41,356 nt of DNA from Thermococcus sp. (GTDB taxonomy: Archaea > Methanobacteriota_B > Thermococci > Thermococcales > Thermococcaceae). The stretch covers positions 1 to 41,356 of the forward strand of contig NZ_WANV01000035.1 in the NCBI RefSeq assembly GCF_015521605.1, given 5' to 3'. The notes under the pieces are model-generated. The model made no database searches. It saw only the letters and a list, made by a program, of their open reading frames with translations, and was not told the DNA's origin. Of this stretch, positions 1 through 41,356 are shown one piece after another. Position numbers and translations under genes: made by a program. How positions within the stretch are numbered: the first letter of the stretch is position 1; the number at the start of each line of letters is the position of its first letter.

Positions 1-155
1 CCCTAGTCATTGGCTTTCTGGCATTCTGGTTAGTGCCCTACGACATAATCCTTGAGCTCAACGGCATCAGGGGTGAAGGCCTCCTGGGCGCTGGCACCTT
101 TGTCCTCTTGGCATGGAAGCTGAGGAAAATGAAAGCCGGTGAACCCAAGGTTTGA
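1..155 (+). CDS. C-terminal fragment of a membrane protein (5' end outside window)
   Basis: An open frame enters from the left edge (first full codon at position 3) and ends at the TGA at 153-155. The visible 50 residues are hydrophobic with a tryptophan- and leucine-rich segment, then a second hydrophobic stretch and a basic tail (Lys-Leu-Arg-Lys), as in the last helices of an integral membrane protein. No family can be named from so little. The stop codon lies inside a putative SurR site belonging to the hypA promoter, so the two genes are packed tightly but probably transcribed separately. Confidence 0.6.
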   Translation, partial: LVIGFLAFWLVPYDIILELNGIRGEGLLGAGTFVLLAWKLRKMKAGEPKV

Positions 156-206
156 AACCCGTTCATTTTTAAGGGAGTGCTTCTAAAACCTGATGGGGGG
201 ATTAAT
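150..206 (+). promoter_or_regulatory. hypA promoter with SurR-type site
   Basis: A perfect GTTn3AAC (150-158, GTTTGAAAC) lies about 8 bases upstream of a TATA-like box (166-173, TTTTTAAG). The expected transcription start is about 195 and the hypA ATG is at 207. GTTn3AAC is the core motif known for SurR in Pyrococcus. The extra downstream GTT at n5 is absent here, so this site is weaker than those of hypC and hypF. Confidence 0.55.
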
Positions 207-626
207 ATGCACGAGTGGGCACTCGCCGATGGAATAGTTAGGACAGCCCTGGATTACGCGGAGAAGGAAGGGGCAACAAAGCTCCTCGCAATAAGAGTCG
301 TCCTCGGAGAGCTTCAGGACGTCAACGCCGAAATAGTCGAGTTCGCAATGAAGGAGCTCCTAAAGGGGACGATAGGTGAAGGGGCAGAAATAGAGTTCGT
401 CGAGGAGGAAGCCCTTTTTAAGTGCCGCGACTGCGGCCACGAGTGGAAGCTGGAGGAGGTCAAGGGGAACTTTGACGAGCGCATAAAGGAGGACATACAC
501 TTTATCCCGGAGGTCGTTCACGCGTTTTTAGCGTGCCCGAAGTGCGGCAGCAGGGACTTCGAGGTCGTTCAGGGCAGGGGAGTTTACATAAGCGGCATAA
601 AGATTGAGAAGGAGGGGGAGGCATGA
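207..626 (+). CDS. hypA: Hydrogenase nickel-insertion protein HypA
   Basis: HypA binds nickel and, with HypB, delivers it to the large subunit of [NiFe]-hydrogenases in the cytoplasm. From the ATG at 207 the product has 139 residues and starts Met-His-Glu-Trp, the nickel-binding N-terminus that must be the true start. A longer frame from 177 would bury it. The zinc site has two CxxC pairs (C73/C76 and C110/C113), and the long insertion between them is typical of the Thermococcales proteins. A G-rich ribosome binding site (195-200) precedes the start. The stop overlaps the start of hypB by four bases (ATGA), so the two are translationally coupled, fitting the known HypA-HypB complex. Confidence 0.96.
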   Translation: MHEWALADGIVRTALDYAEKEGATKLLAIRVVLGELQDVNAEIVEFAMKELLKGTIGEGAEIEFVEEEALFKCRDCGHEWKLEEVKGNFDERIKEDIHFIPEVVHAFLACPKCGSRDFEVVQGRGVYISGIKIEKEGEA

Positions 627-1351
627 TCGTTGACCCGCGCGTCAAGGGCATCGAGGGAAGGCTTGAGAAGGTGAAGCGCATAATCCCCGTCGTCAGCGGG
701 AAGGGCGGTGTAGGAAAGTCCCTTGTCTCCACCACGCTGGCCCTCGTCCTGGCGGAGAAGGGTTACAAGGTTGGACTGCTTGACCTCGACTTTCACGGCG
801 CGAGCGACCACGTGATTCTGGGCTTTGAGCCGAAGGAGTTCCCCGAGGAGGAGTACGGCGTAATCCCGCCGACAGTTCACGGGATAAAGTTCATGAGCAT
901 CGTCTACTACTCCGAGGACAAGCCGACGCCCATGAGGGGCATGGAGATAAGCGACGCCCTCATAGAGCTCCTCGCCATAACCCGGTGGGACGAGCTGGAT
1001 TACCTGATCATAGACATGCCACCCGGACTCGGCGACCAGTTCCTCGACGTGCTGAGGTTCCTCAAGAGGGGCGAGTTTCTGGTCGTTGTAACGCCGTCAA
1101 AGCTCTCCATGAACGTCGTTGAGAAACTTCTGACCCTGCTCAAGGAGAGGGGGCACAGAATCCTCGGAATCGTCGAGAACCTCAAGCTGGACGAGGCGAG
1201 GGACATAGAGGAGCTGGCGAAGAGGTTCGACGTGCCCTACTTAACCGGTATACCGCTGTACAGAGACCTGGAGGACAAGATAGGAAAGCCGGAGGAGCTG
1301 TTGAGGACGGATTTTGCGGAGAAGATAAGGGAAGCCGCAGAGAAGATTTAG
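623..1351 (+). CDS. hypB: Archaeal-type HypB, Mrp/MinD-family ATPase for nickel insertion
   Basis: This 242-residue protein is the archaeal form of HypB. It is not the GTPase of bacteria but a SIMIBI-class ATPase of the Mrp/MinD family. A deviant Walker A motif with the signature lysine (SGKGGVGKS) sits at residues 25-33, followed by a switch-like DLDFHGASDH segment and a conserved IIDMPPG motif near 130. The structurally studied Thermococcus kodakarensis homologue binds HypA and hydrolyses ATP. The ATGA overlap with hypA and the position within a full hyp set support this role over a general Fe-S carrier (Mrp/ApbC). A T-rich tract (1359-1371) follows and could end the transcript. Confidence 0.92.
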   Translation: MIVDPRVKGIEGRLEKVKRIIPVVSGKGGVGKSLVSTTLALVLAEKGYKVGLLDLDFHGASDHVILGFEPKEFPEEEYGVIPPTVHGIKFMSIVYYSEDKPTPMRGMEISDALIELLAITRWDELDYLIIDMPPGLGDQFLDVLRFLKRGEFLVVVTPSKLSMNVVEKLLTLLKERGHRILGIVENLKLDEARDIEELAKRFDVPYLTGIPLYRDLEDKIGKPEELLRTDFAEKIREAAEKI

Positions 1352-1354
1352 CGA

Positions 1355-1373
1355 AGGGTTTTTCTTTTCCCCA
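1355..1373 (+). terminator. Possible T-rich terminator after hypB
   Basis: The stretch after the hypB stop reads as runs of T interrupted by C. Oligo-T tracts are sufficient for intrinsic termination in Thermococcales. Only 46 bases separate hypB from the next gene, so read-through is equally possible. Confidence 0.35.
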
Positions 1374-1397
1374 TCCTAACTCGTCAAAGGTGGAACT

Positions 1398-1877
1398 ATG
1401 GAGCTCACCGAACTCCTCAGAAAGGCCAGACGGGTCGTCATCTGCGGCGTAGGGAACGACGTTAGGGGAGACGATGCCTTCGGCGTCCTCGTTGCCGAGA
1501 GGCTGAAGGAACTGGTGGACAGCCCGAACGTCCTCGTCCTGAACTGCGGCGAAGTTCCGGAGAGCTACACCGGAAAGATAGTGGAGTTCAAACCCGAGCT
1601 GGTGATCTTCGTGGATGCCGTTGACTTCGGGGGGGAGCACGGAGAGGTTATAGTCGCCGACCCGGAGGGGACGCTGGGGGAAGCCGTCTCGACCCACAGC
1701 CTGCCGCTCAAGGTTCTGGTGGGATACCTGAAAACGCGCCTCAACGCGGAGTTCGTCCTCATCGGCTGTCAGCCGGCGGTTATGGGACTCTTCCAGGAGC
1801 CGAGTGATGTTATAGTAGAAAGGGCAGAGACCCTTGCAAGGGCTATAGCCGGTGTCCTCGATGGGGCTGAGGATTAG
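1398..1877 (+). CDS. hycI: Hydrogenase maturation endopeptidase (HycI/HybD family)
   Basis: This 159-residue protease cuts the C-terminal tail of a [NiFe]-hydrogenase large subunit after nickel has been inserted. The family motif GVGNDVRGDD lies at residues 17-26. The three nickel-sensing residues of E. coli HycI (Asp16, Asp62, His90) correspond to D26, D73 and H100 here. The GGTGG ribosome site at 1388-1392 sets the ATG at 1398. It lies directly after hypAB and overlaps the acetyltransferase gene downstream by 17 bases. Which hydrogenase it processes (membrane-bound, soluble or formate-linked) cannot be told from the sequence. Confidence 0.92.
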   Translation: MELTELLRKARRVVICGVGNDVRGDDAFGVLVAERLKELVDSPNVLVLNCGEVPESYTGKIVEFKPELVIFVDAVDFGGEHGEVIVADPEGTLGEAVSTHSLPLKVLVGYLKTRLNAEFVLIGCQPAVMGLFQEPSDVIVERAETLARAIAGVLDGAED

Positions 1878-2733
1878 GGAGGCCACCCTTTGGGACTGCC
1901 AGAGGATAGTGGGCATATACCTCTCCAACTCACCATGGAAAGACTCGCCTTACGAGACGTACCTCCAAGTCGGCCCTTGGGGGCTGGAAGAGACCTGTGC
2001 GATCCACCTGAACAACCTCAAGCTCTCTGGAGGGATAGCGCTCGTTGCAGAACTGGACGGGAAGGTGGCGGGTGAGGCCGAAGTTTTTATGAGCGAGGAG
2101 GTCTGGGACGGAGAGCTCGTAAAGACCGCCCACCTCAGCGTCATTGAGGTCGCCAGGTGGTACCAGGGGAAGGGCATAGGAAGGGCCTTAGTGGAGCACG
2201 TGATAGAGCTGGCCAGTGACGAAGACTGCGACCTGATTACCGTCACCCCGGAGAAGAAGGCCGTTGGGTTCTACAGAAAGCTCGGATTCGACAGGACTGT
2301 GTATCACGGGGTTATTGCCGACATATCAACGGACGCCGGAAAGAATGCCCCAACTCCTGCCAGTTTTATCCCCACCTGGGACGACCTGAGAGGAGTGCCC
2401 CTCAGCCTGGGGCAGTTCCAGAGTTCCTACAACCACTGGTTCACGGAGTTCGTTGACAGGGTCGCGGACGTGGACGGGAGAGTTCACTTCGAGAGCGGAA
2501 GCATTGAAGGCGGTTTTTACGTTCTTGAGGGCAGCTTTTTTGACAGAAGGACTGCAACGGCTTATTTCTGGGGGGAGAACGGTCTGGAGGGCCTAAAGAG
2601 GCTTGCGGCCCTTGCGAGACGCAGAGGCTTCAAAACCCTCAGAACAAGCCTCAGCAGAAAGCTGGTAAGCGGCAGGCTGGAGTTCGGCATAACACCCTTG
2701 GACGAGGTTCGCATACTGGCAAAGTCACTTTGA
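1861..2733 (+). CDS. GNAT N-acetyltransferase with an uncharacterised C-terminal domain
   Basis: The first ~150 residues form a GNAT domain: beta strand, helix, and the acetyl-CoA loop QGKGIGRA (near residues 102-109), then the typical GFYRKLGF near the end of the fold. The remaining ~140 residues are not an acetyltransferase motif that I recognise and may be a second, degenerate GNAT-like or substrate-binding domain. I prefer the ATG at 1861, with GGTG just upstream, over a GTG at 1852. It overlaps the protease gene, so it is probably co-transcribed with hypA-hypB-hycI. Its substrate is unknown. The 3' end overlaps convergent mobA by 9 bases. Confidence 0.8.
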
Positions 2734-3306
2734 GTTCGCCATGAGCTTTCTGAGGTCGCTTCTGCTATTAACGTTAAAAAAACTCCCCCTCCAGTGGGAG
2801 GGCAGTCCCTCCACCTCCAGGTAGCATACGTCGGCGGAACGTATTGCCCCGTTCAGCGAGTAGTCTCCGCTGTGTATCCTCTCCTCAAGGATACCGCGAA
2901 ACACCCTTGAGTACGCCGCGTGGAGTGGCTCAAGATATCCGTTGCTCCAGCGGGGGACGCAGGCGGTTTTTCCCTGACGAGCGAACTCCCGGATTATGTG
3001 GTCAACGAGCTCGGGCACTATAAGGGGCATATCACCGGCGGCAACGAACGCGTCTCCAAGGCCCAATGCGGTGTACACTCCCCCTGCAGGCCCCACGGAG
3101 AGCTCGTCAACCACCACCTCGCAGCCGAGACCCCTGAGTCTCCCAACGTTATCTGGAGAGGCCACCACAATGACCTCATCTATGAGCGAAGCGGATTCAA
3201 GCCTTTCAAGGGCATGCTGGATAAGCGGCCTCCCATCTACCCTGAAAAGCAATTTATCGTTTCCGAAACGCCGGCTTCTGCCCCCAGCCAGAAGGATGCC
3301 TAGCAT
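2725..3306 (-). CDS. mobA: Molybdenum cofactor guanylyltransferase-like nucleotidyltransferase (MobA family)
   Basis: A 193-residue protein with the MobA/NTP-transferase N-terminal motif [13 protein letters not shown] (residues 6-18) and a metal-binding GDMP segment around residue 93. MobA joins GMP to molybdopterin or tungstopterin. In a tungsten-dependent Thermococcus this would serve tungsto- or molybdoenzymes such as formate dehydrogenase. Related MobA-like enzymes act on other nucleotides, so the substrate is inferred. No ribosome site precedes the ATG, and a TATA-like box (3327-3335, reverse strand) puts the transcription start at the ATG itself, suggesting a leaderless mRNA. It shares its upstream region with hypC. 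Confidence 0.85.
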
Positions 3307-3326
3307 GGTACATGGTTGGATTTCGG

Positions 3327-3409
3327 ACTTTTAGGGTTGACGGTTGAAAACCTATGGTTCTGGAAAGGCCTAAAAAAGCCCCGGTTGAATTATCCATGGG
3401 TGAAACGAA
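3327..3409. promoter_or_regulatory. Divergent mobA/hypC promoter region with one extended SurR site
   Basis: A perfect extended SurR motif (GTTn3AACn5GTT) occupies 3343-3359. On the right the hypC TATA box (3370-3377, CTAAAAAA) begins about 10 bases away. GGTGA (3399-3403) lies 6 bases before the hypC ATG. On the left, reading the reverse strand, the mobA TATA-like box (3327-3335) is about 7 bases from the site. One operator could therefore act on both promoters. In Pyrococcus, SurR sites just upstream of the TATA box are associated with activation. Confidence 0.72.
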
Positions 3410-3634
3410 ATGTGTCTGGCGGTTCCCGGAAGGGTCATCGAGATAAAAGGAAAAGTTGCAGTCGTGGATTTTGGAGGGGTCAGAAGGGAGGTTCGCCTGG
3501 ACCTGCTCCCGAACGTCGAGGTGGGCGACTACGTTATAGTCCATACAGGCTTCGCGATAGAGAAGCTCGACGAAAAGAGGGCCCTGGAGATACTTGAGGC
3601 ATGGGCAGAGGTTGAAAAGGCCCTGGAGGGATGA
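3410..3634 (+). CDS. hypC: Hydrogenase maturation chaperone HypC
   Basis: HypC (74 residues) carries the Fe(CN)2CO group with HypD and escorts it to the hydrogenase large subunit. The family signature Met-Cys-Leu-Ala-Val-Pro-Gly at the extreme N-terminus contains the essential Cys2, and the start at 3410 is fixed by it. An OB-like beta barrel and a C-terminal helix follow, as usual. The stop codon (3632-3634) overlaps the start region of hypD, so the two partner proteins are made together. Confidence 0.97.
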   Translation: MCLAVPGRVIEIKGKVAVVDFGGVRREVRLDLLPNVEVGDYVIVHTGFAIEKLDEKRALEILEAWAEVEKALEG

Positions 3635-4749
3635 TGGTGACCGACGTTTTGAACGCCTTTAAGGACAGAGAGCTGGCCCAGAAGGTCGTGAGGGAGATAC
3701 ACAGGGAAGCACAGGGTCTCGACGAGCTCCGCTTCATGCACGTCTGCGGAACCCACGAGGACACGGTAACCCGCTCTGGAATACGCTCGCTTTTACCCGA
3801 GAACATCAAAATAGTCAGCGGTCCGGGCTGTCCGGTCTGCATAACCCCCGTTGAGGACATTGTCAAGATGCGCGAGATCATGAAGGAGGCCTACGAAGAG
3901 GGGGACAGGATAATCCTGACCACCTTTGGGGACATGTATAAAATCCCCACCCCCCTCGGAAGCTTTGCGGACCTCAAGAGCGAGGGCTACGATGTCAGGG
4001 TGGTCTATTCTATATTCGATACCTACCGGATTGCCAGGGAGAACCCTGACAGGACGGTCGTGCACTTCTCACCGGGCTTTGAGACGACCACCGCCCCCGC
4101 GGCCGGAATGCTCAATGCCGTCGTGGAGGAGGGGCTCGAAAACTTCAAGATATACTCCGTCCACCGCCTGACTCCCCCGGCCGTTGAGGTGCTTGTAAAA
4201 CAGGGAACGCGCTTCCACGGCCTCATCGACCCCGGGCACGTCTCCACGATAATCGGCGTGAGGGGCTGGGAGTACATAACGACCGACTACGGCATACCGC
4301 AGGTCATAGCGGGCTTTGAACCAGTGGACATGCTGATGGCCATTCTGCTCCTCATAAGGATGGTTAAGAACGGGGAGGTTAAGATAATAAACGAGTACAC
4401 GAGGGTTGTCAAATATGAGGGCAACGTAACGGCTCAGAAGTTCATAGAGAAGTTTTTCGAGGTCACCGATGCCAAATGGCGCGCCCTTGGAACCATACCG
4501 AAGAGCGGGCTTGAGCTGAAGAAGGAATGGAAGGAGCTGGAGATACGGACGTACTACAATCCAGAGGTTCCAAAGCTGCCCGACCTCGAAAAGGGATGCA
4601 TCTGCGGTGCGATCCTGCGCGGCCTGGCGTTGCCCCCGCAGTGCCCGCACTTCGGCAAGACGTGCACGCCGAGGAGTCCAATAGGGCCGTGTATGGTCTC
4701 CTATGAAGGAACCTGCAGCATTTTCTACAAATACGGAGCTTTGTTCTGA
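3634..4749 (+). CDS. hypD: Hydrogenase maturation Fe-S protein HypD
   Basis: HypD holds the iron while CN and CO ligands are added, working with HypC and HypE. The conserved motifs CGTHE, GPGCPVC and the C-terminal cysteine cluster for a [4Fe-4S] centre (CICGA, then CPHFGKTC) are all present, in 371 residues. Three candidate starts lie in a row (ATG 3631, ATG 3634, GTG 3637). GGAGGG at 3625-3630 gives the most usual spacing to 3634 or 3637, so 3634 is chosen with an uncertainty of one codon either way. It overlaps hypC. The last residues, rich in Tyr and Phe, match the family's normal end. Confidence 0.96.
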   Translation: MVTDVLNAFKDRELAQKVVREIHREAQGLDELRFMHVCGTHEDTVTRSGIRSLLPENIKIVSGPGCPVCITPVEDIVKMREIMKEAYEEGDRIILTTFGDMYKIPTPLGSFADLKSEGYDVRVVYSIFDTYRIARENPDRTVVHFSPGFETTTAPAAGMLNAVVEEGLENFKIYSVHRLTPPAVEVLVKQGTRFHGLIDPGHVSTIIGVRGWEYITTDYGIPQVIAGFEPVDMLMAILLLIRMVKNGEVKIINEYTRVVKYEGNVTAQKFIEKFFEVTDAKWRALGTIPKSGLELKKEWKELEIRTYYNPEVPKLPDLEKGCICGAILRGLALPPQCPHFGKTCTPRSPIGPCMVSYEGTCSIFYKYGALF

Positions 4750-4757
4750 CACCAAAG

Positions 4758-4841
4758 GTTGAAAACTCCTCCCCGGTTTTTAACTTTTGGTTTTAGAAAC
4801 CTATAAAGGCTCAGATTACCAAGAAAGAACCGGTGAGAGGA
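4758..4841 (+). promoter_or_regulatory. hypF promoter with two SurR-type sites
   Basis: Two perfect GTTn3AAC elements are present. One is simple (4758-4766). The other is part of a full extended motif GTTn3AACn5GTT (4776-4792), which ends about 9 bases before the TATA box (4801-4808, CTATAAAG). The expected transcription start is near 4828. GGTGA (4832-4836) lies 5 bases before the ATG at 4842. The arrangement copies that of hypC. Confidence 0.75.
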
Positions 4842-7160
4842 ATGAAAGCTTACCGGCTTCACGTTCAGGGCATCGTTCAGGCGGTTGGATTCAGGCCCTT
4901 CGTCTACAGGATAGCCCATGAGAACAATCTGCGGGGCTACGTTAAGAACCTTGGAGACGCGGGAGTTGAAATCCTCGTTGAGGGCAGGGAAGAGGACATA
5001 GACTCATTTCTGAGAGACCTGAGGGAGAAGCTCCCTCCCCTGGCAAGGATAGAAAGGATAAAGAAAAAGGAAGTCCAGCCCCAGGGCTTTGACCGCTTTT
5101 ACATCGAGAAGAGCTCCCAGGGCGGGGAAGGCGGGGACTCGATAATCCCCCCGGACATAGCCATCTGTGACGACTGTCTCAGGGAGCTTTTCGACCCGAC
5201 AGACAAGCGGTACATGTACCCCTTCATAGTCTGCACCAACTGCGGGCCGAGGTTCACGATCATCGAAGGCCTCCCCTACGACAGAATCAACACCACGATG
5301 AGAGAGTTCCCGATGTGCGACTACTGCGAGAGCGAGTACAAAGATCCCCTCAACAGGCGCTATCATGCCGAACCCGTCTGCTGTCCGGTTTGCGGACCGA
5401 GCTACCGCCTCTACACGAACGACGGGGAGGAAATCATCGGAGACCCGCTGAAGAGGGCGGCGGAGCTCATAGACAAGGGATATATCGTCGCCATCAAGGG
5501 GATAGGCGGAATACACCTCGCGTGTGATGCCACCAACGAGGAAGCCGTTGCGGAGCTGAGGAGGAGAACCCACAGGCCGCAGAAGCCCTTCGCAATAATG
5601 GCGAAGGACGTCGAGACGGTGGAGGAGTTCGCCTTCCTCTCCCCGGGGGAGCTTGAAGAGCTGACTTCCTACAGGAGACCGATAATAACCCTCCGGAAGA
5701 AGGAACCGTTCCCCCTTCCGGAGAACCTCGCGCCGGGACTTCACACAATAGGCGTCATGCTGCCCTACGCGGGAACGCATTACATACTCTTCCACTGGAG
5801 CAGGAGCAGGGTTTACGTCATGACCTCTGCGAACTACCCGGGAATGCCCATGGTCAAGGACAACGATAGGGCATTCGAAGAACTGAAGGACGTGGCGGAC
5901 TACTTCCTCCTCCACAACAGGAAGATACTCAACCGCGCAGATGACAGCGTTGTGCGCTTCGTGGATGGAAAGAGGGCGGTGATCAGGAGGAGCAGGGGCT
6001 TCGTACCTCTGCCGATAGAGATACCCTTTGAATACCGCGGCCTGGCCGTCGGAGCCGAGCTCCTCAACGCATTCTGTATAGCAAAGAACGGGCGCGTTTA
6101 CCCCAGCCAGTACATCGGAAACACCTCAAAGGTTGAAGTCCTTGAGTTCATGGAAAACGCCATAGAGCACTTTAAGAGGCTCCTCCGCGTGGACGAACTC
6201 GACCTCATAATAGCCGACCTTCACCCGAGCTACAACACGACAAAGCTGGCCATGGAGATGGCCAACCAGCTCAACATAGAGTTCCTCCAGGTGCAGCACC
6301 ACTACGCCCACATAGCGAGCGTTATGGCCGAGAACAACCTCGACGAGATAATAGGCATAGCCGTTGACGGTGTCGGATACGGTGCGGACGGCCACACCTG
6401 GGGAGGCGAGGTGATATACCTGAGCTACGAGGACGTCGAGAGATTGGCGCACATAGACTACTACCCCCTGCCAGGCGGCGATCTGGCCAGCTACTACCCG
6501 CTGAGGGCGCTGATGGGAATACTGAGCAAGGTCTACAGCATAGAGGAGCTTGAGGGGATAATAGAGAGGTGCTGTCCGAAGGCCATAGAGAGCCTCCGCT
6601 ACGGAAAGGTGGAGTTCAACGTAGTCCTGACCCAGCTGGCAAAGGAGGTCAACACCAGCTACGCATCCTCGACGGGCAGGGTACTCGACGCCTTCTCGGT
6701 TCTCCTCAACGTGGCCTACAGAAGGCACTACGAGGGCGAGCCGGCCATGAAGCTGGAGAGCTTCGCGATGCGCGGGAAGAACGACCTCAAGTTCGACGTA
6801 CCGGTCGAGGGCGAACTGATAAAGGTAGAGGAGCTCTTTGCCCAGGCGCTTGACGTCATTGAGACCGCAAACCCCGCGGACATAGCGTACTCGGTTCACC
6901 TGGCCCTTGGAAGGGCATTCGCCGAAACGGCCCTTGAAAGGGCGCGGGAGTTCGGTGTGAAGAACGTTGGAATAAGCGGCGGCGTTGCCTTCAACGAGCT
7001 GATAGTCAAGACCGTCAGAAAGATAGTCGAGGCGGCGGGACTGAACTTCCACACGACTTACGAGGTTCCGCGCGGCGACAACGGGATAAACGTCGGTCAG
7101 GCCTTCCTCGGCGGCCTGTACCTTGAGGGATACCTCACGAAGGAGGATCTGATGCTGTGA
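4842..7160 (+). CDS. hypF: Carbamoyltransferase HypF
   Basis: HypF converts carbamoyl phosphate and ATP into a carbamoyl group passed to the C-terminal Cys of HypE, the source of the cyanide ligands. All domains are visible in 772 residues: acylphosphatase (1-90, with R18 and N36); a zinc domain with four CxxC pairs at 109/112, 131/134, 159/162 and 181/184, in the family's exact 18-24-18 spacing; a YrdC-like domain (about 190-380); and a Kae1-like domain with the metal-binding HHYAH (H486, H490). The ATG at 4842 is chosen because GGTGA lies 5 bases upstream. An in-frame GTG at 4833 is part of that ribosome site. Confidence 0.97.
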   Translation: MKAYRLHVQGIVQAVGFRPFVYRIAHENNLRGYVKNLGDAGVEILVEGREEDIDSFLRDLREKLPPLARIERIKKKEVQPQGFDRFYIEKSSQGGEGGDSIIPPDIAICDDCLRELFDPTDKRYMYPFIVCTNCGPRFTIIEGLPYDRINTTMREFPMCDYCESEYKDPLNRRYHAEPVCCPVCGPSYRLYTNDGEEIIGDPLKRAAELIDKGYIVAIKGIGGIHLACDATNEEAVAELRRRTHRPQKPFAIMAKDVETVEEFAFLSPGELEELTSYRRPIITLRKKEPFPLPENLAPGLHTIGVMLPYAGTHYILFHWSRSRVYVMTSANYPGMPMVKDNDRAFEELKDVADYFLLHNRKILNRADDSVVRFVDGKRAVIRRSRGFVPLPIEIPFEYRGLAVGAELLNAFCIAKNGRVYPSQYIGNTSKVEVLEFMENAIEHFKRLLRVDELDLIIADLHPSYNTTKLAMEMANQLNIEFLQVQHHYAHIASVMAENNLDEIIGIAVDGVGYGADGHTWGGEVIYLSYEDVERLAHIDYYPLPGGDLASYYPLRALMGILSKVYSIEELEGIIERCCPKAIESLRYGKVEFNVVLTQLAKEVNTSYASSTGRVLDAFSVLLNVAYRRHYEGEPAMKLESFAMRGKNDLKFDVPVEGELIKVEELFAQALDVIETANPADIAYSVHLALGRAFAETALERAREFGVKNVGISGGVAFNELIVKTVRKIVEAAGLNFHTTYEVPRGDNGINVGQAFLGGLYLEGYLTKEDLML

Positions 7161-7207
7161 GGAAAGGTTAAATTCAATTTGTTCACACGATAACCGGAGG
7201 GAGAAAG

Positions 7208-8218
7208 ATGAAGATAAAGCTCGAACACGGAGCCGGTGGAGAAATAATGGAGGAACTCCTCAGGGACGTCATACTGAAGAGCCTGAGCCTGAAATCCGCT
7301 GGGGGAATAGGGCTCGACCAGCTCGATGACGGTGCGACGATACCCCTGGGAGACAGACACCTCGTCTTCACAATAGACGGCCACACGGTCAAGCCGCTCT
7401 TCTTCCCGGGCGGCGACATTGGACGTCTTTCAGTTAGCGGCACGGTGAACGACCTGGCGGTTATGGGGGCAAGGCCACTGGCCCTGGCGAACTCCATGAT
7501 AATCGGGGAAGGCTTTGACGGTGAAGACCTGAAGAGAATCCTGAACTCGATGGACGAGACCGCCAAAGAGGTGCCGGTTCCCATAGTCACCGGCGACACC
7601 AAGGTCGTCGAGGACGAGATAGGAATCTTCGTCATAACGGCGGGAATCGGAATCGCAGAGAGGCCGATAAGCGACGCCGGGGCAAAGGTGGGCGACGTCG
7701 TCCTCGTCAGCGGAACGGTCGGAGACCACGGGATAGCGCTGATGAGCCACCGCGAGGGCATAGCCTTTGAGACCGAGCTTAAGAGTGACGTTGCCCCGAT
7801 ATGGGAGGTCGTCGAGGCTGTGGCTAAAGCGATAGGCTGGGAGAACATACACGCCATGAAGGATCCGACGAGGGGCGGGCTGAGCAACGCCCTCAACGAG
7901 ATGGCGAAGAAGGCCAGCGTGGGAATACTCATACGGGAAACCGACGTGCCGGTTAGACCGGAGGTCAGAGCCGCCAGCGACATGCTGGGCATAAACCCCT
8001 TCGACGTCGCCAACGAGGGCAAGGTCGTTATGGTCGTCCCAAGGGAGCATGCAGAGGATGCACTGGAGGCTATGAGGGGCACTGAAAAGGGCAAGAATGC
8101 GGCCATCATTGGGGAGGTCATAGACCGCTACCGGGGCAAAGTCCTGGTAGAGACGGGCATAGGCGGAAAGCGCTTCCTTGAACCCCCCGCGGGAGACCCT
8201 GTTCCAAGGGTCTGCTGA
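7208..8218 (+). CDS. hypE: Carbamoyl dehydratase HypE
   Basis: HypE dehydrates the thiocarbamate on its C-terminal cysteine to a thiocyanate using ATP, then gives cyanide to the HypC-HypD iron. The protein (336 residues) belongs to the AIR synthase/PurM fold. It has the N-terminal glycine-rich GAGGE, the ATP-site segment around DDGA (residues 38-41) and the hallmark ending Pro-Arg-Val-Cys with the catalytic Cys336. The GGAGGGAG ribosome site (7197-7203) precedes the ATG. Only 47 bases separate it from hypF, and no SurR motif is seen there, so it is probably read from the hypF promoter. Confidence 0.97.
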   Translation: MKIKLEHGAGGEIMEELLRDVILKSLSLKSAGGIGLDQLDDGATIPLGDRHLVFTIDGHTVKPLFFPGGDIGRLSVSGTVNDLAVMGARPLALANSMIIGEGFDGEDLKRILNSMDETAKEVPVPIVTGDTKVVEDEIGIFVITAGIGIAERPISDAGAKVGDVVLVSGTVGDHGIALMSHREGIAFETELKSDVAPIWEVVEAVAKAIGWENIHAMKDPTRGGLSNALNEMAKKASVGILIRETDVPVRPEVRAASDMLGINPFDVANEGKVVMVVPREHAEDALEAMRGTEKGKNAAIIGEVIDRYRGKVLVETGIGGKRFLEPPAGDPVPRVC

Positions 8219-8249
8219 TTTTCCCAATTTTGTCCTTAACCTTGGGTTG

Positions 8250-8296
8250 GGGAAATCTATAAATCGTCTTCTCCCGAGTTTTTACCCGGTGAGAGT
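8250..8296 (+). promoter_or_regulatory. Promoter of the 97-residue protein / cysteine desulfurase pair
   Basis: A purine-rich BRE-like stretch and TATA box (8250-8264, core CTATAAAT at 8257) predict a start near 8285. GGTGA at 8288-8292 lies 4 bases before the ATG at 8297. Confidence 0.65.
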
Positions 8297-8590
8297 ATGA
8301 TAATCGCAAAACCCTGCGTAACGATGAAGGGCATCGTCATAAGCGGCTATTCATGGGAGCGCCAGGTGAAGGTCGATCTGACCAGAACCGCCCAGTGTCT
8401 CAGGGATAGGGGATACACTGTAAAGAAGCTCCTCCCGGGGATGATGCTGATCCTTGAGATGGAGGGCTACGAAGTCAGCGTCTATCCGAGCGGCAAGATA
8501 ATAATCAAGCTGCTGGAGGACTCAAAGACGGGCGAATCAATCGCCCGTGTGATATACGACTGTGCTGGAGTTCTGGAGGTGGTTTCATGA
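8297..8590 (+). CDS. Small conserved protein, possibly a single TBP-like domain
   Basis: I do not recognise a named family for this 97-residue protein. Its second half (residues 55-95) has a pattern of curved strand, PSGKI turn, strand and long helix like one half of TATA-binding protein, where a comparable SGK segment precedes the helix. The first half has a strand-helix-strand pattern. One TBP-like (helix-grip) unit is therefore plausible, but this is inference from pattern only. Three cysteines (C7, C33, C89) are present. The stop overlaps the start of the cysteine desulfurase by four bases (ATGA), so the two are translated together and may act together. Confidence 0.72.
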   Translation: MIIAKPCVTMKGIVISGYSWERQVKVDLTRTAQCLRDRGYTVKKLLPGMMLILEMEGYEVSVYPSGKIIIKLLEDSKTGESIARVIYDCAGVLEVVS

Positions 8591-9783
8591 GGATTCCGGA
8601 GGATGTTAGGAAGGACATTCCGCTGACCGAGGAGGTAATATACTTCGACAACACGGCCACTTCGCTCACGCCGAAGCCGGTTATAGAGGCCATGGACGAG
8701 TACTACCTGAAGTACCGCGCCAACGTCCACCGCGGAATACACCGCCTTTCTCAGATGGCGACCCACAAGTACGAGGAGAGCAGGAAGGTCGTGGCGGAGT
8801 TCCTCAATGCCAAGTTCGAGGAGATAGTCTTCACCAAGAACACGAGCGAGAGCCTCAACCTTGTCGCCCTTGGACTTGAGCACATATTCAAGCCCGGCGA
8901 CAGGATAGTAACCACCCCCTACGAGCACCACTCCGACCTGCTCCCCTGGCAGAGACTAGCTAAAAAGCTCGGTCTCAAGCTTGAGTACATAAACGGTGAC
9001 GACGAGGGCAACCTGGATTTAAGCGACGCCGAGAAAAAGATTAAAGGCGCGAAGCTGGTAGCCGTTCAGCACGTGTCCAACGCCCTTGGAGTTATTCACG
9101 AGGTCGAAGAACTAGGAAAGCTCGCGAAGGAGGAGGGGGCTATATTTGTCGTTGACGCCGCCCAGAGCGCCGGCCACATGGAGGTCGATGTAAGGAAGAT
9201 GCACGCCGACTTCCTCGGACTTTCCGGTCACAAGGGACCGATGGGACCGACGGGGATAGGCGTTCTCTACATCAACGAGGAGTTCTTCGAGACCTTCGAG
9301 CCTCCCCTGATAGGAGGGGGGACGATAGAGGACGTTGGGCTGGAGGGTTACAAGCTGACCGAGCCGCCGGAAAGGTTCGAGGCGGGGACGCCCAACATAG
9401 GCGGTGCGATAGGCCTCGCCGCTGGAATAAGGTACATCCAGAAAATAGGGATAGACAAAATCGAGAGGCAGGAGCACAAGCTTGTAAAGAGGATAACGGA
9501 GGGGCTCGACGAGCTTGAAGTGCCGTGGTACGGCCCGAGGAACCTGAAGAAGCACGCCGGTGTAGTGAGCTTCAACGTCCCCGGCCTTCACCCGCACGAC
9601 GTCGCTGCCGTACTCGACAACCACAACATCATGGTCCGCTCCGGCCACCACTGTGCTTTACCCGTCATGAAGAGGCTTGGAATAAACGGCACGGTTAGAG
9701 CGTCGTTCCACGTCTACAACAGCCTTGAAGAGGTCGAGACCTTCCTCGGCGTCATGGAGGAGCTCGTGAAGAGCCTGAGGTGA
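8587..9783 (+). CDS. Cysteine desulfurase, class V aminotransferase (SufS/Csd type)
   Basis: A PLP enzyme of 398 residues that takes sulfur from cysteine, leaving alanine, to supply Fe-S cluster or thio-cofactor assembly. The PLP lysine is K216 in the motif SGHKGPMGPTG. The catalytic cysteine is C356 in RSGHHCALP, a group-II (SufS-like) arrangement. The histidine that stacks on PLP is within EHHSD (near residue 118). Its start is inside the stop of the upstream 97-residue gene. Placed after the hyp genes, it could help supply Fe-S clusters to hydrogenases or HypD, but this is context only. Confidence 0.92.
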   Translation: MRIPEDVRKDIPLTEEVIYFDNTATSLTPKPVIEAMDEYYLKYRANVHRGIHRLSQMATHKYEESRKVVAEFLNAKFEEIVFTKNTSESLNLVALGLEHIFKPGDRIVTTPYEHHSDLLPWQRLAKKLGLKLEYINGDDEGNLDLSDAEKKIKGAKLVAVQHVSNALGVIHEVEELGKLAKEEGAIFVVDAAQSAGHMEVDVRKMHADFLGLSGHKGPMGPTGIGVLYINEEFFETFEPPLIGGGTIEDVGLEGYKLTEPPERFEAGTPNIGGAIGLAAGIRYIQKIGIDKIERQEHKLVKRITEGLDELEVPWYGPRNLKKHAGVVSFNVPGLHPHDVAAVLDNHNIMVRSGHHCALPVMKRLGINGTVRASFHVYNSLEEVETFLGVMEELVKSLR

Positions 9784-9827
9784 TTTACTTCTTTTCTTTT
9801 GAACGACTGCCGTTCCAGAAAAGGTAA
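9784..9827. terminator. T-rich stretch between convergent genes
   Basis: After the desulfurase stop, a pyrimidine-rich tract (9784-9800, runs of T broken by C) is a likely intrinsic terminator for the forward gene. The 44-base gap separates two converging genes and contains nothing else visible. Confidence 0.45.
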
Positions 9828-10727
9828 TCAGAGGGGCAGCGAACCCCATTCAACGTTTATCGTCTCCGGGGTGCGGTAGATGAAGGCCGCCTGTCCCTTG
9901 TGGACGTGCTTCCTCATGGGGCCCGGCGGGACACCGTTCGTCTCATAGATCACGCTCTGAGTGTCCGGGTCGTGGTAGAGGAGCAAACTAGGACCGGCAA
10001 GGTTCATTATTGACTCCACCGCATACTGCGTCGCGAGAACGGTCACTCTAGCCCTAAGGGGTCTCGTTATGAGGGGGATTGCCGCACCGCCGGCTGTGGT
10101 GTACGCCAAAACGGCCGCATCGTTGACGCCTACCATCGTGTTTCTCCTGTGCCTGACCACCGCACTCACTACGAGAAAAGCTATGCCCGCCAGGGTTATG
10201 CTGTACGTCTCCCCCAGCTCCACCAGGATGTTCCTTCCGAACTCGGGGGGTTTCCCGGAATAGAACGCCTCGTCCAGGGGCGTGTAGCTTTCCTGAATGA
10301 CCTCCGCGTATTTTCCGTCCGACTTCACCGCCTCCAGAACGCTCTTCACCTTCCCGGCGAGGAAATCCGCATAGAGCCTCTCGGTCAGGGTTCTGTCGAG
10401 TCCGTAAACCGTCTGGACTATCGTCGCGGCCGTGTAGCCGTCGAGAAGACCTTCTCTCGCCAGCACCAAGGGGTCGAGACCCGTCCCCTGACCGTCCCTC
10501 ACCCGGATGAGGGTGTCGAACCCCTCCTCTGGAAAGCCGCCCTCGGTGTCAAAGATGACGACCCCGTAATCGATCTCCCGGTACCTGTCCGCGAGGTACT
10601 TCAGCGCCTTTCCCGGCCACTCGTCCATGCCGAATATCTTGAGGGTCCTTCCGTGGTAGACAGGGTCGTAGAACGTATCCTCCCCCTCCCTCTCAAAGAG
10701 TCTAACCGCTATACGGCTGTACTTCAT
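9828..10727 (-). CDS. HerA/VirB4-like P-loop protein with degenerate ATP-binding motifs
   Basis: No firm family. The 299-residue product has the order of elements of a HerA/DUF87-type RecA ATPase. First comes an IFG...PGK segment where Walker A should be, but without the Ser/Thr and with five residues between the glycines. Then come VVIFDTEGGF (like the strand and acidic turn after Walker A), VGVNDAA at the Walker B position without the catalytic Glu, and VLATQYAVESI like the sensor Gln strand. It is therefore probably a non-hydrolysing homologue. The start at 10727 follows GGTGA by 5 bases and a TATA box by 36. An upstream ATG at 10760 lies inside that TATA box and is rejected. Confidence 0.72.
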   Translation of the reverse strand: MKYSRIAVRLFEREGEDTFYDPVYHGRTLKIFGMDEWPGKALKYLADRYREIDYGVVIFDTEGGFPEEGFDTLIRVRDGQGTGLDPLVLAREGLLDGYTAATIVQTVYGLDRTLTERLYADFLAGKVKSVLEAVKSDGKYAEVIQESYTPLDEAFYSGKPPEFGRNILVELGETYSITLAGIAFLVVSAVVRHRRNTMVGVNDAAVLAYTTAGGAAIPLITRPLRARVTVLATQYAVESIMNLAGPSLLLYHDPDTQSVIYETNGVPPGPMRKHVHKGQAAFIYRTPETINVEWGSLPL

Positions 10728-10784
10728 GGGATTCACCGGTAGAGAATAGGGAGCGCTCATATAAACGGCTTCTGGTTTAAATGG
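10728..10784 (-). promoter_or_regulatory. Promoter that fixes the start of the HerA-like gene
   Basis: On the reverse strand the TATA box (about 10757-10766, TTTATATG) predicts transcription from about 10738. GGTGA follows, 5 bases before the ATG at 10727. This places the longer frame's ATG (10760) upstream of the transcript. Confidence 0.65.
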
Positions 10785-11918
10785 CTAAACGACCCTAACG
10801 AGCCTCTCCATCCAAGGGCTAACGCGAACCCGTATGTACCCCCTGAGCTTTTCATCGACCTCCCTGTCCCCCGTGTAAACCCTGAGCGGGCCGTTTTCAA
10901 GCTTGGAAGGAGTGGCGACGACCGTTATGTTCTCCCTGGGAATCCTCCTCAGCACCTCCGCCGAGAACTGCTGGTTGCCCCTCCCAAAAAGGAACCCAAG
11001 GCCGCCTATAACCGTGACGATTACCCGGGGATTCCTATCGGCAAAACGTAGCAGGTCTTTCTCGGTGGCATCTTTGACAACGAGTCTGGCCTCACCATCC
11101 TTTACCTCAACAACGTCAACCCCGAGGAGGGTTCCCTCTATGCCCAGCTTCTCCTTTATCCTCTTAACCGTCGAGCCGGAGCCGAGGAAGTAAACGCCGT
11201 CGTTTTCAAGGATTTCCTCAGCCAGAGCCTCTGCAATGGCCTCAAGCTCGTCTTCCTCGCTGAGGGGAACCCTCTCCTTGCTTCCCTGGACCAGGGTCTC
11301 AACGACCGGAACTATGGCCTTTCCGTAGGTTTTTGCCCTGACCTCGTCGTGCCTGTATGCATCTTCATCTATGTCCCTCACCTCCCGCTCCTCCAGCCTG
11401 GCGCGCCCCTGAAGGAAGTCCACAAGAACCCTGGCCGCGTCCTCCGGAGAATACGCAAAAACCCCCGAGTACATCTTAACGCCCGTTGGGATGCCTAGAA
11501 TTGGAACCCGCTCATCGACAGCCTCGATTACATCCCTTGCAGTCCCATCGCCACCGGCGAAGAGGAGGAGCTTTACCCTTCCGGCCATTCTCCCCGCGAG
11601 CTCCTTGGTGTCCTCGGAACTCGTGTCTGGAATCATCACTCCCTCCACTTCCCGGTAGCCGATTTCCCTGTGTCGCATCACTTCGAACTCAAAGTCAAAC
11701 TCTCCCAGGACATCCTCTCCCAGCGGGCCCGGACCTGTGATGAACCTTATTCCACTGGCCTCACCGTAGTGGGAAAGCTCCGAGAGAAATAGTCTCACAA
11801 GATCCTGGGCGATGGGCTTGGCTCCCCTCCTCACGGCCTCCTCGACGACTCCATCCGTGCCTTTGAGTGCAACCTTGCCGCCCATTCCGGCTATGGGGTT
11901 GATTATAAGGCCTATCAT
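10785..11918 (-). CDS. ATP-NAD/AcoX kinase-family protein
   Basis: A 377-residue protein with the N-terminal LIINPIAGMGG and the diacylglycerol/NAD-kinase motif GGDGT (residues 122-126), followed by a C-terminal half typical of the longer AcoX-like branch. The family phosphorylates NAD or related small molecules. This branch is distinct from the shorter canonical NAD kinase, so its substrate is open. Its ribosome site GGTGA (4 bases before the ATG) contains the TGA stop of the upstream potassium channel gene, so translation of the two is linked. Confidence 0.83.
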   Translation of the reverse strand: MIGLIINPIAGMGGKVALKGTDGVVEEAVRRGAKPIAQDLVRLFLSELSHYGEASGIRFITGPGPLGEDVLGEFDFEFEVMRHREIGYREVEGVMIPDTSSEDTKELAGRMAGRVKLLLFAGGDGTARDVIEAVDERVPILGIPTGVKMYSGVFAYSPEDAARVLVDFLQGRARLEEREVRDIDEDAYRHDEVRAKTYGKAIVPVVETLVQGSKERVPLSEEDELEAIAEALAEEILENDGVYFLGSGSTVKRIKEKLGIEGTLLGVDVVEVKDGEARLVVKDATEKDLLRFADRNPRVIVTVIGGLGFLFGRGNQQFSAEVLRRIPRENITVVATPSKLENGPLRVYTGDREVDEKLRGYIRVRVSPWMERLVRVV

Positions 11919-11922
11919 TATC

Positions 11923-13365
11923 TCACCTCATGTATCTCCTCGCGAACACCGTCAGGAACACCGCCCACATGAACATTCCAAAGAGGGCCTCGATAGACGC
12001 TATTACCCTGCCCACACCTATCGGGTGGTAGTCGCCGTAGCCGAGGGTGGTCGCGGTGACGACGCTGAAGTACTCGTAGTCGAGGAAACTCATGCTTCCA
12101 GACAGCCCCTCAACACTTTTGGTCAGGAAGAAGAGCAGGGGAAAGAAGACGTTGACGGCGGCGAGCCATATCAGTATGGGCCTCTTCCAGTCGGTGCCGT
12201 ACTTGCAGGTCAGGTCCGCGAAAAGCCACTCAAAGAGCGCCTCCATCTTGAGGAAGAGCTTTTTAATGCCCCTTCTCCTTCCGGCCAGACGGGACTGTCT
12301 TTTCTCCACCATCTCCAGGTAGTAGTACCTGTCAGCCCTCTCAAAGTCCCCGTTCCTCTCCCAGCTTATTCTGGCGAGGCGGTAGAGCACCTCCGCCGCG
12401 CGGTGGCTGTTGAACCTGCAGTCCTCAATCTCGACGAATCCCTCGACGTTGAGTTCAACCGGAATGTTGGGCAGAACCGTTGAGTTCCATGAGAAATCGC
12501 CGTTGAAGGACACTCTGCGGAATATCATGTTCCCCATGACCCTCATGTGTACGAACTCCGGATTCTTAAGCCAGCTGGCAAGTATCTCCGCGTGCCCAAA
12601 GACGTCCAGGTTCTCAAGAACAATGTTGCCGTGGAACCGTCTTATGCTCAACCTCACCTGCCTCTTGAACCTGGCCGCCCTGTCAAACTGAAGGTCCCGC
12701 ATAACAAGGGAGGTGGCCTTGACGCTCCTCTCGGAGGAGGCCGAGGGCTTTATTCCGTGTTCCTCAAGGATGCGCCTCATGAGGGGATAGCGGACGTTAA
12801 TCCCGACCCTCCTTACGTTCTCCAGACCGCTCAGCTCTATTCTGCCCACGGCCCTCTTCTCACCGTATTCCTCTTCTCCCCGTTCATCCCCACCGACGTA
12901 CTCGGTGGAGTTTATCATGAGGTAGCGGACGCTCGAATTTCTGACGTAGATGGAGTTGGAGAACCTCACCCTCAGCAGGTTCAGGCCAAAGACGTGGGAG
13001 CCGTGTATGAGGAACGTTCTCAGCTCACTCCCAAAGACCACGAGTCTTCCCACGCTGGAGTTGTAGAAGGTTATCCCGGGAACGTTCACCGAGTCAAATA
13101 GTATCGTCTTCACGCGGGAGTTCTTAAAGACTATTGGCTTTTCGGCGTGAAAATCGCTGATTTTAACATCGTACAGGTAAACCCCCTCAAAATAGGTCTG
13201 CCCTGCCTTGAGCCTTCTGAGGAGGGCTTTCTCCTTGACATCCTTTATTCCCTCCCCCAGGAGTCTCTCCCCCTCATCGTACGGAATATGGAGCGGGCAG
13301 TACTTTGAACCCTCGATCGGCTTCAGCCTGCATTTCTGCCCGTTCTCATAGGTGTACTCGCACAT
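11923..13365 (-). CDS. Potassium channel with zinc-knuckle and beta-helix N-terminal region
   Basis: The C-terminal ~110 residues form a two-helix potassium channel with selectivity filter TLGYGD (440-445). The N-terminus has a compact Cys/His cluster (C2, C12, C23, H26), a probable zinc site. Residues ~50-330 are a series of short strands with regular Phe/Leu/Ile/Val and polar alternation, resembling a pentapeptide-like right-handed beta-helix. A basic, helical linker (about 335-390) joins it to the pore. There is no RCK domain, so gating must use the unusual cytoplasmic region. A G-rich ribosome site precedes the ATG. It is the first gene of a two-gene unit with the NAD kinase-like protein. 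Confidence 0.85.
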   Translation of the reverse strand: MCEYTYENGQKCRLKPIEGSKYCPLHIPYDEGERLLGEGIKDVKEKALLRRLKAGQTYFEGVYLYDVKISDFHAEKPIVFKNSRVKTILFDSVNVPGITFYNSSVGRLVVFGSELRTFLIHGSHVFGLNLLRVRFSNSIYVRNSSVRYLMINSTEYVGGDERGEEEYGEKRAVGRIELSGLENVRRVGINVRYPLMRRILEEHGIKPSASSERSVKATSLVMRDLQFDRAARFKRQVRLSIRRFHGNIVLENLDVFGHAEILASWLKNPEFVHMRVMGNMIFRRVSFNGDFSWNSTVLPNIPVELNVEGFVEIEDCRFNSHRAAEVLYRLARISWERNGDFERADRYYYLEMVEKRQSRLAGRRRGIKKLFLKMEALFEWLFADLTCKYGTDWKRPILIWLAAVNVFFPLLFFLTKSVEGLSGSMSFLDYEYFSVVTATTLGYGDYHPIGVGRVIASIEALFGMFMWAVFLTVFARRYMR

Positions 13366-13526
13366 GGCTCCCCCCAGTAAACTCCCCTCCTGGATAATTA
13401 AGGCTTTCTATCATCAACCCCCCGACGAGAAACAGGCTGGTGAACACATGAATACATCAAGGCCGCTTTTGAATCGGGAACCTTTTTAAACCAAACCTCC
13501 CTCCCCGAGGCCTCAAGGTGAGAAAA
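13366..13526. promoter_or_regulatory. Divergent promoter region, channel gene (left) and MFS gene (right)
   Basis: On the right, TATA box 13483-13490 (TTTTTAAA) and GGTGA (13517-13521), 5 bases before the ATG at 13527, form a standard promoter. On the left, an AT-rich element on the reverse strand (13394-13402, TTAATTAT) lies about 33 bases before the channel ATG. The 161-base gap holds no other recognisable element. Confidence 0.55.
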
Positions 13527-14771
13527 ATGAGTCAGAGGGTAGCCGTCGCGGTGAGAAACGCCTCAATAGCCAACCGCTACCGCTACATCCCGAAGATGCC
13601 AAGGTGGTTTTATTCCTTCGTGCCATTCAAGGTAGCCACGGGTGGAAGCTCCGCCCTGGTCAGCCTGTACCTTCTTGAACTCGGGGGAAGCGCCTCGACA
13701 GTAGGTCTGACCTTTGCACTTGCGAGCTTGGCCTCAATGCTCGGTGCCCTATTCTGGGGCAGGTTGAGTGACAGAACCCTCAGGAGAAAGCCCTTCATAC
13801 TGCTCGGCTTCGCGAGCGTGCCGGTTTTCCTGACGCTCATGGCATTCGTCAAAACACCCGCCCAGCTAATCGCCATAAACACCGCCTACGCGTTCTTCCT
13901 TGCATCGACGCTTTCCGTGCCGATAGCCCTGGTTTTAAGGAGCGTCAGAAAGCACAGCTGGGACTACGGCATAGGGAAGTTCAACGAGATAAGCGGGTGG
14001 GGCTGGGTGCTCGGCCTGGTTCTCGGTTTCGGCCTGTCAAGGTTCCTCACGATACCCCAGCTGTTCCTGACCTTCGCACTGGTGGGACTCCCATCCATCG
14101 TCATGGGAGAGCGCATGATAAGGGAGGTACCCATCTACATCAACAGAAAATCCATCAGGGCGTTTGGAAACTACGTCGTCGAAAAAGCCAGGTACATGCC
14201 GTCCTTTATACTCCACACGAACTTCAGCCTCCCAGAGGGTCTGAGAAAGTTCTATCTGGCATTCCTGCTGTTCTGGATAGCGGCGGGTCTCTATTTCCCC
14301 CAGATGCCGGTGCTCCTCTCGGACAGGGGCTATCCCCGTGAGATAATTTACCTTGCCCTGATCGCCAACTCTGCAATAGCGGCCCTCAACTACACCCGTG
14401 TGGGCGCGGGCATGGGGAGAAACAAGGAGGACACCCTGAGGAGGGGCCTCATCCTCCGTACGGGGGCGTTTATTGCTATAATGGGCGGCATTTTCATTTC
14501 ACCGGCGCTGCTGCCCCTGGCCTTCGCTTCATACGCCCTCGCGGGCTATTCCTGGACGTTCATCAGCGTCTCATCAACGGCCATAGTGGGCGAAAGGGCA
14601 GGAGAAAAGGAGAAGGGAAGCGCCATGGGGACGTACAACGTTGTCAGTTCCGCAGGCTACATAACCGGGAGCGCCATAAGCGGTGCGCTCATATCATCGG
14701 CCGGATTTGGGGCGACGCTTGGACTTGGACTTGCCCTGCTCGGTGGAAGCATAGTCCTGCTGAGAAAATAA
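13527..14771 (+). CDS. MFS transporter
   Basis: A 414-residue membrane protein with about 12 hydrophobic segments. The MFS signature between helices 2 and 3 (GRLSDRTLRRK, near residue 78) is clear, and a more divergent copy of the pattern is in the second half. The substrate is unknown. The ATG at 13527 is preferred because GGTGA lies 5 bases upstream. A GTG at 13518 is part of that ribosome site. It converges with the reductase gene, and its AT-rich last codons (TAA stop) overlap the likely oligo-T terminator of that gene on the other strand. Confidence 0.88.
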   Translation: MSQRVAVAVRNASIANRYRYIPKMPRWFYSFVPFKVATGGSSALVSLYLLELGGSASTVGLTFALASLASMLGALFWGRLSDRTLRRKPFILLGFASVPVFLTLMAFVKTPAQLIAINTAYAFFLASTLSVPIALVLRSVRKHSWDYGIGKFNEISGWGWVLGLVLGFGLSRFLTIPQLFLTFALVGLPSIVMGERMIREVPIYINRKSIRAFGNYVVEKARYMPSFILHTNFSLPEGLRKFYLAFLLFWIAAGLYFPQMPVLLSDRGYPREIIYLALIANSAIAALNYTRVGAGMGRNKEDTLRRGLILRTGAFIAIMGGIFISPALLPLAFASYALAGYSWTFISVSSTAIVGERAGEKEKGSAMGTYNVVSSAGYITGSAISGALISSAGFGATLGLGLALLGGSIVLLRK

Positions 14772-14778
14772 AAAGAGG

Positions 14779-16104
14779 TCAGAACTTCAGAACCCTGGCA
14801 AGAACTATGAGCGGATCCCAGACCGGAGCGAAAGGCGGTGCATAGGCAAGGTCAGTGAAGAAAACGTCTCTCGTCGTGAAGCCTGCCGTCAACATGGCGG
14901 CGGCGCTGTCTATTCTGGGCAGGATCTCGGCTCCAACCGCCTGAACACCGAGGAGCCTGTTCGTCTCGTTGTCGACGACGCCCTTCAGCCATATCTCCCT
15001 CCCGCCGGGGTAGTAGTGGGGCTTTGTCCTTGCCTTTATGAACGCTGTTCTGACGTCGTAGCCTTCCTTAACAGCCTCGGCCTCAGTCAGACCAGTCTTT
15101 CCAATCTCCAGGTCAAGGAACTTGGTTATGCTCGTTCCGAGCACTCCCGGGAAGTGAATCTCCCTCCCGGCTATGTTGCTTCCGGCGACGTAGCCCATCT
15201 TGTTGCCGGCTGGTGCAAGGGGAATCCAGACACGCCTGCCGGTGATGAGGTGCCTCGTCTCAGCGACGTCTCCGGCGGCATAGACGTTTTCAACGCTCGT
15301 CTCCATCCTCTCGTTCGTCCATATCGCGCCGGTCTCACCTATCCTCACGCCCAGTTCCCTGGCGAGTTCTGTGTTCGGCTTTATGCCCGTCGCCACGATA
15401 ACCATGTCGGCGCTGTACTCGCCGGCATCGGTGATGACCTTCTCGACCCGCCCGTCGCCCTCAAAGCGCAGTGTAAGCTCCTGGAGGCGGAGGTTGAGGT
15501 TTTCCCTCAGCTTTGCCTCGACGATATCGGTAATCTCCCTGTCGAAGGTCTTCCTCAGAACCCTCTCGCTCCTCCCGATGAGTGTAACGTTCTTGCCCCT
15601 AGCGACGAAGGCCTCTGCCATTTCAAGGGCGATGTAGCCGGTGCCTATGACAACGACGTTCTTAACATCGTGCTTCTCCATGTACTCCGTTATGGCAACG
15701 GCATCTGGGGGAAGGTCTGCAGTAAAGACGCCCTCAAGCTCGCAGCCCTCAAGCGCTGGAACCTGCGGCGAAGCACCGTTGGCGAAGACGAGGTAGTCCC
15801 ACCCGTAGGTCCGCTCTTCCTCCCCCTCACGGACTCTGACGCTTCCCTGTTCGACCTCTATGACCTCCGCCTTCATGTGGAGGTCTATGCCGCGCTTCTT
15901 GATGAAGACCTCAGGAGGATAGTGCATGAGCTTCTCCTTTGGTGAAACTCCCTCAACCACATAGGGCACGCCGCAGGGAGCATGGCTGACCCATTCTGTT
16001 GCCTCGAAGACCTTTACGTCCCATTCAGGCCTCAGGCGCTTGATTCGAGATGCAGCACTCATTCCGGCCGCTCCACCGCCTATGACAACAACCGTCTTCT
16101 TCAT
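14779..16104 (-). CDS. FAD-dependent CoA-disulfide reductase / NAD(P)H:sulfur oxidoreductase family
   Basis: A 441-residue flavoprotein of the pyridine nucleotide-disulfide reductase family: FAD site GGGAAG (9-14), single active-site cysteine C44 in [11 protein letters not shown](P)H site [11 protein letters not shown] (near 152), FAD-binding VYAAGDVAE (near 265) and a C-terminal dimerisation domain. In Pyrococcus such enzymes reduce CoA disulfide and transfer electrons to elemental sulfur or polysulfide. Annotations as NADH oxidase are common for the same family. The ATG at 16104 follows GGTGA by 5 bases; an in-frame TTG at 16116 is rejected. The doubled SurR motif over its promoter supports a sulfur role. 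Confidence 0.9.
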
Positions 16105-16164
16105 GATCATCACCAAAAAAGGTTCAAAACTTTGGGTTAAAAACCTTGGCGGGACAGAAACGGG
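16105..16164 (-). promoter_or_regulatory. Promoter with doubled SurR operator covering the TATA box
   Basis: Positions 16122-16144 contain GTTn3AACn5GTTn3AAC, two perfect palindromic SurR core sites in the known extended spacing. On the reverse strand one of them (16136-16144, GTTTTTAAC) is itself the TATA box, and transcription should start near 16115. A protein bound here would block TBP, so this is a repressing layout, unlike that of the hyp promoters. Confidence 0.78.
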
Positions 16165-17331
16165 TCATTCCTTTCTGTCCAGGAAGTACTTTCTGCCCCT
16201 AACCTCCACCATGCGGTATACCTCACCCTCCCTGAGCTCCATATTAGGCCTCTCAAGCTCGTACGTCTCGTAAGTTTTCATATCCATGAGCTGGACCTCC
16301 GCCGGGGTTATGCTAGTGACCATTGCCTCACTCCTCTCGGTCTCCACAGTATCTATGCCCTCCCGCTTCACGGTCTTCCAGTCTCGGTGCTCGCTTTCCC
16401 GGGTGGAGAGGTTCTTCAGGGAGAGGCCCTTTCCATCCACGCGTTCGACTTCATAGACGTTACCGCGCCTATCCGCCACTATGTCCCCCTTCTGAAACTT
16501 TGGAATCCTGATGCTCACGCTGGTGCGGTAGACCTCCCTACTGGTCTGCCTGTCGAGGCCGACGAGCTCGTAGGCCTCACTTATCGTTCCCCCAAAACGC
16601 TCCTTTATCGCCTGGGCAAGCTTCCTGGCGCTGGATGTCGAGCCCATATAGAAATCAAGTCCCTCCTCCTTTTCTATGGTATCCTGGATGAACCCCATTC
16701 TGTCCTTGCGCATTATTTCGTCCACTTTCTCCTCGACGAGCTTTCCTATAACCTTCCTTTCCTCTTCTGTCAGCGGCCTGCCTTCGGCGCGAACCTGGAG
16801 TATTGCCTCAAAATAACCTCCAAGGAACCTGGAACAGCGCGGACAGACTGTCTGGCGGACGTAAACGGTGGTGTGTTTAACCTCGTCATGAAGCTCGTGC
16901 TGGAGCTCGTGTATCCTTGCCTTAACACGTATCTCATACGTTATTATCGCCGGGAAGTATTCAATGTGCCAGTCAACGGGCTGGAAGGCTATCAAAGCCT
17001 TTCCAACGGGAAGTTCCTCGACCTCGTCAAGCTCTTCCGGGGAGACTATCTCAAATTCCCTCACCCTTTCATCCAGGGAATCCCCTATCACTTCAAGGAG
17101 CGCGTTTTCAGCGACTTCGAATATCAGCTCCTCAAGCTCATAGGTCTGGGGATCGACCCAGACGCCCCTTTTCTTATAGCTGCCACAGTTCTGACACAGC
17201 TCCGTGTTTACCTCCCCCTCAATCAGCAGAACGGGATTTTCCTTTCTGAAGCAGACCTGGCAGAGACCCGCTATGAGAGGACCCCCCTCACTCTCGCTTA
17301 TCCCACATCTGTAACAGAACCTCTCACTCAT
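16165..17331 (-). CDS. Archaeal NMD3-family protein
   Basis: A 388-residue protein with an N-terminal row of CxxC zinc motifs (C6/C9, C24/C27, C46/C49) and a further CPRC near 180, as in NMD3. Eukaryotic NMD3 is the 60S subunit export adaptor; archaeal relatives are thought to bind the large ribosomal subunit. The C-terminal part (about 290-388) has beta-rich SH3/OB-like segments. The start is at 17331, where GGTGA lies 5 bases upstream and a TATA box (17363-17370, reverse) 36 bases upstream. A longer frame to 17445 would run through that promoter and is rejected. Confidence 0.88.
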   Translation of the reverse strand: MSERFCYRCGISESEGGPLIAGLCQVCFRKENPVLLIEGEVNTELCQNCGSYKKRGVWVDPQTYELEELIFEVAENALLEVIGDSLDERVREFEIVSPEELDEVEELPVGKALIAFQPVDWHIEYFPAIITYEIRVKARIHELQHELHDEVKHTTVYVRQTVCPRCSRFLGGYFEAILQVRAEGRPLTEEERKVIGKLVEEKVDEIMRKDRMGFIQDTIEKEEGLDFYMGSTSSARKLAQAIKERFGGTISEAYELVGLDRQTSREVYRTSVSIRIPKFQKGDIVADRRGNVYEVERVDGKGLSLKNLSTRESEHRDWKTVKREGIDTVETERSEAMVTSITPAEVQLMDMKTYETYELERPNMELREGEVYRMVEVRGRKYFLDRKE

Positions 17332-17377
17332 CCCTCTCACCGAAGGGGAGTGAGGGAGGGGGTTTAAAAACCTAATC
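17332..17377 (-). promoter_or_regulatory. NMD3 promoter
   Basis: The reverse-strand TATA box TTTTTAAA (17363-17370) predicts a start near 17342. GGTGA lies 5 bases before the ATG at 17331. The element sits immediately after the stop of the DUF424 gene. Confidence 0.65.
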
Positions 17378-17677
17378 TCAGAGGAAGAGCTTTGCCATCT
17401 GGGCGTGGGGAACTCCCTGAATCCTGAGCACCCTCGTCTCATCAATGTAGCCCAGTTCTATCGCTTTTCCCACGCAGCGCTCGCCAGTAAGGTTGGCGAT
17501 GGTAGCCTCACCCAGCATGGTCTCAAGGGCCTCCTCGTCGACCAGCTCGCCCTTGTAAAAGCGCTCCTTGACCTCAAGCTTCAGTTCACCTTCCCTGAAG
17601 GTTTTCCCAAGGAGCTCCTCATCGCAGGCCGCGAGGAGAACTTCCCCCTGAACCCTGTACACTTTGACGTATATCAT
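17378..17677 (-). CDS. DUF424-family protein
   Basis: A 99-residue protein conserved across archaea as DUF424. It starts with a MIYVKVYRVQGEVLLAACDE-type strand pair, has a basic middle, and ends with a segment containing GERCVGKAIELGYID, characteristic of the family. The function is unknown. Its neighbour is NMD3, so a link with ribosomes or translation is possible but rests on context only. A TATA box on the reverse strand (17707-17715, CTTTTAAAC) lies about 34 bases before the ATG, with a GGTG-type ribosome site. Confidence 0.85.
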   Translation of the reverse strand: MIYVKVYRVQGEVLLAACDEELLGKTFREGELKLEVKERFYKGELVDEEALETMLGEATIANLTGERCVGKAIELGYIDETRVLRIQGVPHAQMAKLFL

Positions 17678-17732
17678 GGAGCGACACCGGAGGGAGAAAC
17701 GCTTGGGGGTTTAAAAGGGTTGGGTAAATGGA

Positions 17733-17750
17733 GAAGAAAAGAGAGGGGAA
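17733..17750 (-). terminator. Likely T-rich terminator of the pyrolysin-like gene
   Basis: Reading the reverse strand after the TGA at 17751-17753, a pyrimidine run with TTTT (complement of the AAAAG-rich 17733-17746) follows within a few bases. This is typical of Thermococcales intrinsic termination. Confidence 0.45.
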
Positions 17751-20700
17751 TCAGCCCTGGGCCTCAATCTCATTGACGGCCTCCTCAAGGATGGTGTACG
17801 CCTTGAGGATGTTTAGGTAAGCCTTGCGGATGTTCGGCAGTGCCGCTATTGCGAGGTTGTCCCTGCCCGGAGTCAGGTACTTCTCGGCCTCAGCGTAGTA
17901 CTGGTCGGCGAGCTGCTTGTACTGCATGGCCTCCTGGAGGGTCTCGTTGTCGACACCGAGATCGACAGCCTTCTGGTAGAGCGGGTCGAACTTCTGGTCG
18001 TACCTCCAGTAGAGCATGAACCAGACGTAGTTCCAGGTGCTGACGATCCAGCGGGATGTCTTATACTCAATCGTCAGCGTCACCGGTGAGGCGTACCTGA
18101 CCTTCAGCACGACGTACTTTGCGTTCTTGCCGTCGATGACGTAGTAGCTGACCACGTGGTCGCCATTCACGTCGACGTACTGGGTATCGAGCGGCAGTGT
18201 CACAAGGACGTAGCCAGTAGTTCCGGTCGGACCCTCGACCGTCAGGTCTATGCTCGTGCCCGTATCGTGGTAGTTCGTGACCGCACCGAGTCCAACTGCG
18301 ACGTAGGGCGTCACCTGGGTGGCGGAGTACACCTTGTCCTCCGCAAGCTCCTTGACCTTAACCGTCACCTCCTTGGAGGCGTCCTGGTAGTAGTCGCTGA
18401 AGACCTCTATGTTGAACGTCTGCTCAAGGTTGAGCGGGGTGAAGTACACCTCGACTTCACCGTTGTCCGTGTAGTACGCCCTGCCGTTCACGACGACCTT
18501 TGCCGGGGCATCTATCCTCTCCATCGTCGCGAGGTCGAGGAGCCTTATCTTGAGCACCGACTGCTTTCCAAGGGTTGTGTCTGCGTAGACCGCTATGTAC
18601 ATCTCCGGCTGACCCACCTGGAACAGCATCGGCGCGTAGGTCATCGTCTCCCCTGTATCGGCGTTCACGAGACCGAGTATGCCGAGGTAGGTTCCGGTGG
18701 TCGAGACGTCTGCCGTGGCGTGGATGGTTCTGGTGGTACCGACATCGAAGCTGAAGGGAGTGCTGTCCACCATCACATCGCCGTTGTCGCCGAGTATCTG
18801 GTAGTAGAAGGTGTATTGGATTGGGTTGTATCCGACGGTGTCATATCCGTAGACCAGTACCAGGTAGTATCCTGTCTCGGGCATGAACTTCTCGAAGACC
18901 TCATCGCTGGTCGGCCCTATCTGGTCGGTGTACACTTCAGTGTAGTTGTCGATGATGCCGTCACTGAGGTCATTTACGAGCTGGTCGTAGGTCTCGTAGT
19001 AAATAACGTACAGGTCAAGGTCAGCGGTCGGGTCCTCAGGTTCGGTGATTCCAAGCCTGAGGAAGTACGTGGTCGGATCGACGCCAAACACGCCGATGAA
19101 ATCCCAGGCGTCCTGGCTAACGTTCCGGGTCATGGCGTACGCTACGTCGAGCCTTCCAAGGCCGTAGCCTATGACACTGGCATTGAACGGCATGTAGTTG
19201 TTCTTCACTTTAGCCTCAACGCTGACGTTGGCCGGGGACGGAACGTCCTTCTTTATGAGCTCCGGTGATATCGACACCGAGCCGGCGCTGATGTCTATCT
19301 CGTAGTGGGCGTCCTCGTAACCGGTTCTGGCATAGGAACTGACACTGACATACGCCGTTATCTCCCAGACGCCCTCAACCGGGTTGTCGACCACCCACGT
19401 GTACTCAAGCGGCCCTCCGGGACCGACGTAGTAGTACCCGGGCACTCCGTCGTAGACAACACCGCCCATTGGCCTCGCGATGACAAGCTTGACCCTGCCC
19501 ATCGGGGTGCCGTTGGCATCCGTCGGGACGCGGAGGGTGACACGGAGCTCCTTGGTTCCCCTCGGGACCTCGAAGAAGTAGTGCTTGGCCTCACCGGGCT
19601 TGCCGGTGTCGGTAATCTTGGCGCTGGTCTCGCCGTTCTTGTTTGCGGGTATGTCAACGGTAACCGCAACATAGCCATCGATGTAGCTCGTGTCCGGGTC
19701 GTCGATGTAAATCAGGCCCACATATGTACCGCTCTTCTGGAGCTTGGAGTAGTCGATGTTTATGGAGAACTGCCCGATGAGGTCACTTATGTACATGGCA
19801 TTGGCACCGTGTATCGTGACCTCCGTCGTGTTCGGTATAATCCAATCAACGTTTGTGCTTATCTTGTAGGTCTTGTTCTCGAAGACGTACCAGAGACCCC
19901 ATCCTGGCTCGTAGGTCATGGGTGAGAAGTATATCGGGACACTTCCCGGATACTCGTCCCTTATGTATACCCCCCTGTAGAGGTAGGGGTAGCCGAACAT
20001 GTACTGGAAGTAGCCGTTGAAGTCAACGTATGCCTGTGAGATCGGGATGATGGGCTGCTCAATCGGGTTCTTGAAGCTGGTAAAGGTGGTGCCCGCGAAG
20101 ATGTACGTGGTTGGCTCCTGGCTGAGCTCTTCAAGCTTGGCTATGGCCTTGTCAACCTGTATGAGACCGAATCCCTGGTCTATAAGGGTCTGGTTCGTGG
20201 GCTTGGCGCTGAGTTCAAGGGCACGCTTGATCATTATCGGGTTGTAGGTGATGTTGTGCTGCTTGGCGTAGCTTATCATGAGGGCGACGGCACCGCTGAC
20301 GTGCGGGGTGGCCATTGAGGTACCGCTCCAGAACCCGTAGTACCTGTAGGGGTTGCCGTAGAGGACGGTGTACCACATCGGGAGGCTTGAGAATATGGCG
20401 GTTCCCGGAGCCATCACGTCCGGGTCAAGGAGACCATCCATCCTCGGCCCCCTGCTGGAGCTCATGGCCGGACCGTTCATGACTCCAGGAAGACCGTAGA
20501 GGAGCTCCCACCTCTCGCTCTCCCAGTAGTTGCCGACCGTTATGGCCAGGTCGCTGTCACCGGGGGCATGGACGCTGTTGGTCGTCGGCCCCTCGTTGCC
20601 GGCGGCAATGGCAAACGTAACCCCGTAAATGTCAGTGAGCAGATTGACGTAGAATATCTCCGGGGTCTCAAGTCCATCGTTTATCTCGCCACCGCCACCG

Positions 20701-22037
20701 AGCGACATGCTGATAACGTCGGCTCCCATAAAGGTCGCGTATATCATTCCGCTGATTATCCAGCTGGTTCTTCCAAAGCCGAGCTCGCCCGGAAGAACCT
20801 TGACCTCGATGAGCTGGGCGTTGGGGGCAACGCCGTAGACACCGTAGAACACGGGGTCGGTGGGCAGACCAACACCCGCGACGGTACCGCTGACGTGGGT
20901 GCCGTGTCCGTGGGCGTCCCACATGAAGTAGGCGTAGCCCTCATTGGGTTCGAACTCTATGAAGGCGACATTGACCTTGGTTGTGTTAACGGTGACGTAG
21001 TCTCCGCTGATGTCATAAATCCTCATAGGCTGGTCGTTGGTGAAGTTGTTGTCGAGGTTGAAGTCTATGTAGGCTATGAAGTTGCCGCTCTGGTTAACTA
21101 TGAGAACCGGATAGACATCGCTGAGGTCTCCGAAGAGACCGAGGCCGTAGGGGTCATAGGGAGTTGCGCTGAAGTTGTTGAGGTCAAAGTACCTCTCGGG
21201 AAGGAGGCCAATGTAGTAGGTGTCGCCGGTTATGTTCCCGACGTAATAGGTGCCCATCGTGTAGTTGGTGTATGTGGAGTGACCATAATAGGGAGCATAG
21301 ACTCCCCAGAAGACCGTGACGTTCTTGTTAACGGCAATCGTTCCCCCCACTGGAGTGGTGGTGTTGTAGTAAATCTGAGCCATGCCCTCGTCGCTCTCGT
21401 CATAGATGTCAATGATCTTCTTCCTTCCATCGAGGGTTGTCTGGAGGAACGGGTGTCCAACATCCACACCGGTGTCCAGAACGGCAACGGTAACGTTGTC
21501 TCCGTAGACACCGTAGTCAGTCCAGACGTTGTATGCATCTATCGTGAAAACGCTCATGAACATGTCCGGGAGGGAGAGGGAATCCTTCGCAGGGGCACTG
21601 GGAGCAGTTCCATCCTCGGGAGCCACCGGTTCCTGGAGTTTGACGGTCCTGTCCTTCCACACATGAAGGATGCCCGGAATGTTCTGGAGCTCTTCCACCT
21701 TAGAAACGGGCATCTCGACGACTATGAACTGGTACTCGGGTTTGCTTATTGGATCGATTGTTCCAAGCTTTTTGAGGGCATTATAGACCTCCATCGCGTG
21801 ATCCCTATCCGGCGCGACTATCAGACGTACGGTCTTGTCGCTGGTCTTGAGGATGTTCTGTATCTCCTTTTGGAGGACCTCACTGCTGATGAACTCTCCG
21901 GAATGAGCATTGTTTGTGGTTTCTACCTTGACGGGATTAGACGGGGCGGCGAAGACTGGTGTGGCTGAAAACGCCACTGAGGCCGCTGATAGTACAAGTA
22001 CCGCCACAATCAAAAGACTCAAGGCCTTCCTATTCAT
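17751..22037 (-). CDS. Secreted pyrolysin-like subtilisin-family serine protease
   Basis: A 1428-residue secreted protease. A signal peptide (about 1-30, ending near FAAP) precedes an inhibitor-like propeptide (about 50-140). The catalytic domain has Asp188 (VAVLDTGVD), His378 (GHGTHVSG), oxyanion Asn481 (AAGNEGP) and Ser574 (SGTSMATPH). As in pyrolysin of P. furiosus and stetterlysin, a large insertion separates Asp and His (about 190 residues), and an 800-residue beta-rich C-terminal extension follows. That extension has many Asn-X-Ser/Thr sites and ends in a helical segment (about 1360-1428). The enzyme probably sits at the cell envelope and digests peptides for growth. GGAGGTG precedes the ATG. 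Confidence 0.95.
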   Translation of the reverse strand: MNRKALSLLIVAVLVLSAASVAFSATPVFAAPSNPVKVETTNNAHSGEFISSEVLQKEIQNILKTSDKTVRLIVAPDRDHAMEVYNALKKLGTIDPISKPEYQFIVVEMPVSKVEELQNIPGILHVWKDRTVKLQEPVAPEDGTAPSAPAKDSLSLPDMFMSVFTIDAYNVWTDYGVYGDNVTVAVLDTGVDVGHPFLQTTLDGRKKIIDIYDESDEGMAQIYYNTTTPVGGTIAVNKNVTVFWGVYAPYYGHSTYTNYTMGTYYVGNITGDTYYIGLLPERYFDLNNFSATPYDPYGLGLFGDLSDVYPVLIVNQSGNFIAYIDFNLDNNFTNDQPMRIYDISGDYVTVNTTKVNVAFIEFEPNEGYAYFMWDAHGHGTHVSGTVAGVGLPTDPVFYGVYGVAPNAQLIEVKVLPGELGFGRTSWIISGMIYATFMGADVISMSLGGGGEINDGLETPEIFYVNLLTDIYGVTFAIAAGNEGPTTNSVHAPGDSDLAITVGNYWESERWELLYGLPGVMNGPAMSSSRGPRMDGLLDPDVMAPGTAIFSSLPMWYTVLYGNPYRYYGFWSGTSMATPHVSGAVALMISYAKQHNITYNPIMIKRALELSAKPTNQTLIDQGFGLIQVDKAIAKLEELSQEPTTYIFAGTTFTSFKNPIEQPIIPISQAYVDFNGYFQYMFGYPYLYRGVYIRDEYPGSVPIYFSPMTYEPGWGLWYVFENKTYKISTNVDWIIPNTTEVTIHGANAMYISDLIGQFSINIDYSKLQKSGTYVGLIYIDDPDTSYIDGYVAVTVDIPANKNGETSAKITDTGKPGEAKHYFFEVPRGTKELRVTLRVPTDANGTPMGRVKLVIARPMGGVVYDGVPGYYYVGPGGPLEYTWVVDNPVEGVWEITAYVSVSSYARTGYEDAHYEIDISAGSVSISPELIKKDVPSPANVSVEAKVKNNYMPFNASVIGYGLGRLDVAYAMTRNVSQDAWDFIGVFGVDPTTYFLRLGITEPEDPTADLDLYVIYYETYDQLVNDLSDGIIDNYTEVYTDQIGPTSDEVFEKFMPETGYYLVLVYGYDTVGYNPIQYTFYYQILGDNGDVMVDSTPFSFDVGTTRTIHATADVSTTGTYLGILGLVNADTGETMTYAPMLFQVGQPEMYIAVYADTTLGKQSVLKIRLLDLATMERIDAPAKVVVNGRAYYTDNGEVEVYFTPLNLEQTFNIEVFSDYYQDASKEVTVKVKELAEDKVYSATQVTPYVAVGLGAVTNYHDTGTSIDLTVEGPTGTTGYVLVTLPLDTQYVDVNGDHVVSYYVIDGKNAKYVVLKVRYASPVTLTIEYKTSRWIVSTWNYVWFMLYWRYDQKFDPLYQKAVDLGVDNETLQEAMQYKQLADQYYAEAEKYLTPGRDNLAIAALPNIRKAYLNILKAYTILEEAVNEIEAQG

Positions 22038-22179
22038 CCTGACACCTCCAGGTCGTAATGCTCACCTATACTGTGGATAGAGCACCGATATAAACGTTTC
22101 GCACCACAGGGTTGTATAACTCACCCTAACAGCCATGTTACAACTTGAATGATTATTCCGGGGCATTGATGACCGCGCT
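22038..22179 (-). promoter_or_regulatory. Promoter region of the pyrolysin-like gene
   Basis: The reverse-strand TATA box (22090-22097, GTTTATAT) predicts a start near 22069, giving a leader of about 30 bases with GGAGGTG. A 10-base palindromic-looking element (22110-22119, GTTGTATAAC) lies about 13 bases upstream of the TATA box. It resembles a SurR site but has four rather than three central bases. Its role is unknown. Confidence 0.5.
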
Positions 22180-23229
22180 TTATGTTATGTCCTCCCCAGA
22201 AACCGAGAAGAGCAAAGTGGCCACAATGAATAACATTATGAACGCGTCCACTCCCGGGTCGATCGAGTACATCATCAAAGACAAAACCACCACAAAGCTT
22301 CCCCTGCGTCCCTCACTAGTCCTAAGGGATATCCCAAGCAGAAAAGCCTCAATCAGCCCCAGAATCCCGAAATCAGCCACCGGTTGGCCAAAAAAGAAAT
22401 AGGTGTAGTTCGTGGATGCACCGAAAAGTGAAGCGACCATGTGTCGGGGGTTGTCACTAAAGAGGAGCGCCCCATGGAAGAAGCCCCAGGGGAGGGAGAG
22501 GCGAACGAGGTTGTGGAAAACAAGGAAGGTAAAGCCTATTCTGACGAGAACACCCTCCATTCCTCCGCTCATCCATACTATGACAAGCACTGGGGCTGCA
22601 CTGAGACCAACGAGCCATTTTCGGAGCCGGGGATAGTCGAAGTAGGCACTCAAAAAATAAGCCAGATACACAAGGAGAACCAGGGAACGAAACGTGCCGA
22701 GGAAGAAAAGCACGGCGTAGATGGCCATCAGGAATGTTTTCCAGCGGAGGGAGATCGTGGAGTAGGCCATTCCAATAACAGCCAGGACCGCCGCCAGAAC
22801 CAGAGGGCCGACAAGTTCATACCTGAGGGAGTTTTCAAAAAGTGGGACACCCAAGGCGATGTATAGAGCCAAAGGTATCAAGAGTGCAACCAGCAGGGCG
22901 CTCTGGGGAAAGAGCCGGAAGGGGTTGACTTTCAGCCAATACACTATAAGAACCAAAACTGCCAAAATGGAAAAGACTGGGAAATCATGGAGAGAGAGCA
23001 CCAGAAAGAAGGCAGCCAGCAGTGATGAAGGGAGTTTCAGGTTGGAGGCGTAGCCCAAAGCGAAGACGGCAAAGAATGCGAGGGCGTAAACCGTCCCCAG
23101 AAGGAGCATTGAGGGCTCCAATCCGCGCGAATATATCGTGCTACGCAGATTTTCGCTAAAGTAGTTGGCGTACAGTGAAAGGGCCAGGTAAGAAAAGAAG
23201 CCGAGGCTAAAGATTTTTAACCCCCTCAC
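22180..23229 (-). CDS. Polytopic membrane protein of unknown function
   Basis: A 349-residue protein with about ten hydrophobic segments and few charged residues. The stretch near residues 245-290 (GFFHGALLFSDNPRH, then a Tyr/Phe-rich helix and GQPVADFGILG) is a large loop followed by a helix, loosely like Wzy/O-antigen polymerase proteins, but no motif proves this. The start is a GTG at 23229 with GGTGG four bases upstream. It lies between a secreted protease and two glycosyltransferases, so a role in surface glycans or secretion is possible. Codon use is less GC-biased at some places than in the neighbours. Confidence 0.68.
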   Translation of the reverse strand: MRGLKIFSLGFFSYLALSLYANYFSENLRSTIYSRGLEPSMLLLGTVYALAFFAVFALGYASNLKLPSSLLAAFFLVLSLHDFPVFSILAVLVLIVYWLKVNPFRLFPQSALLVALLIPLALYIALGVPLFENSLRYELVGPLVLAAVLAVIGMAYSTISLRWKTFLMAIYAVLFFLGTFRSLVLLVYLAYFLSAYFDYPRLRKWLVGLSAAPVLVIVWMSGGMEGVLVRIGFTFLVFHNLVRLSLPWGFFHGALLFSDNPRHMVASLFGASTNYTYFFFGQPVADFGILGLIEAFLLGISLRTSEGRRGSFVVVLSLMMYSIDPGVDAFIMLFIVATLLFSVSGEDIT

Positions 23230-23284
23230 TTTACCACCAATTAATGTTAAAAAAGGAGCTTAAAAATTTGAGGGGTGTCGTGGA
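23230..23284. promoter_or_regulatory. Overlapping divergent promoters in 55 bases
   Basis: The forward TATA-like box (about 23244-23252, GTTAAAAAA) would start transcription near 23273. The reverse TATA box (about 23259-23267, complement TTTTTAAG) would start near 23239. Each initiation complex would cover the other's TATA box, so the two genes probably cannot initiate at once. Confidence 0.5.
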
Positions 23285-25744
23285 ATGAAGAAAGAGAGCC
23301 TCTACCTTCCCCTGCTTCTCATCTCTGCTTTCATCATCAGACTCATTCCCCACAGAACGCTTCTTTTGGCGACATACGACGAGTACCTTCACAGGGATAT
23401 AACCCTGCGGATAGTCACCCAGGGCATAGGCTCAATCCCCAAGGACATACCCTCCCTGATCGGACTGAGGGCTTACAGCTATCCTCCGCTGTTCCACATA
23501 ATCGGCGCGGCCTTTTACAAGGTATTCCCCTCAAATTACCTGTTCTTCGTCCTCCCGGCAGTCTACGGCACCTTAGCAGTGTTCGGCTTTTACCTGGCGT
23601 TTAAAGAGCTCACGGAGGACAAAAACCGTGCCCTTCTCGCCGTGACACTCCTAGCCTTTGCCCCCAACTTCATATACAGAACGAGCCTCTACATCCCGGA
23701 AAATCTTGGCCTGTTCCTGTTCTCGATAAGTCTGCTGTTCCTGATACGATTTATGAAATCGAGAAAGCTCTCCAGCCTGCTCGTCTTGACCGCGGTGATG
23801 ATGGTCTACATGCTGACCCACAGGGGATGGATATTCTTTGCCATGGCCGCGGTTCTGCTGTTTGCCTCTTACCTGTGGCCGTTCATAAGGAAGAACCTCC
23901 ACTATTTTGTCGCCCTGGCCGTTCTGGCTCTCATAGCCTACACGCAGGTGTCCTTCATCCAGTCGACCGTTGGAGAGCTTTTCCTCAGACTCCAGCGGAG
24001 CGAAGTGAGCTTCCTGGGATACTTCAAGTGGATAGGCATTATCCAGCTCGTCTTTGGGGCGATAGCAAGCCCGTACTATTTCAAAAAGGACAGCATACGA
24101 CGTGGCTTCGTCCTCTGGGCCTGGGCGTTTATGTTGGCTGGAGGAATCTCCTTCCGCTTCCGCGACCCCTACGCAACAATACCCCTCTCCGTTATGGCCG
24201 CGGAGTACCTCATTGACGTTGTCTTCCCGGCGGTGGGCCCTTTCATCAGGAGTGCCTTCGAAGGAGTGAAAGGTGTGGGCGCCGAGTGGATAAAGGGCAT
24301 TTCACGGAAGCGCTGGGTAACCTCACTGGTAATCCTGCTGCTCCTGGTTACCCCCCTCGTCCAGGGTGCCTACGGGGCTTACAAGTACGTTGAGGCACCA
24401 ACTGTCAGCGACAAGGAGGCCTACGAGTGGATAGTCCAGAACACGCCTGAGAACGCCACTATACTCGTGTGGTGGGATATGGGGTATCTCCTCATAGGAA
24501 ACACCCACAGAAAGGACGTCGTCATATGGAAAAAAGTGTACCAGGGCTTCTTTGGAGAGGCCCCAACGGTAAGGGAGGCGGGACAGGCGTACACGGACCA
24601 CGTCATCATGTTCAGCTCAAACCAGAGAGAGTGGGCGTATTATCTTATGAGGAAATACAATGTAAGCTACATCTTCGTGGACAGAAAGAGGTATTCCTAC
24701 GGCTTCATCCGCTATGGCCTTATGGAGTACGCCCCCTACGACACCCATTTCAAGATTGAGTTCTGCAACGGCGGTTCGGTCATATACCGCTTCATCCCCG
24801 AGCCGACTCTGAAGATGGAACAGCCCTTCCCCCTTAACTACACCGGAAACTACTCACCCCTCGTCAATTTCCTGGAGAAGTTCTGGACAGGATACAACTA
24901 CGCCGATTTCGACACAAGGTACAAGGCTTACTTCAACCTCAATGCCTGGATGGTTGACCTGTACTCACGCCTCTACCAGAAGACAAGAGATGAGGCCTTC
25001 AGCGCCCGCACAGACTGGCTCCTCCGCTGGCTTTCGTACAAGCAGATGGACAACGGGGCGTTCCCCTGGGGCATCCCTCCCAACGACTTCACCCTGTACA
25101 CCGCCTACACCCTCGAACCCCTGAGGGGGGTTAACTTCGACGGAAAGGAGAGGTCGCTCAAGCTGCTGGAGAGCAGGGAGCGTGAGGACTACTTCATGAC
25201 GACTCCCAAGGACGAAAAGGGAGGTCTCGTGACAAACGCCCTCATGCTCCCTGTTTACAAGGAACTCGGAATCCTGAGCCCCACAACGGAGAGGAACATC
25301 GTCGCCCAGCTGCTGAATGAGCAGAAGGGAGACGGAAGCTGGAACAACAACCTCGGCACCACCATAGCAGTTGCCTCAAGCCTGGCAAGGTACTACCAGC
25401 TAACGGGCAACGAGACGGTGCTGAACGCCGTCAGGAAAGCAGCCGAATGGATGACAGGGGAGCAGGAGGAAAGCGGGAAGCTAAAGGCAGAGAAGTATGA
25501 GTACACGTATTCCAGAGCCACCTACGCCCAGATGGCATACATCTATCACGTTGCGGGACTTAAAGACGCAGAGGAAAGAACCCTCAATTTTATCGAAGAC
25601 ACGTTCGATCCCAACAAGGAAGTACACCCGCTCGATGCAGTGCTTACCATGTACCGCTACTTCGGCTACGCCTACGGCAGCGATAGGGCCATCGGCATGA
25701 TCAACGAACTCCTGAAGGCCCATCCACTGCTCAGCTTCTCCTAA
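23285..25744 (+). CDS. STT3-like GT-C glycosyltransferase fused to a C-terminal alpha-toroid domain
   Basis: An 819-residue membrane protein. Residues 1-360 hold about ten to twelve membrane helices, with an acidic first-loop motif (DEYLHRD, 32-38) at the position of the catalytic Asp motif of GT-C enzymes. An extracellular domain begins with AYEWIVQNTPENA and has WWDMGY (396-401), a variant of the WWDYG signature of oligosaccharyltransferase STT3/AglB. Residues ~540-819 are helical repeats with QKGDGSW and DNGAFPWG motifs like the alpha-alpha toroid of terpene cyclases. It is shorter than classical AglB and may be a paralogue. A second GT-C gene follows. Confidence 0.83.
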   Translation: MKKESLYLPLLLISAFIIRLIPHRTLLLATYDEYLHRDITLRIVTQGIGSIPKDIPSLIGLRAYSYPPLFHIIGAAFYKVFPSNYLFFVLPAVYGTLAVFGFYLAFKELTEDKNRALLAVTLLAFAPNFIYRTSLYIPENLGLFLFSISLLFLIRFMKSRKLSSLLVLTAVMMVYMLTHRGWIFFAMAAVLLFASYLWPFIRKNLHYFVALAVLALIAYTQVSFIQSTVGELFLRLQRSEVSFLGYFKWIGIIQLVFGAIASPYYFKKDSIRRGFVLWAWAFMLAGGISFRFRDPYATIPLSVMAAEYLIDVVFPAVGPFIRSAFEGVKGVGAEWIKGISRKRWVTSLVILLLLVTPLVQGAYGAYKYVEAPTVSDKEAYEWIVQNTPENATILVWWDMGYLLIGNTHRKDVVIWKKVYQGFFGEAPTVREAGQAYTDHVIMFSSNQREWAYYLMRKYNVSYIFVDRKRYSYGFIRYGLMEYAPYDTHFKIEFCNGGSVIYRFIPEPTLKMEQPFPLNYTGNYSPLVNFLEKFWTGYNYADFDTRYKAYFNLNAWMVDLYSRLYQKTRDEAFSARTDWLLRWLSYKQMDNGAFPWGIPPNDFTLYTAYTLEPLRGVNFDGKERSLKLLESREREDYFMTTPKDEKGGLVTNALMLPVYKELGILSPTTERNIVAQLLNEQKGDGSWNNNLGTTIAVASSLARYYQLTGNETVLNAVRKAAEWMTGEQEESGKLKAEKYEYTYSRATYAQMAYIYHVAGLKDAEERTLNFIEDTFDPNKEVHPLDAVLTMYRYFGYAYGSDRAIGMINELLKAHPLLSFS

Positions 25745-25803
25745 TTTTTCAATTTCGAAATGTTTAAATAGTAACACACCCTGAAGTAAACGGAGGGTGT
25801 GAC
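25745..25803 (+). promoter_or_regulatory. Promoter of the second GT-C gene, preceded by a T tract
   Basis: A short T run just after the upstream stop (25745-25749) could terminate. A TATA box at about 25761-25768 (GTTTAAAT) predicts a start near 25790. GGAGGGTG (25792-25799) precedes the GTG at 25804. Confidence 0.55.
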
Positions 25804-27225
25804 GTGACGCCAACACTCCCGAGAAGGGACCTGTACATAAGCGGAACAATAGCGCTTTTTTCCCTGATTCTAGCCATGGCATTCCTCCCCAGCAGAACCA
25901 TCACCTACGATGGGGCACTTTACATAGATATCGCAAGGAATCTCCTAAAGGGCATAACGAACTACACGTACCAGGGAGTCTACATGATGTACCGTCCGCC
26001 GGTTTACGTCTACACGCTCTCGCTTCTCTTTAGGTTCCTCCCACCCAACTCCCACCTGACGGCAGCGCGGCTCGTCTCAGCGTTCTTTTACGCCCTGACG
26101 GCAGGCCTTGTGTATGTCTTCGCCGTGGAGCTGTGGAAAGACAGACTGAAGGCGTTTGCCGCGGCTATGTTTTACATCTTCAACCCCCTGGCCTTTGCGA
26201 TGGGAACCCGCGAGCTCGTTCACAGCGAATTCACGTTTTTCTACACCCTCGCCATATACCTGCTGTACACAGGGAGAAAGAGGGGCGAAAGCACGAGGCT
26301 GTATCTTTCTTTCATAATCGCGGGGATAGCAGTGCTGACCAGATATACTGGACTCTCGATACTGGGAGTCATGATAGCATACCTGTACCTGACCGAACAC
26401 TGGGATTGGGCAAAGAAAAAGGAGTATCCCCTTGGATTCCTCCTCTTCATCCTTGTCCTCCTGCCCTGGCTGTACATGGGGCATCTTTATTACGGTGGTG
26501 CGTTTAAGCCCTTCAGCGTGGCCACCCAGTACGTAACCAACGCACCACCCGTTTCAGCATTTGACTACGTCGGAATGATAGCCAACACCCTGGGCATCCT
26601 CCTGTTCCTTGCAATAGTCGGCTTTGTATTCCTTAAAAAGAACGATGAGGGGTGGCTTCTCATAAGCTGGCTCTTTCTGGGACTGCTGGGAATAATGACC
26701 GTGACCCACAAAGAAGAACGCTTCATAACGTTCCTCTCTCCCGTGGTTGCCCTCCTGGCGGCCCACGGCCTGTGGAGTTTGGCGGAAATTCTCCACGGGC
26801 TTATGGCGAGTGCCGAGCACAGAAAGTATGCATCTATTCTGCTTCTGATACTGTTTCTGATTCCAATTGGAAGGGACGCCATGAGCCTCAAGGAACAGTG
26901 GGACGAACAGGGGGCGGTCTATGTCAGGGTGATGGAGTACGCCTCAACCAACTACCCCTCCGCGGAGTGGCTCCTCGTCTCGCCCAAGATGTACACAATG
27001 GCGGGACTTTACTATCCTGACGCAATAATCCAGGTCATAATGGACAGGCAACAGGTCCGGGACAGAATCGCCAGCGGAAAGTATGACCTCATAATCAAAA
27101 TGGAAGGTGACCCTCCCTTAAACATCGAAGAGAGCGGCATGTACACCCTCGCCAAGGAGTTCCCCAAGGAGGGCTTCAAGGTTTTCGTTCGCTCCACTTC
27201 AATCCCTAAAAGCAAGGGAAGTTAA
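25804..27225 (+). CDS. GT-C family membrane glycosyltransferase (PMT/ArnT-like)
   Basis: A 473-residue membrane protein with about ten to twelve helices and an acidic motif in the first external loop (TYDGALYIDIARNL, near residues 35-48), followed by MYRPPVYVY. These are the marks of dolichyl-phosphate-mannose-dependent transferases of the PMT_2/ArnT type. Such enzymes take a sugar from a lipid-phosphate carrier and add it to a protein, lipid or glycan outside the membrane. The start is a GTG after GGAGGGTG. It directly follows the STT3-like gene but has its own TATA box. The acceptor is unknown; surface glycoproteins, such as the nearby protease, are possible. Confidence 0.85.
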   Translation: MTPTLPRRDLYISGTIALFSLILAMAFLPSRTITYDGALYIDIARNLLKGITNYTYQGVYMMYRPPVYVYTLSLLFRFLPPNSHLTAARLVSAFFYALTAGLVYVFAVELWKDRLKAFAAAMFYIFNPLAFAMGTRELVHSEFTFFYTLAIYLLYTGRKRGESTRLYLSFIIAGIAVLTRYTGLSILGVMIAYLYLTEHWDWAKKKEYPLGFLLFILVLLPWLYMGHLYYGGAFKPFSVATQYVTNAPPVSAFDYVGMIANTLGILLFLAIVGFVFLKKNDEGWLLISWLFLGLLGIMTVTHKEERFITFLSPVVALLAAHGLWSLAEILHGLMASAEHRKYASILLLILFLIPIGRDAMSLKEQWDEQGAVYVRVMEYASTNYPSAEWLLVSPKMYTMAGLYYPDAIIQVIMDRQQVRDRIASGKYDLIIKMEGDPPLNIEESGMYTLAKEFPKEGFKVFVRSTSIPKSKGS

Positions 27226-27358
27226 GCCCCCGTCAACCCAAATGAACACATTCGCCTTCTTTTTCATTCCTGTACGCCAGAGAACAGCCTTGGATAGTTA
27301 ATTTTAAATATGAACCCTCGATATATCACCCGCAGTAAACGATTGTGGAGGGATTCGC
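27226..27358 (+). promoter_or_regulatory. ppsA promoter with a degenerate TGM-like element
   Basis: The TATA box (about 27302-27310, TTTTAAATA) predicts a start near 27332; TGGAGGGA (27346-27353) precedes the ATG at 27359. Between them, 27324-27340 reads TATCAC-n5-GTAAAC. It keeps the first half of the Thermococcales glycolytic motif (TATCACn5GTGATA, bound by Tgr/TrmBL1) exactly and three of six bases of the second half. T-rich sequence at 27259-27266 may end the preceding gene. Confidence 0.5.
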
Positions 27359-29713
27359 ATGAGCGAATACAAATTTATAAAGTGGTTTGAGGAACTCGGA
27401 AAGGGCGACGTCGCTCTTGTTGGCGGAAAGGGTGCCAACCTTGGAGAAATGACCAACGCCGGCATTCCGGTTCCGCCCGGCTTCTGTGTCACCGCCGAGG
27501 CCTACAAGTACTTCGTCGAGAACGTCAAGCTCGAAGACGGAAAGACCCTCCAGGAGTGGATTATGGGCGTCATCGCCGAGACCAACGTCGATGACTCCAA
27601 GCAGCTCCAGGAGAACACCGCCAAGATCAGGCAGAAGATAATTGAGCTCCCGATGCCGGCAGAGATAGCCGGGGAGATCGAGAGGGCTTACAAGGAGCTC
27701 TCCCAGAGGTTCAACAAGGAAGCGGTTTACGTTGCCGTCCGCTCTTCTGCCACCGCCGAAGACCTCCCGGAGGCCAGCTTCGCCGGCCAGCAGGAGACCT
27801 ACCTCGACGTCTACGGCGTTGATGACGTCATAGACAAGGTCAAGAAGTGCTGGGCCTCACTCTGGACGGCCAGAGCCACCTTCTACAGGGCCAAGCAGGG
27901 CTTCGACCACAGCAAGGTCTACCTCTCAGCCGTCGTCCAGAAGATGGTCAACAGCAAGACCAGCGGTGTTATGTTCACCGCCAACCCCGTCACCAACAAC
28001 AGGAACGAGATCATGATCAACGCCAGCTGGGGCCTCGGTGAGGCCGTCGTCAGCGGCAGCGTTTCCCCGGACGAGTACATTGTTGAGAAGGGCACCTGGA
28101 AGATAAAGGAGAAGTACATCGCCAAGAAGGAGGTCATGGTTGTCCGCAACCCTGAGACCGGCAAGGGAACCATCTACGTCAAGGTCGCCGACTACCTCGG
28201 CCCCGAGTGGGTTGAGAAGCAGGTTCTCACCGAGGAGCAGATCATCGAGGTCGCTAAGATAGGCGCCAAGATAGAGGAGCACTACGGCTGGCCGCAGGAC
28301 ATCGAGTGGGCCTACGACGCCGACGACGGCAAGCTCTACATCGTCCAGAGCAGACCGATCACCACCCTCAAGGAGACCGAGACCGCTCAGGAGGCCGCCG
28401 AGGTCGAGGAGGCCGAGGTTATCCTCAAGGGTCTCGGTGCCTCACCGGGCATCGGTGCCGGTAAGGTCGTCGTCATATTCGACGCCAGCGAGATCGACAA
28501 GGTCAAGGAGGGAGACGTCCTCGTCACCACCATGACCAACCCGGACATGGTCCCGGCCATGAAGAGGGCAAGCGCTATCGTCACCGACGAGGGTGGAAGG
28601 ACCAGCCACGCCGCCATCGTCAGCCGTGAGCTCGGTATCCCGGCCGTCGTCGGTACCAAGGAGGCCACCAAGAAGCTCAAGACCGGCGACTACGTCACCG
28701 TTGACGGAACGAGGGGTGTCGTCTACAAGGGCATAGTCAAGAGCCTCGTCGAGAAGAAGGAGGAGGAGAAGGCCGCCGGTGGACAGGTCGTTGTCGCTGG
28801 AGCTCCGCTCATCACCGCGACCAAGGTCAAGGTCAACGTCTCCATGCCTGAAGTTGCTGAGCGCGCAGCAGCGACCGGCGCCGACGGTGTTGGACTGCTC
28901 CGCGCCGAGCACATGATCCTCACCATCGGCAAGCACCCGGTCAAGTTCATCAAGGAGGGCAAGTTCGACGAGCTCGTCGAGAAGCTCGCCGACGGAATAA
29001 GGACCGTTGCCGCTGCCTTCTACCCGAGGCCGGTCTGGTACAGGACCCTCGACGCCCCGACCAACGAGTTCAAGGAGATGCCTGGTGGAGAGGACGAGCC
29101 GGACGAGAGGAACCCGATGCTCGGATGGCGCGGAATCAGGAGGAGCCTTGACCAGGTCGAGCTCCTCAAGGCCGAGTTCACCGCCATCAAGAAGGTCGTC
29201 GAGGAGGGCTACGACAACATCGGCGTCATGCTCCCGCTCGTTGGCCACCCTGAGCAGATCAGGAAGGCCAAGGAGATAGCCAGGGAAGTTGGCCTCGAGC
29301 CGCACAAGGACGTCGAGTGGGGAATAATGATCGAGGTTCCGGCCGCTGCACTCATCATCGAGGACCTCATCAAGGAGGGCCTTGACTTCGTCAGCTTCGG
29401 TACCAACGACCTCACCCAGTACACCCTCGCCATCGACAGGGACAACGACAGGATCGCCTACCTCTACGACGAGAAGCACCCGGCAGTGCTCAAGCTCATC
29501 GAGAACGTCATCAAGGTCGCCAAGAAGTACGGCGTCGAGACCAGCATCTGCGGACAGGCCGGCAGCGACCCGAAGATGGCCAAGATACTCGTCAGGCTCG
29601 GCATCGACAGCATCAGCGCCAACCCCGATGCCGTCGAGCTCATCAGGAAGACCGTCGCCCAGGAGGAGCAGAAGCTCATCCTCGAGGCGGCTCGCAAGAG
29701 GCTCTTCGAGTGA
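27359..29713 (+). CDS. ppsA: Phosphoenolpyruvate synthase
   Basis: A 784-residue cytoplasmic enzyme converting pyruvate, ATP and water to PEP, AMP and phosphate. In Thermococcales it works in gluconeogenesis and has also been linked to glycolysis. Domains in order: N-terminal ATP-binding domain (GGKGANLGEM near 22, RSSATAEDLPEASFAG near 128), central phosphohistidine domain with H417 in GGRTSHAAIVSRELG, and C-terminal PEP-binding barrel with C731 in SICGQAGSD. Codon use is strikingly biased to C-ending codons (ATC, GTC, CTC, GCC), unlike the neighbouring genes that use ATA often. This is a mark of very high expression. Confidence 0.97.
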   Translation: MSEYKFIKWFEELGKGDVALVGGKGANLGEMTNAGIPVPPGFCVTAEAYKYFVENVKLEDGKTLQEWIMGVIAETNVDDSKQLQENTAKIRQKIIELPMPAEIAGEIERAYKELSQRFNKEAVYVAVRSSATAEDLPEASFAGQQETYLDVYGVDDVIDKVKKCWASLWTARATFYRAKQGFDHSKVYLSAVVQKMVNSKTSGVMFTANPVTNNRNEIMINASWGLGEAVVSGSVSPDEYIVEKGTWKIKEKYIAKKEVMVVRNPETGKGTIYVKVADYLGPEWVEKQVLTEEQIIEVAKIGAKIEEHYGWPQDIEWAYDADDGKLYIVQSRPITTLKETETAQEAAEVEEAEVILKGLGASPGIGAGKVVVIFDASEIDKVKEGDVLVTTMTNPDMVPAMKRASAIVTDEGGRTSHAAIVSRELGIPAVVGTKEATKKLKTGDYVTVDGTRGVVYKGIVKSLVEKKEEEKAAGGQVVVAGAPLITATKVKVNVSMPEVAERAAATGADGVGLLRAEHMILTIGKHPVKFIKEGKFDELVEKLADGIRTVAAAFYPRPVWYRTLDAPTNEFKEMPGGEDEPDERNPMLGWRGIRRSLDQVELLKAEFTAIKKVVEEGYDNIGVMLPLVGHPEQIRKAKEIAREVGLEPHKDVEWGIMIEVPAAALIIEDLIKEGLDFVSFGTNDLTQYTLAIDRDNDRIAYLYDEKHPAVLKLIENVIKVAKKYGVETSICGQAGSDPKMAKILVRLGIDSISANPDAVELIRKTVAQEEQKLILEAARKRLFE

Positions 29714-29848
29714 AGCCTCTTCTCTTTTTTATTCGTTTCTATCGTTTTGAAAATCGGGCGGCGTTTCTCCCGGTAAAGGGGAAGTTTTAGTCGCTGGCTC
29801 TTTTATCCACGATAAGCTTTTTATACCAACGTTTCGATAGCCATCTCA
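29714..29848 (+). promoter_or_regulatory. ppsA terminator and promoter of the first MATE gene
   Basis: A strong T tract (29721-29731, CTCTTTTTTAT) follows the ppsA stop and probably terminates it. Further down, the TATA box 29818-29825 (TTTTTATA) predicts a start near 29846, just before the ATG at 29849. The 9-base element CGTTTCGAT at 29830-29838 recurs at the same distance from TATA in the next MATE gene. Confidence 0.6.
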
Positions 29849-31240
29849 ATGAGGCGTGAAGTAGAGGCGATGCGCGACCAGATTGTCAGCGGACCGATAG
29901 TGAAGACGCTCATCCTGTTAGCGTACCCGCTCATCATAAACCAGCTCGTCCAGGTTCTCTACAACCTCACCGACACGTACTGGCTCGGAAAGCTCGGGAG
30001 GGAGGAGCTGGCCGCACCGGGGACGGCGTGGCCCCTGGTCTGGTTCTTCATGGCCATCGGAATGGGGTTTGCCACAGCAGGCTTCGCCTTCGTGAGCCAG
30101 TACGTCGGGGCAAAGGAGTACGATAAGGCCAACCGCGCCGCTGGGGGGCTGTACTCCCTCATGATGCTCTTCGCGATAGGGGTCGGAATATTCGGGGTCA
30201 TCTCTGCACCATATCTGCTTGACTTCATGAACGTGAGCGAGACTGTGTACCCCTACGCGCTCAACTACACCCGCGTCATCTTCGCCGGCATACCATTCGC
30301 CTTCACGCTCTTCGCCTTCAACTTCCTCCTGAGGGCCATAGGGGACACCAAAACGCCCGTTAAAATAAACATAGCCACCGTGCTTCTGAATCTGGTTCTG
30401 GACCCGTTCCTGATATTCGGCTGGGGGCCGTTTCCGGAGCTCGGCGTCATCGGGGCCGCGGTTGCGACGATGTTCTCCAACAGCCTCGGCTCGCTCGTCG
30501 GCGGCTACCTCCTCTTCAAGGGGAAAGTGGGAATACACCTAACGGTGGAGGAGCTGAAGCCGGACTGGGAGTTCTACAAGCGCATTTTCAGGGTAGGGAT
30601 ACCCTCAAGCGTCGGTTCATCCACCACAGCCCTCGGCTTTGTCATTCTCACAAGGATAATCTTCACTCTGGGCGGCCGGTTCGGTGAGGCCGATGTGGCC
30701 TTCGCGACCTACAGCATAACCAACAGACTGACCAACTTCATGTTCGCCTTCTCGGACGGCATAAGCATGGCGATGGGGACGATGGTGGGCCAGACGGTCG
30801 GTGCGAGGTTCTACGAGAGGGCAAAGGTCATAGCGGAGAAGACGATGGCGATAAACTTTGCCATTCTGAGCCTTGGAACGCTCCTCTTTGCCTTCTTCCG
30901 CGTGGAGATATTCAGCTTCTTCATCAACGACCCTGCGATAATAGCCGAGAGCGCAAAGGTGGTTAAGTACTTCTCCGCCTCCCTGCCCTTCTTTGGCATA
31001 TTCTCGGCGGTGAACAACGTCTTCCAGAGCTCCGGACACACCAAGAAGAGCATGCTCCTCAGTATGCTCCGCCTCTGGGGGCTGAGGCTTCCCCTCAGCT
31101 ACGGCCTCGGAATCCTCGTGAAGGACACGGCAGGAATGTGGCTGGGGATGGGCTTAAGCAACGTTTTGGGGGCGGTTGTCGCTCTCATCTGGTTCCTGAC
31201 CGGGAGCTGGATGAGCCGCATCATAGAGGAGAAGGGGTAG
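29849..31240 (+). CDS. MATE-family efflux transporter (first of a tandem pair)
   Basis: A 463-residue transporter with twelve predicted helices and the MATE pattern: MRDQIVSGPI then a long first helix with NQLVQVLYNLTDTYWLG, and the second-half repeat PSSVGSSTTALGF. MATE proteins expel cationic drugs or metabolites using Na+ or H+ gradients. The TATA position puts transcription within about three bases of the ATG at 29849, suggesting a near-leaderless mRNA. An internal ATG at 29870, preceded by GTAGAGG, is a real alternative start. The next gene is a close paralogue in the same direction, so the pair looks like a tandem duplication. Confidence 0.9.
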   Translation: MRREVEAMRDQIVSGPIVKTLILLAYPLIINQLVQVLYNLTDTYWLGKLGREELAAPGTAWPLVWFFMAIGMGFATAGFAFVSQYVGAKEYDKANRAAGGLYSLMMLFAIGVGIFGVISAPYLLDFMNVSETVYPYALNYTRVIFAGIPFAFTLFAFNFLLRAIGDTKTPVKINIATVLLNLVLDPFLIFGWGPFPELGVIGAAVATMFSNSLGSLVGGYLLFKGKVGIHLTVEELKPDWEFYKRIFRVGIPSSVGSSTTALGFVILTRIIFTLGGRFGEADVAFATYSITNRLTNFMFAFSDGISMAMGTMVGQTVGARFYERAKVIAEKTMAINFAILSLGTLLFAFFRVEIFSFFINDPAIIAESAKVVKYFSASLPFFGIFSAVNNVFQSSGHTKKSMLLSMLRLWGLRLPLSYGLGILVKDTAGMWLGMGLSNVLGAVVALIWFLTGSWMSRIIEEKG

Positions 31241-31278
31241 CTTTATATATCACCGTTTCGATTGCGGTCTGATTGCAC
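31241..31278 (+). promoter_or_regulatory. Promoter of the second MATE gene
   Basis: The TATA box TTTATATAT (31242-31250) immediately follows the first MATE stop. CGTTTCGAT (31254-31262) is followed by a GC and TCT shared with the first promoter at identical offsets. Confidence 0.6.
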
Positions 31279-32712
31279 ATGAAGAGCGAGAAAATCCAGA
31301 GGATGCGCGATGAAATACTAACCGGGCCCATAGAAAAGACACTTCTCGTTCTGGCGGGCCCGCTCATAGTCAACAACCTAGTCCAGGTTGTCTACAACAT
31401 AACCGACACCTACTGGCTGGGAAAGCTTGGCAGAGAGGCGCTCTCCGCTCCCGGGACTGTATGGCCGATAATCGGGACGTTGATGGCCCTGGGAATAGGT
31501 TTTACCACGGCGGGCTTTGCTTTTGTCGGGCAGTACATAGGTGCGGAGGAGTACGAAAAGGCCAACCGCTCGGCCGGGGCTCTCTACTCGCTCATGACTT
31601 TCTTCTCGGTGGCAACTGCGATAGTGGCGCTCCTGATACTCCCATACGCGCTCCATTTCATGCGGGTTAGCGAAAACGTCTACCCCTACTCCCTCACCTA
31701 TGCCACGATAGTTTTCTTGGGCCTGCCCTTCTCCTTCGCGTTCATGGCATTTTCGGCCCTCATGCGAGCCACCGGTGATACAAGGACACCGGTTAAAATA
31801 ACCCTCCTAACTGTTGCGATAAACATAATCCTCGATCCGCTCCTCATCTTCGGCTGGCTCGGCTTCCCCGAGATGGGGGTGGCTGGAGCGGCCCTCGCAA
31901 CGGTCTTCGCCAATGCTGTTGGGGCGGTGATAGGGCTCTACCTCCTGTTCAACGACCGCGTGGGGATAAGCCTGAGCCTTGAAAGCCTCAAACCGGACTT
32001 CGAGTTCTACGGCAGGATCTTCCGCGTCGGCCTTCCCTCCAGCATAGGACAGTCGGCGAACAGCTTCGGCTTCGTCATCTTGACAAGGATAATCTTCGGT
32101 TTCGGCGACGTCACCTACGCGGCGTACACCATAACGACCAGACTGGTCAACTTCCTGACGAGCATCTCCCGCGGAATAAGCATGGCGATGGGCACCATGG
32201 TCGCCCAGAACGTCGGTGCAGAGAACTACGGGCGGGCGAAGAAGATAGCGGAGCGCACGATGATCATAAACTTCGCCATAGCCACCCTTGCGGTTCTGGT
32301 GATTGGAATCTTCCGCGTGGAGGTGTTCCGCTTCTTCCTCAACGACCCGGCGGTGATAGAAGAGAGTGAGGTAGTTCTTAAGTACTTCCTGATCTCTGTG
32401 CCCTTCTTCAATGGTATCTTTATAGTCGTGAACAGGGTCTTCAGCTCGGCCGGGCATACCAAGAAGAGCATGGCCCTCGGGATATTCCGCCTCTGGGGGC
32501 TGAGGATACCCCTCAGCTACGCCTTCGGTTACTTGGAAGCGATAACTGTTCTGGGTGTCACAATACCACTGGCGAGCCTTTTCGACTTCACCAGCAGGGG
32601 GGTCTTCTTCGGCATGGGCATGAGCAACTTCATAGCGGCAATAGTGGCCCTCGCCTGGTTCCTGCGGGGGACATGGATGAGGCGCATTATCGAGGAAGAG
32701 TCAAAAAAGTGA
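31279..32712 (+). CDS. MATE-family efflux transporter (second of a tandem pair)
   Basis: A 477-residue paralogue of the preceding gene. It shares MRDE/QI, NLVQVVYNITDTYWLGKLGRE, TRTPVKI and RLWGLRIPLSYAFG-type segments throughout but carries an extra hydrophobic insertion near residue 430. The ATG at 31279 fits the TATA box 32 bases upstream. An in-frame TTG at 31273 is less likely, and an internal ATG at 31303 aligns with the alternative start of the first copy. The proteins have clearly diverged, so the duplication is not recent, and the two may handle different substrates. Confidence 0.9.
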   Translation: MKSEKIQRMRDEILTGPIEKTLLVLAGPLIVNNLVQVVYNITDTYWLGKLGREALSAPGTVWPIIGTLMALGIGFTTAGFAFVGQYIGAEEYEKANRSAGALYSLMTFFSVATAIVALLILPYALHFMRVSENVYPYSLTYATIVFLGLPFSFAFMAFSALMRATGDTRTPVKITLLTVAINIILDPLLIFGWLGFPEMGVAGAALATVFANAVGAVIGLYLLFNDRVGISLSLESLKPDFEFYGRIFRVGLPSSIGQSANSFGFVILTRIIFGFGDVTYAAYTITTRLVNFLTSISRGISMAMGTMVAQNVGAENYGRAKKIAERTMIINFAIATLAVLVIGIFRVEVFRFFLNDPAVIEESEVVLKYFLISVPFFNGIFIVVNRVFSSAGHTKKSMALGIFRLWGLRIPLSYAFGYLEAITVLGVTIPLASLFDFTSRGVFFGMGMSNFIAAIVALAWFLRGTWMRRIIEEESKK

Positions 32713-32782
32713 TACATCACTGGCAAAAATTGGCAGGCGGAAGTCTAATAAACCCAGCGCCTAACGAGCTATGGTGAGACGC
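32713..32782 (+). promoter_or_regulatory. upp promoter
   Basis: A TATA-like box (about 32744-32752, TCTAATAAA) predicts a start near 32773. GGTGA (32773-32777) lies exactly 5 bases before the ATG at 32783, making the in-frame ATG at 32771 unlikely. Confidence 0.6.
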
Positions 32783-33451
32783 ATGAAGAGGGACGAACGC
32801 TGGGAGGGTGTCTACTCCTTCGAGGACAGCCCGTTCATAATGGAGATTCTGACGGAGCTTCGCGACGAGAGGACGGGGCCGATACCCTTCAGAAAGGGTC
32901 TCGTCAAGCTCGGTCGCTACATGGCCTACGAAATAACGAAGACGATGGAAGTGGAGAGGATTCCTGTGAAGACCCCGCTGGAGGAAACAGAGGGAATCCG
33001 CATAAAAGACAGACGCAACGTAGTCATAATAACCGTTCTCCGGGCGGCGATACCACTGATGGAGGGGCTTATTAAGGTCCTTGACCACGCGAGGGTTGGA
33101 ATAGTCTCGGCCTCCCGCGGAAAGGCCCCGAAGTTCGAGATAGAGATGAAGTACGTCAAGGTGCCGCAGGTTAAGCCAGAGGACACGGTCATAATAGCCG
33201 ACCCCATGATAGCCACCGGCTCGACGCTCATCAAGGTCCTTGAAGAGGTCAAGAAGTACGGGAAGGCCAAGCGTTACGTCATAGTCGGCGTTCTGGCGGC
33301 GCCGGAGGGCATAAGCAGGATAAAGGCCGCCCATCCGGACGTTGAGATGTTCGTGGCGGCGATAGACAGGGAGCTCAACGACCACGGCTACATCCTGCCC
33401 GGTCTTGGAGACGCCGGCGATAGGGCCTTTGGAGCGCCGATTAAGATTTGA
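32783..33451 (+). CDS. upp: Uracil phosphoribosyltransferase
   Basis: A 222-residue pyrimidine salvage enzyme making UMP from uracil and PRPP. The PRPP-binding loop [13 protein letters not shown] (near residues 137-149) and the uracil-binding C-terminal segment [16 protein letters not shown] are both complete. A conserved [11 protein letters not shown] strand-loop is also present. The start at 32783 is set by GGTGA; the four-residue longer version would start inside the ribosome site. It stands alone, between the MATE pair and a tRNA gene on the same strand. A pyrimidine-rich tract (33455-33475) follows and may terminate it. Confidence 0.94.
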
Positions 33452-33534
33452 GGTCTCCTCTTTCGGTTTTCTCCCCGCGGGGACGTTAAATTTATAAGCC
33501 AGCCTTTTGTTATTCCTTTTGAAGCCCGCAGTGC

Positions 33535-33622
33535 GCGGGGGTTGCCGAGCCTGGTCAAAGGCGGTGGACTCAAGATCCACTCCCGTAGGGGTTCAGGGGT
33601 TCAAATCCCCTCCCCCGCACCA
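33535..33622 (+). tRNA. tRNA-Leu (anticodon CAA)
   Basis: A complete cloverleaf can be drawn. The acceptor stem GCGGGGG (33535-33541) pairs with CCCCCGC (33612-33618), then discriminator A and an encoded CCA (33620-33622). A D arm, an anticodon loop CTCAAGA with anticodon CAA, a long class-II variable arm and the T arm AGGGG-TTCAAAT-CCCCT are all present. The long variable arm agrees with leucine. A TATA box (33490-33497, TTTATAAG) lies about 40 bases upstream. No intron is present. I looked for a repeat of its 3' end downstream (an integration scar) and saw none. Confidence 0.95.
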
Positions 33623-34203
33623 TTACAACCCTTTGGTTCGCAAAGCGTTGACGGAAAGATTGCGTGCTTTCTGAGAAACTCAAATCTTCAAGGGGTTTAC
33701 TCATTAATTGCCATTCCCTGAGTGTTTGCTCTACTCAAGGCGTCCTACGGACACCAGAACAAAACGCAAACCTGTTTAGAGGGCTTTTTTGGAAGTAAAC
33801 CCACGCTTCAGCAGGGTGTTGAAACGTGCACGCTAGTACTATCGCCTATTTATGAGAAAGGGAACTCTTTTGGTCAAGCTTTTAGAAAAAGCCTGCTCTG
33901 TACTCTCAAACCCCCGAAATGGGGTTTCGCCCCACAACCCCACTTTTCTCTAAAACCTGGGAAACTACGTTTCCCCGCCTTCCTTATTCATTAATCCTCT
34001 GGGGGACTAACGTCCCCACACCCCCAGTAACTTCGCCTGCGCGAAGTTTGATCAAGGTTCGTGATTCTTGTTTAAAATGACAATCTTGGTTGGATTTCTC
34101 TTTGACTACAATGGGAACCATACCGCAGAATCCAACGTTTGATACTTAACTCCTAGAGGAAACCCAAAAATAAAGAGCCCTGGAAAGGAATCATGAACTT
34201 TGG
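33623..34203. other. Gene-free, AT-richer stretch containing many short hairpins
   Basis: About 580 bases without a convincing gene. It contains many perfect short inverted repeats: 33631-33645 (5-bp stem), 33742-33752 (4 bp, loop TAC), 33878-33892 (6 bp, loop AGA), 33959-33975 (7 bp, loop TAC), 34002-34017 (6 bp, loop TAAC) and 34029-34048 (8 bp, loop CTGC). A wide one, 34089-34096 with 34129-34136, is also present. An imperfect one lies at 33812-33838. Base composition is visibly richer in A and T than the flanking genes. A 90-codon open frame (33722-33994) lacks a ribosome site and does not look like a protein. Confidence 0.6.
33911..34048. repeat. Hairpins with mutually exclusive pairings
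   Basis: At 33911-33934, CCCC can pair with the next GGGG, or that GGGG can pair with the following CCCC, or CGAAA with TTTCG. At 33999-34027, GGGGAC pairs with GTCCCC (34002-34007 with 34012-34017), or the longer CTGGGGG (33999-34005) pairs with CCCCCAG (34021-34027). An 8-bp stem follows at 34029-34048. Confidence 0.55.
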
Positions 34204-34228
34204 TGAAACTTTGAATAACAAAGTTTCA
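34204..34228 (-). terminator. 10-bp perfect hairpin spanning the rpiA stop codon
   Basis: TGAAACTTTG (34204-34213) pairs perfectly with CAAAGTTTCA (34219-34228) around a 5-base loop. The rpiA stop (34226-34228) is within the stem. On the rpiA strand it is followed by a short T run some 30 bases on (34167-34171). It may mark the 3' end of the rpiA mRNA or protect it. It is stronger than most archaeal terminators need. Confidence 0.5.
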
Positions 34229-34909
34229 GCGCTCCAGCCTCTTGACGCCGTCCTTGGTGCCGACGAGAACTATGTCGGCTATGTCGGCAAAGATGCCGTT
34301 CTCCACCACGCCAGGAATGTTGTTGAGTTCTATCTCAAGGTCAAGCGGGTCATCTATGCGGTGGAACCTGGCGTCGAGAATGAAGTTGCCGTTGTCCGTA
34401 ACAACAGGACCATCCTTCTTGCTCGCCATCCTGAGCTCCGCTGTTGCGTTGAAGACCTCTATCTCCTCGGCTATGGCACGCCAAGCCGCTGGAATCACCT
34501 CTATGGGAACGGGCATCTTCTGGCCGAGTCTCTCAACGAGCTTGCTCTCGTCAACGAGAACGAGGAACGTTCCGGCACGGTATTCGATTATCTTCTCCAT
34601 GGTGAGGGCAGCACCACGGCCCTTTATGAGGTTCAGGTGGGGATCAACCTCATCGGCGCCGTCGACTGCTATGTCTATCGCATCGACTTCGTCCAGACCG
34701 ACCACAGGGACGCCGTTCTCGAGGGCGAGGAGCCTGGCCTGATACGAGGTGGGAATGCCGTAGACGTCCTCGAGCTCCCCCTCCATGATGAGCTTGCCCA
34801 GATACTCGATAAAGTATGCAGTGGTGGAGCCAGTGCCAAGGCCGACTACCATGTCATCCTCAATGAACTTCAGGGCCTCCTTGGCAACCGCCCTCTTGAG
34901 CTCCTCCAT
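34226..34909 (-). CDS. rpiA: Ribose-5-phosphate isomerase A
   Basis: A 227-residue cytoplasmic enzyme that interconverts ribose 5-phosphate and ribulose 5-phosphate, supplying ribose for nucleotides through the archaeal ribulose monophosphate route. Family motifs are all present: GLGTGSTTAYFI (about 23-34), DGADEVD (about 83-89) and KGRGAALTMEK (about 95-105). GGTGA lies 4 bases before the ATG and includes the TGA stop of the upstream small membrane protein gene, so the two are translated in tandem. Confidence 0.96.
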   Translation of the reverse strand: MEELKRAVAKEALKFIEDDMVVGLGTGSTTAYFIEYLGKLIMEGELEDVYGIPTSYQARLLALENGVPVVGLDEVDAIDIAVDGADEVDPHLNLIKGRGAALTMEKIIEYRAGTFLVLVDESKLVERLGQKMPVPIEVIPAAWRAIAEEIEVFNATAELRMASKKDGPVVTDNGNFILDARFHRIDDPLDLEIELNNIPGVVENGIFADIADIVLVGTKDGVKRLER

Positions 34910-34913
34910 AGAC

Positions 34914-35258
34914 TCACCCCATCACCGTTCCGTTCTGCGTGAGTTGATAAAGCAGGCTCTGGTTTGAATAGAACTGGGGCTGGAAGTTGACCATCAGGGT
35001 GTAGCTGAGCATGGTGAAGTAGAGCCAGAACAGGAACCAGCCGAAGAAGGCCTTCCTTAGTATCAGGCGCTCCTCCTCGATGTCGGGCGGCAGCTCCTTT
35101 ATGATGGCCATGACAACCTTATCAATGATTAGGAACATGGCGATGCCTATCATCCAGCCGTACTGGAACTTTGCGGCGGCAATGCCACTGACCAGGCCAC
35201 AGATGAGTCCCCACAGGTAAACTGAGAGTGAAAACTTGTGTTCAATTGCCAGCTCCAC
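34914..35258 (-). CDS. Small three-helix membrane protein
   Basis: A 114-residue protein with three hydrophobic segments (about 10-30, 34-52 and 70-95) and a charged loop between the second and third (KELPPDIEEERLILRK). The size and helix number recall EMC6-type insertase subunits, but I see no decisive motif, so no function is assigned. The start is taken as the GTG at 35258, 5 bases after GGTGA and 35 bases after a TATA box (35289-35297, reverse). A GTG three codons earlier overlaps the ribosome site. It is coupled to rpiA. Confidence 0.75.
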   Translation of the reverse strand: MELAIEHKFSLSVYLWGLICGLVSGIAAAKFQYGWMIGIAMFLIIDKVVMAIIKELPPDIEEERLILRKAFFGWFLFWLYFTMLSYTLMVNFQPQFYSNQSLLYQLTQNGTVMG

Positions 35259-35306
35259 GTTCTTCACCTACGCTTAGCTTTAAAAAGACCTTTTAAAACC
35301 TTTCCG
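35259..35306 (-). promoter_or_regulatory. Promoter of the small membrane protein / rpiA unit
   Basis: On the reverse strand, two AT-rich boxes lie in tandem: TTTTAAAA (about 35289-35297) and TTTTTAAAG (about 35278-35286). The first gives a start near 35268 and a leader with GGTGA before the GTG at 35258; the second would start too late. Confidence 0.5.
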
Positions 35307-36641
35307 TTATCCCGACAGTGTCTCCAGGAACTTGCGGCCCTTATCGGTCAGCCGGTAGTAGACGCGCCTGCCCTTTCTATGGGATTCACCTATCAGACCC
35401 AGGCTTTCAAGCTCACGGAGGTGCTGGTAAACCGCCTGATACTTCAGGGGCTTCTCAAGGGCCTCCCATATCTCGTAGCCGTACATGACCCTCTCACCGA
35501 GAAGCCTCAGGATATCGAGCTTCGTCCCCCCTATGCTGAACTTCTCCCGGGTTTCGGAGTAGTGTCCCTTGAGGCCGGAGCTCGTCACAATGAGCGCTAT
35601 CCTGTCGTCCCTCTCAAAGTACCCCTCCTCCGCCAGCTTGAGGAGGGCTGGGACTATCACCGCCGAAGCGTACTCCGCGAAGATTCCCTCTCCGGCGAGC
35701 AGCCTCTGTCCTAGGTCAAGCTCATCCTCGCCGACCATCACGGCGGTTCCGTCGGTTTCGTGTATGGCCCTGAGCGCGAGCTCCTTCATCACCGGGTTCT
35801 TCACGTAGAGTGCCAGCGCCTTGGTTGGTTCCGCCCTTGGTTCGACGCCCAGAACCTCGCTCGCTATAGGGGAGCATTTCTCAGCCTGCACCGCTATGAG
35901 TCTGGGCATTTCCTCAATGGCCCCTATCTCCATTAGCTCAACGAACCCCTTGTAGATGCTGTAGAGGTTGCTTCCGCTACCGGTTGGAACCACCACGTGG
36001 GTCGGGTTCAGCTCCTCCCACAGCTCGAAGGCGAGCGTTTTCTGCCCTTCCAGGCCGATGAGGTTGCTCTCAGGGGTGACGTTGTAGAGCCCCCTGCCCT
36101 CGGCCAGGCCTTCGGCATAGCTTATGCCCTCATCGACGCTCTCACCGTAGCGGATCAACTTGGCACCAAAGGCCACTATCTGGTTCAGCTTACCCTGCTC
36201 AACCAGCTTTGGGACGACGGTATAGGCGGGTCTTCCTGCCCGCGCAGCATAGGCCGAAAGGGAAGCGGCGGCGTTTCCGTTGCTTGCCACAACAAAGCCA
36301 TTCTCGGCGTAGGGCATACCGTAGGAAATGGCCACCGTTACCAGTCTGTCGCGGAATGAGCCGGTTGGATTCCTGGTTTCGTCCTTGATGAAGACGTTCA
36401 ACCCGAGTTCTTCACCGAGTTTGGCCTTCAGAAGGGGCGTTCCACCCTCGTTCAGGCTGATTACATAGTCCACACCGGGAAGAAGCTCCCGGTACTTCCA
36501 GACACCGGGCTTTCTATTTTTCCAGGCGGAAACGTCCACGGATTCGTAGTCGTACGTTATCCTAAGCGGCTCACCACAGGAGCAGGTTGGGGGGATAAGG
36601 GAGGAGTAGAGCCTCCCACAGCTAGGACAGCGAACCTGCAT
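35307..36641 (-). CDS. Threonine synthase-like protein lacking the PLP lysine, with a C-terminal winged-helix domain
   Basis: A 444-residue protein. Residues 1-25 form a zinc-ribbon-like cluster (C5, C8, C20, C22) and ~55-365 a fold-type II PLP domain most like threonine synthase. The family motif NPTGSFKDR reads NPTGSFRDR, so the Schiff-base lysine is Arg97 (codon CGC on the reverse strand). Other cofactor contacts persist: SNGNAAA (120-126), PTGSGSN and TSSGLKG. Residues 369-444 are a PadR/ArsR-like winged helix (YGYEIWEAL, YQHLRELESLGLI, then a basic wing and YRLTDKG). It could be a regulator that binds an amino acid or PLP. It lies 18 bases after aCPSF1 and is probably co-transcribed. Confidence 0.88.
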   Translation of the reverse strand: MQVRCPSCGRLYSSLIPPTCSCGEPLRITYDYESVDVSAWKNRKPGVWKYRELLPGVDYVISLNEGGTPLLKAKLGEELGLNVFIKDETRNPTGSFRDRLVTVAISYGMPYAENGFVVASNGNAAASLSAYAARAGRPAYTVVPKLVEQGKLNQIVAFGAKLIRYGESVDEGISYAEGLAEGRGLYNVTPESNLIGLEGQKTLAFELWEELNPTHVVVPTGSGSNLYSIYKGFVELMEIGAIEEMPRLIAVQAEKCSPIASEVLGVEPRAEPTKALALYVKNPVMKELALRAIHETDGTAVMVGEDELDLGQRLLAGEGIFAEYASAVIVPALLKLAEEGYFERDDRIALIVTSSGLKGHYSETREKFSIGGTKLDILRLLGERVMYGYEIWEALEKPLKYQAVYQHLRELESLGLIGESHRKGRRVYYRLTDKGRKFLETLSG

Positions 36642-36659
36642 CGGCCATCACTCAAACAG

Positions 36660-38615
36660 TCACTTAAGCCTTATCGCGTCCAGGTTGTTGGGGGCGCGGG
36701 TCGAGATTCCGAACTTCTTGTGAATGCTGGTGCTCAGGTCAAGGCACTTGTGGGGCTCTCCGTGAACTGTTATTACCCTCTCAGGCCTCGGCCTCAGGCG
36801 AGCGATGTAGCTGATGAGCTCCCTCCTGTCTGCGTGGCCGGAGAAGCCGTCGATGGTGTGAACCTCCATGTTCACCTTGACGACTTCGGTCTTTCCGCCC
36901 TCTCCGACCAGCGGAATCTCTCTCAGGCCCCTCTGAACCTGCCTTCCAAGCGTCCCCTCGGCCTGATAGCTGACGAATATCATGCTGTTCTTCGGGTCCG
37001 GGGCGAGCTGCTTGAAGTACTCCACGCTGGGCCCGCCGACGAGCATGCCAGAAGTTGCTATGATTATCGCCGGTTCGCCACTATCTATTATGTCCTGCCT
37101 CTCGCGCGAGTTTGCGACGCTCTTGAATATCGGGTTCAGGAACGGGTTGTAGCCCTCGTGGAATATCTGCTCGCGCAGGTGCTTGCTGAGGTACTCCGGG
37201 TAGGCGGTGTGGATTGCGGTGGCTTCCCATATCATTCCATCGAGGTAGATGGGCACATCTATGCCCCCGACGCGGGCGTACTCTTCAAGGACCATCATTA
37301 TCTCCTGCGCCCTGCCGACCGCCATGGCAGGGATGAGAACCTTACCCTTCCGCCTGATCGTCTGGTGGATGACCTCTATCAGGCGCTTCTCGGCCTCCTC
37401 ACGCGGCATCTGGTAGTCGTTGCTTCCTCCGTAGGTGGACTCCATGATGAGGGTCTCAAGGCGCGGGAACCTGCTGACTGCCGGCTCGAAGAGCCTCGTC
37501 GGGATGAACTTGAAGTCCCCGGTTATGGCTATGTTGTGAAGCCCGTTGCCTATGTGGAGGTGGACTATCGATGAACCGAGTATGTGGCCGGCGTTGTGTA
37601 GGGTAAGTCTCATGTCCGGTGCGATGTCGCGAACCTCGCCGTAGTCGAGGGTTATCGTGTGCTTGATGACCTCCTTTATGTCCCTCGGCCTGTAGAGCGG
37701 CTCGACACCGTTCATCTGCTGTATCTCGATGAAATCCTGCTGGAGGAGCACCATCAGGTCCCTGGTCGGGGGAGTCGTGTATATCGGCCCGTCGAAGAGC
37801 TTGTAGCGGAAGAGGTACGGGAGCATTCCGCTGTGGTCGAGGTGGGCGTGGGTTATGATGATAGCATCGAGTAACCCGGCATCGAGGACGTACCTGAACT
37901 CGGGCGCGTCAAAGTGCGGAAATGCCTTCTTGGGGTCGCGGAGGGCGGCTATGTTAACACCGAAGTCCACCAGAACGTAGCTCTCGTTTGTCTGGACTAG
38001 GAGGGCACTCCTGCCGACTTCGCGGAAGCCTCCAAGGCTGGTTATTCTAATCCATTCGCTTTTCAGCTCGGGTTTGCGGTAGATGTTCCGGCCGACCTGG
38101 CGGAGGAACTTTCTCCTGTCCCTCGCCTCTGCCTGGAGTATCTGCCTTATCGAGTATATGGTCTGGCTCTGAAGCGGCGGCGTCCTTATGACGCGGGGTG
38201 CCCAGTGAACCCTCTGGGTTATCAGGCGGAGCGTTTCGCCGTTCTTCCCTATGACCAGACCGGGCTTTTTGGCCTCTATGAGGACCTCACCAACGGACGG
38301 GTCAAAGCTTATGTTGGTTATCTCGGCCTCCGCCGGGACTATCTGTTTTATCATCTCCTCTGCCCTCTCGGGGGGGAGGAGGACTTCCGGGTCTGGGCGG
38401 ACGCTGATGCGCTTCTTGAGAACCTTGGCGAGGTTCTTGATGAGCTCACCGTCCTGCATTATGGCCTCGGGGTTCTTGACGTATATGACCAGTTCCGGCC
38501 CTTCGAATTCGACATCCGTTATCCTGGCCTCCCTAGGAACCATCTGGCTTATTACGGCCTTTATGTCGCGTAGAATGTCATCAACGAAAGTTTCTCTCCT
38601 TATCAAAGTCACCAC
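36660..38615 (-). CDS. aCPSF1 (FttA), KH-domain beta-CASP ribonuclease and transcription terminator
   Basis: A 651-residue archaeal homologue of CPSF73 that cleaves nascent RNA and terminates transcription. Two N-terminal KH domains (about 1-70 and 80-145, the second with GLVIGKNGETLR) are followed by a metallo-beta-lactamase domain with HAHLDHSG and GHILGS, a beta-CASP domain, and the C-terminal GFSGHADRREL and VHGEPHKC motifs. Length and ends match Pyrococcus homologues. The start at a GTG (38615) follows the proteasome gene by a single base; a second GTG at 38612 is equally possible. The arrangement psmB-aCPSF1 suggests co-transcription. Confidence 0.95.
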   Translation of the reverse strand: MVTLIRRETFVDDILRDIKAVISQMVPREARITDVEFEGPELVIYVKNPEAIMQDGELIKNLAKVLKKRISVRPDPEVLLPPERAEEMIKQIVPAEAEITNISFDPSVGEVLIEAKKPGLVIGKNGETLRLITQRVHWAPRVIRTPPLQSQTIYSIRQILQAEARDRRKFLRQVGRNIYRKPELKSEWIRITSLGGFREVGRSALLVQTNESYVLVDFGVNIAALRDPKKAFPHFDAPEFRYVLDAGLLDAIIITHAHLDHSGMLPYLFRYKLFDGPIYTTPPTRDLMVLLQQDFIEIQQMNGVEPLYRPRDIKEVIKHTITLDYGEVRDIAPDMRLTLHNAGHILGSSIVHLHIGNGLHNIAITGDFKFIPTRLFEPAVSRFPRLETLIMESTYGGSNDYQMPREEAEKRLIEVIHQTIRRKGKVLIPAMAVGRAQEIMMVLEEYARVGGIDVPIYLDGMIWEATAIHTAYPEYLSKHLREQIFHEGYNPFLNPIFKSVANSRERQDIIDSGEPAIIIATSGMLVGGPSVEYFKQLAPDPKNSMIFVSYQAEGTLGRQVQRGLREIPLVGEGGKTEVVKVNMEVHTIDGFSGHADRRELISYIARLRPRPERVITVHGEPHKCLDLSTSIHKKFGISTRAPNNLDAIRLK

Positions 38616-38616
38616 C

Positions 38617-39228
38617 TCACTTTAGAAGAGCCCCTATCTCCTCCTTGCTCAGCTCCCTGTAACCGTCTTTCGTCACGGTAACCAGGGTTATTCCATCCCC
38701 AGTGAAAACATCACGCCTTGTGGCTATCTTTATCGCCTTGAGGGCAAGCTTAATGCCCTCCTCAAGCTTCATGTCTTCGCCATAGCCATCCTCAAGAACC
38801 GCGAAGGCAAACTCCATTCCCGATCCCGCGGCGGTAAACCTGTCCTCGGTAACACCGCCGGCCATGTCTATCGAGTACAGTCCGGGCTTCTCGTCATAGC
38901 CCGCTATGAGAAACCACCCAAAGTACGGCATGAACCTGCTGCCGTGAAGGATGTTAGAAGTCAGCGTAGCAAGGGCCCTCACGCTCATCTCGTTCCCGAC
39001 CTTGGCCCTGTACAGCCTAGCCTCGGCCCTCAGAAGCCTGACGAGCGAGAGGATGTCCCCAACGCTTCCAGCACCGGCCAAGGCCAAGTGGTCGTCTATC
39101 TGGAATACCTTTGTGACGTTCCCTGAAAGCACCATATTGCCGAGTGATGCCCTCTTGTCTGCCGCTAGGACGACGCCGTCCTTACATACAATGCCGACCG
39201 TAGTCGTTCCCTTTAGCTTTTCAGCCAA
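38617..39228 (-). CDS. psmB: Proteasome beta subunit, TTG start
   Basis: A 203-residue precursor of the 20S proteasome proteolytic subunit. The propeptide MAEKLKG is removed so that Thr8 (KG-TTTVG) becomes the N-terminal nucleophile; the catalytic Lys is in DKRAS and the family's SGM-type residues are in GSGMEFA. The start codon is TTG: an in-frame TAA lies directly upstream, no ATG or GTG precedes Thr8, and GGTGT lies 5 bases before. Many Thermococcus species have two beta subunits; which one this is cannot be decided here. It leads an operon with aCPSF1 and the threonine synthase-like gene. Confidence 0.94.
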
Positions 39229-39346
39229 TTACAACACCCCTGCTGGTATGTTTTTAGAATAGAAGAACCTCTACAACGCCAGTTTAGGGGAATAGTATTT
39301 AAAGGTTTCGTCCGAAGTGTACGTTTAGACGCAGTGGGGTGGTAGG
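39229..39346. promoter_or_regulatory. Divergent promoters of psmB and the P-loop fusion gene
   Basis: Forward: TATA box 39294-39301 (GTATTTAA) predicts a start near 39324, and GGGTGG (39333-39338) precedes the ATG at 39347. Reverse: an AT-rich element (about 39250-39259, TTCTAAAAA) lies about 27 bases from the TTG start of psmB, implying a very short leader. Confidence 0.5.
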
Positions 39347-40510
39347 ATGAAGGAAGTTATTCTGGTCACGGGCCCGCCCCTCAACGGGCGCGACGAGTAC
39401 ATAACCGAGGCACTGAAGCTCGCAGAGGAGGAAAGCTACGTTTATTACCACGTTTTCGATTACATCCGGGAAGTAGGAAAGGAGCTGGGCGTCAAGATAA
39501 CCAGAAAGAACGTCCTTGACTTCGCCATAAGCCACCAGGATTTGATGAACGAGATAAGGGACGAGGCCTTTAATAGAATAAGAAAGGAAATAGACAAAAG
39601 TGACCGGAAGTTTCACCTGGTTTCAACACCGAGCCTCTTCAGATGGGGAAGCGGGAGCGTTATCGGCTTCACCACGAGCAATCTGAAGCTTCTGAGACCG
39701 AACCGTGTAATAATAGTCCTGGACGACGTTCTATCCGTCAGAAGGCGCATCATCAACGACTCGGAGTGGTTCGAACGCTTCGGCCAGAACCCGGAGAACA
39801 TCAAGCTCACCACCCTGGTCATGTGGCGCGAAGATGCCATAAACCACGTTAAAACCCTGATACACGAGCTGAAGAAGGAAGGCATCGAAGTTCGCTACAT
39901 CCTCCAGTTCGGAATAAGACACCCCTACGAGGTCTTCCTGGACTTGATATTCCATGAGGTCGAGAAGCCGCTCGTTTACCTGAGCTATCCGATGACTGGC
40001 CACGAGGAGGAGTACTACCAGAGGGTTCGGGGATTCTACACCAAGCTGAGCAAACACTTCACGGTTCTCGACCCCGGGGCGCTGGACGACTGGTGGGTCG
40101 TTGCCGAGTACGATGCCCAGGTCAACAAAAATCCGGAGATAACGCGCATCCGCATCAAACACCTCCTGGACGGCGAACACGTGGAGGAGCTGGAGAGGGA
40201 GGACATAGAACAGGCGACGGACATACTGAGACGCCAGCTCGTCGAGAGGGACTTCAACCTCGTTGACGTTAGCAAAGCCATAGCAGTCTACCACTACGCT
40301 GAGGGCGTCTCTGCAGGGGTCATCAGCGAGATGGCCGAGGCCTACAGAACGCTGGCGGCGATATACCTCTACTACCCGTTCGACAGGAGGCCAAGCCCAT
40401 TCATGGAGTTCTATGGTATGCAGAACCCGTCTAGGAGAACCATGTTCAAGGACGAGGACGAGATGATAAAGGTCATGGTCGAGGAAAAGGAGTACTGGGC
40501 AAAGGTGTGA
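39347..40510 (+). CDS. Degenerate P-loop kinase-like domain fused to a nucleoside deoxyribosyltransferase-like domain
   Basis: I know no experimental function for this 387-residue protein. Residues 1-200 look like an adenylate-kinase-type P-loop fold, but the loop reads GPPLNGRD (9-16), with Arg where ATPases have Lys. VIIVLDDV (121-128) is at the Walker B position. Residues ~205-345 resemble the nucleoside 2-deoxyribosyltransferase fold: VYLSYPMTG (210-218), VLDP (240-243), DVSKAIAVYH (307-316) and SAGVISEMAEA (322-332), whose Glu328 matches the family's catalytic Glu. The two domains suggest nucleotide sensing or cleavage. A potassium channel gene begins four bases after its stop. Confidence 0.7.
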   Translation: MKEVILVTGPPLNGRDEYITEALKLAEEESYVYYHVFDYIREVGKELGVKITRKNVLDFAISHQDLMNEIRDEAFNRIRKEIDKSDRKFHLVSTPSLFRWGSGSVIGFTTSNLKLLRPNRVIIVLDDVLSVRRRIINDSEWFERFGQNPENIKLTTLVMWREDAINHVKTLIHELKKEGIEVRYILQFGIRHPYEVFLDLIFHEVEKPLVYLSYPMTGHEEEYYQRVRGFYTKLSKHFTVLDPGALDDWWVVAEYDAQVNKNPEITRIRIKHLLDGEHVEELEREDIEQATDILRRQLVERDFNLVDVSKAIAVYHYAEGVSAGVISEMAEAYRTLAAIYLYYPFDRRPSPFMEFYGMQNPSRRTMFKDEDEMIKVMVEEKEYWAKV

Positions 40511-40514
40511 GGGA

Positions 40515-40877
40515 ATGGAAAATGAGAAAGAGGAAGGGCTTGAAATCGAGCTCGTAGACTTTCGAACCTTCCTCCACGAATTTTTTAGGGTTCTCTACTA
40601 CGTTAAAAGCATCCTCCTGGGCCTCTTTATCATGATAGTTGTTTTTGGGGTGGTGCTGGCCTTCCAGGAATCCCTGAGCATCGGCAACGGAATTTATTTC
40701 GCATTCATATCCGCCTTCACCGTCGGCTACGGTGACATCACCCCAACAACGCCCATATCAAAGCTCCTCTGTGCCTTTGTACTGCCCATACTTGGAATGA
40801 TAATGACGGGAATAATGGTCGCGGCCGCGATGCAGGCGATATCGAGGCTCTATCGGGAGCGAGCCAAAAAGCTCTAG
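40515..40877 (+). CDS. Minimal two-helix potassium channel
   Basis: A 120-residue protein with an acidic N-terminus, an outer helix (about 30-50), a pore helix and selectivity filter TVGYGD (69-74), and an inner helix (about 83-110) ending in a short basic tail. It is the bare pore module (Ion_trans_2), like KcsA, without an RCK or other regulatory domain. The GAGGGA ribosome site and ATG lie immediately after the stop of the upstream P-loop fusion gene, so both are probably made from one mRNA and may work together. Confidence 0.9.
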   Translation: MENEKEEGLEIELVDFRTFLHEFFRVLYYVKSILLGLFIMIVVFGVVLAFQESLSIGNGIYFAFISAFTVGYGDITPTTPISKLLCAFVLPILGMIMTGIMVAAAMQAISRLYRERAKKL

Positions 40878-40899
40878 AACTTTTCTGATAGCCTTACAG

Positions 40900-40931
40900 A
40901 AGGGCAGAAACGAAGAGAAAAGGGGAAGAAA
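40900..40931 (-). terminator. T-rich terminator of the glutamate dehydrogenase gene
   Basis: Reading the reverse strand after the TGA (40932-40934), a long pyrimidine stretch with TTTTC and TTTC runs follows. The gap between the convergent genes holds nothing else. Confidence 0.45.
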
Positions 40932-41356
40932 TCACTTCTTCACCCATCCGCGCCACTTCATGGCGTCGTAGACCCTCTGGACTGCGACGACGTAGGCAGC
41001 GTCTCTCATCTGGATGTTCTTCTCCTTGTGGGTGTTGTAGACGTCCCAGAAGGCCTTGGTCATCTTCTTGTCGAGCTTGGCCCTGGTGGTCTCGGTGTCC
41101 CAGTAGTCGCCGGTTATGTTCTGAACCCACTCGAAGTAGCTGACGGTGACACCGCCGGCGTTACAGAGGAAGTCCGGTATGACGAGGACGCCCTTCTCGT
41201 GGAGGATCTCGTCGGCCTCCGGGGTGGTCGGACCGTTGGCGAGCTCGGCAACGATCTTGGCCTTGATCCTGTCGGCGTTGTCCTTGGTGATGACGCCCTC
41301 GATGGCGCTCGGGGCGAGGACGTCGACCTCGAGCTCAAGGAGCTCCTCATTGGTGA
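40932..41356 (-). CDS. gdhA: Glutamate dehydrogenase, C-terminal part (5' end outside window)
   Basis: The last 141 codons of an NAD(P)-dependent glutamate dehydrogenase, which interconverts glutamate and 2-oxoglutarate plus ammonia and is abundant in Thermococcales. Diagnostic segments are [33 protein letters not shown] and the end [11 protein letters not shown]. The frame is open through the right edge. Codon choice is strongly C-ending (ATC, GCC, GTC), as expected for a highly expressed gene. Two open frames on the same strand in a different phase are shadows of this gene. Confidence 0.95.

Follow-up and report, generated by a model that had tools for sequence, protein, structure and literature searches.

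At one locus of a Thermococcus sp. genome, two copies of the motif of the regulator SurR stand five bases apart ahead of a gene for a predicted sulfur-reducing enzyme, which raises the question whether they form an operator, where on the promoter SurR would act and whether the doubling itself has any meaning. An earlier note, made from the sequence of the window, i.e., the whole stretch of 41,356 bases that was analyzed, had described the element as a doubled SurR operator over the TATA box of a sulfur/CoA-disulfide reductase gene. The framework for such a claim is in print, in sources available in excerpt: SurR activates from sites upstream of the TATA box and represses from sites downstream, and sometimes both are needed for repression (PMC12162507). 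The repression of nsr by SurR, its motif and its derepression by sulfur were likewise reported (PMC12162507, PMC10025317, PMC3407056), and excerpts of further studies support the position rule, the repression of nsr and the response to sulfur (PMC12162507, PMC10025317, PMC4463584, PMC6981617). Taken together, the analysis makes it very likely that positions 16122-16144 are the SurR operator of nsr, which would repress the gene until sulfur oxidizes SurR, and that the core of this operator is the conserved, published long SurR motif GTTn3AACn5GTT (16122-16138, plus strand; AACn5GTTn3AAC on the nsr strand).

The gene, nsr (14779-16104, minus strand), encodes a protein of 441 amino acids predicted to be a CoA-disulfide reductase/NAD(P)H sulfur oxidoreductase. 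Its product scores 597.8 bits against the CoA-disulfide reductase family TIGR03385, above the cut-off of 578.8, and is matched nearly end to end by the structures PDB 4fx9 and 3kd9, both named Coenzyme A disulfide reductase and both presumably from Pyrococcus horikoshii. Cys44 lies within the sequence APCGVPY, a CG-PY context of redox cysteines, and aligns with the same motif in 4fx9. These matches agree with the predicted identity as a sulfur/CoA-disulfide reductase that the earlier note had put forward. In the available part of PMC4463584, PF1186 is the NSR of P. furiosus and has a homologue in TON_0305, which is listed under the name NADH oxidase. Excerpts of PMC12162507, PMC10025317, PMC4463584, and PMC9431562 characterize NSR (PF1186) as a sulfur oxidoreductase that depends on CoA and whose gene is repressed by SurR. 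Because of the family matches, the passages on PF1186 and TON_0305 and the distance of the motif in T. piezophilus discussed below, the gene of the window is predicted to be the orthologue of PF1186. The earlier note had also taken the site as support for a sulfur-related function of the family; as this role was already printed for NSR in the same four sources, nothing is added to it here.

The pattern GTTn3AACn5GTTn3AAC, which is the same on either strand, occurs once in the window, at 16122-16144, with both halves exact, just as had been claimed, and in none of 100 shuffles of the window. On the nsr strand the 23-mer reads GTTTTTAACCCAAAGTTTTGAAC. The 60 bp that hold it separate the ATG of nsr at 16104 from the end of a gene of the NMD3 family (16165-17331, minus strand). 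Along the nsr strand, the promoter runs from CCAA (16149-16146), a probable part of the BRE, through the upstream half GTTTTTAAC (16144-16136), a spacer of five bases and the start-side half GTTTTGAAC (16130-16122), which ends 17 bp ahead of the ATG, to the probable ribosome-binding site GGTGAT (16109-16114) and the ATG. The statement that one half is the TATA box holds insofar as a TATA-like TTTTTAA (16143-16137) lies within the upstream half; that this run serves as the TATA box of nsr is itself deduced from the register of the relatives.

For T. kodakarensis, median distances of 23 bp for the TATA box and 33 bp for the BRE upstream of the start site are given in the accessible text of PMC4247193. 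With the TATA median, transcription of nsr would be expected to start at approximately 16114-16120, so that the operator would begin at the TATA box and reach to within a few bases of the start. The site overlaps the putative TATA box and continues downstream of it, and sequence and comparison together support its assignment as a predicted SurR operator of the repressing class. In the absence of sulfur, reduced SurR would bind 16122-16144 and thereby occupy the TATA box together with the bases right ahead of the transcription start, which would exclude TBP/TFB and polymerase from the promoter. Sulfur would oxidize the CxxC motif of SurR (C24/C27), SurR would leave the DNA and nsr would be transcribed, and the enzyme would then reduce sulfur with NAD(P)H and CoA. 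The gene family and the motif are those of the SurR-repressed nsr genes of other Thermococcales (P. furiosus PF1186, T. piezophilus A7C91_RS06865), for which repression is printed. For T. piezophilus nsr a short motif is tabulated 17 bp from the start codon, the same distance as found here (PMC8595942). A similar placement was described for the mbs promoter of T. kodakarensis, a different target gene that is likened here by its description, where the SurR motif overlaps BRE/TATA and represses (excerpt of PMC12401011 citing Hidese 2017), and a further printed precedent for overlap with a TATA box is a promoter at TK2012 from which an antisense transcript is made (excerpt of PMC4247193). Upregulation of NSR with sulfur is reported in the available passages for T. 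onnurineus (PMC4463584) and, by 2.4-fold, for Pa. pacificus (PMC6981617); on the opposing side, a deletion of Nsr is cited in the latter as having no obvious growth defect on sulfur.

The regulator is encoded in the genome (G000). The surR gene (contig C2, L062:762-1451) scores 401.9 bits against the SurR model NF047699, for which the cut-off is 250, and its product matches the PF0095 structures 2qlz and 2quf and carries the motif CTEC at residues 24-27, the positions also given for SurR of T. barophilus. The pdo gene is divergent from surR with a long SurR motif between the two, and further long motifs of this genome adjoin expected SurR targets, namely the genes for ShyB, a sulfide-dehydrogenase-like protein and thioredoxin reductase. 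This genome has a clear excess of the three-triplet long motif, with 18+16 matches (34) vs. 4+2 (6) for the control. At G000:C18:34540-34570 (L001), between the ShyB gene and a divergent gene, SurR motifs overlap, one exact double and one more long motif. Another long motif (G000:C36:111686-111702, L150) lies 14 bp ahead of the start of the thioredoxin reductase gene; thioredoxin reductase was reported to reduce SurR via Pdo in vitro (excerpts of PMC12162507 and PMC10025317), and the motif suggests a possible feedback loop. A further long motif was observed upstream of a gene of the CbiM family of metal uptake (G000:C28:19548-19564, L074), where SurR possibly connects to the nickel supply for hydrogenases.

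The nsr genes of the family allow the site to be judged by its conservation. At E <= 1e-150, 91 of 94 Thermococcaceae genomes match, and 89 upstream regions were read after G033 and G090 were dropped for a missing N-terminus; L031, L035, and L052 were dropped from the nsr rows for the same reason. The long motif AACn5GTTn3AAC (nsr strand) is present in 74/89 of these regions, by genus in 48/59, 3/3, 6/9, 11/11, 6/6, and 0/1. At its end, the TATA box is fused with the first AAC of the motif, which lies between -34 and -36 in 73 of these 74 promoters. Among the first 36 genomes it occurs in 28, while shuffled promoters yield 0.018 on average and never more than one, and it is retained whatever the upstream neighbor, i.e., in 21/26 promoters with NMD3 upstream and in 7/10 without. 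A TTTTTAA-like run is in register in 86/89 promoters (73 distinct sequences), a conservation that is by construction and carries no weight, as the register was set on the run itself; three bases upstream a conserved A is found, as a BRE would predict. Following the run, the 73 distinct promoters share C (68) and C (64), then G (63), G (68), T (64), and T (71), then A (67), A (67), and C (64), with weaker positions in between.

The same comparison bears on two simpler readings of the site. It is quite improbable that the TATA-side triplets belong to the TATA box only and that SurR in fact recognizes a single short motif, GTTCAAAAC (16122-16130): the promoter needs TTTTTAA anyway, and the motif tabulated for T. 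piezophilus nsr is a short one (PMC8595942), but the C after TTTTTAA (68/73 distinct promoters) and the G before GTT (63/73) are conserved as well. Moreover, in the four g14 genomes (G110, G114, G115, G116) the AAC has shifted away from the T-run but keeps its distance to GTT and AAC, which makes the operator separable from the TATA box. That the match arose by chance and regulates nothing is highly improbable. In favor of this reading, the number of short motifs in the window is close to that expected by chance (12 vs. 6.9 expected, a number reached by five of 100 shuffles), and 15/89 orthologues have no exact long motif in this orientation; against it stand the 28/36 genomes vs. a shuffled maximum of one, the near-fixed position of the motif in the orthologues and the same regulator and target in the excerpted literature (PMC12162507, PMC10025317). 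The same 15 promoters, seven of which deviate at one specified base in the register of the TATA-like run, also count against a SurR operator of nsr, and control of nsr may be dispensable or different in some species. In the upstream regions of G028, G088, and G087 (L156, L237, L243), neither a TATA-like run nor a SurR motif is found within 120 bp; in G028 another reading frame ends approximately 25 bp ahead of nsr, which may have joined an operon there. Two further points stand against the operator: the available part of PMC3407056 reports no antagonistic response of NSR in cadmium-treated T. gammatolerans, and the printed rule places repressing sites downstream of the TATA box while the nsr site overlaps it and runs downstream (excerpt of PMC12162507).

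The doubling has to be judged separately from the operator. The base that precedes TTTTTAAC is G in the window and mostly C, T, or A in the relatives, so that the doubled site is an ordinary long operator plus a single, lineage-restricted G which completes the second exact half. This outer G, by which the TATA-side half becomes exact, distinguishes the promoter from other SurR-repressed nsr promoters of the Thermococcales: only G000 and G096, two of the 89, carry the complete double. The doubling as a conserved design was therefore rejected, and its treatment as a designed feature is not supported. The relatives keep the three-triplet motif, and the motif in opposite orientation is found in 5/89 promoters. 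An outer GTT...AAC over the TATA box is present in 5/89, three of which have no intact downstream half compared with 12/84 of the others (Fisher p 0.032, not corrected for descent). The fourth triplet is at most a local refinement.

A true double operator, with two SurR dimers side by side at half-site centers 14 bp apart and a tighter or cooperative repression compared with a single long motif, is thus unlikely, even though both halves are exact and a second exact double of this genome adjoins the gene for hydrogenase-2 (ShyB, NF040829, 699.9 bits). A ShyB-like gene was found at 14 of 30 double-site loci examined, a partial count for which one double site per genome was taken. Also in favor of two dimers, the 60-bp nsr promoter (16105-16164) is identical at 59/60 positions between G000 and G096 (L195) vs. 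264/301 in the flanks (p 0.010). Near-identity of this kind may reflect either strong constraint or promoter exchange, and the double shared by both genomes may stem from two gains, one gain with loss or promoter exchange; a tree of NSR proteins (35 rows) scatters the operator labels and groups G096 with G012 and not with G000. Against a double operator stand its presence in two of 89 orthologues, the T-run of the TATA box, which provides most of the extra triplet, and the numbers for the four-triplet pattern in general. In this genome two sites compare with one for the reversed control, and 65 compare with 60 when summed over 37 genomes of the genus, and no genome-wide enrichment was found; by itself, the pattern is weak evidence genome-wide.

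The very likely SurR operator of nsr, with the long motif as its core, can be compared with further SurR motifs in the same window. The motif of the SurR-activated hyp/hydrogenase promoters occurs there three times. Ahead of hypA (ATG 207), a long motif (142-158, minus strand) lies upstream of a TATA-like run (166-172), and ahead of hypC (ATG 3410) a long motif (3343-3359, plus strand) lies upstream of such a run at 3371-3377. For hypF (ATG 4842), a short (4758-4766) and a long motif (4776-4792), together spanning 4758-4792 on the plus strand, precede TATAAA (4802-4807). In all 30 orthologous hypF promoters read, out of 39 matching genomes, the long motif is present and ends nine bases ahead of the TATA box. 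The contrast between nsr and hyp promoters drawn earlier thus stands: the motif is upstream of the TATA box at the hyp genes and on it at nsr.

Position also varies at a related gene. The two closest nsr paralogues of this genome differ upstream: the one on contig C17 has no short motif, and the one on C24 has GTTTAAAAC over a TATA-like run. The latter, at G000:C24:38100-39368 (L084), encodes a single-cysteine, NADH-oxidase-like protein that is 36% identical, with orthologues at L253-L269. Among 37 genomes searched, 14 of them outside the genus, 18 match at E <= 1e-120, a count that excludes another match in G006 (L270, 52%). The upstream long motif is present in 15/18 orthologous promoters and lies ten bases ahead of the TATA-like run in all 13 with a recognized run, much the same layout as at hypF. 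In G000, G012, and G007 this motif is gone and GTTTAAAAC lies over the TATA box. The three promoters resemble each other, so that the change may be one event; G010 combines the upstream motif with GTTTAAAAC and resembles an intermediate state. As a single additional base behind a TTTAAAA run is enough for it, the GTTTAAAAC match may also arise by chance. A title-level search of the literature for SurR and NADH oxidase in Thermococcales returned no title on this layout. Tentatively, SurR control may change by movement of the site relative to the TATA box, as this lineage would show twice. At nsr, the outer triplet would shift around the AACn5GTT core, being on the start side in 74/89 promoters, on the TATA side in G009 and G068, where the start side has been lost, and on both sides in G000 and G096, and the C24 paralogue would have gone from an activating to a repressing layout.

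The control of nsr in this organism is probably of a conserved and already described type, in which a sulfur-reducing enzyme is kept off by a site over the start signal of its gene. With SurR sites placed for activation at hypA, hypC, and hypF and for repression at nsr, the single window cleanly illustrates a known control and is not a discovery. The comparison of the 89 promoters yields a sharper consensus of the operator, TTTTTAACCnnAGGTTTTGAACC on the nsr strand, and shows that a definition of the operator should leave out the fourth triplet. If the site has moved at the paralogue, its expression would fall upon addition of sulfur in most species and would rise together with that of nsr in this one, and its promoters would provide natural pairs for testing how the position of the site of one archaeal regulator sets activation or repression.

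Follow-up and report, generated by a model that had tools for sequence, protein, structure and literature searches.

A lysine-less threonine synthase homologue fused to a winged helix is a candidate PLP-sensing repressor of vitamin B6 genes in Thermococcales

In Bacteria, regulators of the MocR/PdxR type, which act on pdxST and pdxKU, join a winged helix-turn-helix (wHTH) to a PLP-enzyme domain and control PLP synthesis and uptake through PLP itself. Their wHTH is N-terminal and of the GntR type, and their enzyme domain is an aminotransferase of fold type I in which the lysine is kept. The MocR family has been reported absent from Archaea (PMC5320631). For Pyrococcus furiosus, RbkR and ThiR are predicted regulators of vitamins B2 and B1, respectively (PMC10746257). 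Each combines a DNA-binding domain with the domain of a cofactor enzyme. In the open-access literature that we searched (no subscription papers), we found no description of an archaeal vitamin B6 regulator, and no mention as a regulator of the protein described here.

This protein, hereafter the fusion protein, resembles MocR/PdxR in combining a wHTH with a PLP-enzyme domain and in its proposed control of PLP synthesis and uptake via PLP. However, its wHTH is C-terminal and of the PadR type, and its enzyme domain belongs to fold type II (PALP), with arginine in place of the lysine. It is not a member of the MocR family, from which it differs in fold, DNA-binding domain, domain order, lysine loss and domain of life; its proposed kind, in which a PLP enzyme has been turned into a PLP-sensing regulator, is already known in Bacteria as MocR/PdxR. 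With the threonine synthases (ThrC; NF004170/PRK05638, TIGR00260) it shares the fold, the N-terminal Zn-ribbon cysteines and the PLP contacts, but unlike them it has no Schiff-base lysine and no NSxNPxR motif, carries a wHTH and does not track homoserine kinase (ThrB). RbkR and ThiR are vitamin regulators of the same archaea, with different enzyme folds and vitamins. The PadR family (PF03551) has the DNA-binding domain in common with the fusion protein, whose copy lacks the C-terminal dimerisation helix of PadR; the enzyme domain presumably provides for dimerisation.

The window, meaning the whole stretch of DNA that was analysed, comprises 41,356 nucleotides of a Thermococcus sp. contig (NZ_WANV01000035.1). 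The relevant features, all on the minus strand, are as follows.

34914..35267 (-), small membrane protein gene downstream of the fusion gene (ORF, locus comparison)
35307..36641 (-), fusion ORF of 444 amino acids, threonine-synthase fold plus winged helix (ORF, Pfam PALP and PadR, NCBIfam)
35310..35537 (-), PadR-type winged helix, residues 369-444 (Pfam, PDB PadR relatives, conservation)
35583..36461 (-), PALP (fold type II PLP) domain, residues 61-353 (Pfam, AlphaFold2, PDB matches)
36345..36371 (-), signature NPTGSFRDR, residues 91-99 (sequence)
36351-36353 (-), Arg97, at the position of the PLP (Schiff-base) lysine (sequence)
36660..38615 (-), aCPSF1 (FttA), directly upstream of the fusion gene (ORF, locus comparison)
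38617..39228 (-), proteasome beta subunit, first gene of the run (ORF; identity from orthologous loci)

Pfam recognized the PALP domain at residues 61-353 with 218.7 bits and the PadR domain (PF03551) at residues 377-440 with 41 bits, above the gathering cut-off of 27, while the NCBIfam equivalog NF004170 ("threonine synthase") matched the full length of the protein with 749 bits. An AlphaFold2 model (pLDDT 77.5, pTM 0.74; 15 sequences), a step suggested with the original prediction, resembles threonine synthases, which make up all of its best PDB matches in Foldseek (2zsj, 2d1f, 1uim and 6cgq). Sequence comparison of the C-terminal tail with the PDB recovered the PadR relatives 3l7w, 5dym and 9qbc (E-values given as 2.6e-5 and 3.4e-5). 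Across the orthologue alignment, the winged helix retains Y387, Y389, W392, Q402, A403, Q406, H407, L411, G424, Y428 and Y429 without exception, and the Zn-ribbon-like cysteines 8, 20 and 22 at the N-terminus are invariant, as in archaeal ThrCs. The original prediction, made from sequence alone, had described an NPTGSFRDR signature with Arg97 and an otherwise intact PLP site, a PadR/ArsR-like winged helix at residues 369-444, and a gene lying behind aCPSF1 and the proteasome. All three claims held, with the qualification that the PLP contacts are invariant but the substrate side of the site has been lost.

The loss of the lysine is a fixed property of the family. Arginine occupies position 97 in 63 of the 64 full-length orthologues, in all of which KDETRNPTGSF.DR is constant, and the motif KDETRNPTGSFRDR is invariant apart from a single R-to-K change. 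The arginine is written with all six of its codons (AGG 35, AGA 18, CGC 7, CGA 2, CGT 2, CGG 2) and is therefore kept by selection; the constancy of the motif and this spread of codons exclude a sequencing error. Family f2, another family of the class, has Arg97 as well. Lysine occurs only in a Palaeococcus-like lineage represented by two genomes, in one full-length protein (G002, AAA codon) and one contig-end fragment (G003). In the protein tree, the full-length Lys97 protein is nested among Arg proteins, beside an Arg-bearing relative (G001), with the Arg-bearing f2 proteins as outgroup. By parsimony, this topology favours one change from lysine to arginine at the base of the family and one reversion in the Palaeococcus-like lineage. 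The winged helix is retained in every full-length member, the Lys97 form included. Homologues in which the Lys/Arg change and the helix vary independently would have counted against the original prediction; the Palaeococcus-like protein, with both lysine and helix, is a mild exception of this sort, being a reversion within the Arg group. Both the lysine loss and the wHTH are thus shown by computation.

One explanation follows the annotation: the protein would be a functional threonine synthase whose active site unusually contains arginine and whose helix domain is accessory or regulatory. In its favour are the 749-bit equivalog match and the preservation of the fold and of the PLP-contact residues: Asn123, Gly221/Gly223 and Thr353 are invariant, and we take these, from alignment and family knowledge, to contact the PLP O3', the phosphate and the ring nitrogen, respectively, as in ThrS. 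Against it, the Schiff-base lysine is missing and so is the substrate signature. All nine ThrC-type proteins with NPTGSFKDR that were recovered from ThrBC-type loci are genuine ThrCs with the lysine and read LNSINPFRLEGQKT where Thermus thermophilus ThrS has VNSVNPHRLEGQKT, whereas the fusion family reads [IV]TPE.N.[IV]GLEGQKT, without the Asn-Ser and the Arg of NSxNPxR. The genomic evidence points the same way. Among 74 near-complete genomes, ThrB is absent from 30 of the 52 that carry the fusion protein (hereafter carriers), including that of the window, so the supposed substrate is not made there; it is present in 5 of the 22 non-carriers. Where the threonine pathway exists, separate ThrCs adjoin ThrB. 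A link to threonine biosynthesis was rejected on the ground that presence of the fusion protein is untied to ThrB. With NSxNPxR lost and ThrB lacking in many carriers, the fusion protein almost certainly has neither the genomic setting nor the residues needed to make threonine, as far as can be inferred from sequence and ThrB co-occurrence. We consider the threonine synthase explanation very unlikely and the NF004170 annotation very probably wrong for this family, catalysis being judged here from sequence and gene context. Correcting the database name matters, since it made threonine-auxotrophic genomes appear to own a threonine synthase.

Several other threonine-synthase-like proteins were encountered. 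The window genome, which has no ThrB, encodes three further ThrC-like proteins (L001, L002 and L003, on contigs C32, C15 and C24) that have the lysine within odd signatures (NPTGAFKDR, NPTWSFKDR and QPTGSFKDR) and probably act on substrates other than O-phosphohomoserine. Two haloarchaeal paralogues (L053:4648-7188 and L192:1408-2601) have lost the lysine independently (NPTGTVLDR and NPTGTLLDR). Family f2 encodes Lys-bearing paralogues (L170:1336-2601, L173, L176 and L187) with a KDE[TS]RNPT lead-in (KDETRNPTGSFKDR, KDESRNPTYSFKDR) and no visible PadR tail, and these could be close relatives of the protein from which the Arg family arose.

Of 94 Thermococcales genomes, 67 have an orthologue (one as a fragment), as do four genomes of family f2 (G094-G097); this spread across the order formed no part of the original prediction. 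Breadth outside the class was sampled in one phylum and 14 control genomes only: the controls yielded one weak match below the cut-off, and a search of 393 genomes of the haloarchaeal phylum with the Arg-type motif pattern gave one match, in an unrelated sequence. In the window, aCPSF1 ends 18 bp upstream of the fusion gene, which directly follows aCPSF1 in nearly all carriers. The exception is the Palaeococcus-like genus (L131 in G001, L132 in G002), where it comes directly after genes for spermidine synthase and pyruvoyl arginine decarboxylase and is followed by a phosphoribosyltransferase gene; in family f2 its neighbours are GINS/MCM. In some non-carriers (L124, L128 and L130) the genes on either side are still there and only the fusion gene has dropped out, without a trace, and in several genomes that lost it the small membrane protein gene directly follows aCPSF1. 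With aCPSF1/proteasome, polyamine and GINS/MCM neighbours there is no constant partner, and the neighbourhood was dropped as a clue to function.

Comparison of promoters between carriers and non-carriers revealed a palindrome, TCAAG-N6-CTTGA, directly after the TATA box of pdxS, which encodes PLP synthase. In the window genome this site reads TTTATATTCAAGTTTTTTCTTGAA (G000:C5, reverse strand). All 45 scored carriers, and in addition G043, which was included by hand, have the pdxS palindrome, in the 45 with at least 9 of the 10 consensus positions, several Pyrococcus having a GCAAG variant. A TTATAT box ends exactly where the palindrome starts in 40 of the 45 scored promoters, and a second exact CAAG-N6-CTTG core lies 23-24 bp further on in 22. 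Conservation and placement of this putative operator are thus shown by computation. Only one of 23 non-carrier pdxS promoters has a clear palindrome (Fisher p = 1.3e-15 for association with the fusion protein). It belongs to a 73%-complete assembly (G052) that falls with or beside a carrier (G047) in two gene trees; a further non-carrier (G050) is borderline.

The strict form of the palindrome, TCAAGTNNNNACTTGA, pointed to a second promoter, that of a gene for a membrane protein of about 203 amino acids, which matches the ECF S component family PF07155 with 135.7 bits. ECF-type vitamin B6 transporters PdxU and PdxU2/HmpT belong to this family (PMC9997740). The sole strong PDB relative of the archaeal protein is chain S of 4HZU (2.4e-21), the HmpT/PdxU2 S subunit, whose natural ligand has been reported as pyridoxamine (PMC4860826). 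Among the pocket residues named for HmpT (PMC4860826), W76, Y120, N140 and Q143 are identical in the archaeal S component, and E41D, H84K and Q87E are substituted. The S component is a candidate PdxU/HmpT-like vitamin B6 transporter, its substrate being inferred from similarity.

In most carriers, the S-component promoter has the palindrome directly after its TATA box. With a matrix built from the pdxS sites, 60 of the 66 S-component promoters in carriers exceeded the 99th percentile of shuffles, compared with none of 11 in non-carriers (p = 1.9e-9); several of the six carrier promoters under the threshold read as degenerate sites. In the reverse test, a matrix from the S-component sites recovered 45/45 carrier pdxS promoters and 2/23 of those in non-carriers (G052 strongly, G050 borderline). 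The two promoters are unlinked. The same CAAG-N6-CTTG core, in the same place, is found in the S-component promoter of family f2 as TTTATATACAAG-N6-CTTGTATA (3/3 genomes), and no such core was seen at five relatives in other families of the class, where the fusion family itself was not found. Strict 16-bp operators occurred only at pdxS and S-component promoters or as chance coding sites, in the carriers whose sites were read in context. Without its inner bases, TCAAG-N6-CTTGA was rejected as a genome-wide regulon marker, being too common in coding DNA (8-37 per genome).

All near-complete Thermococcales genomes encode pdxS, the S component or both. The fusion protein is present in 52 of the 64 that have the S component and in none of the 10 that have pdxS only. 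Regulation of pdxS alone was rejected, given that 10 near-complete carriers without pdxS keep the fusion protein and the S-component gene. At both promoters the palindrome has been lost together with the fusion protein, a co-loss that is shown computationally over few loss events. Gene trees place the non-carriers mostly in one Thermococcus branch; the co-loss events are therefore few, and the p-values overstate independence. One carrier (G068) inside this branch provides an added contrast, having the pdxS site without the S-component site.

Two further explanations should be considered. The first is that TCAAG-N6-CTTGA is the site of a different B6 regulator, which disappeared at the same times, and that the fusion protein has a different role. 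The link does rest on co-occurrence over few loss events, and the fusion gene is not adjacent to pdxS. However, this explanation calls for an additional, unseen factor that shows this pattern in two families of the class, whereas the fusion protein already combines a PLP pocket with a DNA-binding domain of the dimeric, palindrome-binding type. We regard it as unlikely; co-occurrence and fit, in the absence of binding data, make the fusion protein the probable owner of the operator. The second is that the protein is a threonine or serine sensor, acting through PLP and an external aldimine, with amino acid genes as its targets. PLP enzymes without the lysine can still form external aldimines, and MocR proteins such as GabR use PLP plus an amino acid. 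Against this, the inspected tdh promoters have no shared operator, presence of the fusion protein is untied to ThrB, the strict operator lies at pdxS and a B6 transporter gene, and the substrate-side residues are lost. Residue 121, which is Asp or Asn in the fusion family and which we place in the loop that, in related enzymes, holds the carboxylate of the substrate, may also speak against an amino acid ligand, without being proof of PLP. An amino acid sensor thus appears improbable. The original prediction had left the ligand as an amino acid, PLP or a PLP-amino acid adduct; because the operator stands at pdxS and a PdxU/HmpT-like gene, and presence does not follow threonine biosynthesis, we narrow it by inference to PLP/B6, and not threonine.

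Our preferred reading is that the fusion protein is a PLP-sensing transcriptional repressor of B6 synthesis and uptake. We consider this likely, with DNA binding and PLP binding inferred; PLP as the ligand and the repressing sign are likewise inferences without binding data. In the proposed mechanism, the fold type II domain, with its PLP pocket kept and its Schiff-base lysine and substrate side lost, would bind PLP reversibly without performing chemistry. Arg97 may provide a non-covalent contact to PLP, and loss of the lysine would turn tight catalytic holding of PLP into reversible sensing. At high PLP, the loaded homodimer would keep both C-terminal PadR-type winged helices on TCAAG-N6-CTTGA; because this operator directly follows the TATA box at pdxS(T) and the S-component gene, the bound dimer would block transcription initiation. 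At low PLP, it would release the operator.

The original prediction, in which an enzyme has become a sensor-regulator and parallels MocR in Archaea with a different PLP fold, is supported, albeit only computationally, by an operator that appears and disappears with the protein. A bolder reading, which we also find probable, is that loss of the catalytic lysine and acquisition of a winged helix converted a PLP enzyme of fold type II into a transcription factor, giving Archaea a PLP-sensing B6 repressor independently of bacterial MocR/PdxR. If so, the path from enzyme to sensor was taken twice for one cofactor, on two unrelated PLP folds, and the fusion protein would be the B6 member of the RbkR/ThiR design and, in the literature searched, the first proposed archaeal B6 regulator, with an operator and a regulon. 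The S component becomes a candidate B6 transporter for Thermococcales, such transporters being a recognised gap (PMC9997740).

The system also offers a visible one-residue switch with a natural lysine revertant as an inbuilt control. In the Palaeococcus-like Lys97 lineage, both B6 operators (pdxS and S component) are intact. The Lys97 form thus keeps the helix and both operators, and the change from lysine to arginine is therefore not strictly required for the regulatory role; lysine loss was more probably tuning than necessity. MocR proteins show that a lysine aldimine can serve a sensor too. The two Lys97 loci (L100 in G002 and L120 in G003) provide a natural control for the role of Arg97.

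Three minor observations concern individual genomes and promoters. In one genome (G077, L117), the fusion gene is broken into two reading frames, one covering residues 18-147 and the other 146-441, by pseudogene formation or sequencing error, and the pdxS and S-component operators are intact. Seven non-carrier pdxS promoters (G019, G021, G033, G050, G055, G065 and G067) share TTCAAATC..(A)ATCTGA a few bases past the TATA box, which may be the remains of an operator that decayed once the protein was gone. In family f2 (L440:1596-2859 in G095), a second gene for an ECF-S-like membrane protein comes after the S-component gene, with which it may form one operon.
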